From Xanthostigma xanthostigma (lineage: Eukaryota > Arthropoda > Insecta > Raphidioptera > Raphidiidae), in NCBI GenBank assembly GCA_963575645.1, contig OY754475.1:930001-994000 (forward strand): a DNA stretch of 64,000 nucleotides, given 5' to 3'. Position numbers and translations under genes: made by a program. This document shows positions 1 through 64,000 of this stretch, in pieces (the first letter of the stretch is position 1; every line of letters starts with the position of its first letter). Under the pieces are notes generated by a model that searched no databases, was not told where the DNA came from, and saw only the letters and a list, made by a program, of their open reading frames with translations.

Positions 1-360
1 ATGTATTTCTTTTTTGTACAAACTGTGTGATTATATTCATTTTTTTTTTTGTATTGCTTCATTATTTATATTTTGCATATTGTCAAAAGAATATAAAAAT
101 GGGATATGAATTTGTAATTCCTTATTCCTATATAAAAATATGAAAAGTGTTCTATTAAAAAATATTAATTAAAGTGCCTTTTTTATTATTTTTGTTGGAA
201 AACTGTTTTCAGAACTGTAAGTACCTACTTAAATAAAATGCCCTTAAACCCCTCAATTAAAAACGTCTGTTTGCTTGAACGGAGTTCAATGAAATTTTGA
301 TTATAGGTATACAATAGATTAAAATATTGATATATATAGCATTACGCTATCTCATTTGTT

Positions 361-450
361 ACTAGCTTGTGCTAGCGATTTCGTCCGCGTGGATAAGCTT
401 TGCTTCCGTAAGGAACCGATTGAAATTTCCGAATAATATATTAGGTATAG
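361..450. repeat. Relic of an insect SINE/LINE end
   Basis: The segment contains TTCGTCCGCGTGGA, a phrase typical of the ends of widespread insect retroposons. Related wording (CCCGGATTCGTCCGGGTGCG) recurs near 4056 and (CCCGCCCGGTTTCACCCGGG) near 29579. No coding part is attached. The family assignment rests on memory of such repeats; the internal similarity is visible. Confidence 0.4.
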
Positions 451-848
451 TCCGAAAATGTTGAAAGTTTTCTTTTAAATTATTATTCTATATACAATAT
501 AGTTTAAATATTGATATAATTTGACTGTGTTTTATTACAATATAGGTATACTTAACTGTACCTAACCTCGTATCTTATTCAAATATTTTTAATTGATGTA
601 TTTTTTTATTATTACACTTTTAATGTCATTTCAATGTTGACATAGTAATGTTTTTGCTATATTATATAAGTTTGATACGTGTTTCAAAACATGCGGAAAA
701 AGTTATAATTTTGATAGGTAAATTGTAATTTAAATTTTGGAATGGTTATAAAGTAGTTGTTTCTGTTATTTATATATAGCCAGTGGCCGACGGTTATTCA
801 GTAAGCTTTATATTTTTTCAGTCATTCTTCCATACCTACCGTATAGAT

Positions 849-1099
849 CGGGCCTGGGCAAATGGCGGCCCGCGAAGCATTTCATAAATGATTATTAAAC
901 GCAAAAATATTACTGTTTGCCAATATAATTGGCGCATAAAAAGAATTTTAGAAAAATATAGTAAATAGTGTTTAAACACTTGAAATTGTTGTTTCAAAAA
1001 AACTATACCTACTTAAAATTAGAAAAAGAAATTGTTTGGCCCGCGGTCATATTTTCATCCGCAATGTGGCCCGACGATCAAAAAATTTGCCCACCCCTG
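849..1099. mobile_element. hAT-type MITE with 8-bp target duplication
   Basis: The 251-bp element opens CGGGCCTGGGCAAATGG and closes ATTTGCCCACCCCTG, which are imperfect terminal inverted repeats of the CAGGGGTGGGCAAA type. It is flanked by an exact 8-bp direct repeat GTATAGAT (841-848 and 1100-1107), the length expected for hAT transposition. There is no coding capacity. Confidence 0.8.
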
Positions 1100-1240
1100 G
1101 TATAGATACACGAGATGATAACTCATTAATTCTTTAGAATCACTCAGGTAAGGTGTAATAAAATAACCCAGTATAAAATGTTACAACAGCAAAAGCTGTC
1201 ACTGTGGATATCTCAAAACTGTCACGATTGCCTGCCAATG

Positions 1241-1388
1241 TATATGTTACGGTTAATACAAGAAAGTAGTTTATTCGCGAATTAACCGGCTAATACCCGA
1301 ATTAACCAACGTCAAGGATTGGTTAATTCGGGTAATTAGCCGATTAATTCGCGAATTAACTACTTTCTTGTATTAACCGTAACATATA
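1241..1388. repeat. Near-perfect 140-bp palindrome, copy 1
   Basis: Starting at TATATGTTACGGTTAATACA, the sequence reads almost identically on both strands to its end at TAACATATA, with a short centre near 1310-1320 (GTCAAGGATTGG). A second copy, with the centre in the opposite orientation, lies at 38441-38591. It would fold into a long hairpin. It has no coding capacity. Confidence 0.9.
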
Positions 1389-1640
1389 TACTAATATACC
1401 TACTAATATTATAAATAGGTAAAGTTTGGATGTGGGAGGTAATCTCCAAAACGACTCATTCGATTTCAAAAATTCTTTCACCACTATATTTCAGAATGAA
1501 CGCTCAGGATGAACAAAGGCATATAATATATTATCGCGTTAAAATAAAAGCGCTTTTCGAGGAGACGAATTTTGCAACGTAAGTCGACGAAAAAAACGAT
1601 GGCATTCTTACAAATTCGGGCAAACTCGGACCGGGTCGCT
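1389..1640 (+). repeat. Retroposon fragment, copy 1 (partner at 21290)
   Basis: The block GGAGGTAATCTCC, then CGCGTTAAAATAAAA and CGACGAAAAAA, recurs in the same order at about 21290-21500. The end, ATTCGGGCAAACTCGGACCGGG, resembles the 3' end motif seen again near 57837 and 63666 (CGGGCGAAGCCGGG). It is probably a degraded SINE or RTE-type LINE end. Confidence 0.55.
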
Positions 1641-3248
1641 ATATAGTTTTTCAACAAAGATAAATAAATATTTTAAGATATCCCAGCGGCAAACTTACAG
1701 CTCTGTCAAATTTTTTACCCGTGGACAGTGCCATCACAGGGCTAAATAGGCTATAGCCCCGGGACGTAAGCCTTTAGGAGGCGGCAATTTTTATTAGTTC
1801 GCATTTTTTAAAGTATTGTCACTACAGATTGCAGATCTTTTTTAGCACTGAAAAGGATAAAAAATTATTTAGTCTTTTTGGGGCTGTCCAAATTAAATTA
1901 TTTGAGAATTTTATTCATAGATAGTGACTTGTTTAATGACCTGAATACGCGTAACATTTTAATCAATTTGCAAAAAAAGCTTGTCAGAATAAATAATACT
2001 TTTGATTTTTGTTTGCCATAAAGTTTAAACTTTGCCCGTCCCCCTGCTCTCGTTAGTAATTCCGTGTATTTTCGTATGAAAAGGAGCGCATTATTTTTAG
2101 TAGTCTCTTTGCGCCGAATATATTAAGACGGCCCTGCCTGAGTGCGACTATTTAAGGAACCACCGATTGAACTAATGAATTTCCATCTCATGTATGGAAA
2201 AATGACTGATGAAAATGTGATACTTGATGAATAACCAGAAGTCTGCTGACTCTTGGACTGTGTTGCATTTTATGTGGCACGTTTTTCCACAATGCAATAT
2301 TGTTTTCCCTAACTAATACCTAATCAACAAAACTCTACGTCTTGACTTTTGGGTCTTAAAATTTGAACTCACTGTATTACGGTTGTGTGCCGTGTAAAAA
2401 TGTAAAATTATACAAAAATGGGAATGGAGACCGGATGTGAATCCGGTTTCCGAACTGTCTGACATTTTAATCTATAATAATTGGTTGTGGCGTGTAAGAG
2501 TGTTAAATAAAGAATAAAAAAAAATAATCTTCTTTTCTTTGTTACAGATAAATGTCGCGGCTTAGAACCTGTTCGATATAGGCCTTCGAGTGCCTGCTGC
2601 TTCAACCACGCGAGATCGTTGAGTGCCTGCGACCTAAGACGCCGATGAATTCGAATGTTGAGCGTGTCTATCTATGTAACCAGTCACCTGCGGGGCCCGT
2701 TGCTGGAACCAGACCCTCAAGAATCTACGCTTCACGAACTTTCAACTGTGTCAAGGTCTGTCAGATTTGATTTTTTTTTTATTTATACAATTTAAATTGG
2801 TTTCTGTCTCCCCAAAATTAATATTTACCTGCTTATTATGCGTCAAGCAAAGCAAATACAGTGTCTTATTCTTTTAAAAGTATTTTTTTGAGAAATATTA
2901 AGTGTCAAGTATTTAGCCCCCGAAAAAAAAAATATCCAACGAACTTTTATATATGACAGCATGTTGGTTCCATGCCAAATACTTTATAATTTTAAACCAT
3001 CTGTCGACAATAAAATTATGATAGGAGAATAGTTTTTTATTTAACTTAATTTATTGATATTCGGATACGTTCGCGGTTCCAGCAATTCTGTAAAAAAAGT
3101 TAATGTAAATATAACATGCGGCATTTGAGCAATCAAAAATCAACTCAGTTTTTACAACACAAATGCAAAGTACAGCGGCATCTTTTATCAGTTTGTGATT
3201 TTATGTAGATTTATTTTTAAAGGTTTATGTCTAATAAAATTAATATAA
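1641..3248. other. Gene-free stretch
   Basis: No supportable gene. An exon-like segment at about 2540-2757 has an upstream pyrimidine-rich TTCTTTGTTACAG and a downstream GTCTGT, but all three plus-strand frames contain stops, so it could at most be untranslated RNA. The rest is AT-rich and unassigned. Confidence 0.5.
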
Positions 3249-3646
3249 CTGAGGAGCAACCATGCAAAACCTGATAAATCCAGTTTTACTAGTTTCGACT
3301 AAATCGCGAAAATCTGTCACATAGAATCGTTTAATTATTAAATAAGTTTAAGCAAAATTTAAATAAAATCATAAACAATAAGTTACAAACATATAATATT
3401 ACAACATAACATTACCTACGTGGTAAAAACAAAACGATTTTTTTCTTTTAACTTAAGCATGGTTCTTGGATTTATCGGGTTTTGCTTGAAAGTCTCCACT
3501 TTAACACCCGTTTTTTATGGTATTTATCTGGTTTAACTTCTTTCTGAAAACACAGCTCGATAACAATAATCAAAATTAACTAGAATTGATATATAACTCA
3601 AAAACGAAAAAAATGGATATATCGGGTTTTGCATGGTTGCTCCTCA
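3249..3646. mobile_element. MITE with ~34-bp terminal inverted repeats
   Basis: The left end CTGAGGAGCAACCATGCAAA is repeated as its exact reverse complement at the right end (TTTGCATGGTTGCTCCTCAG), and pairing continues with few mismatches for about 34 bp. A related phrase occurs internally near 3459-3488. No open frame and no clear target duplication, so the superfamily is undetermined. Confidence 0.8.
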
Positions 3647-3649
3647 GCT

Positions 3650-6590
3650 GCTCTCCTGATACTTTTGTGTATACATATATATATTATTTTTGAGAGACGT
3701 AACTACGACGCGGGTCGCGGCGTTCCAACTTGCAATACGGCAGTCCTAAACAAAAAGTACTGTCTGCATTTTTAAATATTTAGATTTAAAAAGCTTACAC
3801 ATTAATTTTTCTGGCGTCTTTAATTTCATTATCAAACTTATTTATGTATGGATAAAACATATTATGTCGACGTTGTGAGCTTTTCATAATACTGAAGTGC
3901 TTTTTCAACACGTTTTAACGCTTCCTCGTTTGTTCGGTACAAATTTTGCAATTAATTTTAAACCAACTTCCCGTTAACCAGTAGAGTTGAAATTTTGCAC
4001 TGCCCGTGTGTAGTTCCAATGACAACACAATATTATGGTAACTAGTTGATCGACCCGGATTCGTCCGGGTGCGAATCGGACTTTTCAATTTTTACCCTCC
4101 TCCCGTTAACCGATTGAGTTGAAATTTTGCGCACATGTGCAGCTCTGGTTTGTTTTTTTAGTTATATAATTTATTAAAAAAAAAAAAATAAATTTCTAGT
4201 TTAAAAAAATTATAACACGTTTTTATATATTAAAAAATTCAAAATAATTTGACAACAAAATTAACTTTAATACATAAAACGCGGGGGGCTCTCTATACCT
4301 AAATTTTCATAATGGCACAACTGTTACAGATAGTATCTAATAAAAAAATTATGACTACCTATACTGATATTAACTTGCACGTGTCATGATTCCACGCACT
4401 TCAAAAAAAAAGTTTAATACTGCAGTGCAATTAAAAACGACAGTACTCTGGGGGGAGTGGCTTAATTTTATTGCTTTTTATTCAAAAAACGTACATTCCA
4501 GTGGCAGCAACAAAAAAAAGTCCCATTAAGGGCAACATAATTGTAAAAGAAACATGTTCCGTTTTTTGTATGAACTTGTCCGTTCTAAACAATAAGAATT
4601 ATAATAATAAAAAAAACAGCGCCTAAAATTTCATAAAAATGTTATTACGGTTATTCTATATTCATGTATAAAAAATTATAGGCTCATGGTTTTAACATCG
4701 TGCGTTGATTTTTGTTAACTTGACTAATATTTCATTTTGTTTAAACTCAATTTTTCTTCGACATATTCAGCAAGTGTATTCGTGACTTATATGTACCTAT
4801 AATAATGTGAACACTGATGATCACAGTTGTTGAGCGTCTATAATCTACAATTTATCTATCTAAAATGTGCCGCGAACCAAATAAGTCTCGAAACACTGAT
4901 TTATATTGACTGAGTGGTAGAAATCGATTTTTATTTCAATAAAATAATGGTTTCGATATTTAAAAATAAGATACAATTTATTGGTATATACTTATGACCC
5001 TAATCTTTAAACTCGCTTGTCTCGAAACTGATATTTCAAACAAGCGTGCGACGTAAGAAAATCAATTTTCAACCGATTAACTTGCGAGTTTTTAGATAAG
5101 ATTTCTTTTTCAAATTATTATCTAAGATAAATATGAAGATTTTGTGAAAAAAAAAATAGTTATGATATTTTTTATATGTTTATTAAGGTCGAAAATGAGT
5201 TTTTTTATTGGACCTGATAGTTCTTCGATATTTGTATAGTTTGCAAAATTAGTTCATATTTTTTTAGCCCATATTATGTACTTTGTAGAAATTAAATTAA
5301 AAGATTATTTTCAAATTACAACCAGTTTTTCAGAACTCCTGCTCGACGCTTTAGCTTCGGCGAAAAACTGCCTACATAAAATAACGTTAAAGCCTGCCAT
5401 TTTGTTTAAAAAAATGTTTTGTTAATTTTATAATTTATATACTTGAATATATGTTTAATAAATACCCCTTCATTACATTACATTGGAGACTATCGTTTTC
5501 GTAAATAAATCTAAAACTACTCTTTTTCATTTGTTAAATATAAAATGCAAAATATAAAACTAGATTTTTTTAATTCGACGTAAATATATAATTCTGCATA
5601 CGCCACTGGAATTATATAACACTGGAAGCGACCTGTCATCCTAATACAATAATTATTTTTATTACTGTGGGCGGTGTCAAAAGACAATGGTTTTAAATAT
5701 GAAATAGTATACGCGGTGTCCGATAAAAAAAGGACAGTACTCTGCTGTGAAAAGATTCAGGACTTTGAAAAAATTAAAAAGAAAACACATGAGCATAATT
5801 CGTAAATATTTTGTACATTTAATACCTACTTGACCTATGCAAATAACATTTTAACAGCATTTTTTTTCATTGGAAGTCCGGGTTAGTAATTTCGAACTGG
5901 TATTGGTGTTCTTTGAGACGGGTCAAAAACAATTGGTGTTTTGCCTTTTCAAACACCTGTTTATTTTATGTGATTTTAATAACCCGCAAATAATAGTGTC
6001 CAGCCCTTCTTTGTGTCCTGTATAATATTATGTTCATTTGATTTTTTTCCCTGACTGTATTGAAATGTATCAAACACCGTAATATCATGTAAACATTTGA
6101 TTGTTCCAGATTCGACGCTGGGTGCTGTCCTTTGGTCAAAAATTTTGAGACCAACTCGCATATGAAGACGGAAATCTGCGACTAGGATCTTCAGAAACGA
6201 TCTTCTAATCGACTCTTGTTGAAAAATTGTCTATGGTGAGTAGTTTTTTGACTGTGTAAAAAAGTTTTCTAAAATAGTATTAGAAAAAGATACTTTTTAA
6301 AGACAAGCTTTTATTGAAATGGTCTATAAAGAAAAAAAAATAATTTTTAATAAATTAGGTTCATTGTTATAAATATGAGGGCTGTAAACTCTATGATTGT
6401 TTATTATTCACAACCCACGCTTTTATAATTATGAACCTACATAATTTTTTTATCATTTTAAGCACATTTCAATAATATTTTTAATATTTTAATATTTTAT
6501 CTAGTTCTTATTAGTCTTTCAATATTTTTACTACTAAAATATTAATTAAATAAAATCAATTGATTATTTAATTCTGAAAACGATCGAATC
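3650..6590. other. Gene-free AT-rich stretch
   Basis: No gene is supported. It contains a retroposon-end relic near 4050-4135 and one isolated copy of the dispersed word GTTGTTGAGCGTCTATAA at 4826-4843. The short open frames here have no recognisable domain and sit in AT-rich DNA. Confidence 0.5.
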
Positions 6591-7233
6591 ATATATTGTC
6601 ATCGGAAACATATATAAATAGAAAATTTCAACTCGATCGGGTATGTGGCGTCCGCCATGTTGGGTTTACAATTACGTCACATAGCTTACCGTATTCCACT
6701 TGTCAAACTCTTTCATTTGATACCCATGTTAAGAAAATTGTAACAAAAAAGGTGGTCCGTCCTCCTGGGGCGTCCGCCATATTGTATTTATGCATTGTCA
6801 CCGGAGTTATACACATGTTTAAAATTTCAAAACTCTAGCTTATTTCAATACTTTTTTATTTAATGATAAAATCTCCCATTTATCTACAAACATAAATGCT
6901 GACGACCTTTGTTGTCGAGCGTCTATAATTTAAAATCTATATTTTCTACATGCGGACCGAATAATAAATTAAAAATAAATCAAAGAATAATAATACATGC
7001 ACATCCAACACGACAGCGGTACAAAGCTATGAAAACATCCGGTATATAATCATGTTATGCAAGTACCTTTCGTGTGCTATGTACCTATTCGCCGTACTGG
7101 CCATCGATACCTCTTGATACTTCTGGGAGCTGGATACCAAATGTTTGATTTTTAGGTTTGTAGAGAAATTGTACGGTTTTTTGCAGATTTTCTGTCTATT
7201 TTTTCAATGTAATGAAATAAGATGGTAAAGTAA

Positions 7234-7330
7234 ATAGACGCTCGACAACGGAGGTTCAGCGTCTTATAGACGTTCGACAACGGGCCAGCCTTTTATAGAC
7301 GCTCGACAACGGTCTAGCGTCTTACAGACG
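7234..7330 (-). repeat. Cluster of the ATAGACGCTCGACAAC word
   Basis: Copies at 7234-7249, 7266-7281 and 7295-7310, spaced about 30 bp apart, each read ATAGACG(C/T)TCGACAAC and are followed by a variable few bases and then GCGTCTTA or similar. Isolated copies of the same word occur on either strand elsewhere in the window. Confidence 0.8.
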
Positions 7331-7737
7331 TTCTTATTTGTCCAATAGGACTGGTATTTTAGGGCCTAGGCCGCCCTACAGATATTTTATGTATTGTGGA
7401 CGCTCTACAGCGATAAGGGCTTCAATTGAAATGTAATTGACATAGTTAAAGCGTCCACAATTTGCAAGATTAGTCTACATGTATGCGAATTTTGTAATCG
7501 TGAAAAAATAACTTTTTCTTTTTTTGTTACAGATACTTCGATCGTGACTGGGCGACCCCCAACCCCCCTGGAGCTGCCATGCATCAAGTTGATATCAAAA
7601 AATATTATTTTAATTGTTATACATCTTATATTATTGTACCCTTATATTGTTAATGATTGTAAGGAAAAAGGATTGTGAAAAATAAATACAAATTAACTAA
7701 AAACAAATTTTTATTTATAAGAGAGATAGTGCAAATA

Positions 7738-8700
7738 AGCAAATTCTTAAAAATTAAAAAGTTGGTAGCCGGAGACCAGAAATGCGAAAAGGTATTTATA
7801 ACAACGTTGGAACCCATTAAAAATAGCCTCGAACGAGGTACAACGTTGAAATACATAAAAATAGCCTCGAATGAGGTACAACGTTGAAACACATTGTATA
7901 AATACCTCTTCGCGTTTCTGATCCCCGGCTACCAACTTTTAAATTTTTAAGAATTTGGCTGTATAAACAGAAAAAATATTTTTCAATTTTAACACGTATA
8001 AATACCTCTTTGCGTTTCTGGTCCCCGGCTACCAACTTTTTAATTTTTAAGAGTTTGACTGTATAAACGGAAAAAATATTTTTCAATTTTAACACGTATA
8101 AATACCTTTTCGCATTTCTGGTCCCCGGCTACTAACTTTTTAATTTTTAAGAGTTTGACTGTATAAACGGAAAAAATATTTTTCAATTTTAACACGTATA
8201 AATACCTTTTCGCATTTCTGGTCCCCGGCTACCAACTTTTTAATTTTTAAGAATTTGGCTGTATAAACGGAAAAAATATTTTTCAAGTATTGAAAAATAT
8301 TTTTTTCCGTTTACACAGACAAATTCTTAGAAATGCTTAAAAATTAAAAAGTTGCTAGCCGGGGACCAGAAATGCGAAAAGGTATTTATACAATGTGTAT
8401 CAACGTTGCACCTCGTTCGAGGCTATTTTTGATATGTTTCAACATTCTACCTCGTTCGAGGCTATTTTTAATGTGTTTCAAAGTTGTACCTCGTTTGAGG
8501 TTATTTTTAAGTGTTTCAACGTTGTACCTCGTTTGAGGCTATTTTTAATGTGTTTCAAAGTTGTACCTCGTTTGAGGCTATTTTTTTTTTATGTTTCAAC
8601 GGCGTACCTCGTTCGAGGCTATTTTTAATGTGTTTCAAAAGTGTACGTCGCTCGAGGCTATTTTAATGTATTTCAGCGGTGTACCTCTTTCGAAGCTATT
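7738..8700. repeat. Composite satellite: 100-bp array inside inverted 44-bp minisatellites
   Basis: Four head-to-tail units with an exact 100-bp period begin at 7901, 8001, 8101 and 8201 (AATACCT...CGC.TTTCTGGTCCCCGGC). An inverted unit lies on each side (about 7740-7800 and 8291-8395). Outside these lies a ~44-bp repeat with core CCTCGTTCGAGGCTATTTTT: about seven units at 8400-8700 and two inverted units at 7805-7885. The short open frames here are by-products of the repeat. Confidence 0.9.
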
Positions 8701-8837
8701 TAATGAGTAGGATCAGGATGTCATAGTTTTTATTAAATTTAGAGGAGAAATATTATGTTCATATTTTATTAAAAACTCATATATTTGGAACACTAATACA
8801 GGGACAAATTTTAAACATTTATTTATTTATTTTTACA

Positions 8838-9540
8838 AAATATATACATGGCGTAAGACTCAAAATGTGCTTCTGTACTGGTAAACCGTCACCAAACATT
8901 ATACATCTATCATTATTTCCATATTTCAAAACTTATACAAACATGGTGTACACGGCTGATTAATTTTTTAATTAAAAATGTTATTTTGAACTGCAAACTG
9001 GACCCGGCATTTATAATATTTACATGCTAACCATAGATGTGCTAACTACTTTATTGAAAATGTCAGATTGCAATCTCAATAGTTGGTAAAAATATACATG
9101 GCGTAAGACTGTCACAATGTGCTTCTGTACTGGTAAGCCGTCACCAAAAATTATACTTCTATTATCATTGCCATATTCCGAAACTTAAACAAACATGGTG
9201 TACACGGCTGATTAATTTCTTAATTAAAAATGCTATTTTAAACTGCAAACTGGACCCGGTATTTATAGTATTTACGTGCTAACTACTTTATTGAAAATGT
9301 CAGATTGCAATCTCAATAGCTGGTAAAAATATACATGGCGTAAGTGTGCTTCTGTACTGGTAAGCTGTCAGCGAAAATTATACATCATTGCCATATTTCG
9401 AAACTTAAACAAACATGGTGTACACGGCTGATTAATTCTTTAATTAAAAATGTTATTTTGAAATGCAAACTGGACGTGACGTTCCTTGTAAAATGTGGTA
9501 AACCAAAACTATTCGTCGCGTGTAAAGTCTGCCAAATGAA
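8838..9540 (+). repeat. Three direct ~240-bp repeats upstream of the THAP gene
   Basis: The phrase ATATACATGGCGTAAG begins successive units near 8841, 9091 and 9328, each followed by TGTGCTTCTGTACTGGTAA and AACATGGTGTACACGGCTG. The spacing is about 250 then 237 bp. The third unit ends a few bases before the THAP start codon, so the array supplies the immediate upstream DNA of that gene. Confidence 0.85.
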
Positions 9541-9546
9541 TTAAAT

Positions 9547-10058
9547 ATGCCAAAAATAAAAGCTTGTTTCGTACCGGCGTGTACAAATACTAGCAAGAGC
9601 GTTCCGTCTAAAATATTTATCACGGTGCCGAGAAACCCGCAAAGACGGAAAACTTGGTACAAAGCTGCTAAAGTGCAAAAGCTGTTGCACCTGGCGCACG
9701 ATTTGTACTGTTGCGAAGATCATTTTAATGTAAGTCGAAAGAAAATTTCGCTGTGTGGTTTTTTAAGATTAGAAGAAAACAGCATGTTTGTTTTCAGCTT
9801 CAAGAAGATTGTTCCAACTGGATGTATTTTAAAATAATGGGCACAGTCATAAAATTAAAACCGCACGTAGTTCCGCACAGATTTATCGATTACCAACCGG
9901 AAATAACTTTGCCCAGCGCTTTGACAGACACCGCCAAAAAGCAGAAAGCCGAGGTTTTGAAACGGATCGCTACCGTGTGCAGCGGTCAAACTATGCCCGC
10001 ATCCTCACCGAAAGAGTTTTGCGCGGCGGAGGATGGCATTTTATTAATTCGAAGTTAA
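9547..10058 (+). CDS. THAP-domain protein, two exons (9547-9729, 9798-10058)
   Basis: THAP domains are C2CH zinc fingers that bind DNA and occur in animal transcription factors and in P-element transposases. Exon 1 encodes Cys7, Cys12, then Cys56 and His59 in CCEDHF, the C-x4-C...C-x2-H zinc set. It ends in a consensus donor (AAT|GTAAGT) and joins in phase after a 68-bp intron ending TTTTCAG. Exon 2 continues in the family pattern with MYFKIMG and LKPHVVPHRF, matching the FKxMG...LKPGVVPH stretch that closes insect THAP domains. The product is 147 residues, with about 50 residues after the domain and no second domain, so it may be a small regulator, a domesticated transposase fragment, or the 5' part of a longer gene. 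The start is the only ATG that gives the usual THAP N terminus. Confidence 0.75.
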
Positions 10059-10384
10059 AGTAACGGAGCTTTTTGTCCGAAAAGAACAGAAAAACAAATA
10101 ATCGGAGAGCCGAAAACAACTCCAAACTTTTATATTTGGGCGGAAAATCGATACTATTGCTAAGGTTTAATTCTATGGAAATATTCTCGGATAGTCTCAT
10201 TTTGAGTACAGCACGTCGTTGTCGATATCACAAAGTGCAGCTCAAAAAACCGTCTTAATTTTTTAGTGTTATGACATTGGTACCTGTTTTACTAGCTTCG
10301 GGCTGTTTTGAAGTTTCGCGTAGCCGATGTTTCTCGGCCAGTAATTTTTCCGAGTTGTCACTTCGTGATATTAACAACCACGCG

Positions 10385-10610
10385 TAAGGTCGGCCGTATA
10401 TACGGACAGCTTCGAGTGACGAACCGTAAGTTTCCATAGAAAATATTCCAGGAACATGAACTCGGAGTTTTTTACGAAGTTCGCGTCGCAAGCAAAAGTA
10501 GCAACAATAGTGCTTCGTCCTCAAAACCCGTATAGCGACGGTATTCCGAGCGGACAGTCGACGATTGCTCGAACAGTTTTTCGACGACAGCGCATGTACG
10601 GCCGACCTTA
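10385..10610. repeat. Inverted repeat around a 200-bp GC-richer block
   Basis: TAAGGTCGGCCGTA at about 10385-10398 is matched by TACGGCCGACCTTA at about 10596-10609 in reverse complement, and the left arm is followed by a small palindrome GTATATAC. The interior has a balanced composition unlike the surrounding AT-rich DNA, but no recognisable protein. It could be a MITE or part of a larger element that includes the THAP gene. Confidence 0.5.
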
Positions 10611-10807
10611 CGAATACATTTTATTTTCGACGAGATTGTAGGGTTTCCGTTATTACCTCGATTGTTGTTAAAAAGTTAGAACACTCGAGTTTTGTTTAAA
10701 ATTTAGCGTTGCAATTTTCATTTAGTTTACTTGAACTGACAACAGTGCGTACAAATAAATTTAAACAGAAAGCGTAGTTGCACCAAGCTAAATGTTTTTA
10801 TTATTAA

Positions 10808-11150
10808 AGTGAAACTTTTATTCCATCGCCCCGAATTTGTCTGGCCGTCTGTTGCATGTCGCATTACAGGCGGCCGCGGAGTAGGTGTATAGTGAAAGGC
10901 GTTCGGAGTAGGCGCTCAATAGAGCAGCCAAGGCCAATATGGCGGCGCCCATGGTTAGCATCAGCTGACCGTGTAGTATGTATAACACATAGTCAGTCTG
11001 TCATGCGGGCAAGTGCTGTACAGTGTTTACATGTTTTTATTCGTGTATTTATGTGAATATTGTTGTTTATAATTAATCGTGATGGATAAGTGTCTACAAT
11101 CCAATAAAAGTTTCACTTGCGTCGTGGTTTCTTAAAACCACACAACTGTT
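10808..11150 (+). mobile_element. MITE with internal inverted repeats and terminal hairpin, copy 1
   Basis: It begins AAGTGAAACTTTTATT and has the reverse complement AATAAAAGTTTCACTT near 11103-11118, then a hairpin (GTGGTTTCTTAAAACCAC) and ACAACTGTTTTTT. An inverted copy with the same interior occurs at about 39349-39628. The hairpin outside the inverted repeat recalls Helitron ends, but no CTRR terminus is present, so the class is uncertain. Confidence 0.75.
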
Positions 11151-11622
11151 TTTTTTTGTAAAGTTTTCTTTTTCAAATAATAACATATAGACTTATCGTC
11201 TACCTGCAATCTAATCGAAAATAAGACACCCTGTAAATTATGTTGTAACGTTTCAATAAAGCTAAGAAACAGTTACTTACTATTTGCTGTCTTGAGGCCA
11301 CTGTTAGAAAATAAAATCCTGTCATAAATAAACACAGTGTTACAAATATCTCACATCGATGAATGCAGCGATTATAGTTGATTATTATTTGAACTTTTTG
11401 TTTATGTTTTTACTGCTCGTATTTTTTTATTATTTTAAAAGAAATTAAAATTTGTTAGAATACTGTACGAACTATTGTTTGATTTCTCCGAAACCGAACC
11501 ATTATTTTTTTCCAGATAAAAGACAGAATAAGCCAAATCAAAAGTTATTACAATCGTGTGCAGTCATCGAACATAAAATAAAAACCATTTTTATTTATTT
11601 ACATTTTCAACTTACTGCTAGA

Positions 11623-11760
11623 GATGTAGCGACAAGTGTTTAGTTCGACTGACCGACTACTCGGTCATTTCCAAGCCGACTAATCGCTCTTCCGAACTGT
11701 TAAATAGAGCTTAAAACTAGTTCGACCGAGGGTTCGGCTTTTTAAATATTCGGCTTCGAT
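11623..11760. repeat. Possible hAT left end
   Basis: TAGAGATGTAGCGACAAGTG matches the TAGNGATG form of the other hAT ends in this window and is followed by repeated TCGACTGACCGACTACTCGG-like words. No matching right end was found, so this would be a broken copy. Confidence 0.35.
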
Positions 11761-12092
11761 CAAAATCAGGCAGGACAAGACATTACATCTAATAATAAAA
11801 TTAAAGTTCAGTCGATACTTTGACCGATCGTAACAAACATTATTCAGAACACAATTTCTTTTGTCAGTTTTGATTTGTGATCGCAAATATTTATTTTGAG
11901 GCGGTCTACAAATCAAACATGACAAAATGTGTGGCAATTTGGACGATTTGACGCAGTTTATTTCACACACGACTTAAAACAACTGAAGTATACTCCGCTA
12001 AACAGAAGAAAAATATGAAAAATAAACAAGGAAAAACATATTTTTATACAGGTAATAATTAAAAAAATCACCCAACAATTTACTATTGTAAA

Positions 12093-12098
12093 TTTATT
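12093..12098 (-). terminator. NudC polyadenylation signal
   Basis: TTTATT on the plus strand gives AATAAA on the coding strand, about 35 nt after the NudC stop codon, the usual place for a short insect 3' UTR. Confidence 0.65.
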
Positions 12099-12131
12099 AG
12101 GTAATATCTAAATTATCTAATAAGGTGTCGC

Positions 12132-13203
12132 TTAGTTGAACTTGCATTTTGAGAAATCCATTTCCGGATGCTGTTCCATAAACCTAAAACAAAAAAAAAC
12201 GAATCATACCCTACTAATACTTTCAGGGGCTAATTGGCTCAACTATGCTGGCCCGGGAGCATAATTGGGTACAATTTTACTGAATTAACGCTTCCGAATA
12301 ACAAAAATATTAGGAGCACTGTGGTTTGAATCTAATAAAAAATAGAGAATAGTTACTTCTTACCACAACAAGTTTATTAGTGGATGTACATGAGTTTAGT
12401 GTATTGCTGAAGATGAGAGCATAGCTCTCGAAATGTACATCCACTAATAAACTTGTTGTGGTAAGAAGTAACTATTCTCTATTTTTTATAACACTTCCGA
12501 TTTTGGCCTTTCGAGGAATTTTCTTATAACGGGATGGTGTCGATGCGATGTCGTGTTTTTTGTGCAGTGAAAAGGGGAAGACGTTTCGGGGAATAGTTTT
12601 TGCGTTTTAAAATTCTCCAAAATCGGAAGCGATAATTCAGTAAACTGTAACCCATAATTGTATCCACTGTGGACAAAAAACGCATTATTAATTTTACCTT
12701 AGAATTATATCTGTCAAACTTACTTTTTGATGACTTCTTGTTTTTTCTGTTCGTCGCTCGTCGGTAGGCCGAGCTCCTTCTGTCGTTGATCGTACATCAT
12801 TTTCTCGACAAGGCCTCGAGTCTCTCCGTCCAAGTCCGAAAGTTTCGACGGTTCCGGTTGTATTTTCTTCGTGCTAATTTCCGGATCGGTCGTGACCAGT
12901 TTCGACCACCAGTTCACTTTATTTACCTGTACGGGAGAACACGACACTGTCAGTACAAAAGTTTTTACGGCCACCGCGCGAAAGCATGAGTAGCGCGCGA
13001 CGACAAACCTTTTCTAAATTGATGAGAAGAGAATTGCCGTCTTCGATGACCCACGTCGACTCTTCGAGTTTAATTTCGTATTCTAGCTCGCCGTCGATGA
13101 TGGGAGTTTGCCCCTTGACGCCGCATTTCAGTCGCTTCTTGCCTATTTCGACGACGACGTCGCGCTGTTTCGCTTTGAACGATATTTTCAACGGAACTCG
13201 AAT
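12132..13203 (-). CDS. nudC: NudC 3' exons 5-7
   Basis: Exon 5 (13009-13203, residues 181-245) is most of the CS fold. Exon 6 (12724-12926) holds the conserved WWSKLV...DPEI and [20 protein letters not shown] segment. Exon 6 could read straight to an in-frame TAA, but AAAAA|GTAAGT there is a strong donor, and splicing to 12183 restores the family C terminus ending KCKFN. A hairpin repeat lies in the last intron at 12335-12489. Confidence 0.93.
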
Positions 13204-16200
13204 CTGAAACAAAGAAAAAACATTGGTTGTCTGTAAAGTCGGTTTACGGACGATAGTGAAGCGATCCAAAAATTATTTTTATTTTTTCCTTTTTTTTATT
13301 CTCCTGTATGTAGGCAAACATAGTTCCCTTCCATAATCTATTTGCCTACATGCAGGAATATTTTACTAATTGATTTAAATTTGATGTTTACATAACATTT
13401 TTAATTTTTATAACTTTATAATAAAAATGAAAGATACACCGGACTGGCATACCTTAGCGTGAATATTTGTTTCGTAAAGTCAGTAGTTCGCGATCCTTAT
13501 TTCCTAAACGTTCCTTAACAATCCGTAAAATTCTATTCAATTTTTTTTTAATCTTTACAATCATTGTTGTTTTTTTGTTACTATTTGAATTCTGTTAATT
13601 TTGAATAATTCAATCCTTGTAAAATTATTTTGTTTATAATTACTGCAGAAGTACTCTTTTTTTTTTAAATATACTATTATTTTGTTAAATTGTGTTTTTT
13701 CTTATATTTTTTTTGATCTACGGGGCGTTTATTAATTTTCTTTTTATTTTAAACGCCACAATAGTTTTACGTGATAACGTATTCCGCTCGAATATCATAT
13801 TTAATAATACATTACTGCGCTCTCGCTTGCACGCACAGGGTCAGGCGGAACGTTACACTTTTCGGAACGTTACACTTTTTCGTGCATGCAGCCGGTGTTT
13901 CATCAATTTATAAGACGTTATCACGTCAAAAAAAAGAACCCAACATGAAAACATATGAACGTTGTGCGCGCGACATTCGATTGTTATCTGGTTAATTGGT
14001 GTCAAGGCGTGCAAAACAGATGAACGGACACGCGATGAGAACAAAAATTACTGAATAGCCACCGATTTATTTAATTATTGTCATCTTATAGAGAATAATT
14101 ATAAACAATATGATAATGGCGCACTTGACCCATAAAAAATACACAGTACTTAGGTACATAGAATTTTACGTAGGTACTCCATTAAAATTGGTAAATTCAA
14201 TTTCCTGCAAACGCGCCGATAAAAAAATAATTGAAAATGCAAGCCTGAACGAATAATGCAATATAATATTGTAATGGAATCTCTCTTTCGGTAATGTTGT
14301 TGCAATGAAGTGCAACTTCTTTAGTGCCGTGTCTGTAATTTTCCCGTCACGTTAAATGGGAAATTTTTATTTTATTTATTTATTTAATTCCAAAAATATG
14401 TGATGCAATAACATAGGTATAGTACGTGCCACGAATATAAAAGGCTCGGAAGTTAGATGCGAATGCAGGCTTGCGCTTGTACAGTCTGTTGAAAAACTAC
14501 AAACTCGCAACTGAACAAAACTAACATAGCAATAACAACTTGACAATAGCGTACTCGACTGTAAAGCAGGAAAGCGACAAGTGACAAAGGCAACGAGCGA
14601 TCACGGCCAATCACTGACGAGCGCAATTTCCGTTCAGGTAGCTCTGGGAGGTGGTGGGAGTATCAACGACTCTAAAATGTGCCTTTGCGACGCTGTTTGT
14701 GACTAGCTTCCGAACCTTTTAGATCCGCGGCGCGTACTATGACGCAAAATGGATAAACGCGTCAAGTTTCCGTCGAGCGATTTTGAAACGTACGACGTAC
14801 GATCGTGATTTTCCATTAATTTAAAGCTAAACACGAGCGCGTTGTCGAGCCTAAGATCTGAGTAAACAGCATAATTATCGATAATATGCAAATGGCGCCT
14901 TCTGCATCTTCACGCATCGGTGAAATGAAGTCAGGGCCGTTACGTTCACGCGAGGTCCGCGGTTCGATTTCCGCCGTGCGCATCATTTGAACCGCCCAAA
15001 GAAGACAAAATCATTATACAGGCGATCTTTTTAAAAGTGTCTTTAGGCCGGGACTTCGTCAGACTCGCTTAGACCGGCGGAGGCATAGAATTTGGCGACT
15101 GCGCCCAATTGACTTGTTCAGTTGGTCGTTTTGTTCTTGTCGATGACGTTTGAAGACGACGATATTTCAGTATACGGCCCCCAAAAAATCGCCGCCGACG
15201 TTTAAAAAATAAAAGAAAACGTCGTTTTTGAAGTGAAAACTTCTTTAGCGGCGTTGTACACTTTTTTTGTAATGGGTAAAAAATGTTAAACTCGCGTCAG
15301 GAAAAGTAAGAACTGGGTGAGACTCTCTAAGTGATAGTAGTTGCCAGATATTTTTTATACAACGTTAGACATCTAGCGTTGAAATATCGTACATAAAAAT
15401 GCAATCTATGATACAAACCATTTTGATCGAAAATTCGTAAGACGTTAATATTCAAGTTTTCACTTCTGCCGGCACTCCCGGAATGCAACCCGTCTTTTTT
15501 TCACGAACGACGCCGTTGCGCTCGGCTGTTTCGATGTCCGAAGCCGCATTTATTTTTATTGGCGACGAATTACGAGCCTCCTCTAAATTCAATTCCGTGA
15601 CCAGGTCGGGAGATTCAAACGCTCCGATAAGAACCCAAGAACAATATAATATATTGTCGAACACCAACGGCAAAGTCAAGGCTACGTTATTGAACAACAC
15701 GCTCTGCGCGGTCACTCGATTCGTGAACCGTTTTTACGCGTGCCGTTTCTTCATTAGCATGCGTACGAAGTGCGTAAAGAACAACAGTCCTCTGTCCATG
15801 CAAGTCAAACCGTAACGGAACGTCTGCACGGAGTTCTGTTTTCTTGCCGAATACGTCTGAACGCTCAGACGCGACGATGTGTTTTTCTGTGTCTAACAGC
15901 GGTAGTGAGTTCAGAATAGAGAATACAATCCCGGGATCCCGGCCGTTTTCTGGTCCCGAAAATCCTGGAATCGTACTTGGCTGATCTCGGGATTTTCGGG
16001 ATTGCCAAAAACAGATCTAGTTTGCATTCCGTAATCCGTTGCGCCTTGACAATTACCTTGCCTAGATTATATTAATATTATTTATTACGCATAACGACAA
16101 AAAACAATCCTTAAATACGCGGAACGATATGTAAGAATATGAAATCTCCAGATCCTGAAGTACAAGTACAAAATGAATCAGGGTTGGCAAATATTATCAG

Positions 16201-19200
16201 ACGTGAAATAAGCCTGTGCGAAAATGGAGGAGTTCGTGGATATCACTCCAACGAGCGCAGAACCTGATCGAGCGTTTTCAGCTTATGTTGGCAATAAACT
16301 ACGAAGCAGGCTTGGAAGTCAAACATTGGATGCTTTGATATTTCTGCGATTGTATTTTCTAAATTCTAAATAGTTTTTTTGTGTTGTCTTTTTGATTTCT
16401 TGCAAAAGTAATTTTTTGTTTTGTTTTGTCTATTTCCTTTTCTTACTATATTGTGATTTGTGTTGTGCAACGATTTTAAAAACATTTTTTAAGAAATTAC
16501 TCAAGTTTTTTTTTCATTTGAGCCCAATTAGAAACCACATAGTTTAATCCCGGGATTACGCATCAAAAATCCCGTAATCCCGGGATTGAAAAACATTCTC
16601 GGGATTGTATTCTCTAGTTCCGAAAGACAGGCCATGATTTTTCTTTCATTTTGGTCAGTCTTAGATTTAGGAGCAGAAATTTTGGAAACGCATCGTCTCG
16701 TCTGAACATCTTCAACAAGAGATTTCTTCTTTTACACTGTGACGATTCGACGACACTTATTACATGATCCGGGGTTGCCCGGTGTCCGGTCCGGACAGTC
16801 CGGTATTTGAGTGCTGGATGAAAAAATAAAAACACACTCGGAATGTAAAATGCCCGTTTTTTTATAACTATAACACATTTTGTAAACGCGATATTTTACT
16901 GTCAGAAAAATCTAAACTGACAAAAATGACTCTCAATACCAACCGTTATCGAAAACAATAATTGCAAAACAATACACGATCATCGTGGGGGAGTACGTGT
17001 ACCGTTCCATTGTTTCAATTATTTATACGGACGAAATTGCGAAATAATCGCTTATAATTTGTGTGTTAACATCGAGAAGTGTCCTTGCATAGCAGTTTTC
17101 GTTACACGTTCGTTTCTTGAATAAAATTAATTATTAAATCTGTTAATTGTTAAAAAAAATCATGTAACGACAAACGTATGTACGCAGACGACGACGTTCA
17201 GTTGTTCTTCGACTCTCGACAAACAAGCGACGCGCAATGTAACTGTTCTTTTTTTTGTTTTAAACTGTTTTTGTTTTTCGGTGTTTCAACTGTTCGCTTC
17301 AAAGTCCAATGATCCTGATTAACACTGTCGATGGCGATCGGCGATGATGTAAGTAAAACAAACGAATGTTTTGAAAGCGTAAGTAAATAACAAAACACTA
17401 TATTATAGCGAAGGCGCGAGGGGTTACAAATAATTAAATGCAATTGGGCCCGGTATGTGCAAAGAAATCGTCAAAATTATAATATTTTTACAGCGCGTGT
17501 TATTTTTAAATTAATTTGCATTAATTACACTGTTTACATCGATGCTCTGATTAATTTGAAGAGTTAATGAGCAATAAAGCACTGTTTCGTGAATACGGCG
17601 TTCATTTCTCGATTTCTCGAAAGCAACGCGCTCGATTTATGTAAAAGTCGATGGAAGAACTATTGCCATATTTTTTTGAAGTAAAACTGCCTACGACACA
17701 GTATGATAAAATTCATTATATATACCGTACACACTTATATGATAACCGGCTGTAATACATCAAGCTCAGGTGGCTGCGAGGTAGAGCACTCGTCTCGTAA
17801 CCTAAAGGTCGTAAAATCGATCGCGACGGTAGGTGACTTTTTTTTAACAATTTGAAATTTCAATTTATAAATACTTTTGGCATTTCTCCGATCGGAGCCC
17901 GGGGAGTAGTTGTCTATTTATAAAAAAAAAAAAAACAATCGCATCGCTATTCGAAACCCAAAGGAATGGGCCCTCATAGTTTACCTGTCAAAAACCCCCC
18001 TTAGGACAGTTCGGCGCATTTCTCACCAGATGTCTCGCCATTCCTTTGGGTTCCGAATAGGCGCTATTCTGTAAGGAGCAATGGAAAACTGGATCACCGT
18101 ATGTGGCTGTATCTATCTTCGAGCAAAAAGTTGTTTTCAGATCGTGACTGATCACCGCGGAGAGTATCGTCATTATACTCATCTTTGCCACGTGGTGATA
18201 CCCGTGAACCAATCAACAATTAATTGTTATTGCTTAGTTACACTGAAAACCATTATTCACGTATAATTGTAATACCGAGTAATGCAAACCACCTGCAGCG
18301 ATTATGAATAGTTCGTTTCGTTTTATATATAAAAGAAGCGATTGCGACTCCGCGTCCTTTCTATATTATGTTTTTTTTAGAACTCCGCTCACCAAAAAAA
18401 TGTCAAGCCGCTCTGTCATTGGTAATCCGCGATTGCGGCGTCTATACTCAAAGATCTCTTACAAACAGGCGCAGTCTCTCGAGTTACTGAAAATCAAGGG
18501 CGATGTTTACTTACTATTCGGAACCCAAAGGAATGGCGTGACCTCTGGTGAGAAATGCGCCGAACTGTCCTAAGGAGGGTTTTTTGACAGGTAAACTATG
18601 GAGGCATAAGGTAAACATTGATTTAGAAAAGCAAATCAATGTTTACCTGCAGTCAAACAGTTCGGCGCATTTCTCACCAGAGGTCTCACAATTCCTTTGG
18701 GTTCCAAATGGAATTTCATTAGTTGATTGGGTGAAATTCAGTCACTAGAATTTCGTTCAAATTTATTTTTCGAATTTGCTTCAGGCGTCCCGCGAGAACT
18801 CACATTTTTTTTTTTAAATATTATGAAATATACAAAGTATTGTATCGCATTGAAGTGACCTTGAATCACGTTGTCCATTAACGTGATCTATTTTAATTAT
18901 ACGCCGATATGGAACAGGCTATGCAAAAACTGGACACCTGTCGCGCGCGTATTGCAAGAGATCACGTTCTTCAATTAGCGACGCATAAATTTATCTATTT
19001 GCATATTTTTTCCGATGATCAGAAGGTCCGGAACGCGTTCACGCTATACTTTGTATATAAGGCGTTTCGATTTTCTCAAAGACGAATGTAATGAATAGTT
19101 TTATCCAAGTGTGTACGCTTTGACGGCCGGCATTGTTTCAAAACTTCCTGGTTTCCGGGCTTGTAAGCCGTGGGGTGTTGTTATTTCTACCTGACGTTTC

Positions 19201-22200
19201 GTCTATACAACTGCGGCAGACGTTATCAAAGACGACGTGGCAGCGGCTCACTAGTATAGGTGCGGCGACGTGTTGGCGTTCTCTGCACGGTCGTAGCACA
19301 GACTACGACCGGGCAGAGAACAGCAGTCGACGGCACACTTACCTACGAGCCGCTAAGAAGAACACTTCGCCCGCTGCCTTTGATAATGTCTATCGCAGTT
19401 GTAAGACGTGACGCCTTAAAATTCTTAAATTAAATTATTTTTTAGAGAATGTGTCTAGTGTCTAAGATCATATAGGTTCTTATGAAAAAAAGTAATTTAG
19501 AGATTAAACAATTAGATCATAGGAGTGTCCAAATTGCGTTTGTGCTGTCAATCAAATTAATTGAACAATAAGTCACAAAGATCTGTTAGCACGGTGGCGG
19601 ATTTAAAAAAGTGTATCCGCAACTGCTGAGAAATGTCAGATCCGCAATCAATTAGTATGCGGTATCTAAGCATCAATACTCATTATAATAATTACGAGAG
19701 ACAATAATATGATAACCGAACTGACCGTTTGTACGCGATGTGTCACTCGGGCAATTAGAACGATCCTTGAATGATCGCATAGACGTGCTTGGTATATTAT
19801 TAGTGCAGTGTATAGAATAACTGAAATAAATGTTCGCCATTAAAACAATGACGAATCGCAAAATGCATTATAACAAAAAAAATGAACGCATGTCGAAGAT
19901 TATAAAATTAATTTACGATAATTGATTATGGTCTTTTATTGGAAATGGCGAGGTAAACAAAATAGATTCCGGGAGATTGTTTCGAAATAGATTATAGACG
20001 CTCGACAGCTGAGGTCATCGACGATGTGGCGAAATTCATTTTGTACGGTTAACGATTGACGTCATTTTGTTTTACGCAAAAAAAAGAACATCGAAATACA
20101 CAGCAGAGAAATACACTTTCGTTTATTTGGCGGAATGTCATTGATAAAATAAATTGTTGAAATTCCGCGCTGATGAGGCGGCGGGAGAAGGAGGAAAAGA
20201 TCACAAAAGAGAGAGACTCTTATTGTTACTAAATTAAAAAAAAAAACAATTATCAATACTTTTCAATAGAGCGATTATTACAAAGTGTCTATAAATAGTT
20301 TATGTAACACAGTTTGCTGTAACATCCGCGATATTGGTAATGGTAAAATAAATTAGTGGCAATCAATCAAAAACACACGGTCAAGATCGTAACAGCTATG
20401 TGTGTACAGGTCGGTGCACTGTCGATACAATGCGGCACATTCCGTCGGCCCGGAATGATAGTCGTGTCATTTTTCACGTGATAACGTCTTATAAATTGAT
20501 GAAACACCGGCTGCACGCACGAAAATGTGTCACGTTCCGCCTGAACCTGAGCGTGCAAGCGAGAGCGCGGTATAAGCGATAGAGAGGCACGATCTGCCCA
20601 AGCGTCGGCTTGTACGCATTTCTCTCTCTTCTCGCGTGACGTCAGAGAGTTCATCAATGTTTCTTTATGACGTTATCACGTAAAACTATCGTCCGTAAGC
20701 CGACTTTTTTGAAAGAACATTTTAACTTGATTTTATAGCAATTAGGCTTTTGAAAAAAAAATAATTATCGATTTTTTTATTGTATTTTAAAACTTTATTA
20801 TAAAAAATATTGATAATCGATGCGAAAAACTTTCAAAAAACTTTTTTAAATTAATTATAAGCAATTTAAAATTGATAGAATATTAAAAAAATCACGTGAC
20901 TGCAAACGCACTAAAATTGTTTTTGACAGTTGTGACGTCATAATGGTAAAATGTATATTATACGTAGTATACTATCAATGGCTTCTACACGTGTATTGAC
21001 TAAAACATTATGACGTCACATTATGTTCGGGAAATGTCGGCGCGTTCTCGGAACTGGGTACAAAAATTTATTTTTAATTTGATATAACTTTTGAACTATA
21101 ACGAAAATAAAAAAAAGAAAAATAGTTTTGTTATAAAACTTATATACGATCTTTCCATTTAAGACAAAAAAAAATTTCATTCAAAAGCCCAATTGTCGAG
21201 CACAGCGGCGTCGTCCGACAAAGATCAGTCTAACGAGGTCACTGTGTTGTCAGAAACAACCTATACTAATGTTGTAAAGAGGTAAAGATTGTAAGTTTGG
21301 ATGTTGGAGGTAATCTCCGAAATTACTCATCCAATTTAAATTTTTTTTTCACCAATATTTAGAATGGACCTTTAGGATGGACATAGGCTATATATATAGT
21401 CGCGTTAAAATAAAATCGCTATTGCGTGGTGACCAATTTTGCAAAATAAACCGACGAAAAAACGGTGGCAATCTACAAATTCAGACAGACTCGTAACAAC
21501 GACCTCTTGCGTTCGAGACGGCCTTATTACCTCGCAGTAACCTTAGCTTAATGCTATACCGGCGGCTTTTATAGTACATACGGTATACGTACATTGCAAC
21601 GTTTCGTTACACGAATAGATTTTATCCTGCCGTGTCAAAAGAAATATTACTTCAAAAAAACTTAAACTTACTTTTTTAACACCAATAAAAAAATATTTTA
21701 CGATCGGTTTTTGGTGTGCCGCGACGCCGAGATGATGATCGCGACTAGTCAGTATTTAACGCAAAGACATGCGCCTCGACCCAGTCAGTCAGCTGTTTGT
21801 CTACGGGCGAACAGACGCCCATAACGCTGTAGGCATTGGGGCGACGTTACCCGTGTTTCCATTGTTGTAGTTTCGAATTTTGGCGCGCTCGTGCAAAAAT
21901 ACTGTGTTAAAAAATACATATATATTTTTTTAATTTGGTTTGTGTATGTGTTCAGTGTGCGATCGCAGCTAGAATAATGCCGATAGACAACAATAACTTC
22001 GATTGTTCCGATACTAATGATGTAAGTTCTTTTTTAGTACCTAAACAAGGCGTCGCCACACGTTCAACTTCCTGGAAGGTGCGATTTTCTTTTCCCTTAG
22101 CGACGCCTTATTGCATTTTTCATAATAGGTTGGAAAATTACCACGATTCAGTTTTCGAGGGGGGAGGGGGGGTTTATAAATGCACCCTCTCATACCGCGC

Positions 22201-25200
22201 CGTGCAAACCAGAAAAAAAACAGCAACTATGCAACCGCTACTAACTACATAAATTTAGTTACGTACACAAAACAGATTTAAAAAAATTGGTTGTCTGTAA
22301 AGTCGGTTTACGGACGATAGTTTTATGTGATAACGTATTCCGCTCGAATATCATATTTAATAATCACGCACAGGGTCAGGCGGAACGTTACACTTTTTCG
22401 TGCATGCAGCCGGTGTTTCATCTTTTTATATTGACGTGATTCATCAATTTATAAGACGTTATCACGTCAAAAAATTTTGATCGCGATTATTTCAAAGAAC
22501 TTCTGCAGCACAAGGCGATGACTAATACGGTGTTTTTGATCGCAAGTTGGGCATATATTATGACTTGTTATTACATATTTTAAGGGGGTGTTCAACCTGT
22601 TCTCACTTAGCTTGTTGTTAACCGACAAAACGACCTTGATTTTTCAAATATTTAAATGTACAAATACGGCAAGTTCTTAACACCGAAGAAACGTTGAAAT
22701 CGCTGCGGTTCAAATAGCTGCTGTCTATGACAAACTAAATAAATCATTTTTTTCGTCGTCGGGTAAAAAGAGACACCAATGCGCAATAAGAAACGTAACC
22801 TCAATTTAACAACAAACATTTTTTTAAATTTTGATTCATACATTATAAAACCGTGTCATTCAAATATGAATTAAACAAATTTTGATACTAAAAATCGCCC
22901 GAGAAAAAAAAAATAACAGCCGGAGACTTCGACGCACGATGAGAAACGAAACCCAATTTTCACCAGATGAATCAACAACGACGTAACTACGTTCTCGGCT
23001 TTGTTAAGCCCACGCAACTCTTCAAATTTGTTTTTGGTGTGAATGTTATCAAAATATTACAACATCTTGTCAAGGTCGCATCTATAAACATATTATATCT
23101 TCTATCAGATGAATAAAATTCGAATTTATTTAACTGATTTAATGCAACTGATAAAACTGACTTATAATTAAATCATTACTTCATAACAATGCACTTAACG
23201 AGGTGATGGCAAATTCGTGATTTCGTAACAGAAATTAAATATTTTCGATGCATTCTTCAATGACATCAACGGAGAGACATCGATGCAACGTAAGAAACGA
23301 GGAAAGCGTAACGCAAAAATTGCACTATTTTTTACACAATTATACAATAATCAATAAAATTATTTTGTATAAATGCACTGTCTGCGGGCGGTCGACCCGA
23401 GACACTCTGTATAATTTTCGTACGAAAAACGTGGACAACCGAATTAATAAAGTATATCCGACAGAACAGGTTTCTGTAAATAAAAACAATTTTTTTCGGA
23501 TATATGAAGCAACGTTTCGTAATAAAAACACTTGGACCAGTTTTCTGGCGTAAATAAATTATCTAAGTGGGAGTCAAAGCCACAAATGCAGGAAATCAAG
23601 TTGATAGATGACCCAAGAAGGTCCAGTTATGTTGTTGCGTTTTAAAAAGCCTCTCGGTTGAAGTGGTGGGGTCAAAATGCATTCCGTGGAGGACACGTTC
23701 CCTGCCTCGTATTCCGCGATAGAGATATTTCGACCTTGATAAATGCGAAAAAAAATCATCTAAGTATTACTTAAGGAAGTACCCTCGGTACGCAGTAAGT
23801 CAAAGAATTTCAGTCTTCTACTTGAGTAACGTAGTATATAATTTGGCAACACCACATTTTGTTCTTTGTCTATGACCGCATGCCTTGCCATAGTTACAAG
23901 TGATTATGTACGCAGCATAAGTCTTTCCTGTCATTTCGGAAATAATAATATACTATCATTTTTTTGGAATACTATGCTTTTAGCATTATTTTACTCAATT
24001 TACGTATGTTTTTACGATATCAAAACTGCTGCAGTTTCGTAACTTACCTTTGAATGACGCGCCACAAACTATAATATTGCGGTGATGCCATGTTTATGAA
24101 TTGCTAAAAAGCTCGGCTTTGTTTTAGTTATTTCTATTAACATAAGCAAGCTTTATACGTTTTGGAAAAAGAAAAATGTTCATAGAATATTCGTTTATAT
24201 TTCCTGAAAATTTTATCAAAATCTGTTTGTCAATTCCAACGTAATAAATGATGGAGTGCGTCAAAATCACATATTCCCATAAGACTCCATGTTAAGTGCA
24301 GCGAAATAAAATTATCAATATCTTTTTTCAAAGTCAACCAAAAATCACAAAAATTTAACTGAGTCATTTTTGAAAAGGTTTTGACATATTTGCAAATTTT
24401 TGTAATTTTCTGTTTGTTAATTCATTTATCGAGGGTACTTCCTTAATTTAAAATGAACGTCTACGCTACCGTCTTTTATTTGAGGCTCGGATTAAGCAAT
24501 TGATTATCGAAAAAAGGCGGCCCTCTGAAGTAAAAGTTTATCTCGTCCCTGAGGACCAGCGATCACGGAACTCTGCAGAGCAGGGCGTGGAAGGCTTGTA
24601 GCAACAGCGGGTTGCTCGTATTCATATAAATAAATTATAATGCATGTAGGTACTTAATCCAAGCATATTTTACGACAAGTAATACAGTGGCTCGCCGAAA
24701 TGAACACGATCTTTATTGTCGGAAGTCAAGATTTTATTGCCTGCATGGTCCTTGTTTTTTTTTCCGAAGACGAAAAGACAGACATTTAATTTAAAAATGA
24801 AATTTAGATTTCGCTGTTCACGTAACAGAAAAAGAAAATTATTCAACAGTACGTTTACTCGCTCGAGATTAAAGTCGGTTAGCCCGACAGATAAGACAGA
24901 CAGAAAATTATGGAAACGCGTTTCCTAGTTCCAAAATGCCTGGAAGACTTGCGAGGCAGACGCGCGAACGATATAGTTAAAATTAAATTCAGGCATTTCG
25001 CCGAGTCATTTTTACTTTTGGGAGCCACTGTACGCCTCATGGCAATCGCGTATAGAATAACGCAAAGCGGATCCAAAGGCGCTCGACGGCAACAGTTGCG
25101 GTGGTGGGTAAGACAACGGAGTCCTTGATCTGATTTTTGATTCAGCCGCGTCCGTCTAGCAAGTACCTACATTATTGTGTTGATTCTAACATAAAACAAT

Positions 25201-28200
25201 AGGTCCAGAGCCGACCGTCGCATTTTCTACGTACCGGAAACACAGAAAAAGTCTATACGTTGGTTAGGATCGAGCAAACATAGAATGCCACAATTATTAT
25301 TGAAGGAGATTTATTTGGTTGAGGAACAATAGAAATAAGTTTTACCAAAGTATCGCTTGTGTCCAACGTTTCGAAAATTATATTTTCATCCTCAGAGCCT
25401 ATGAACATGTATAGTATTTAATTACATTAATATTATATGATTTACAAATCAGATAAGCCAAACATAGGCCCTGAAGATGAAAATCTAATTTTTGAAACGT
25501 AGGCCACAAGCGATACACTGGTAAAGCTTATTTTCAATTGTTCCTCAACCAAATAAATCTCCTTCAATACATATTTTGAAACAAAACTTCTACTAACAAT
25601 TATTATTACTCGCTTTGTTGAAAATTGAAAAATTAGGGCTTCCAAGACGTTGCGGCAAGGATGAACTCTGACGCGCCACGACGACATGAAAGTACCCGTT
25701 GAGATCGACATTTTGACGTCAGTATAGATGACATAAAACAATCCCAAAAAATGACCGGAAGTTACGTCAATATCCGATGATCCGGCATAGGATAACTGAC
25801 GTTGGGTTCTCCGTCTATAAGTGAATTGAAATTTCTTGGAAACTGTTTCGATACCACAATTTCGATTAAAACGAATGTCATTATACAATTTCTAGCTGAC
25901 CTTTTCACCGTCCGTGCATGGAATTTTATCGGCAAGGAGATCTGTCATCTAAATTAAAACACTAAAATAAATCGTATTTTGATTGTTTACTATAATATAA
26001 CACCGCGCGCCATTTATTAGATTAATATCGTGGCCGTGTACGGTGAGGTCTCCAATTTATAATATCAATAGTCCGCGGTTCGAAACGACATCGGACTGAC
26101 AACCTTTGGCAAACAAACAAACTGCACGGATCCGGGTTCGGAAAGTTCTTCTGAATTGCCAAAAAAAAAGTCCAATTGCAATTTCCGGCTCTTTCTCCTC
26201 GCACGCTTTTGAAGACGTTTTTTGGGCAATAGCTCTAAAAACTCGACGCGAGGTTGTTTTTAATTCTAATTATTAGTAGTGTTTTTATAGCGGTCATTAT
26301 AATTTATTAATAACGCCGCGCCTTGCTCTGAAATTTATTTAATTACATTATATTCATAATTGTTGTGTTAGTCGTCGCACTTAACCTTGGACACGACGCA
26401 CACGCACTCCGATGAACCGTTCTCAATGACATTTAATTAGTCGACTACGCACTTTTACGACGCCGAAAATGACGATCAGAAAAAAAAGAAGTTCTTAATA
26501 CCTATATACACTTAATTTTGACATTGATCTATCATTAGACGCATTAATATCAGATTATTTTTTTTTTAAAATTCATTTGAGGTCGCCAACTTTCAGGGTT
26601 ACCTGGGCCTAGTACCGTATCATACTTTCAATATGTTATTAACTTATTAGATTAGACCGGCTCTTAAAAATTGGTAAAGCCCAAGATGGATAACTGTCGC
26701 TTCTGTAAAGAAGTAAAAGAAACTGCTGAATGTGAAGCAGTGCTTTCCAAAAGGCTGCTGTATCTTAACAGGTCTTTTCCAAAGCCTGAGGACATATGGA
26801 TAGCATCCCCCAGTAAGGTAATAAGGTTCATAAAAAGCATTCTACCAGACTGTGAATAATACTATTTAGGGGATGCACAAAAGATCTTTAAGGTCGCACT
26901 GTTTGTGAGATATAAAGTGTCTTATCACCCCAAATAAATCTTATCTAATCTAGATTAGACCGGCGTATAACACAATGAGTGCATCTGACAATCGCTGGTC
27001 TTCTATGTGAATCCCTTCATAATTTAACCCCAGTCCGGAAAACGATTTCCGATACACTTTAGTACCTTGCTGGGGGTTGCTCCCCACACTTCATCAGGTT
27101 CATATATTGCATTCTTTTGGAAAGACACTGATTGCCCAAGGGCAAAGGAGTTTCTTTTGCTTCTTACTCACCTTTGAAATGTGGATGCCTTATAGAGGAC
27201 AAGATTTTTTAATTATTTCTCTTATTTGTCAGTAATAAATATGCCATTTTAAATGTAAATTGTTGAAAAACAACAGCGCATCAGGGTTAAAAAACACGTA
27301 AACAAACGTGCATCGCTATATCGCATTTTTATAACATTCCAAACATTAAAACAGCTATAGTCGTTCGACTATTTCCTATAAATTCAAATCCGTTTTTTTT
27401 AATTGTATTAGAATTAATTAAATGTTGTAATGCGTCTGAATGATGCTTCACTTCCCAGCAAAGGTCGTTAGCATAGTAAAAATTAATAATGCATAATCAA
27501 TAAAAAAATAAATTCCAATAACTAGGAAACTGGTATATTTCAAAAAGTCGTCAATGAATATCGTGTCGCCGGAGATACGGCGGCTCAGTGATTTAAGAGC
27601 TATGGAATGCGTTGAAAGATCGAAACCGAAATCAATAATATGCTAATTGAGTTGTGTAATAAGCCGGCGGTTCTCAAACTTTTAGCGCGTGTCGAAAACA
27701 TCCGTTTTTGGTACGCGTTTTTTTTCTTCTAGTCACGAAAAAATTTTGTACCTATTTCTCCGTGCTTTTTCATTAAATTTAGGCTACTTATACTTCTTTA
27801 CAGTAAGGGGGTCTAATTTGGAGATCGACCAATATATTTTACGATCTATTACAAGCCCCCAAGTATCACGTTCTAATCCGAGAGCTGGCAAAAACCTTAA
27901 ATGGATTTTCAGTTTTATGAATTTCAAATATAAATCGGTACTGGCCCGGGTAACCCGAGTTGTTGGTGGCTTTAAAAAATGGAAAGGAATTCGAAACGAA
28001 TAATTTACTTTACTGACAATTATTAAAATTCTAATTATCTGAAGATTGACTCTATTCAATGAATAGAGTAACTGTGATCCATTGAAGTTAATGATGAGTA
28101 TTTGGAAAGAATACGATCCTTATGCCACGGAATTCTTTCCAAATACTCATCATTCTAATTATCATCATTAAAATTATAATTTGACATGAGGATCGTTAAA

Positions 28201-31200
28201 GCCGGTACACTAATATTTTCTGAACACTGCGGTGGGTTATTTTGGTAATTTCTCCTGAAGGTCGCGCGTTCGAGACCTCGAATAATATACGTTTTTATTC
28301 ATTTTTTCTATTTACATTTCCTGTTTCGCACCCAATAAACAAAATGCTTGTTTTGGTTGACAGAAATACTTAGCCAATGCGACGTGCAAACATTCCTTTA
28401 TTATCTGTATTTTGTTGGGGAACGCGGACCTAGTCTTTTAATCAACTTTGGAGGTCGCCGTAAACGTCCCAAACACGTTTGCATAGTAGAATGAAATTAA
28501 TAGCCGTTTCGAAAATGATTTGATTAAGCAAAACGACCCAACGTTGATTTTTTTTCTCGAAAATTCGAGTTAAGGCTAGACGTCAAGACTCAAGGGTAAA
28601 TGATACTTTTTTCAATAATAAAAAAATCAGCAAACCAGTCACGAATGAGAATCCCGTCTTTTTTTTAAAAAAATCACAAAGCAATCTCTTAAAACCTTTA
28701 GAAATACTATTCGATGCAAAAAAAGACAGTCTAAAAAAATTTGACGGAAGAAAAAAACGTAGGTAGGTAATTGAATTTTTACACAAAACAAACTATAGCT
28801 GGATATCGTTTAAAAGTTAATGACTTTTTTTGCCGCAGAAGCCTTCACTAATTATAAGAATTCAATTACGTAATAGTTAGTAGTCATCTTTTGTTTTAAA
28901 CCGATAGCTCCTCGAGTATCATTTCAAAACAATAGACATATTATTTAATTCTAATTATTTAAAAGGCCTCGGCCAAACAAAAATGTATCCATAAAAAAAG
29001 TGCGGAATAATTCTTTTTTTTTCTTTTAAATAGTTAACTAAAATTGCAGGAATTAATAACTGATTACTTATATAAATGATGAGTCGTTTTTTTAATAGGT
29101 GACCTTAAAAATTATCGTATAAGGAACCAGTAAAAAACGTTCTGTTCTAAAATAAATTGTAATTAAACGATCGAGTTATCTGAAATACTCACGTTATAAA
29201 AAAAAACTAACATTGAAACATTTGAAATTTGAATGCTATTGCCAATAGGAGCGCCGCGATAGTTGCCCCAGGCGATAAGAGACTGAGATTATGTATCATT
29301 TTTTATCGTTCAATCAATCTAACTTTACATTGCAAAATCAAAATCACTGCAGTCGTGTTTGCATAACGCTAGCACAGACAAACAAAGCACGTTTTTTATA
29401 CATTGATATCTGATTTTTTTCGACATCAACCAAAATAAAGACACTACACACTGCAGAAATATGACTGGAATAACTGAAAAAAACAACAACAATAATAATG
29501 GGATCGAATCTACTGTTCTTCCTTGCCGCCAGCTTAGCTTAACGTTCTACAGCCGCTTTTTATAGGTACACTAGCGGTCCCGCCCGGTTTCACCCGGGTG
29601 CAAAAGAATGAATGGGGAAGGAAGGGACATGAGTACACACATTCATCTTAGTTTACCGAGATGAATGCTGTGTCCAAACTGCATGATGATCGGAGTTATC
29701 GTTCAAAAGTTTCTGTCGATAAAGAGCAGTATTTAAACTTTTTTTAACTAACAATTTTTTTTAAATGAATTAAATAAAATTAAAATAAATTTAAATGTAA
29801 ACCTTAGAAGAAAGCAATGTAAAAAATAAAAAAAAAAATATATATATTCATCCAACGTGGGGCTCGAACCCACAACCCTGATATTGACAGTCGCATGCGC
29901 TACCGATTGATCTACAAGAGGTTGTGTTCTTTCATCACTAATATGAGTATATCTAGTTAGTGCATTTCACATGAATAGAAGCTTATTTTTGAGATACTTT
30001 TTGCAACATTTTTCATTAAAGCTCCGCTCCTAATGGTCGTAGCGTAATATTATATAGCCTATAGCCTTCCTCGGTAAATGGGCTATCCAATAAAAAAAAA
30101 TTTATTCAATTTGAACCAGTAGTTCCTGAGATTAGCGCGTTCAAACAAACAAACTCTTCAGCTTTATATATTAGTATAGATTTGAATCTCAAGAAGTCAA
30201 AAAATATTGCGTCACTTCAATTACAATCAGACCAGAAGCCCGTGGACACAGGTGACGAATAACAAAACACAAACAGAAACAAAAGTGAGCGTTCGATTAT
30301 TATAAAACAGACGCGAAGGTCGACCGACTCCTTTTATTATAACATAGATTTTTTGTTGACGTTTTTTTAGCACGCTTTTTAACGAAACTGTAACATTATT
30401 ATCAGAGCAAATCTGCAACACAAACAACAAATATCTACGAATAGAGAGGTACGGTCAGGAAACGCGGCGAATTAAAAACCTCTCTCGACAGGTTTGAAAG
30501 GGTAACTGGATATCAGATTCGAACCTAACCTACTTGGCATTTACGTTCAGTATACGGGATAAAAATGCGAACATTTTTCTCATATAACTTTTATTCTATA
30601 TCGAGCATATAGGAATAAAATCGCAATCGAACCATTAGAGTGCAAAGATATATTTCTGTCTTTTTTTGAAGCCGTAAGCATTGGCGTATCCAGAGGGGCA
30701 CGGGGGACTCGGCTTAAGAAATTTCTAATTTGCCCTCTCCTGGACCCAAAGCTGGGTACGCCCATGTTACCGTCATAGAAAAAGTATACAAGTACATCAA
30801 CCAATCAGGGAATTACATCGAAGAAAGAGACGCAGATATATTTTCGATACGCTTTGTTGCGTTCACTCATCGCACATTGCGTACATAGACAATGATTCAT
30901 ATAGTCAATTAATAGATACATGATTTTTCTGCTTTATCGAATATTCATATTATAGATGGATAGATATTTATTTATTTGCATTTCCAAAATAAACGGGTGC
31001 AATAGCATTCACTAAAATAAATGTTTATTAAAAAGTAAAATTCTAATCGTCGGTTAAAGACGCATAAGTCGTCAAAACATCGAGAAACAAATGAAATTTT
31101 GTCAACGCTTTGACAAATGTCGAATTTTGCTTGCAGAGATGCAGTGCAGCGCAGTCAGAGGGCATGATGACGAAGAACAACGTTCACCGTACCGAAGCCG

Positions 31201-34200
31201 GCGCAATGACGACGTGGCACATTCCAAGGCCGTCGTTAATAAGTAGTTCGGACGTTTCCGTCAGGGACGAATGCAACGACCTCAGTGCTGCGTCAACGCA
31301 CAGCTCAAATAACAGTACCCAAGTGAGTGTGAAAAAAAAATTTAACAATTGAACTTGTTTTTGAAGTGAAAACTTCTTTAGCGGCGCTGTACACTTTTTT
31401 TGTAATGGGTAAAAAATGTTAAACTCGCGTCAGGAAAAAAAAGAACTGGGTGAGACTCTCCAAGTGATAGTAATTGCCAGATACTTTTTATACAACGTTA
31501 GACATCTAGCGTTGAAATATCGTACATAAAAATGCAATTTATGATACAAACCATTTTATTTACAAAACTTCTTTAGCGGCGTTATACACTTTTTTTGTAA
31601 GTGGGTAAAAAATGTTAAACTCGCGTCAGGTTAGTAAGAACTGGGTGAGACTCTCTAAGTGATAGTAATTGCCAGATATTATTTATACAACGTTAGACAT
31701 CTAGCGTTGAAATATCGTACACAAAAATACAATCTATGATTCAAACCATTTTATTTACAAGTGTTGTCAATAAATGAACAATGCTTCTAAATGCAAAAAA
31801 TTAAGACGTTAATATTCAAGTTTTCACTTTTGCCGGCACTCCCGGAGTGCAACCCGTCTTTTTTTTACTACTCAAAATCAGACAGATCGAAATTCTTGAA
31901 AGGTCTTTCCGGCTTAGATATTAACTTAAAAAATCCGCAAGAAAACGAATTTGTTTTTTTTTTGTTTTTCAGAGTGTAAGATCTGGATCTCTACTGCTGA
32001 CGGCAGCCAACTTAGCAAAAATAAACAAAGAAAATAACAAAAGCAGTCAACACGTAGTCAATTTACAATATTACTTAGACCGGCAACAAATCGTCGACGA
32101 CGTCGACGGCGGCGGCGCGGCGACGGCGACGCCGACGGAGAAACGCGACGTGCACGGTCTGCGGCCGCCGCAGACGGACGACGCCGCGTCGATAGCGAGT
32201 TCGACGCATTTCACGGTGGTGAACGGGGCGAGGCACAGGGTCTGCAAGAAGCGCAGTTGCTGCCACAAACACAAACTGACCGCTCTCGTGGTCACCATGT
32301 CGACGCTCTTCATGTTAGGAATTATCGTCGCTGTTTATTTATTCGAAAGTGAGTGACGCATTCCGTTCTTTCTATACAGGGTGTCCCATTAAGAATGGGA
32401 CATAGAACAACCGCAGATTCTCCAATTCAAAATAAAACGATTAAGCGAAATATGCTTAGATAAAATGTTACTCGTTTCCGAAATACGGGGTGTTGAAGTT
32501 GAAAACTGAAAAATTATTAATGTCCATAATTTTTTTAATACACCGTATAATTTTACTCAAATCAGCACACTTGTTAAATATCATAAAATGCACCTAACAA
32601 TAAAAAAATTAGTTCAGTACGCTCTACCAGTGGCGTACGGCAGGAGTAAGTAATGCTTGTACCCCTTCTAAATGTTACGCCGCTGTCTAAATTTTAATTT
32701 TGACTATAATTTTAGTTTTTTTGATATTTTCTAAGTCAATAACGTACACTTGTTAGTTTGTTGTAAAGTCATTGGTTTTCGAGATATTCGCAGTTAAAGA
32801 TAGATAGACATGTACTTTTTATTTGTATTATTATTAATAATATTCATTTTTACAATTTTGTCTTAAAAAAACTGATCTCGAAAACCAATGACTATACAAC
32901 AAAATCTTGATAAAAACTATCGCCGCCATCAAAATCGGTTCAGTCGTTTTTTGAATGACGTCGGTACAAATAAATAAACAAAATGTTGCACCTACGCATT
33001 TTATAAATTGAAAAGCACGAACTAAACGAAAATTAAACAGATTTCGCGTCAATTTTACGTATCAGATGGTTTAATGAATTTATTTTATTTTCAGTGAGAG
33101 CAATGCATATAAGAAGTTCACTGAGCTCGTGAAGAAATGAACAGAAACTTCCGACATCGATCAGAACGACGCGAAGGAAGGTGCCGCTGAAGACGTAAAT
33201 GAATTGCGCTTTCGACCCGGGGGAACGACACACTTATCCGGAAACGTTCCAGAGATTTAAAAGAAAATTTAAATGATAATAAATCGATCACAACTGAGAA
33301 TAAACAAAAGACTGTGAAACAACGGAGTCGCCTCGACTTATTATCGTGGCAAAACCATCGAGTTTTAGTACTGGACGCTTGCGTTATAAGAAATTTTGAC
33401 ATGCATGACGTCAGGTTCGACGCAGGCGCTTTAAAGGAAGACTCCGTGCTTCATTATCTTTTTAGTCAAAGCAGCGTTTCTAATGCAATAACGCCTCGGG
33501 TCAAAATGCGAATTATTTTACAAGCGTGGTGTGTTTGTGATTCTAGTTAATTTTTAGCAATAAATTGTTGTAATTTATGAACAGTTAATTTATACTTTTA
33601 AACAATGTTAATTATATTTTTACATTACTTCAAATTTTACGGTTAAATATAGGTAATTCACAACTAATCTCGGAAAAACTTTCAAAATGTAGAAAAAATC
33701 CGCAAGACAAGCAATAAAAAAATACTATGTACTGTGATATTGTAAAGAAAAAATAAAACAATCGTAAAGAAATAATCTTCAATCATATACTTTTTTTCCC
33801 CGAGGTTCGACAATAATTTCGCTGGTTGTCTCGACGCTGTACCCGATAATTCGATGAAAGGCAAGGAAAAAATCACAACGGGCCGAATTCCAACAACGAA
33901 AACATTTACATAGCGATAGTCGAACAACAAAAATATTTATAAAAGAGAATTTTTTATTTCACTAACCTCTATGTCTTGCAAAGTCTGCGTCCACTTGTAG
34001 TTGGGTAAATCGGCACCGTTGCCGATGTTTGGTTTCAGCTTTCCTTTCTCCTTCTCGTCTTCTTCATCGTCGACGATGTCCGGTTCGGTCGATTTGCTTT
34101 CCGGAGCAGATCTGCAAGTCGAAAAAAACAACGATTAAAAACTTGCGCCGATATCAACCGATTGCAAGTTGAATAAAGCGTCTCAAATCTAAAGAAAAAA

Positions 34201-34891
34201 TCTCTCCGGAACTCACTCTGGACTGGAATCGTTAGTTTTCTGCGTTGTATCTTTCTTTTGATTCAGCTCCCGCTGCAATTCTTCGGCTTCCTGATCGGTC
34301 AGTTCAGTCAAAGTAGCGGATTCGTTTTTGTTACTTTGTTCTTTAGCTTCCTTCAGTCTTTTTGCCTCCTCTTCTTTTTTGCGTCGCTCTTCTATTTCTT
34401 TTGCGCGGTGAGATCGGGATTTCTTTTCTTCGGTTCGGAATGTCTGCATCACAAGCTAAAAAATAAACGTAACTTTAAGTTCACGATGTTTCAGAAATCA
34501 ATTCAATCGAACCGTAAAAAATTACTGGTTACCTTTTCCCATGCTCCTTCTTCACCTCCGGTGAAAAAATCAGTCTTTCTGCCTAGAAAATTTACGAACG
34601 TTTCCAATAACTGCAAAAGAAAAATATTGTAAACACACGTCAATGTTTGCCATTCTATCGTACTTTATAAACCTATGTTTCAAATTTAAGTACACTCGCA
34701 TTTATTATACGCAAAAAATAATCAATAATATCGTAAATAAATGTTTGAGCTTCTAGAATATGCAGTCGTTAGTTAGGTTATAAATGAAATCATAAAGAAA
34801 TAATTTTACATACCTTCGGCGGACCTCCGGGGTGTTGTTGAGCGATTGATAAAAATAGTCCATCAAATCTTTCTTCGTCGCCGGTACTCAT
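12132..34891 (-). CDS. nudC: Nuclear migration protein NudC, seven exons
   Basis: NudC is a cytoplasmic p23/CS-domain cochaperone of Hsp90 that supports dynein/LIS1 function, nuclear migration and mitosis. Exons run 34814-34891, 34533-34610, 34217-34455, 33967-34111, 13009-13203, 12724-12926 and 12132-12183; all have GT/AG junctions and the phases join without a break. The 329-residue product is close to the ~330 of animal NudC. It shows the N-terminal family motif ([17 protein letters not shown]), a charged coiled coil at about 75-110, an acidic patch then [17 protein letters not shown], the CS domain from about 170 to 262 with WVIEDG and WWSKLV, and the C-terminal TSDEQKKQE...MDFSK motif. 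The first exon shares a short divergent intergenic region with the ammonium transporter. The notable oddity is the 20.8-kb fourth intron. Confidence 0.95.
12335..12489 (+). repeat. Foldback with hammerhead-like core, in NudC intron 6
   Basis: Two 56-bp near-perfect inverted arms (12335-12390 and 12434-12489) surround a loop that contains CTGAAGA (12407-12413), a helix TGAGAGC-ATA-GCTCTC (12414-12429) and GAAA (12430-12433). This is the order of the conserved strands around stem II in hammerhead ribozymes. The base after the expected position 16.1 would be G, which hammerheads do not cleave, so this copy may be inactive. Penelope-like retroelements are known to carry such motifs. Confidence 0.6.
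13224..13258 (+). repeat. Fragment of the CGTGATAACG repeat
   Basis: TTGGTTGTCTGTAAAGTCGG and the following TTTACGGACGATAGT are identical to the left ends of the copies at 22287 and 58993. It sits about 20 bp upstream of the NudC exon 5 acceptor. Confidence 0.8.
13766..13928 (+). mobile_element. CGTGATAACG MITE, copy 1
   Basis: It opens TTTTACGTGATAACGT and ends GACGTTATCACGTCAAAA. Inside lie GCACGC and GCGGAACGT phrases and the GTGCATGCAGCCGGTGTTTC stretch. Related copies lie at about 20475-20705 (inverted, longest), 22285-22475 and 58990-59160. The terminal GTGATAACGT/ACGTTATCAC pair makes it self-complementary at the ends. Confidence 0.8.
14419..14740 (+). mobile_element. GCGCC-ended MITE, copy 1
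   Basis: Terminal inverted repeats of about 35 bp: the left end begins ATAGTACGTGCCACGAATAT and the right end TTTTAGATCCGCGGCGCGTACTAT is its complement with few changes, including CGGAAGTTAG/CTAGCTTCCG. Copies 2 and 3 are at 35939-36232 and 55287-55600. Non-coding. Confidence 0.85.
14925..14990 (+). repeat. tRNA-like fragment
   Basis: GGTCCGCGGTTCGATTTCC resembles a T-arm (B box) at the end of a tRNA, but no convincing A box lies at the right distance, so this is at best a tRNA-derived SINE relic. Confidence 0.3.
15228..15510 (+). mobile_element. GAAGTGAAAACTT MITE, copy A
   Basis: The left end TGAAGTGAAAACTTC is complementary to AAGTTTTCACTTC near 15452-15465, which is followed by TGCCGGCACTCCCGG. 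The interior (GCGGCG.TGTACACTTTTTTT, ACAACGTTAGACATCTAGCG) matches the copy at 31360-31870, where the interior is present twice. Confidence 0.8.
15500..15870 (-). pseudogene. Unrecognised coding relic, interrupted
   Basis: The block is richer in GC than its surroundings and has a long minus-strand frame (15715 to about 15500). In the same frame upstream it continues as [15 protein letters not shown]...RMLMKK, then meets a stop near 15737. The start of copy A's right flank overlaps its end. It looks like a decayed exon or transposon-captured coding piece. I do not recognise the family, and it may simply be chance. Confidence 0.25.
15917..16616 (+). mobile_element. hAT element of 700 bp with transposase remnant
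   Basis: Terminal inverted repeats are TAGAGAATACAATCCCGGGA and TCTCGGGATTGTATTCTCTA. They are flanked by 8-bp duplications GTTCAGAA (15909-15916) and GTTCCGAA (16617-16624), one base diverged. Both subterminal regions are crowded with self-complementary words such as AATCCCGGGATT. The interior retains the end of a hAT transposase. Confidence 0.88.
16236..16373 (+). pseudogene. hAT transposase C-terminal remnant
   Basis: An in-frame 45-codon segment ending in TAG reads [20 protein letters not shown] and then [12 protein letters not shown]. This is the hAT dimerisation motif (S-x-x-x-x-R-x-F-S ... L-x-x-L-x-F-L). The rest of the transposase is missing, so the copy cannot move itself. In an intact element the enzyme would cut at the flanking TIRs. 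Confidence 0.7.
17770..17860 (+). repeat. tRNA-like segment (SINE head or tRNA pseudogene)
   Basis: GTGGCTGCGAGGTAGAGCAC resembles a D-arm/A box, a seven-base loop CTCGTAA follows at the anticodon position, and AAATCGATC is a degraded B box. Stems are imperfect and no functional tRNA is claimed. A poly-T run follows. Confidence 0.45.
17943..18061. mobile_element. AACCCAAAGGAATGG MITE, copy 1
   Basis: Ends TATTCGAAACCCAAAGGAAT and ATTCCTTTGGGTTCCGAATA form 20-bp inverted repeats. The interior carries GGACAGTTCGGCGCATTTCT, found again in copy 2 at 18519-18711. Confidence 0.8.
18519..18711. mobile_element. AACCCAAAGGAATGG MITE, copy 2
   Basis: The same ends as copy 1 enclose a longer, internally mirrored interior: AGAAATGCGCCGAACTGTCC on the left is answered by CAGTTCGGCGCATTTCTCAC on the right, and GGTAAACATTGATTT by AAATCAATGTTTACC. 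The whole element can fold as one hairpin. Confidence 0.8.
19140..19412. repeat. Penelope-like repeat, inverted pair
   Basis: ACCTGACGTTTCGTCTATAC followed by AACTGCGGCAGACGTTATCAAAG is mirrored on the right by CCTTTGATAATGTCTATCGC and AGTTGTAAGACGTGACG. The phrase is characteristic of Penelope-like retroelement termini. Read on the minus strand, TTGATAACGTCT...AGACGAAACGTC resembles a degenerate hammerhead core and stem II. The centre holds a second palindrome, GGTCGTAGCACAGACTACGACC. Confidence 0.6.
20475..20705 (-). mobile_element. CGTGATAACG MITE, longest copy
   Basis: It begins CACGTGATAACGTCTTATAA and ends TATGACGTTATCACGTAAAA, followed by CTATCGTCCGTAAGCCGACT, the reverse complement of the outer flank seen in other copies. 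It holds the extra interior (GAGAGGCACGATCTGCCC and TTCTCTCTCTTCTCGCGTGA) that shorter copies lack, so the shorter ones are internal deletions. Confidence 0.8.
20739..21194. mobile_element. CAATTAGGCTTTTGAA MITE
   Basis: The left end CAATTAGGCTTTTGAAAAAA pairs with the right end TTTCATTCAAAAGCCCAATTG with one mismatch in the first 16 bases. A second inverted pair (TGTGACGTCATAATG and CATTATGACGTCACA) lies inside at about 20931-21020. Non-coding. Confidence 0.65.
21290..21500 (+). repeat. Retroposon fragment, copy 2
   Basis: It shares GTTTGGATGTTGGAGGTAAT, CGCGTTAAAATAAAA and CCGACGAAAAAACG.TGGCA, in order, with 1395-1615. It is diverged and truncated. Confidence 0.55.
21977..33132 (+). CDS. 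Predicted single-pass membrane protein nested in NudC intron
   Basis: The proposed exons are 21977-22021, 31137-31322, 31973-32348 and 33095-33132; all have GT/AG ends and compatible phases (0, 0, 1), giving 214 residues. The N-terminal ~165 residues are hydrophilic and Ser/Asn/Asp-rich ([18 protein letters not shown], then [17 protein letters not shown]). A basic, cysteine-containing stretch [11 protein letters not shown] (168-178) is followed by one hydrophobic helix [20 protein letters not shown] (from 179). There is no signal peptide, so a type II orientation with a long cytoplasmic N terminus is expected. Exon 3 is GC-rich and clearly coding. The last exon adds only 12 residues after the helix, which is odd, and the true 3' exons may lie elsewhere. 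I do not recognise the family. Confidence 0.55.
22285..22475 (+). mobile_element. CGTGATAACG MITE, copy 3
   Basis: It starts ATTGGTTGTCTGTAAAGTCG, then CGGACGATAGTTTTATGTGA, and ends GACGTTATCACGTCAAAAAA. It lies about 260 bp after the first exon of the nested gene. Confidence 0.8.
23771..24446 (-). mobile_element. TTAA-flanked MITE, copy 1
   Basis: TTAAGGAAGTACCCTCGGTA at the left and ATCGAGGGTACTTCCTTAA at the right form about 20-bp inverted repeats with TTAA on both outer edges, the target-site signature of piggyBac-type elements. Copies 2 and 3 (37231-37900, 52294-52991) have the same interior in the opposite orientation. There is no transposase frame. Confidence 0.88.
24685..25030. mobile_element. 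Tc1/mariner-type MITE
   Basis: It is bounded by TA dinucleotides, begins CAGTGGCTCGCCGAAATGA and ends TCATTTTTACTTTTGGGAGCCACTG, an imperfect inverted repeat. TA duplication plus CAGTGGC termini fit the Tc1/mariner superfamily. The interior has no recognisable transposase. Confidence 0.65.
25303..25564. repeat. Foldback with two hammerhead-like cores
   Basis: Arms of about 100 bp (25303-25404 and 25463-25564) are inverted copies: GGAGATTTATTTGGTTGAGG on the left and CCTCAACCAAATAAATCTCC on the right. On the plus strand CTGAAGA (25471-25477), TGAAAATCTAATTTTT and GAAAC (25494-25498) form a hammerhead-like order. On the minus strand CTGAGGA (25395-25389), TGAAAATATAATTTTC and GAAAC (25372-25368) do the same. 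Such arrangements occur in Penelope-like elements. Confidence 0.65.
26648..26964 (+). mobile_element. 5'-truncated LINE with 14-bp target duplication
   Basis: TAGATTAGACCGGC occurs exactly at 26648-26661 and again at 26951-26964, bracketing the insert. The insert ends with a short 3' UTR and an AATAAATCTTATC tail, as expected for target-primed retrotransposition. Confidence 0.85.
26685..26859 (+). pseudogene. LINE ORF2 C-terminal fragment
   Basis: The frame reads [18 protein letters not shown], then LLYLN...[18 protein letters not shown] and a stop. This resembles the C-terminal zinc-knuckle-like and tail region of insect non-LTR reverse transcriptase proteins (CRxCxxxxETAEHxLCEC...). The His/Cys part between ETAE and CEA is deleted. 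Only the 3' end of the element was integrated. Confidence 0.6.
27550..27615 (+). repeat. tRNA-like SINE head
   Basis: GGCGGCTCAGTGATTTAAGA looks like an A box and AGATCGAAACC like a weak B box about 30 bp further on. Degraded; probably a tRNA-derived SINE. Confidence 0.35.
28090..28154. repeat. Short perfect hairpin
   Basis: The arm AATGATGAGTATTTGGAAAG (from 28090) and its reverse complement ending at 28154 give 23 paired bases with a 19-base loop. No adjacent gene explains it as a terminator. Confidence 0.7.
29572..30180 (-). mobile_element. tRNA-derived SINE/LINE composite
   Basis: At about 29850-29920 the minus strand shows a tRNA-like head: GGGTTCGAGCCCCACG (B box) and, upstream of it, TAGATCAATCGGTAGCGCAT (A box). 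The right part carries the common insect retroposon tail AGTTCCTGAGATTAGCGCGT and ends CTTTATATATTAGTATAGAT. The left end has CGGTTTCACCCGGGTGC, as in the other relics of this window. Confidence 0.65.
31360..31870 (+). mobile_element. GAAGTGAAAACTT MITE, copy B with duplicated interior
   Basis: It has the same ends as the copy at 15228, but the ~200-bp interior occurs twice head to tail (from 31371 and from 31567), each with ACAACGTTAGACATCTAGCG. It lies entirely in the second intron of the nested membrane-protein gene, 100 bp upstream of the coding exon. Confidence 0.8.
31973..32348 (+). CDS. Exon 3 of nested membrane protein gene
   Basis: This is the best-supported exon: TTTGTTTTTCAG acceptor, 125 codons with GC-rich third positions, and a consensus donor GAAA|GTGAGT. 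It encodes the Asp/Gly/Ala-rich linker, the basic juxtamembrane segment and the transmembrane helix. A minus-strand open frame over the same bases is a reflection of the GC-rich coding strand. Confidence 0.75.
33967..34891 (-). CDS. nudC: NudC 5' exons 1-4
   Basis: Exon 1 encodes residues 1-26 and exon 2 residues 27-52. Exon 3 encodes the lysine/glutamate-rich coiled coil (53-131), and exon 4 the acidic linker and the start of the CS domain, ending [10 protein letters not shown] at residue 180. Introns between them are 200-360 bp. The start ATG (34889-34891) is chosen because the protein then begins like other NudC proteins. Confidence 0.93.
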
Positions 34892-35257
34892 TTTCTCAAC
34901 AGAATTATTTCAAAAACCGATAAACACACTATTTTCTTGACAAGCACGTTCGTTTGTTTAGCGCGATGAATCATAGGTTTCGTTCAGCTCGACATCGGCT
35001 GGCAAAAAAGCGCTTTCATGTCGACCACAAATAAAAAACCAAAAGCGCCAAGCGCGCTTTCATAATTTTTTCAAAATCAACGATGCTGCTGTAAAAAAAT
35101 ATTGTCATCACCAATTTGTATTTTTGTTTCGCCGATCATAAGTTTTAAGCTGAACTATTTACAATACATTTTGATCAAATTTGCGCATTGATAATTCCAA
35201 GGTCAACAATTAATTTTGCAACAATTCATAGACTGTACCGATACAATTCGCTTTAGT
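34892..35257. promoter_or_regulatory. Divergent NudC/Amt promoter region
   Basis: The two start codons face away from each other across 366 bp, so both 5' UTRs and core promoters must lie here. No TATA box is placed with confidence. The GC-richer block around 34940-35055 (GTTCAGCTCGACATCGGCTG, AAAGCGCCAAGCGCGC) is the likeliest promoter core. Confidence 0.6.
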
Positions 35258-38200
35258 ATGAATCTATTTCAAGACGATTCGGTTTACTACGATTGGGGAG
35301 ACGTAGGCAGCGTCGTTAGAAAATTACAAGAAAACGATCGAAACAGCTCCAACTTTACGTCTCATAGTTATAGTACGACGACAACATGTTTTAGAGGATT
35401 GTTAACTCTTTTACTTCGAGTTGGATTTATTTTAATACAGGTATACGAGTCTTATTTAACTGTCTTCAAACAAAAAAAAAAAAGCGAAACTTAAATTTTA
35501 CAGGTGGGATGTATCCCAGTTACCGACGTATCGATAATAATACTGCAAAACATTCTGGACATAGCAAGCGGAACGGCCGCTTACAGTTTTGTCGGATACA
35601 CGCTGGCGTTCGGCACGGATCGCGGCACCGTGATCGGAACCGATAAGTGGATGATGGCAGACGAACAAGACTTCGACAAAGCCGTGTTCGGCTGGGCCGT
35701 CATTTCGATAAGCTCGGCCATTATAACAACGATGCTTTCGGGCCGAATGCATTTTGTAACGAGTGCGATTATATCGGCGGTATATTGCGGCCTGGTTCTG
35801 CCCACAATCATGCACTGCACCTGGCACGAAAGTGGTTTCATGCACACGTAAGCCTCCCAAAAACTAACCGTAGAAACATAAATTCTATGAAACTCGAGTT
35901 GTCGAGAATTATTACAGTCTTTCATTTTTTAATTATTTGTATAATACGCGCCACGAATCTAAAAGGTTCGGAAGTTAGATGCGAATGCGGGCTTGCGCTT
36001 GTACAGTCTGTTGAAAAACTACAAACTCGTAGCTCAACAAAACTTAAATAGCAATAACTTGACAATAGCGTACTCGACTGTACTTTAGAGCAGGAAAGCG
36101 ACAAGCGATCACGGCCAATCACCGACGAGCGCACGATCCGTGCAGATAGCTGGTGGGTGTCTCAACGGTTCTAAAATGTGCCTTTGCGACGCTGTTTGTG
36201 ACTAACTTTTAGATCCGTGGCGCGTATTATACAGATATCAGACTTCGACGAATGCAAAAGTGTTTGAACTCTTTTCAGACTCGAAATAGGAACGCATCGA
36301 GTGTCTTTAAAAGATCACGCGGGCTCGCTGTTGATTCACGGATCGGGCGGCATAGTCGGCTTAGTGGGCCTCATGTACCTCGGTCGGCGAGTTATGAAAT
36401 TAAGGGAAATAAGCGAGTCGTCGATCGGCCCCGACTCTCCGATCTACACACTGCTCGGCACTATGCTAATACTGCTCGGACTGCTTGGAGTAAGCTTACC
36501 CGACGGCAACTACGAAAAACATCACCTTCCCTCCAACTACGGCGGTAGAGTCATCATCAACAGTTGTTTGGCCGGAGCTGGAGGCGTCGTATCCGTTATT
36601 CTGTTTCATTATATCTTCGACGGGTAAGAAAATTCGAAGTGGATTTGTTCTTGCTAGCAGTTCGACGTCTCCGTTTGTCGTCGAACGTCTATAAACTATG
36701 CGTCGATCTCGCCGCTTTTACAATAATGCATTTGTTAACGTTCTAGTGACAAATACGATTACTGGGCGACTTTGCGATGCCTGCAAGGAACTACTGCCGG
36801 AGTTATCATGGTATCGGCGGGCATTGATCGATACACTCCAGCTGTAGCATTACTTCTGGGAATCCTTGGAGGTCTGCTGTTTTATTTTATGGCTAGGTAA
36901 TACTAGGAATTCACTTCTTCGTCTAGATTAATATTAAGGTTACATCTACACTACCTTAAAACTCGAGAATCACTGAATCGATTAGAAAAATGTTTTGTTT
37001 AAAATTTTAATTCTTGACGAGTATTGAATCCTGCACCTTTAGCGTTTCTAATAGGAGCAATAAACAAGTATTTATTTATTTAAATAATATATATTAGAAT
37101 CTTTGATTAACGTCTGATTAGAACTCTTCAATAAATGAAATTATCGACCAATTTTATTTATTGAATATATTATATTAGATATCGTGTCCATCGAGATAAT
37201 CATTAATAATAAAAATCGCAGGATTGTACATTAAGGAAGTACCCTCGATAAATGAATTAACAAACAGAAAATTACGACAATTTGCAAATATGTCAAAACC
37301 TTTTCAAAAATGACTCAGTTAAATTTTTGTGATCTTTGGTTGACTTTGAAAAAAGATATTGATAATTTTATTTCGCTGCACTTAACATGGAGTCTTATGG
37401 AAATCTGTTATTACGTTAGAATTGACAAACAGATTTTGATAAAATTTTCCGGAAATATAAACGAATATTCTATGAACATTTTTCTTTTTCCAAAACGTAT
37501 AAAGCTTGCTTATGTTAATAGAAATAACTAAAACAAAGCCGAGCTTTTTAGCAATTCATAAACATGACAACACCGCAATATTATAGTTTGTGGCGCGTCA
37601 TTTAAAAATAAGTTACGAAACTGCAGCAGTTTTGATATCGTAAAAACATACGTAAATTGAGTAAATGCTAAAAGCTTAGTATTCCAAAAAAATGATAGTA
37701 TATTATTTCCGAAATGACAGGAATAAAGAAAAGCATTTTCATAAATTAATGCGAATTTGACACCGCATGCTGACTTATGCTGCGTACATAAGCACTTGTA
37801 ACTATGGCAAGGCATGCGGTGTTGCCAAATTATATACTACGTTACTCAAGTAGAAGACTGAAATTCTTTGACTTACTGCGTACCGAGGGTACTTCCTTAA
37901 TAAATCCAACTTTTTGTCCACAATCCTGCGATTTTTATTATTAATATTTAAATAATATTTAGGTTTATCAGCGCATCAGCTTTAGAAGATTACTGGAACG
38001 CCATATCGCTGCATTTGGCGTGCGGGATAATCGGCACAATTTGGCCGCCTCTCTTAGGCAAAGGAGAACACTTGGGAGAGACTTACATGATAATACATTT
38101 TGGCTGGCAGATTGTTTGTATAATCATTGTTTCGACGTATGTCGGCTTTATATTTACTCTCATATTCGGATTTTTCAGTTGCATCGGCTTCCTCAGAAAC

Positions 38201-40743
38201 AGGTTAGTATCGTACGGACCATATCACACGATCGGGAACGTAGGGTAAACACGTTACTGGGTCAGTCGTTGCGTCAAAAAGTGCCCGAAAAATTTCAATA
38301 CAGTGATCATACCCTCAGCAGCGACGCTCGGACGTGAAAACGATGAAATGCCTTTAATTAACTCAAATAGCCATGATTGCGTTATATTATTTGCCTTCCT
38401 TGTTGCACTAATTAATTTTTTATGTTCTCAATTCTGTGAATATATATGTTACGGTTAATACAAGAAAGTAGTTAATTCGCGAATTAATCGGCTAATACCC
38501 GAATTAACCAATCCTTGACGTTGGTTAATTCGGGTATTAGCCGGTTAATTCGCGAATAAACTACTTTCTTGTATTAACCGTAACATATATATATATTTTT
38601 TAATCGTTTTGGCCGATATACCTAACAGCATCAGGAAAATTTACAATAGAAATCCCTGAACACAAAGTTTTTGCTGCTAAAGGAATTTAAAACAGAAATT
38701 AAGTTGTACCTAGAAAGCAGATGTCTTCGTGGAATTCTTATTATAACTTTTTTAAATGTACTGACCCCATTATAAAGTCCATGTACTGTCTAAAAAAAAC
38801 ATTTTTTTATTTTACTCAAAATAGACGAAGCCCGAGTTATCGAGCGTCTCAACAGTTAAATTTGTAATGTCATTCGATATTTCCAGATCGGAAACGGCGA
38901 ATCACGAACGAGCTAAAATACTCGAAACCAACATCCGAGGCAGGTGCTGCCTCCAACGGCTTTTTAAACTAAACGCCAGGAGCGTTTACCTGTATCCCGG
39001 CTACTTCACCAAGAATATGGTTTACTCTGACAACACAAAATTGTCGCCGCTTCGCAAGTACGTCAAAATGGACCGAGCATTTTTTTTTAAATTTTATTAA
39101 CTCATTTAATATCGTTGCTCGAGTAACATCAGCTTTGTATATTGTTTCAACTATTTACTGGCAATTTTATTAACCTGTCATTTTTTAAATTTGAAATTTT
39201 TTTACACAAATTAAATATATTAAATACCTAGAACAGTTTTGCCTACTTCGCAGATATGAGAACAAATTATTTTCAAGAACAGAGGTAAAAGCTTTTAGAA
39301 TTAAAACATAATGCATATTAATCAAGTTAAAAATATGGTACAGTCATAAAAAACAGTTGTGTGGTTTTAAGAAACCACGACGCAAGTATATATAAACAAC
39401 AATATTCACATGAATACACGAATAAAAACATGTAAACACTGTACAGCACTTGCCCGCATGACAGACTGACTATGTGTTATACATACTACACGGTCAGCTG
39501 ATGCTAACTATGGGCGCCGCCATATTGGCCTTGGATGCTCTACCGAGCGCCTACTCCGCGGTCGCCTGTAATGCGACATGCAACAGACGGCCAGAAAAAT
39601 TCGGGGCGATAGAATAAAAGTTTCACTTTAAAAAGACTTATTTAACGCATATTTTTTTTATTAATTCGTACTGTTCTGACTCGGTAAACGATTCCGATAA
39701 TTTTAATTTTATTTTATATAAAAAAAAATAGAATACCGCAACGAAATAAAATACAACACGGAATACGAGACTTTGATTGGTTGGTAAATCCGAGCAGCGA
39801 AAGCTCTCATCAAAATACAACATCCCAGTCTCAATCTCGATCCGATCCATCAACGAGAACGATCGAGAAACATAACCAAAGAAATCGGAGCGGAGATTCA
39901 ATTCCGGACAAACGAACTAAATTCACGCAAGAATTAAGAGACGAGCTGACTTCGACAGATTCAAACAAAGTCAAAAGAATTCGGCATGTGTTCACTCTGC
40001 ACAGCACAGAGTTGGTTAGTAAAAATAAAAATTACTCATTTTGTTAAAACCGAAAAAACAAAACGACTTCCACGAGAGCAAAGTTTTAATTAATTCGCCG
40101 TTAAATAATTTTCAATTAATTTTTGTTACAGCTACCCAACAGAAACCGAGAAGTAACTCAATTCGAAGGAAATAACTTGAAAAAAGAAAAAACTTCTAAA
40201 CTTGACACTTTCGTCAAACACGACCGAGCGTTTTTCGAAAACCAATTCAACGATCGCGAATTTCGATGCCTCAGCGTCGAGAGAACGTTCAATTCTTGCG
40301 ATCGACTGAATCGTGGCGATTATCGTATCGACATGAAAAATACAGTTTCGTTCACGAGACTTCGTATATGCAAAGAACGGGGCAGCATTAAAACACCGAC
40401 AAACAGTACAGACACCGAACGAACCGTGCACGCTTTGATTTATCAAAGATCGAAAACGAACGTACAAAAGCATCGGCCGATACGAACTGCCGGCGGGAAC
40501 GTTTTGTGCACGAAGAAAAATATCAAGTATGGATTTTGTACGAAACGGACAAAAATTAATTTATTGAGACGATCGAAGAAGTGCGATAATTTAAACAAAA
40601 TGCTCTGTTCTGGAGAATTTAATAGAAAAATTGATCAAATCAATTACGATACAGTCGATAGGGACAACTGCAGTTCAGACAAGTTAATTATTCTGAAGCC
40701 GCCGGTTACCAAATGGGAAAGTTCACCTGAACATTCGGATTAA
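35258..40743 (+). CDS. Amt: Ammonium transporter (Amt/MEP/Rh family), eight exons
   Basis: This is a membrane ammonium transporter. Exons are 35258-35440, 35504-35847, 36279-36623, 36747-36896, 37963-38202, 38887-39057, 39732-40014 and 40132-40743; all junctions are GT/AG and in phase, giving 775 residues. It carries the Amt pore signature: Asp188 and His196 in KDHAGSLLIHGSGG and the second pore His358 in SLHLACGIIG. Other family segments are FGTDRGTVIGTDKWMM and GRVIINSCLAGAGG. Hydrophobic segments run from about residue 45 to 415. The last ~300 residues (exons 6-8) are hydrophilic, Ser/Arg/Lys-rich and presumably cytoplasmic, far longer than the tail of typical family members. The ATG at 35258 is the first in frame. 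Polyadenylation signals lie at 40831 and 40856. Confidence 0.92.
35939..36232 (+). mobile_element. GCGCC-ended MITE, copy 2 (Amt intron 2)
   Basis: It begins GTATAATACGCGCCACGAAT and ends in the exact complement CGTGGCGCGTATTATAC, with interior CTTGCGCTTGTACAGTCTGT and CGACTGTACTTTAGAGCAGG as in the other copies. It ends 47 bp before exon 3 of Amt. Confidence 0.88.
37231..37900 (+). mobile_element. TTAA-flanked MITE, copy 2 (Amt intron 4)
   Basis: It is bounded by TTAA on both sides, with ends TTAAGGAAGTACCCTCGATA and TACCGAGGGTACTTCCTTAA. It fills most of the 1,066-bp fourth intron. The 73-codon open frame near its left end is shared in part with the other copies and has no recognisable domain. 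Confidence 0.88.
38441..38591. repeat. Near-perfect palindrome, copy 2 (Amt intron 5)
   Basis: It has the same arms as the 1241 copy (TGTTACGGTTAATACAAGAA and its complement), with the unpaired centre reading ATCCTTGACG, the complement of copy 1. It sits in the 684-bp intron between exons 5 and 6. Confidence 0.9.
39349..39628 (-). mobile_element. Hairpin-ended MITE, copy 2 (Amt intron 6)
   Basis: This is an inverted copy of 10808-11150: it starts AAACAGTTGTGTGGTTTTAA and ends AATAAAAGTTTCACTT. The inner AAGTGAAAC repeat near the hairpin side is missing here, so the hairpin end, not that inner repeat, is the true terminus. Confidence 0.8.
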
Positions 40744-40830
40744 CTTTGTAAAAAATAACCTCAAACTGTCTTTCAGTTTGATATTAATTTATGGATTATT
40801 TTTATACCGTAAAACAATATTGTTCAATGT

Positions 40831-40861
40831 AATAAAGTTTTGTAACATGTCTTTAAATAAA
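40831..40861 (+). terminator. Amt: Amt polyadenylation signals
   Basis: AATAAA occurs at 40831-40836 and again at 40856-40861, about 90-115 nt after the Amt stop codon. Confidence 0.6.
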
Positions 40862-41605
40862 AACTGGAGAAGTTATATAAATTAAAGCCGCCTTGCTGCA
40901 TTCTTTGACCAAAGTATTGTAATAAATTCATGTAATATTGGAACAAAATACGATAAATAAGAATGAATAACACTTACAAAGGCTTGGTTTTCTACGGTTC
41001 TTAGTATCTTTATCCAATTTTCAGTTTCCCAGCATCAAAAATCTGTCAAAACATGCACAGACATGAAGTTCGACGTCAAAGCATACCATAGAACTGTGAG
41101 TGTGGTGTGCGTTCAGTGAAACTTCCAGCTACTGCTTAGAATTTTGATTTCGAAATTAGATTTTTAATAATAATTCTGAAACAAAGTTTTTTCTAATAAT
41201 AAAACAGCTTTATCCATTTTTCCTAAGGAACCTTTAAATCATTTCTTCAAAATTATAAATTTCTTTGAAAAATTATATACAGGAGTACAAACGGTATGAA
41301 GATAGGCATCAAAGTTGGGGATAACGCGGGAAAATAAAGACGAGGGTGTAGTAGACATTTAATACGTGGATAGACATAACTCGAAGGCTTTTAATACTCT
41401 GAATATTCGTTTAATAGGTAATTTATCATATTTCTATTACATGTACCTTTTGTACTTGGTGCAGGTGCTTCTTTCAAAGTTAAAATACACGTGTGAAAGT
41501 AAAAAATCATAGGTCCTACAAATCAGCTGGGATAATCAGCTGTGTATCAACACTTGAACAGGTGATTTTTGTTTATATTTTTTATTTATAGCCTCGGATA
41601 TAAAA

Positions 41606-41998
41606 ATGGACACACCGCCACCAGAACAGCGAGTTACTAGATCGTCCGAAAGGGCTGCGTTAGCTGAGATTTCGTTATCGGAGAACGAAGAAAGGATCGC
41701 AGTAAACTTATCTGAAAATTCGACTCCGTCGGCTTCCCCGGAGGAGCTAATTATTCAAACGAGAGGTCCTCGTAATATACCGATAACCTGGTCACCGGTC
41801 GATTACAATAAATACATGAGGAGTCCGAATAAACACGAAACGCCCCGCAAAGCGTCGCCCGTACGAGAATTACGATCGAGTATACGGAAAAGACTCATGT
41901 TAAGTCCGGGGAAGAATCCGGCACGTAATTTACATCCGATTTTAAACAGCAGAAAGTATTCGAGAGTGGCTCAAAAAAACAAACCGTATATTTCATAA
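41606..41998 (+). CDS. 130-residue Ser/Thr-Pro-rich protein, function unknown
   Basis: This is an uninterrupted frame with a good start context (AAAAATGG) and balanced codon use, in DNA that is otherwise AT-rich. It carries eight Ser-Pro or Thr-Pro pairs (residues 3, 40, 44, 63, 73, 79, 84, 100). It also has two RxxL motifs (RAAL at 16, RKRL at 94) and a basic C-terminal third. No membrane segment, signal peptide or folded domain is visible, so a disordered nuclear or cell-cycle-type phosphoprotein is a fair guess but only that. The central RNIPITWSPVDYNKYMRSP looks like a conserved linear motif. A TTTTTATTTATAG acceptor lies 14 bases before the ATG, so an upstream untranslated exon is likely. 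AATAAA-type signals follow from about 42500. Confidence 0.6.
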   Translation: MDTPPPEQRVTRSSERAALAEISLSENEERIAVNLSENSTPSASPEELIIQTRGPRNIPITWSPVDYNKYMRSPNKHETPRKASPVRELRSSIRKRLMLSPGKNPARNLHPILNSRKYSRVAQKNKPYIS

Positions 41999-43056
41999 AC
42001 CTGAGATTATTTTTTTTAAGTAGCATCGGAGTATTTATATTAATAGTTTTATTATTTAAGTGAGCTTTTAATGAGCAATAATTTTAGCATAAACAGCGTA
42101 TAGATTGGCTACACTAGAATAATCACATCACACCGATTCCTCATTTGTTATTCTAAAATGGCGTATAAGCACATTCATTTGTTAAGTATTTTTGTTTTAG
42201 GATTATAAATATCTAAAATTAAAAATTTTATGTAAATTGTTTCGTTAGTGTTATAAAAGTTCAACTTGCAAACACACATTCTTATGAAAGTTATATTTTT
42301 CTGTCATATTTTTTAAAAATTTTAAAATTGTTGCTGTTTTTATTTCAACAAATTCGGGATATTCATAAAGCCATACGTAAACACTAAATATTTAAGTCAC
42401 TGACAAACTATTGTAAGTTTTTACTAGTTACGTAATAATTAGTTATTTAATTCTTATTTATTAAGCACGTAATTTGTATTTGTTTGGTATGTAATCAATT
42501 TTTAAAAAAATAAAAAGTGTAGTTCTTCGTATAAATAAAATAATTTTTGATGCACACTTCTGTTTTTTCCATACCTGTCGATTGTCGATGTCGATTGACG
42601 CTCCGATTAGATCGTTGTATTAAATCTATCGTAGAAATAATAAAAAATCGCCTACGAAGTCTACATAAAAAATGGTTTACCTAAATGGACATGTCTAACA
42701 ATTAATAAAACAGTTCATCGAATATTTTACTTTATTTTTTTTAAGTACGTCGATTTTTTCACAAATAAAATAAAATAAGCGATTAATTTTTCTGCAACAA
42801 TATATTTTAATTAATAATTTAATAATTATATTGGTTAATTATTACTTACAATTTATTACAAAAAAAATATATAATGAAAACAGTATAACTCAAGAATTCT
42901 CCACAAAAAAAAAATGTTTATGTATTATACCCAACTAGCCATAGGACAGTTTGTCAACAATTTTATCACGCCTTAAGGCTTTAAGCATTTATTTAATGCA
43001 ATTTGGGTTATCATAATTAATCTCGGATGCAATTACTTTACTAAATGCTTTGCAAA

Positions 43057-43276
43057 TAAAATATAGTTTAAAAAAAACTAAAAAACACGCTTTATATCGG
43101 ACTAAAAAGTAAAAAATAATTGTTTTAAAATAAGCTTAAAAAGCGTGGGGCGCTTTGTTCCACATTTTCGTACATCGAGCGCCCAACGCTTTTTAAGCTT
43201 ATTTTAAAACAATTATTTTTTACTTTTTAGTCCGATATAAAGCGTGTTTTTTAGTTTTTTTTAAACTATATTTTAT
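43057..43276. repeat. 220-bp hairpin with ~90-bp perfect arms
   Basis: The arm ending AGCTTAAAAAGCGT (to 43146) and its reverse complement starting ACGCTTTTTAAGCTT (43186) pair for about 90 bp outwards through TTTTACTTTTTAGTCCGATA. A smaller stem GGGCGCT/AGCGCCC lies in the loop. Almost no mismatches, suggesting a recent insertion or conversion. Confidence 0.9.
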
Positions 43277-43284
43277 TTTTCACT

Positions 43285-43850
43285 TTTTAGTGAGGATCTA
43301 TAAAAGAATTTATTAATCCTGGGGGTCCTAATAAGGATAATGGGAAACTGTTATCAAATTATTGCATTGTCATCGGTCCTTGATACGTATGCAAAGTTTC
43401 AAATTAATCAGACTTCGGTAAATTGGTGAAAATTATGCTCAAAGATTCCGTTACGGACATACATACATAGTTACAACCCAAACTAATATAAAGCGTTTAA
43501 TAATAAGGATAATGGGAAACTGTTATCAAATTATTGCATTGTCATCGGTCCTTGATACGTATGCAAAGTTTCAAATTAATCAGACTTCGGGAAATTGGTG
43601 AAAATAAAGCGTTTACTACAGAGGATCTATAAAAGAATTTATTAATCCTGGGGGTCCTAATAAGGATAATGGGAAACTGTTATCAAATTATTGCATTGTC
43701 ATCGGTCCTTGATACGTATGCAAAGTTTCAAATTAATCAGACTTCGGGAAATTGGTGAAAATTATGCTCAAAGATTCCGTTACGGTAGTTAGTTACATAC
43801 ATACATACATAGTTACTTACAACCCAAGCTAATATAAAGCGTTTAAAAAA
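43285..43850 (+). repeat. Three tandem retroposon units
   Basis: TAATAAGGATAATGGGAAAC followed by TGCATTGTCATCGGTCCTTG occurs from about 43330, 43500 and 43658, the middle unit shortened. The outer units continue with GATTCCGTTACGG and a CATA microsatellite, and all end near AATATAAAGCGTTT, a phrase also found in the adjacent hairpin (TTTATATCGG). Confidence 0.85.
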
Positions 43851-43999
43851 GAACCGACTGTTGCTAGAAATAAAAATATCTAAATCGAATGAGAACTGCT
43901 TTTATTCTCGGGCTACTTGAGCATCATATATAAATGATTCAAAAGTCTGCATTCACTATATAAATATGTATTTAATATGGTTTCAACTGCAGCAATACA

Positions 44000-46900
44000 G
44001 AAAGCACTTTCGTCGACTATAAAAAAAAAAACATGTTTTCTTCCGTTGGAAATAAGTACATCTTATTATAATTATATTTCAGCTAATCGGAGGTAGGATG
44101 AGGAAGATTTGTTTGCAAGCGGAAAAAAAATCCTATTTTGCTGCAGTCATTTTAGTAAGCATATTTTACTGTAATAATTATATGGAACTGTCATTTGTTT
44201 GTGTCAAGCTTTTAAATAAAAAATATGAATAGTGATTTTAAAAGTACGTACCTAATAAAAAATTAAAATTGCAACAATTATTATACATTATGTAAAAAAG
44301 AATAAATTAATCAGACCTTCATTCTGTAAACCAATTGAGTTTATGTCGACTTTCGTTTATATTGTTGGCCGATTGCAGTCGAAGGACAAAGAAGAACAAT
44401 TGAATGACCTCTTAAGTGCTGGCATCTGTAATTTGCTTTTGTAAAATATGCGTTTCGATATTTCAAGCGCCTCGCTTACAAAACAGAGGTCTAAGCGTAC
44501 TCATTTATAAAAAGTTCATATTTATATAATATAAAATAACAATGCATAAAACATTCAGGTAAAACATTTCTGGGAACAAGGTAAAAGGAGACAAAACACT
44601 GTACGCGATCATAGAGTGCTTTGCGACACCGTTTTTCAAAATACTCAGCTAACTTACCAAAAAGCGTAGTCTTGCGGTAAATGTTCTGAGTAATTCACAA
44701 AATGGTTCGACAAACATATAAGTACGTAGATAATGATATTAATGATATATCAATAATATTTTATAACTATTGAAAACTTCAATATAAATCTTTTCACCTC
44801 TTTTATAATAATATAAAGAATTGTAATCATATAATTTGTATTTACAAATTTGTCACAGACTTGTGTTAAACACGAATTAATGTCCAAAAAACAAATGAAC
44901 GGTTCTTGTAAAAGGTGCATTTACAATAATATATCTTGAATAATATACTAATGGAAGAATGAGTTTTAAATGAAACATATGACAGTCGTTTATATTAAGG
45001 GCAACGTTGATAATGTCATGAAACAAGATGTGGAAGTCAACGCTTAGATAAAACATATGCAATCTTCACATAACAGCTGTTAAAAAAACAATTAACAAGT
45101 AACAAACGCTATCACAACTTTTCAGGCCATTTATTTCTTGCATCTATTTCAAACATGACACTAGAAATATTTTATTCTTTGATTGATGCATTTATTTAAG
45201 CGTTAATGTCACACCTTAGTCAAGAAGAAGATTTCGTTATATTTTGTGCTCACATTAAAGATGACTAACTATCAGTTAGTCCGTTATCATAAAAAAAATA
45301 TACACTGGAAAAACAATTCGACTAGATTTTCAATAGTTCGAGATCGCTGGTCCATCTAAACTGCGATTAAATAAAACTATCAGACCATAATCTACAAATC
45401 GAGACGATTAGTTTAGTTCGCTTCATTGAGGTTCGGTCGAACCCTAGGCATATAGAAACTGTGATGATACAAATTATTCTACAGTTAAAAAAATAAAACA
45501 AATGTTTGAATTTAAACGGATGTAGAGCAGTCGTCCTTCGGTTGTTTCTTTATCGATATTTTGGTTCATACGATTGTATATTATTTTGTGTAAATAATTC
45601 ATTATATGTTAAATAGTAATTCGTCCAGAAATTGGCACCTTTAATTATAAATCGGAAACTGTTTCAAATAACTTTTTTTCTAGACATTTTTTTTTAACCT
45701 TTTCATTTCAACAAACAACAAACAGTATTATATATGCAAGTATATAATATAATAGTTTTAATTTTTTTTTATAAGCTCAAAAATTTGTGTAGTGTATGCG
45801 ATTTTACAGGGATTTTTAGCGCATGCTCAGTACACGCTTTCACTGTCCGAACGTTTCACTACTTTTTGTTTGAGTTCAGCTGCAAAACTGACTAATCGTT
45901 AATTTCAACGTTATTTTATTCAGTTAGTACTAAACGACAATATCGAGTTACATTTTGCGGTTACGTTCAGCTGCGATTGCAAGTCGAAACAATTGAGGAC
46001 AGCGAAGGCACGTTTGAGTCGGAGCGCGTTAAGGTTCTCGTAAGGGGAGAACTAAGTAGCAAGATCACATATCCATGCATACAAACACTCAAACGAAGAA
46101 TAGCAAAGTCATCGTAGCAAAATATGTAAGAAGAGTAACTATAGTATAGCGATTTATATAATTACTATATGAAAAATTCTATACGAACTCTATATGAACG
46201 AGAAGAACATGATTGTATATAGATATATATATTTTTTATACTATGTATGTTAGAAAGAGATGACAAGAATCTGTAGAGATGGCAATAACCGAACAAAAAT
46301 GTACTGCCTATTGCTGTTCTACGATTAACTGAACTGTCAAATTTTGAGGCTTGATATAATCGACCGAAATCAAAAGTACGGTTGACTTCTCGACGAATAC
46401 CCGACGACACTGCCATCTCTCAGAATTCATTTAAGCATCTAATCTATCGGACGGAACGCTGAGAAACCGCCGTCGCTCAGCGTTCGTCCGAAATAAACTA
46501 CTCTATTAAAAAATCACAGAAACATGTGTGTGCACTTCGAATTGTTCGTGATTGCATAAGCGGAAGAAAACGCAGAAGCGGAAACCACCGATAGTGCTCG
46601 ATGTATTGCGATGAAATTAAACGTTCTTGAAAACAGAAAAAAAAAAAAACAGTACCAAACAAATACACTGGATAAAAAGTGACTCGAAAATAGCTTTATA
46701 CTTCAATTAGTGTTGATAAAAATAATATAAAGAAAATTAAAATATATACGAATTACTTTGCAGTGGATATAAATAATTAAAGCACGGTTATATTTCGAAA
46801 GTTTTTAAACGGAACAAAACGTAACAAAACATCAAGAATTTGTTTTTAACGCTTGGAAAAAAACAAGCGAAATGAAACAAAACACAAACTGATAACAATA

Positions 46901-49900
46901 TAACATATCAAACGGACAGTCTTTTATGGTTGCAAACAATTATTATCTAAACGTTACGGAAAGCTCATATAAATAAATTCTTCAAATACACTACGTTCTA
47001 AGCAGGTTTGTTGTCAAGCAATGATAGTTCAGATGTACAAAGTTGATTGTTAATAAGCAAAGCAAAATAAAAATATAAAACTAACAACTACTCGTTAGAC
47101 CCGAAAAAAACACTTACTATGATGATTCAAAAACAATCCAATCAAAAATATTAATTGTCTATCTTTAATCATTTGCAAAATGATCATCGGTTTCAACATT
47201 GATTTTTGAAAACTGAGTCATTACTAAACACTTCGGCATACTGTATCGTAACAGAATCGACAGTCTTGCACAGTAGCTCAAAAAGCGATACAAACAATAC
47301 AAACTGCGCATGACTACGACTGTTCTGTTATATAATCGAATCATTGTAAGTGTATTTGTCAAGTTAACCTTAGAAACTACAAACTAAAGGTTAGATAAAA
47401 GAAAAAAGAAAGTTAAAACAAGAGAATGCTACGCACAAGAATAAAAAATGAGAATCGAACGGCAAAGTAAAATGTGTTTAAGTTCACCGCGTAACCAAAT
47501 AAATAAAACTATGTAGAAGCAACGAAAGGAATAGATAAAAAGCGTTCTGTGAACAAGAACTACGGACGGAAAGACGTTTCGTATGTGAAACAACAATCGG
47601 TGACTATTTAGGCGCATCTAAGAATTTTTTAAATCTAAAGCAACAAAAAAATTTACATATCGACTCTAAATATATAAATTCAATTGTTGATTCCACCTTC
47701 ATGCAATAATGAGTACGGATCGGCTTCTAAAAAAATTCGTTTCGGTTTTTACAAAAACCAAAACAAATGAAGGCGTAAGAAAAAAGAATCGATAAGCTCA
47801 AATCTTCAGATTTTTTCTAATAATAAAATTTGAAAAACTCAACTGTCAAATGCTACTCGCATGAAACATAATTTAGGTCTTTAAACATGTTCATATCTTT
47901 CTTCGAGTTGCATTAAAAAATTTTAATACTACGGCCGCTCGGTAGGAACTGCTTTAAGATTGTCTTATTTGCTCACTATCGCCGATTGTCAAATTAAAAG
48001 ATTATACTTTTGTTTCTTTAATTAGAGAAAATTACGAAGCTGTGAAATAGATACAAAAATTGTAATAAAGTTCGGAAATTTCTACGGGGCAGCTTCGACA
48101 ACATCGATGATGATGTGAACATGTTAAAAGATCAAAAAAAAAAACAAGCAAACAATTTAACATCAAGTTGTCTGCCAATTAAATTAAATGTTTCTAAAGA
48201 CAATTTCTCAATTACAAAATGGCAATACACCACATCTCAGTTAAAAGGGGGATCAACAGTCTAATAAATGGTCATTTTTATAAATACTATATACCAAAAT
48301 TAATAATAATTTCATTGTTTACATCGATCTTTAAGCACTGTAGAACAGAAAGTCAGTCTGACTTCTTATATAATAATTATACTTATACACTTATGTCCAC
48401 AGTGATTACGAACAGGCAAAGGAACGTTTATTTTTATTTATTGGATAATTAGTATATTTTATTTATGATAAAATAAAAAAAAAATTAAATGCTTTAGGCT
48501 TAAAAACATGGCATATCAAAGGAAACAATTAGAAATCGTTCTCTTTGTCCTAAATCTTACCAGAGAAACTCTTTAAAACCTTCAAAACAAAAATCTCTCA
48601 TTCACCTGTTATTTGCAATGCGTAGTTGTGGTTGCCTATGCGCAAGGCGTTTACTAAAAACAACCGGTTAACGGCTAGAAATTGCGTCCTGTTCGACAAT
48701 GCTTAAAGATTTAAAACAAGAAATCCGTTTTTATAATATAACAAAATGTAAATAACCTTCATTATTGCACTCAACATGGCGTCCAAGGATACCGTTATGA
48801 AATAGTTAACAAAATGGCTGTGCTATAACGTGAATTACATAACAGACATGTGATTCTTCAATGCATTTTTATATCGATTATTTTTTAACACGAAACAAAG
48901 TGATTTTTTCATTTTTATTAACTTTTGCATTTTCACAAAACTACTATGTATAAGAACTGACTTGACTTATATCATTAAATTGTAAAATGTCCCTGAATAA
49001 TTTTTAAGTTTTTTTTCTTCATTATATTCTTTACAATAATGTCATTTTTTGTTTGTAGTAAATTTTAATACATACTGCTGTAAGTTAGTAAGTAAAAATG
49101 ATTGTAGATTCATTTTTTTATGTGTTTCTTTTCATAACAGTATAAATACATAGCTCAAAAAAATGCTTAATTATTCTTTTTAATTACACTGTTATTTTTC
49201 ATAATTAATTTGGTGCTTTTTAGTGTTTTAACGGCCCCGATGCTTAAATCAAACACGAGACGAAACAAAGCGATACTATTAAACAATAACGGCACTGGGA
49301 CGTAAATAGTTAATCGTTAAATTAGCTCTAAAATAAGCGACGCTACAGAAAAATCTCACTATACGATCACAAATGCCTCGACGGCCCGTCTTGTATCATA
49401 TTGTCTTTCCAAAATATATGTACAAAATTATTTTAATTTATCGGAAGCCACTTCGTAATGCCAAAAAACAAATCGCCTAACATTTTTAGTCCGTAAAATA
49501 CAGGCACTTCCCTAGTTCGTTCCAAGAGATTCGGAAAAGCAGAAATCACCCATATTCTCGAAAGATTTTCTCCGACTGATCCATTTGTTTTTTTAATTAA
49601 AGTTTTAAGGCAAGAAAACATTTCTTATAAAATTCGCGGACGTTTCGTATCCGATTTAAGCACCGTGTCCGTTCACCGATCTTTTAAGTGCAAAACATGA
49701 AATTCTTTGGCAAAGTCTATTTATGTGTGAACATGCGGACTTTTATCTTTGTAATGGTCCACATTTTGGTTGCATTGATTGTTGTGTCGATTTAACCAAA
49801 ACGGTTACGCCTTCGAAAAAACCAAATTTATTTCATCGGTCTCCGTTTCGCTGCAGAAAAACAATACATCAACGTAACTAACAATAAACCGTATTTGGAA

Positions 49901-50549
49901 TCAGTCTCAAATATGCGTTTTTCATACAACGTCGACAATATCGACGTCTTCATTTGTTTTTAAAGCAGTTTTTGCTTCACTCGTTTGTTTTACCTATGTA
50001 GACAACACAAAGTTTGGTTATCTAAAGATGTTCGTTTGTTCTATTTTCTATAACCTCTAAAACGACATTTTAAGGCTAGATATCTCAGATAACCCAAACT
50101 AATTCTTTCTTATAACCTGAAGATTCTTTTTATTGTTTTTTTCGCACGGTTTACTTTTTTTGTTATACAAACATAAAAGAAATAATATTGTTCATTTGAC
50201 AAAACAGTTTTGTGGACTAGAAATATGATAACTTAACTTGTTTGGCCGGTCAATAACTTTAGAACCGGTGATAAATTATATTAGACGAAATCAAACAGTT
50301 CAAAATGGCCAATCGGTAGCGGGTAAAGAATCCTCATGTTAACACTCGATTGCGAATAACATTTTCATTGTTTTAAATTAATCTATGCAAACCAAAAAAA
50401 TGTCAAACTAAACTTTTATACAAACGCAAAAACTCTGAAACTGTCGGCGCTAACCGAACAATAATCGGTTACTGTCGATTGTTTCTATTAAACACTATCC
50501 AACAACTGCGCAAGAGACCGATAAAATAAAAATGACAGATAGTAATTCT
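44000..50549. other. Repeat-poor non-coding stretch downstream of MCU
   Basis: Over 6 kb with no supported gene and little of the repeat content seen elsewhere. It directly follows the MCU stop codon on the minus strand and could include a long MCU 3' UTR or conserved non-coding DNA. This is inference; no polyadenylation site is chosen. Confidence 0.4.
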
Positions 50550-53500
50550 CTAACTGCCTTTGTTCGTCTCTTTGATTGCGGACATGAATTTTTTTATCTT
50601 GTCTAGGGTCGATGTTCTTTTACCTTCGGTGAACGCTTCGATGGATCCTATAAAGTCGTGTCTTTTCGAAGTCTTCTCGGGAGGCAAATGTATATTGAGG
50701 GGATCTCTGAGTCGGCGTAAATCCTTCTCCAGAAACCTGACCTGGTTTTTGAGCGAGTTGTATTTGTTTATGTCTAGTCCTAGTTTTCGAGCCCGTTTGT
50801 GCAACGTTATCAGGTGCTGTCGATCTTTTACGTCCGGCAAGATGTATTCCTGTTCGAACGAGACAAGACAATTCAATCGAAAGAGAAATTAATCTATTAC
50901 GAGGACACAAAGCGACTGGAACTCACAGGAAAAACGTAAAAGAAGGAGCAGCGACTTGGAAAGGAGTGAAGCGGCAACAACGACACAAAAAACGAAACAC
51001 GAATTGTGGAGAACGAGCTCGAAAAAGCTTTACGGAGAATCTCTAGAACTATGTTAAACAAATAGATATTTCCACCGTCAGAACGTTCGTGATGACAAAG
51101 TCGCGTGAATAAAAAAACTCGAACACGGCCGAACAAGCTGATAACATTTAGCACCATTCAGATGTTCAAGTAACACTTCACTATTGAAGTACGTCCTTAA
51201 GTACTTGACATCGTCAAATATTTATCCAGTACTTGACATAATTATTTTTTACTTTCGTTCGCAGTGACGTACCAACGTTACGACGCTTCTCGAAGGGGCT
51301 TCACCGCTGAACAGATTCTATTAACCCGCTATGGCGCAATGCCCTTCCAAAAAAAAAAGCGAGATATTCATTTCGTTCGTTAAAATACCGGAAATATAAT
51401 TTCTCGTTCACGAAAGCAGGAATGAATAATTATCTCATAGACGGGATGTTTGGACAAAGGAGAAATTTCAATGTTTACAAAAGGCGCTATTTTTTCTCTG
51501 CCTCCTGTCTGTACAGAGTCAATACGTTCATCTGACACACTAGCGTTTATTTCTTAATTCATTTGTTTAAAACAAACGGCTGTCTACACTACCGGAAATA
51601 TAATTTCTCGTTCACGAAAGCAGGAATGTATAAATTATCTCATAGACGGGATGTTTGGACAAAGGAGAAATTTCAATGTTCACAAAAGGCGCTATTTTTT
51701 CTCTGCCTCCTGTCTGTACAGAGTCAATACGTTCATCTGACACACTAGCGTTTATTTCTTAATTCATTTGTTTAAAACAAACGGCTGTCTACACTGTGCG
51801 GCGCATGTTTTACGCACGGAAAATAGCGTTAAAATAAATTGAGTGAATAAAAAGAAATCAAATAATGGCCGCTTGTAGCCTAATATATTTTTGCCAGCTT
51901 ACACATTACAATTAGGGATATATCGGTCAACCGATATTATCGATAATATCGAAACAAAAATATCGATATTTATATCAATATAGGTACTTACATTCCCGAT
52001 ATTATGGCATAAAAATATCGAAAGGTAAAAGTGACTTAAAGAGTTTTGAATTTCGCGGTTTTTTTTGTGTGTTGGTAGAAGGCTGAAGAGTGGAGCGAGT
52101 GTGCGACTGGAGCATGTCGTTACTTGCTTGTTTCTTTGTTTTTTCAATTAATTCACAAAATATCGATATATCGATATTGAAAGGATATCGATATCGGTCT
52201 GGTGTTGATATTGAAATCCTTTTGCATCCCTAGTTACAATAATTAATTCCCGAAAACCATTTTTGACACAAAAAGAGCTGGCATCGCGACGAGTTAAGGA
52301 AGTACCCTCGATAAATGAATTAACCAACAGAAAATTACGAAAATTTGCAAATATGTCAAAACCTTTTCAAAAATGACTCAGTTAAATTTTTGTGATTTTT
52401 GGTTGACTTTGAAAAAAGATATTGATAATTTTATTTCGCTGCACTTAACATGGAGTCTTATGGAAATCTGTGATTTTGACGCACTCCATCATTTATTACG
52501 TTGGAATTGACAAACAGATTTTGATAAAATTTTTAGGAAATATAAACGAATATTCTATAAACATTTTTCTTTTTCCAAAACGTATAAAGCTTGCTTATGT
52601 TAATAGAAATAACTAAAACAAAGCCGAGCTTTTTAGCAATTCATAAACATGACAACACCGCAATATTATAGTTTGTGGCGCGTCATTTAAAAATAAGTTA
52701 CGAAACTGCAGCAGTTTTGATATCGTAAAAAACATACGTAAAATTGAGTAAATGCTAAAAGCATAGTATTCCAAAAAAATGATAGTATATTATATTATTT
52801 CCGAAATGACAGGAATAAAGAAAAGCATTTTCATAAATTAATGCGAATTTGACACCGCGTGCTGACTTATGCTGCGTACATAAGCACTTCTAACTATGGC
52901 AAGGCGTGCGGGTTGCCAAATTATATACTACGTTACTCAAGTAGAAGACTGAAATTCTTTGACTTACTGCGTACCGAGGGTACTTCCTTAAGGCGTCTAG
53001 GCTGCGACGAAAACGGCCACTGGAAATGACGCAATATTTCCTTACCTACAAAAAAACAAATCAAAACGACACGAACCTGTTTGGTGAGTACAAAGTACGC
53101 GTACGCCGCCATCGCGGTGCCGTACGTGACGAAATAAGTGACGGGCTCCATGATATCCCAACTGTACTCCCACCAGGTGAGCCTCGCCAATATGCCGAAC
53201 TGTACCGACATAAGTCCGAGACCGACCCACGTCAAAATGTTCGTCTTACGTTCGGCGGCCATTTCGAGTTCCTGTCGTTTCGCTTCGAGCGGCTGCAGTT
53301 CGTGCTTCAGGTCCTCCAGCTGCGAATTCAATTCGCGCTCTTTTCGCAGCTGGTGCTCCTGAACGTTCAGCGCCTCGTACAACTGATTCACTAGGTTCCT
53401 CACGTCGCTCAACTGTTTCACCTTAAAAAACAACGGAACGCTAATAATATAACGCCGGGATTTCTGCTCTGAATCTGGACTTAAGAATGTTGTTTGCTTT

Positions 53501-54524
53501 CAACTAAATAGAAGTCTTTAGTTAGTGTCTTTAGTTGCAATTAGTGATGTGCCGGATCGTTAAAAATGCATATCCGCGGATACGGATCTGAATACGGATA
53601 TTTGGTTTCAAGATCCGCGGATACGGATACGGATCTTAACTTTCTTAAAGTACGCGGCGGTAAATATTGCACATCGACCTTGGGAAAGAGACTGTTATGG
53701 GAAAAAGTTATTGACTTCTTTAAGAGTTAACTCTCATAACAGATTGTCTCTTTCCAAAGATCGATGTGCAATATCTCATTATAAAGATAGTTTTTTATTA
53801 GTACCTTTGAGTTATGTACTATTGGTATGGTACTCACTACGATAAATTTTTGCAATATAAAGGTGCCAAATACGATTTTATAAAATAAAAAATAATCTGA
53901 ATGGAATTTAACAGTTTTTCATTATTACCTAATCACCTATATATATAAAATTTCATGTATGAATTGAAAATTAATAAGGTAAAAGATCCGCCATAAAACT
54001 AACGGATACGGATATTTGGTTTCAAGATCCGCGGATATGGGTACGGATCTTTCTTCTCCCTCGGATATCCGCGGATACGGATATCCGGCAGATCACTAGT
54101 TGCAATCGAATGTCATTTTAAATCTAGCTTTAAGCAACGGCACACATTAAAAATCGAGTGCTTTTGTCAGTCAGCAAAACCAAACGTCGGATGATCGCAT
54201 CGTAATAAGATTGATCGGAACAAACCTCCTCCTGCGAAATCCGCTCTTGTTTTGGTGTCTGTACGTAGTACGTGTTATCGTTGATGATCAGCACGAAGTG
54301 GTCCTCGAGTAGGGCTTCGACGGTATCCGAGCTAGCGATGCGCGTCTTGCAATCGGCGCTCAGAACTGCGCATCTGTCGATGCCGCGATCTTCGTTGCGC
54401 AACATGTTCAGGAAGTCGCCGACGGTGTTCGTTATCGGCCGAAGGGTGAATCTGCATCGCTCGCGTCTCGACGGCAACGGCACCGTCACCTGAGGCAAGC
54501 CCCGGTAATATTCTATCGTCACTG
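50550..54524 (-). CDS. MCU: Mitochondrial calcium uniporter, 5' end missing
   Basis: MCU is the pore subunit of the inner-membrane calcium channel. Three coding exons are clear: 54226-54524 (acceptor could also be 54521), 53077-53421 and 50550-50849, in phase. The first encodes the matrix N-terminal domain ([23 protein letters not shown]). The second encodes the first coiled coil, TM1, the selectivity-filter motif WDIMEP (53143-53160) and TM2, with [19 protein letters not shown] almost as in animals generally. The third encodes the second coiled coil and C terminus ([18 protein letters not shown]), ending at TAG. Residues upstream of [10 protein letters not shown], including the targeting peptide, are not found within the window; the exon-like segment at 55155-55273 is open but out of phase. 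A hAT MITE and a TTAA MITE lie in the two introns. Confidence 0.93.
51387..51795 (+). repeat. Recent 204-bp tandem duplication (MCU intron)
   Basis: ACCGGAAATATAATTTCTCG starts at 51387 and again at 51591, and both units run through TCTCTGCCTCCTGTCTGTAC to AAACGGCTGTCTACACT with only a few differences. Confidence 0.88.
51913..52232. mobile_element. hAT MITE made of ATATCGAT words (MCU intron)
   Basis: It begins TAGGGATATATCGG and ends TTTTGCATCCCTA. Flanking 8-mers ATTACAAT (51905) and GTTACAAT (52233) differ at one base. Both sides of the interior are filled with ATATCGATAT-type self-complementary words. Confidence 0.75.
52294..52991 (+). mobile_element. TTAA-flanked MITE, copy 3 (MCU intron)
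   Basis: It is bounded by TTAA at 52294 and 52988-52991 with the same ends as copies 1 and 2, and is the closest in length to copy 2. It ends about 85 bp from the MCU exon at 53077. Confidence 0.88.
53542..54098. mobile_element. hAT MITE made of GGATATCCGCGGATACGG words (MCU intron)
   Basis: The 557-bp element has ends TAGTGATGTGCCGGATC and GATATCCGGCAGATCACTA and an exact 8-bp duplication GTTGCAAT (53534-53541 and 54099-54106). Repeated ATCCGCGGATACGGAT words fill both flanks. A separate inverted pair (ATTGCACATCGACCTTGGGA and its partner near 53750) forms a central hairpin. Confidence 0.9.
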
Positions 54525-55286
54525 CTGCAACAAAAAAAAAAAGAATCAGAATGGTTGATTGTCTTGCGAGCTCTCGTCGAACGGGTTTTGGAAGAGATCG
54601 TTCTTCCTTTTGATTTAGAAATGTTGGGTGATTGAAACTTTCAAAAAAATTCTCATCGTCTACCAACTAGTATTTGCCTTTTTTATTTATTGAAATCAGA
54701 GTGTGTTATACCTGACCTGCTGAAGCGATTTGAAAAATTATTTCACTGTTAACGCCAACACAAAATGGGGACGAACAGTAAGCTGAACTATATGACATAC
54801 AAAATGTTATATATATGAGGAATTTATTGCCAAGCCAAAATCTACTCGCGCGAACCCGGGTAGGTATCTATTTCTAATTAAAAACAAAAAGAGGTACAGT
54901 TGTTTGATTAGTTTCTAAAATAAAAATCACAGCGTTCTTTGCGCGCTACAACAACCAAATAAACTGCAGCAATTTGCAAAATTTAAAAAACAGTTGACTA
55001 ATTAAAAAGCATATATTGTTGCAATTAAAATAGAAATACGAATTGATGTTAACTAATTAAATAATTAGAGTAAATAGACTGCGAACAAAATCCGCGGTCC
55101 GTTAGTTTTGTACAGTCGAAGGCGTTTCGACTGCCGTACGGCGAAATACGTACCGGAATAAGTCCGAGAACTTTTTTCCCAGTCAATTTCAGTTTTATTG
55201 TGAATTTGCTGAACGAGTTAAAATTGGCTCTGAAAGACTCGCACAATTTCCCAATGGATGGATAAAGATACATATCTGCAACTCGG

Positions 55287-55600
55287 ATAGTACGCGCCAC
55301 GGATCTAAAAGGTTCGGAAGTTAGTCACAAACAGCGTCGCAAAGGCACATTTTAGAGCCGTTGATACTCCCACCACCTCCCAGCTACCTGCACGGAACGT
55401 GCGCTCGTCGGCGATTGGCCGTGATCGCTCGTTGCCTTTGTCACTTGTCGCTTTCCTGCTTTAAAGTACAGTCGAGTACGCTATTGTCAAGTTGTTAGTT
55501 TTGTTGAGTTGCGAGTTTGTAGTTTTTCAACAGACTGTACAAGCGCAAGCCCGCATTCGCATCTAACTTCCGAGCCTTTTAGATTCGTGGCGCGTATTAT
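55287..55600 (-). mobile_element. GCGCC-ended MITE, copy 3
   Basis: Ends ATAGTACGCGCCACGGATCT and AGATTCGTGGCGCGTATTAT; the interior is inverted relative to copies 1 and 2 (GTCACAAACAGCGTCGCAAA at the left). It lies upstream of the recognised MCU exons. Confidence 0.85.
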
Positions 55601-58600
55601 ACACTCTATAATACGGTCGGTAACCAATTTCATTTTAAACTGTATTATTCTTACTACAGAGTAAAAAATCACGACGTTAAAAATTTGAAGATTTTTAATA
55701 GCGTATTTAGATGTATAAATATTTATATATTTCATGTGTGGTACACTATATATTTTTTAATAATAAAAAAAATACAGTACGATCTTTGCGAAATCTTTCT
55801 TATCTAACTAAATATCCATATATGTACATATTAATAAATTGTTTACCACGGAATATGCGTTTATAGGTTGAAATTTTCTTCGGTATTAGCATTTTGTTGA
55901 GATAAAGTAATTGTTATTAATTATTATTAATCAGTTGCTCCATACCTGCATTTTTTATGTTCTATTTCTATAGTAGAAAACTATACTGATTTTATAAAGA
56001 AGAAATGTTTCTTAACATGGACTAATCTCTCTTAACATATTATCCGACCCAGCTTCGCTCGGATACACATTTCAGAAACTAGACATTATTCTTAAAAAAA
56101 AATCTAAACCAGAAGAGATATGGACGTTTAATCATTTTCGAGAAGCACGATAAGTTCAAAAAAGTTCTGAGAGCTTCCGATCTTCGTAAAAATTCGACGG
56201 TTTTTTTAAATCGCAAAAACTCGAATTATTTATAGTCCAAGAACGATCTTCGTGAAATACCTAAAATCTCAAACGGCTAAAAATTTGAGTGATCGTTCTT
56301 GGTGTTACAAGAAACTATTCTGACTATGAAAAAGTGTGCTCCGATTTGCAGTTAGAGTAGAAACCACTCTTTTAAACTTTGTTTTCTTATTATCTCACAC
56401 ACTATGAGATATATGAAAAAAGGTTTCGATAGATTTTTATATTTGCTACAAAAAAGTGCTTTACCCTCTTTCCTCTATCTGCAATAGTTTATCCGTAAAC
56501 CGCCCCTAAATGTATACAACAAAATCACGAGTCGATCTTGTTCGAAAAATATTTGCGCGATTTTGTGCTCGGTAGTGCAGAAGCCGCTTTAAAAAATATA
56601 AGCCAGGGTCGCGCATACGTAAAAATAATTGCCACCCGGTTGGCAGTACGTAATTAAAAGCTGAAGTGCGCTCTTCCCAAAATAAAAACAAATTTCGACG
56701 AGTATTTACCTTTGTTTTTTTAATTAAAAAACAATGAACTGAAATAATAACATGTGTCGGATGACCCAGTTTCTTAAAACAAAATAATATTACGCCACGA
56801 CTCATATAGAAATCATACATATTAATTTGTTTTATTTCGTGAAATATTAATAACAGTAAAGCAGAACCCCTTGGCAAGCAACGGCACCTCTGCCAGATCG
56901 CCCAAGCATTGCACTTTTAGCTAATTTCTATACAACTAGTTACATTAAAATTTAAAAAAAAGTATTAATGACAAAACTAACCGTGTTTCCAGTTCAATTT
57001 TAAAATTGACATTTTTAATTTTTCCCTGCAAAATACAGGTGAACCTAGAATGTCAGGCTAGTGTTTTGTCTATTTGCCGATTAATCATGGCAAAAAAAAA
57101 ACTTCCCGTTTCACATTTTGAGAGCCGCCGGCCCAAACATCTATTTTCTTATCGTTTTATGAATGCGTGACTCGGCTATCACGTTCCTGCAGTCATATTA
57201 AAATCTGTGAGCACATGCGTGATTTTAATACACGCATTTATATTTGTAGAAAGTTGGAGATCACGAATTTCTGATAGAGAAATTACAATCCTGAATAAAG
57301 AAGTTCAGGTCGCAATATTTTTCTCTCTGGTCAGTGATCCATCGCCATCTTTGTCTGCCACACGAAAGTGCCTATATGTCCATTTCAGTCCGACACATAT
57401 TCTAGCTTAATAAGCGAAGCATTAAGGCATAACAACACGTAACAATACCGTGGTGCAAAGAAAAAATCACTTGATTCAGATTTTGAAGAAAAAAAATAAA
57501 TGCTTCCATAAGCTTTCATTTGATGCCTTTGAAACATGTTTCTTCCATTTTCCTATTTATCCCTTGAAATAAACCCCCAGAATCAAAATTCAACTTTTTA
57601 TACTACAAACTTTATACTGCCAAACTTTCAATTTTTACGTCGAATAGTTGCGGAGAAAATCGCCTGAGACAGACGGACGGACACCGAAGTGATTTCGTAG
57701 TGTTTCGTTTGAAAGGAACATTAAAAATTAACAAAACTTGAAAAGACGGACTATAAAAGTTTAAAAGAGACGACGCTGAATTCAATAATATAAGCTTCGC
57801 TGCAGTATCTCTATCTTTAATAGCAAATCTACAAATTCGGGCGAAGCCGGACCGCGGTATGTTTGCCTGTTTCGCAATCTTACACCCGATTTCAATGAAA
57901 TTTGGTCGAGCTCCACTCAAAGGATCGACAGCTTCGTTCCCACGAGGAGTTATTTTAACGGTTTTTGATATACAATTGTCGCGCAAAAAAAATTTCGGAA
58001 ACGAAACTAACTGTAGAAAACAAACGAACGAACACACAATCTCTCACCCTAAACGCATATACATGCTCCGTTCAGTCGTGGGTAAAAAAGGTACGGCGAA
58101 CGCCGGCTTTCGTTACACGACGATCGTCGAGCATAACGTCTTTCGATTGTTTTAATAACAAGTGAGCGTTTTAATTGTTGTTTATGGCGCGAACGCGATA
58201 TGAACCAATTACCCCGCGGTCACCCACTTCTTGAACTAGCGGGAGAGAAAGAAATGACCACTATATGGCTGTTTTCATTCGAACAGTCTTAGAAGCACGT
58301 CCAAAAAAGTAACACCGGCACGTATTTTGTGGCATAATCCTAGCACTCTTGTATAAGAGAAGGTACGGGGCGCGTCAAAGAATTCTCGACGCGAACAGAA
58401 CTATGTGGAATAAGTTTTATTGAGAATCATTTACCTAAAAAAAAGTGCATCGATAAACCAACTGAGTGAAAAAGTAATGTTTTCGGATTTGAGAAATTGT
58501 CAATAAAATTTTCGGAGGAAAAAAAAACAATTTGTATCAAATAAAATAGCTTATCTTTACGATTAAAGCATATTTTAATGTCGTCTGTTAGTTTACGAGC

Positions 58601-58980
58601 GTGATAAAAGTTCGGTAGTTAATGCATTTCGTGTTGTTAGGCTTTTCCAATAATAGCTTAATAAATCAGTGTTTCAAAAACTACACACAAATTATTTAAG
58701 AAATTTGATATAAAGTTTCACAGACGTTGAATTTCGAAACTCTTGTCTATCGGTGTTCTTTTGTGTAAATGTTACCCGATTTCAATTAAATTTTAATCAC
58801 AATTTGATAATTTCCTCAAATATTGACTAATTTCACATCATCTGTATTCCATTATATCAACGCTATTACTTAAGTACTAATATACACGCTTATAACCTCA
58901 GTTGCCGAGCGTTTGCATTTAATTACTCCGCAAGCTGTCGATTACGCCAAAAAAATTGGGGGTCCACGATAGTGAATCTC
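55601..58980. other. No supported gene
   Basis: AT-rich DNA with scattered open frames that lack recognisable domains. A retroposon end (CAAATTCGGGCGAAGCCGGA) lies near 57833. A short hairpin CCAAGAACGATC/GATCGTTCTTGG lies near 56238-56302. A MCU first exon was looked for here and not found. Confidence 0.45.
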
Positions 58981-58989
58981 CTAACAAAA

Positions 58990-59160
58990 AAATTGGTTGT
59001 CTGTAAAGTCGGTTTACGGACGATAGTTTTACGTGATAACGTATTCCGCTCGAATATCATATTTAATAATACATCGGAACGTGACACATTTCGGAACGTG
59101 ACACTTTTTCGTGCATGCAGCCGGTGTTTCATCAATTTATAAGACGTTATCACGTCAAAA
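58990..59160 (+). mobile_element. CGTGATAACG MITE, copy 4
   Basis: It opens TTGGTTGTCTGTAAAGTCGG, then TTTTACGTGATAACGTATTC, and ends AGACGTTATCACGTCAAAAA, with a shortened interior in which CGGAACGTGACAC occurs twice. Confidence 0.8.
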
Positions 59161-59313
59161 ATACATTGTACCCTAAATTAAAAACCGTTACGTTGTGTAA
59201 ACGTGGCGATAAGTTGTTCTGAACGCGCGTGTTTGATTTCAGTTAAATTTGGTACGAGACGCCAGACAACTCAGTGATGTAGAAAACAATAAATTCGACA
59301 AGGGTGTTGTGTG

Positions 59314-59501
59314 TATATAGTTGAAGAGGTCGTCGTCAAAATAGGTTCGAGCCAAAGCCATCAGGGCTCCGCCCCTCAGCCGCCCTGCAAGGATCAAGTG
59401 CAGCGGTGTGATGGGGCGGCGCCACTGCCGATCACCGAAGCCCAGGAGGCCCTGTGGCTCGAGAGACAGTGGAGCGGTCGGGTTTCATGTCCCGGCAAAA
59501 A
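59314..59501 (+). other. GC-rich exon-like open segment, unassigned
   Basis: An island with about 60 open codons (SAPQPPCKDQVQRCDGAAPL, then EAQEALWLERQWSG) stands out from AT-rich surroundings and ends at a possible donor (AAAAAAG|GTCAGT). No family is recognised and upstream stops bound it. It could be an internal exon of an unlisted gene or a piece of a transposable element. Confidence 0.3.
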
Positions 59502-59639
59502 AAGGTCAGTCCTAAATTAAAAACGCATGTAAGCCAGGCTTTCTACCTTTTTTTTACTGCAGAACACGTAAAGCGCCGATCGCCCGACGTAAAAATAAAG
59601 ACAGGTAATTTTTACGATTGCGGCTGTCAGTGGAGTAAT

Positions 59640-62030
59640 TATACCACCCGAGGCCCGTGGCAAATTCATCGGATGGGGCCCCCTTCTTGATATAAAAAAG
59701 CTTCACGTTGTAGTTTCATCTTTATAAATATTAGGTTCCTCCTGTCCTAACGCGGCCTCTCGGGCCGGTGATTCCCTCTGCGGCCGAGGGCCCGTGGCAT
59801 TATTGCCCGTTCTGACATCCTATTGTTACGCCACTGTACACAAATCACCTGCCAACAGCAGTAACAACGCTTTCTGGCAGAGGTCATAGACCATTGGCTC
59901 AACAATGCAACTGACACAGGTGTCAAATGACGTCACCGGATATTGTCGCATGCGATTTCCGTTTTTGCCACACAGTGACTCGTGTAATATATTCTGTCTA
60001 GATCGCACAAAAAACAAATAGTGTGCCATGACATACGTGTGATATACAGAATGTAAACACGTAAGGTGCACATAGGGAAATTAGCATTGGGAAAAAAACA
60101 CTTGGATCAGAGTTAGCCATGACTGCATTAATTGTTATTTCTATTGAATTACCGTGGTAATCTTGTGGATTTCTATTTTATTTTGATTTATTTTTATTTT
60201 ACTTGGATTTTTTAATAATAAAAAGCTCTTATAAATCATTATTTTAATTTTTTTGTACAAAAATAAAAAAACAAAAAAAAACAACTCCATCTGTTTGGAA
60301 ACATTTCATTCAAAAATTGTCTGACTGGTATGACGTATGCGCGTTGGTATTTCAGTGACCCAATGTCTTTAGGGTCAACTCGAATATAGGCAGAGATATC
60401 TCGCACCATATTTAAGTATTTTTGGGAATTTAATGTCCCATTAATAAAAAAAGGCCGATCATGTTGTAATCATTTGAATATATTCTTCGGTAGTATACAC
60501 ATTCATTTTGCAAAAGAATATTATCTGTCAAATTGAAAAACAAGATTTCAAGTCTCTGATCCAGTCATTTTTTCCCAATGTTAATTTCCCTATGCATACA
60601 CAAGAATAAGGTCGGGTTAATTACACAAACTACAAAGTCAATCAATTGAATCAAATATAATTTTGAATTTTAATTCCGAGCCAGCGGCAGCAAGCTGCTA
60701 ACTCCACATGAGAAATATTAAATAAATTCGTAACGTTTAGAGCAACTTTACAAAACCGAAATGGAATTGCTTATACAAAACGTACACCGTCAACAACGCG
60801 CGAGTAAATTTTTCAACGTTCAACTGTTTTGTTCGGTACGAAACGTACACGTTCGGGAAAATTCGGTATCCACACACGTGCTTTCTATACAGGCACGTGT
60901 CCTTACCGTTGAGTTCATTTATACTAACTGGAGAACTTATTATTGATTTTTTGTTTTAACGAAGTCGGTACTGCAGAATATTTCAGAAATAAGCAGGCGG
61001 TGATTACTCTTTGAAAGCTCGAAATAATACAAAATATACTGTTAAATTGGAAGAAAGAAGAGCGTAATGCATTTTTACAATGCACAAACACTTTATAAAT
61101 GAGCTCAATGGTTGCAGGCCGGGTGTTACAATCGTTTTGCCGAACACGGACGTCGATAGCCGAACAAATAACAGAAGAACTGCCACGTTCATGACGCCGC
61201 GTCTTTACCACCCATATTTTATCAGCAATGCCCTGCATTTGTCAAAACTTATAAAGTGTTAACGAACTTTATTCACTTTCTCCAGTGAGAGTCCACGATT
61301 CGTGGACCCTGTTAGATAATTTAACAAAATTGGATGAATAATCACTTGTTTATTAATTATTACGCCTTACGGTATAATGATGTCTGCTCATCAATTCCAA
61401 AGGCTGGGCTTGTAAGTCGTACTCGTGACTAAAAAAATCAATTTTGTGAATACCCGGCATTGCGCAAGACACCGGCAACTTAATTTGTTCAGATTCAAAC
61501 AAATATTGAACTAAAATATATGACATAATTGGGCTAATATAATTATACACATTATTTATAGACGAAATTAGTCATATTATGCAAAGCAGAAAAAAGTTTT
61601 GACCAGTTCAAGTATAGCATCACCGCTCAACGACAATATTCCATTAAAGAAAGTAGTCCCCCGCTTAGCGCTGTTTGTCACGATTTCATACGAAAACTGA
61701 ACCTTATCTTCAAAAAAAAGGGCTCTACGAGTAAAACACATTTACGGGAAATCCCCGAGAGTCGAAAATCACTACCGATTTGAATAATTCTTTCACTGTT
61801 TAAAAGCCCACTCCTTGGTTTATGCGCCACGACAATGAGCGAAAATACCGACTTACAATCGCGTGAAGCCGGGCAAGTCAGATACAGAGATAAAAGAGCC
61901 GGTATATAGAGACAACGCCAACGAATATATATAAAATATACTATAAATAAATAAAATAAAATATACTAGCGTGACCTGTGCGAATTATTCGCACTAAATA
62001 AGTATAATAATTATCACTTTACAAAATTAT
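59640..62030. other. No supported gene
   Basis: A GC-richer patch at 59650-59825 (GCGGCCTCTCGGGCCGGTGA) looks repeat-derived. The remainder is AT-rich without recognisable domains. Confidence 0.4.
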
Positions 62031-62109
62031 TTTTTAATTATGATTGCAGGTATTCAATTTGTTTCTAATTTTGTACACTGCTTATAACGTTCTTCTTTTT
62101 GTTGTATTA

Positions 62110-62400
62110 CAATATGAAGCTCAGATGACAGATCGAAGAAATATTTTACTAAAATTGTCATATAGAGGCGCAAGTAGCAAAAGCGTTGAGCTAAGCCGTC
62201 AGATGGCATCATGCAGCATTGCTGTGACGTTGTTCAGCGTTGCTCGCTGTTTCAAAATTAAAGCCGGCAGATGGCAGTATGCAGTATTGTGTCTGTTGTA
62301 TTACAATATGAAGGTCAGATGACAGATCGAAGTGTTGACGTTGTTTCAAAATTAAAGCCGTCAGATGGCAGACGTTGTTCAGCGTTGCTGTATTTTAATT
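62110..62400 (+). repeat. Local direct repeats
   Basis: The phrases CAGATGACAGATCGAAG, TTTCAAAATTAAAGCCG, (G/T)CAGATGGCA and GACGTTGTTCAGCGTTGCT each occur two or three times within 290 bp, as expected from stepwise local duplication. Confidence 0.75.
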
Positions 62401-64000
62401 AATTTACAAAAACAAAAGCAATAATAAATTTTTTAGTTGTCGATGTCAGTAGAGCAAGCAATTATCTGTAAAATGATGTATAATTTGTGTGGAGAAATTG
62501 TGAGGTTTTCTCTAAAAAGGGAGGCAAACATCTTTAACCTTAGCGTATTAATATATATAATTGTCATCTACTTCTTTTGCGCGAGGTCAGTTCAAGTCCC
62601 CCCTAAACGACTACAGACTGTCCCTCGCCTATCAACCGAGACAATATTTGAAGATTTCGTGATTTATTGTTTTCTCTCGTCACGGTACCTGTCTCTCTCG
62701 ATACTTGATTCCAGTGTGCGTATAATGTTTTACCTGTGTTTGTTTCACCTGCAAGGACATTATCATTTAGCGGTAAACATGTGACTGCGACGATATTCAT
62801 TTATTATTTTTATATTCTATCCATCAGCTTCACGTGCAATACAACTAAAATAGGCACACAATGCAGATCGTGCCTATCCGTGGCCGCGCGCTCACCCAAA
62901 ACAAATGAATAATAGTGAAAACAATTGACTGTTGCGACACACTAAAGCGAACTGTTGAACAACAACATATTTATAATTATTTTGCTGAAAAAGCGCGAGT
63001 GTAGCCTGCACACTAGAACCGAGTGAATTGGATTAAGCAGGGCGTATTTACGCGGTGTTTAAAAAAAATCGTAGGAGTTCTGAAAAACAAACGAGAGTGG
63101 TGTAATGTGATCAGTGCAGAGGTAAGCAAAGTCATTTTTATAGTGAAATATTGCAATTAGAAAAACATTACCCTCTTTCTGGAGTTGCGGCGCAGTCGGG
63201 TAAAAATACGCGGTGACGATCGTTGCGCCAATGCGATGTTTTTTTTTTTTTGTTTGTAATAAAGCACGATGCAAACAAAATGACGGACTGTAACAATTGA
63301 ATCTGCAGCGATGCGCGTATTTTGTTTTTTGTCGCGTGACAGCCATCGAACAAAAAACGAATAATTAAAATCAAGAGAAACTGTTTAAAAAATAACGTTA
63401 CAATAAGATTTATAAAATTTCTTATTTCTTCTGAAGACAATTTGAGTAGTTATATCAGTAAATAAACATAAAGAAAAGTCATTAAAAAAATAATGTACCT
63501 CGAAGCGGAAAATAAACTTATAAAAATAGAATAATGGTGAAAAATATTAATAATCTATATACAAAAAATAAAAACTCTCCAACGACGAACCCCGGTCTCA
63601 TGAAATCTTATTCTGGACGAATGTGGCATTTACGTGTTTTTCTGCCCGATTTATGTAAAATAGTACTATCCGGGCGAAGCCGGGTCGGACAGCTACTAAG
63701 TTTAATAAGTACATTACGTAATAATTTAGCGGAAATTAAAAAAATAACGTATATATATTTCCCGGCGTGGAAAACTTTAAAACAGTAATCTATATAGTAT
63801 AGCAAGTTGTGCCGTCGGTATGCGGCTTTTATATTTACACCGAAGCGTCCCGACGCTTTTGGAAATGGGACCCGCGAGACTCACGGAAAACTTCAGCCGT
63901 ATAAACTTCAACCCATTAAAGCCCGAATTTCAGCGTATCAGTTACTCGTCGCTGTTGAAAGTATATTCTTTCACAACTGAAGAAAAACACAGGATTGATC
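62401..64000. other. No supported gene
   Basis: AT-rich DNA with one retroposon end at about 63663-63700 (CTATCCGGGCGAAGCCGGGT, then CAGCTACTAAGTT). The open frames lack recognisable domains. The right edge is slightly richer in GC and may approach an exon outside the window. Confidence 0.4.

Follow-up and report, generated by a model that had tools for sequence, protein, structure and literature searches.

A foldback with a hammerhead motif in an apparent nudC intron of an insect as a probable head-to-head pair of Penelope-like element cDNAs

LINE-1 twin priming joins two cDNAs, one from each target strand, in inverted order, and Penelope of Drosophila virilis is an inverted-pLTR (pseudo-LTR) element of the same kind as those considered here. 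Minimal hammerheads of Penelope-like elements (PLEs) have reportedly been described by Cervera and de la Pena in 2014 and by Lunse et al. in 2017. For Adineta vaga PLEs, the available parts of PMC3846280 describe a 31-bp tail on one inverted pLTR and duplications of 8-10 bp, mention D. virilis Penelope as an inverted-pLTR case, and leave the origin of inverted PLE repeats open or ascribe it to self-priming. For Anolis Poseidon PAc, the parts of PMC11167929 covered here report that both target strands are cut and extended in vitro, that two internal start sites bound the tail, that a hammerhead lies upstream with uncleaved RNA as the main template, and that the start site used in vitro shows no strand difference; in these parts the head-to-head repeat is not derived from dual-strand extension. 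According to excerpts of PMC6155905 and PMC7761336, a proper helix III is missing from PLE hammerheads, which may work in dimeric form. The ribozyme, the tail and the inverted repeats of PLEs are already known, and the twin-cDNA rule described below is new: the open-licence literature searched, mainly titles and the beginnings of abstracts, yielded no account of a twin-cDNA origin of PLE repeats, and the part of PMC12910113 covered contains no pLTR or hammerhead text.

The foldback studied here lies in the window (the whole 64,000-nt stretch of Xanthostigma xanthostigma DNA analysed), where a sequence-only reading had reported a hammerhead-like core in the loop of a long inverted repeat inside NudC. 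The arms (12335-12391 and 12433-12489) are exact reverse complements of 57 bp around a 41-nt centre, and the 176-nt foldback stretch has a fold energy of -98.6 kcal/mol (z -18.05), with none of 200 shuffles as stable. The loop follows the order first described, with CTGAAGA (12407-12413), GAGAGC-ATA-GCTCTC and GAAA (12430-12433), plus one extra T after CTGAAGA. The adjoining exon matches NudC structures (E 2.5e-20) and the CS domain, and on our own reading the foldback appears to sit in a nudC intron. The long foldback itself stands, with perfect arms, apparently in intronic rather than coding sequence and within a larger unit (12298-12489). The nudC exons lie within 12100-13270 of the window on the minus strand, the last exon having been identified by eye. 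Another imperfect palindromic repeat (12261-12297 and 12623-12658) encloses the element, whose insertion split off the left arm of that outer repeat, and the last nudC intron is, by reading, the likely stretch holding both repeats.

A search of the 623-Mb genome with the 176-bp piece returned at least 84 match rows, 40 being scored of 796 candidate places, and comparison with 39 further fetched loci placed the limits of the true repeat unit at 12298-12489, with a tail of 36-37 nt on the left side only. Aligned with 34 colinear copies, the window copy shows few substitutions, and the one variable point is where the left arm meets AGTTTAG; target-site duplications flank nearly all of the aligned copies. 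A core varying freely between conserved arms, which would have spoken against the original proposal, is not what the alignment contains, for all 35 rows retain CTGAAGA, GAAA and the two strands of stem II intact, with loop changes in three; these rows were picked as best matches to the window, which makes the conservation weak evidence.

The hammerhead-like core is indeed repeated across the genome, much more often than chance would allow. Allowing up to three mismatches, the 27-base loop core has 1383 + 1406 matches in 623 Mb (reversed-pattern control, 0), often as minus/plus pairs among the 100 matches listed. Those 100 matches make up 64 loci, all on contig C1, and extrapolation from this ratio to the total of 2,789 gives about 1,800 loci; short PLE 5' copies are estimated to number a thousand or more. 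Two samples were used, sample A with 62 scored of the 64 loci and sample B with the window and 36 best-match loci (37 in all). In sample A, a minus and a plus arm both passed the score in 49 of 62 loci, which form the scorable pairs, and only one arm passed in 13; among these 13, at least L070 and L075 contain second-arm remnants and others look single-armed. Because sample A demands an intact core, copies shorter than U41 (U denotes a position in the RNA) are under-represented in it. The reference for scoring outer ends stops at U97 and U133, so that larger values could not register, and the tail-score threshold of 0.5 separates cleanly from a background maximum of 0.43 in 1240 shuffled trials.

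The window element can be traced to a PLE through the sequence that it has in common with autonomous relatives at two loci, L049 and L108. At L049, a head-to-head pair with the same U sequence, RT-like and GIY-YIG reading frames are themselves arranged head-to-head, with the same tail as the window element and a 13-bp duplication; the RT pieces fall below the Pfam cut-off. At L108, a tandem PLE, RT and GIY-YIG both lie above the Pfam cut-offs, and the search match has an open frame of 804 aa. The layout of this locus, read as that of the parent element, runs from the endonuclease end through the 3' UTR to TATATAATG (TATA) at -32, U1 (AGTTTAG), the hammerhead (core U15-U41), U97, U133 and the ATG at U139, so that a pLTR between tandem ORFs and a 30-40-nt tail before the ATG are both found there. 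The tail sequence of the window also occurs directly before this ATG, with one mismatch in the stretch tested. U1 would be the PLE mRNA start site. Read on this map, the window element appears to have been copied from the initial ~133 nt of a PLE mRNA into a nudC intron or, more exactly, to consist of part of the first 97 and first 133 nt of the transcript facing each other (Table 1).

Table 1. Parts of the element in the window, with predicted ribozyme features
Feature	Position	Strand	Basis or remark
Left target-site duplication TAACGCTTCCGA	12286..12297	.	Direct reading; right copy differs at one base; exact shared part 7 bases
Tail, RNA positions U134-U98, only at left end	12298..12334	-	Locus comparison
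Left arm, putative tailed cDNA, U97 down to U41	12335..12391	-	End scoring: inner end 41, outer end 133
Putative non-templated G where the two cDNAs join	12392..12392	.	End scoring
Right arm, putative untailed cDNA, U1-U97, complete from presumed RNA 5' end	12393..12489	+	End scoring, L108 comparison
Minimal type I hammerhead (predicted), U1-U61	12393..12453	+	Sequence; stem II covariation; same arrangement at other PLE loci
Hammerhead stem I (predicted)	12393-12406/12442-12453	+	Sequence; unsupported by free-energy folding
Hammerhead CUGAAGA	12407-12413	+	Sequence
Hammerhead extra U	12414	+	Sequence
Hammerhead stem II	12415-12420/12424-12429	+	Sequence; covariation
Hammerhead GAAA	12430-12433	+	Sequence
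Hammerhead stem III palindrome AUGUACAU (predicted), starting at last A of GAAA	12433-12440	+	Sequence; unsupported by free-energy folding
C17	12441	+	Predicted cut 12441/12442 = U49/U50
Right target-site duplication TAACACTTCCGA, first base common with element end	12489..12500	.	Direct reading

The right arm contains a complete type I reading of the hammerhead, comprising CUGAAGA, the extra U, a 6-bp stem II, GAAA, AUGUACAU and C17, and the strand after C17 can pair with RNA positions U4-U9. In standard numbering, the hammerhead core consists of C3 U4 G5 A6 N7 G8 A9, G12 A13 A14, A15.1-U16.1 and H17. All of these are present in the window, with C at position 17, and the one deviation is the extra U after A9. 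The sequence-only reading had used the long arms as the third helix of the ribozyme, assigned G to the cleavage position and regarded the inverted repeat as a transposon terminus. These three points were not borne out: the motif lies whole in the right cDNA (U1-U61) with a short stem III of its own, the base at 17 is C while the G is the junction base between the cDNAs, at a junction that differs between most copies, and the repeat would consist of two mirror-image reverse-transcription products. A type III reading of the hammerhead, in which the arms would form stem III, was also rejected because it places the variable junction base at position 17. Like the minimal PLE hammerheads in the available text of PMC6155905 and PMC7761336, the window motif has the type I order, the core and a reduced helix III, and it appears to be of the known PLE ribozyme type, with putative activity. 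The predicted stem III is the 8-nt palindrome AUGUACAU, whereas other PLE loci in the same genome have ACGU, and pairing of the palindrome would probably need a dimer.

A PLE pattern, CTGANGA-N16-GAAACGTT, which leaves out the window's own family, has 2524 + 2546 = 5,070 genome matches (controls, 0 and 1). Across 33 distinct sequences (32 distinct versions from the first 100 pattern matches listed, and the window's), stem II contains 31 two-sided compensatory cells vs. 7.8 in shuffles (0 of 500), with a covariation score of 0.569 vs. at most 0.395 when slid. The search pattern fixed the core, so this covariation bears on stem II only, and a large share of the rows differ by point changes within a small number of families, a kinship that the shuffles ignore. 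Stem II cells are paired in 86.1% of cases, indicating that some variants have decayed. The covariation argues that stem II is a real RNA helix under structural constraint, in line with the initial suggestion of a hammerhead. Four other PLE loci were chosen from matches of 35-45% identity; on visual inspection three have the same arrangement upstream of the reading-frame start, their stem II sequences differing and, as in the window, one extra base following A9, and their shuffled sequences gave 1, 1 and 0 matches of 3000, while the fourth, L110, has no intact core.

The remaining helices receive less help from folding and from models. The full hammerhead fold as drawn has -0.8 kcal/mol. The best fold has -14.0 kcal/mol and retains stem II together with a 6-bp helix, U4-9/U50-55. 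In the window copy, U50-61 is paired to the left arm (p 0.999 on folding), and the 57-bp foldback would sequester the ribozyme strands. Rfam gave nothing at gathering level in the window, and its hammerhead models gave no match up to E 10 in the stretches searched, only unrelated weak matches or none appearing; the model search had been put forward at the outset as a check on the ribozyme, and its adverse outcome holds in part.

The scored pairs share an asymmetry. In sample A, 47 of 49 pairs have one tail, none has two and two have none (p 4e-12 for 47 of 49 against an expectation of one half), and in sample B one tail is present in 36 of 37. Neither tailless pair is a clean exception, since L066 was fetched with only 8 nt outside the left arm and both arms of L107 continue into another PLE sequence. 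The L107 arms (900-1190) run on mirror-wise into a PLE-type hammerhead sequence resembling the one at L109, as though copying had taken in both a second PLE and a stub lying within it. Outer ends in sample A fall at U94-U97 or U130-U133, as limited by the reference, and ungapped extension at the untailed ends of pairs reaches U101 at most.

Inner ends cluster at the other side of the unit. Seventy of 98 in sample A lie within U-1..U5, 34 exactly at U1, and four upstream of U-5; 20 fall at or past U10, 12 of them on the 47 tailed arms and 8 on the 51 untailed ones, including seven at U30-U42, beside hammerhead stem II, whose 3' foot, U41, is also where the left-arm cDNA of the window stops. Within pairs, the positions of the inner ends are uncorrelated (Spearman 0.17, p 0.26, n=45). 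The extra base expected with a capped U1 was C in 12 of 24 cases against a fair expectation of about 8, as the scoring excludes A; the excess is not significant, and an extra C as a cap trace of U1 is only suggestive. Junctions are distinct in 45 of 49 sample-A pairs and in 27 of 37 in sample B, where the 10 repeated junctions could have arisen by either microhomology or shared descent. Some junctions carry filler, which at L056, L060 and L101 is palindrome-like. The inverted PLE arms of L048 and L081 are separated by 1.9 kb and 0.7 kb of other sequence, which may have been copied from joined transcripts.

In sample A, 45 of 49 pairs have a duplication, which measures 12-14 bp in 40 of 49; the most common length is 12-13 bp. 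With both samples pooled and the tail placed on the left (73 usable of 86 pairs), the target logo has AAC before and GTT after the duplication, with raw frequencies of 48% for C at -1 and 49% for G at +1; these two positions carry a mild bias from the duplication-extension procedure, and -2/-3 and +2/+3 are free of it. The target is symmetric, AAC-N12-GTT.

We propose that the foldback is probably a dead-on-arrival PLE 5' stub, formed by two cDNAs that were primed separately and joined head-to-head. The PLE mRNA would start at U1, 32 nt after the TATA box, with the hammerhead in U1-U61, and reverse transcription would start at two sites shortly upstream of the ATG, ~U97 and ~U133. An AT-rich target would be cut on both strands, ~12 nt apart, by the PLE protein, probably acting as a dimer, and each target 3' end would prime one cDNA, one from U133, leaving the 36-nt tail, and the other from U97. 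Both cDNAs would then reach the RNA 5' end or stop short, and their ends would be joined through small overlaps or filler, giving an inverted repeat that is arranged head-to-head, carries a single tail and has a 12-13-bp duplication. The sequences show the PLE origin, the one-tail pattern, the end positions, the duplications and the mostly unique junctions; the mRNA start, the dimer, the strand assignment, the order of the steps and the RNA molecule copied are what we infer. The one-tail rule, the fixed ends, the duplications and the symmetric target would all follow from two cDNAs, one per strand of a staggered cut, begun at two fixed sites on the RNA.

A wider proposal, for which we judge the case evenly balanced, is that obligate twin target-primed reverse transcription may be the canonical mode of PLE integration, with a symmetric dimer on AAC-N12-GTT and two start sites 36 nt apart on one mRNA, one per strand. 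The one-tail head-to-head repeat would then be the normal product, and stubs would flood the genome, the start sites lying near the mRNA 5' end. Twin priming in LINE-1 is a variant form; here it would be the rule, its start sites being fixed and its cDNAs overlapping. The Adineta vaga elements and Penelope, in the available parts of PMC3846280, likewise combine RT and GIY-YIG, tandem or inverted pLTRs and a one-sided tail, whereas here most sampled copies are 5' stubs and duplications of 12-14 bp predominate. Dual priming gives a better account of the inversion than self-priming does. In contrast to Anolis PAc, nearly every scored insertion here uses each start site once, and the parts of PMC11167929 covered leave the one-tail pattern unexplained because the start site shows no strand difference there.

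The alternative that fares best keeps twin priming but has two RNA molecules or two independent RT complexes supply the cDNAs instead of one dimer on one RNA. We regard it as rather unlikely, though it agrees with the independent variation of the inner ends within pairs and with the finding that both arms can be full length; independent complexes should often yield two-tail and no-tail pairs, and two tails occur in 0 of 49.

Self-priming, in which a single cDNA or antisense RNA folds back and is copied into an inverted repeat, has been suggested in the available text of PMC3846280 for head-to-head rotifer PLE repeats with palindromic junctions, and the palindrome-like filler noted above at three loci would suit it. 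A folded-back copy should, however, terminate at the starting point of the first arm and so have either two tails or no tail, and in one-tail pairs the other end lies near U97; moreover, a short arm usually has a partner that still extends to the U1 region (one arm short in 14 pairs, both in two, neither in 29). We therefore consider self-priming improbable. A related candidate, snap-back at hammerhead stem I, was rejected: on our own reading the second arm should then start near U62, and only L095 reaches U56.

Still less probable is a metazoan retrozyme, a small non-autonomous element spread via circular RNA cut out by its own hammerhead, even though the size range and the type I hammerhead fit the available description in PMC7229834. 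The copies begin at U1 and not at the cut site U49/U50, and only one of 98 inner ends falls in the cut region U48-U52, a count in which the second arm alone is informative since the core was required. A genome-wide search with an exact pattern that required both arms to end close to the cut found three loci, all of which end inside the AUGUACAU palindrome and none at the cut. Few sampled loci repeat the unit directly; L050 does so clearly, L081 and L084 partially. Hammerhead-cleaved RNA does not appear to be the template of the stub insertions. A DNA transposon of the foldback or MITE kind, mobilised by a transposase and carrying a captured ribozyme, is hardly credible, for although the copies are dispersed, short and palindromic with target-site duplications, their ends are asymmetric and not mutual inverted repeats (one 36-nt tail), which led us to reject a MITE, their junctions differ in most copies, and their sequence is the 5' end of a PLE.

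Under the twin-cDNA reading, many young stubs with readable joins turn PLE integration into a statistical question, answered by one tail per insertion, ends at the putative RNA start and a symmetric 12-bp target. The role of the hammerhead is placed in a similar light: stem II is constrained, yet cleaved RNA is not apparent as a template, in agreement with the lizard in vitro result in the parts of PMC11167929 covered. Genome annotations may list foldbacks of this kind as MITEs.

Larger PLE copies also occur in opposed orientation. Among 150 matches listed, opposite-strand PLE RT copies within 8 kb are head-to-head in 19 cases and tail-to-tail in two. At C4:51799654-51806938 (G000), two tandem PLE RT copies stand head-to-head with two more, an arrangement expected if both cDNAs copied a tandem transcript. 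Within the window itself, a 101-bp inverted repeat at 43054-43278 is 99% complementary around a 23-nt centre, and a second, more diverged PLE-type foldback at 25303-25566 has hammerhead-like cores on both strands, the plus core at 25471 and the minus core with its 5' end near 25395.
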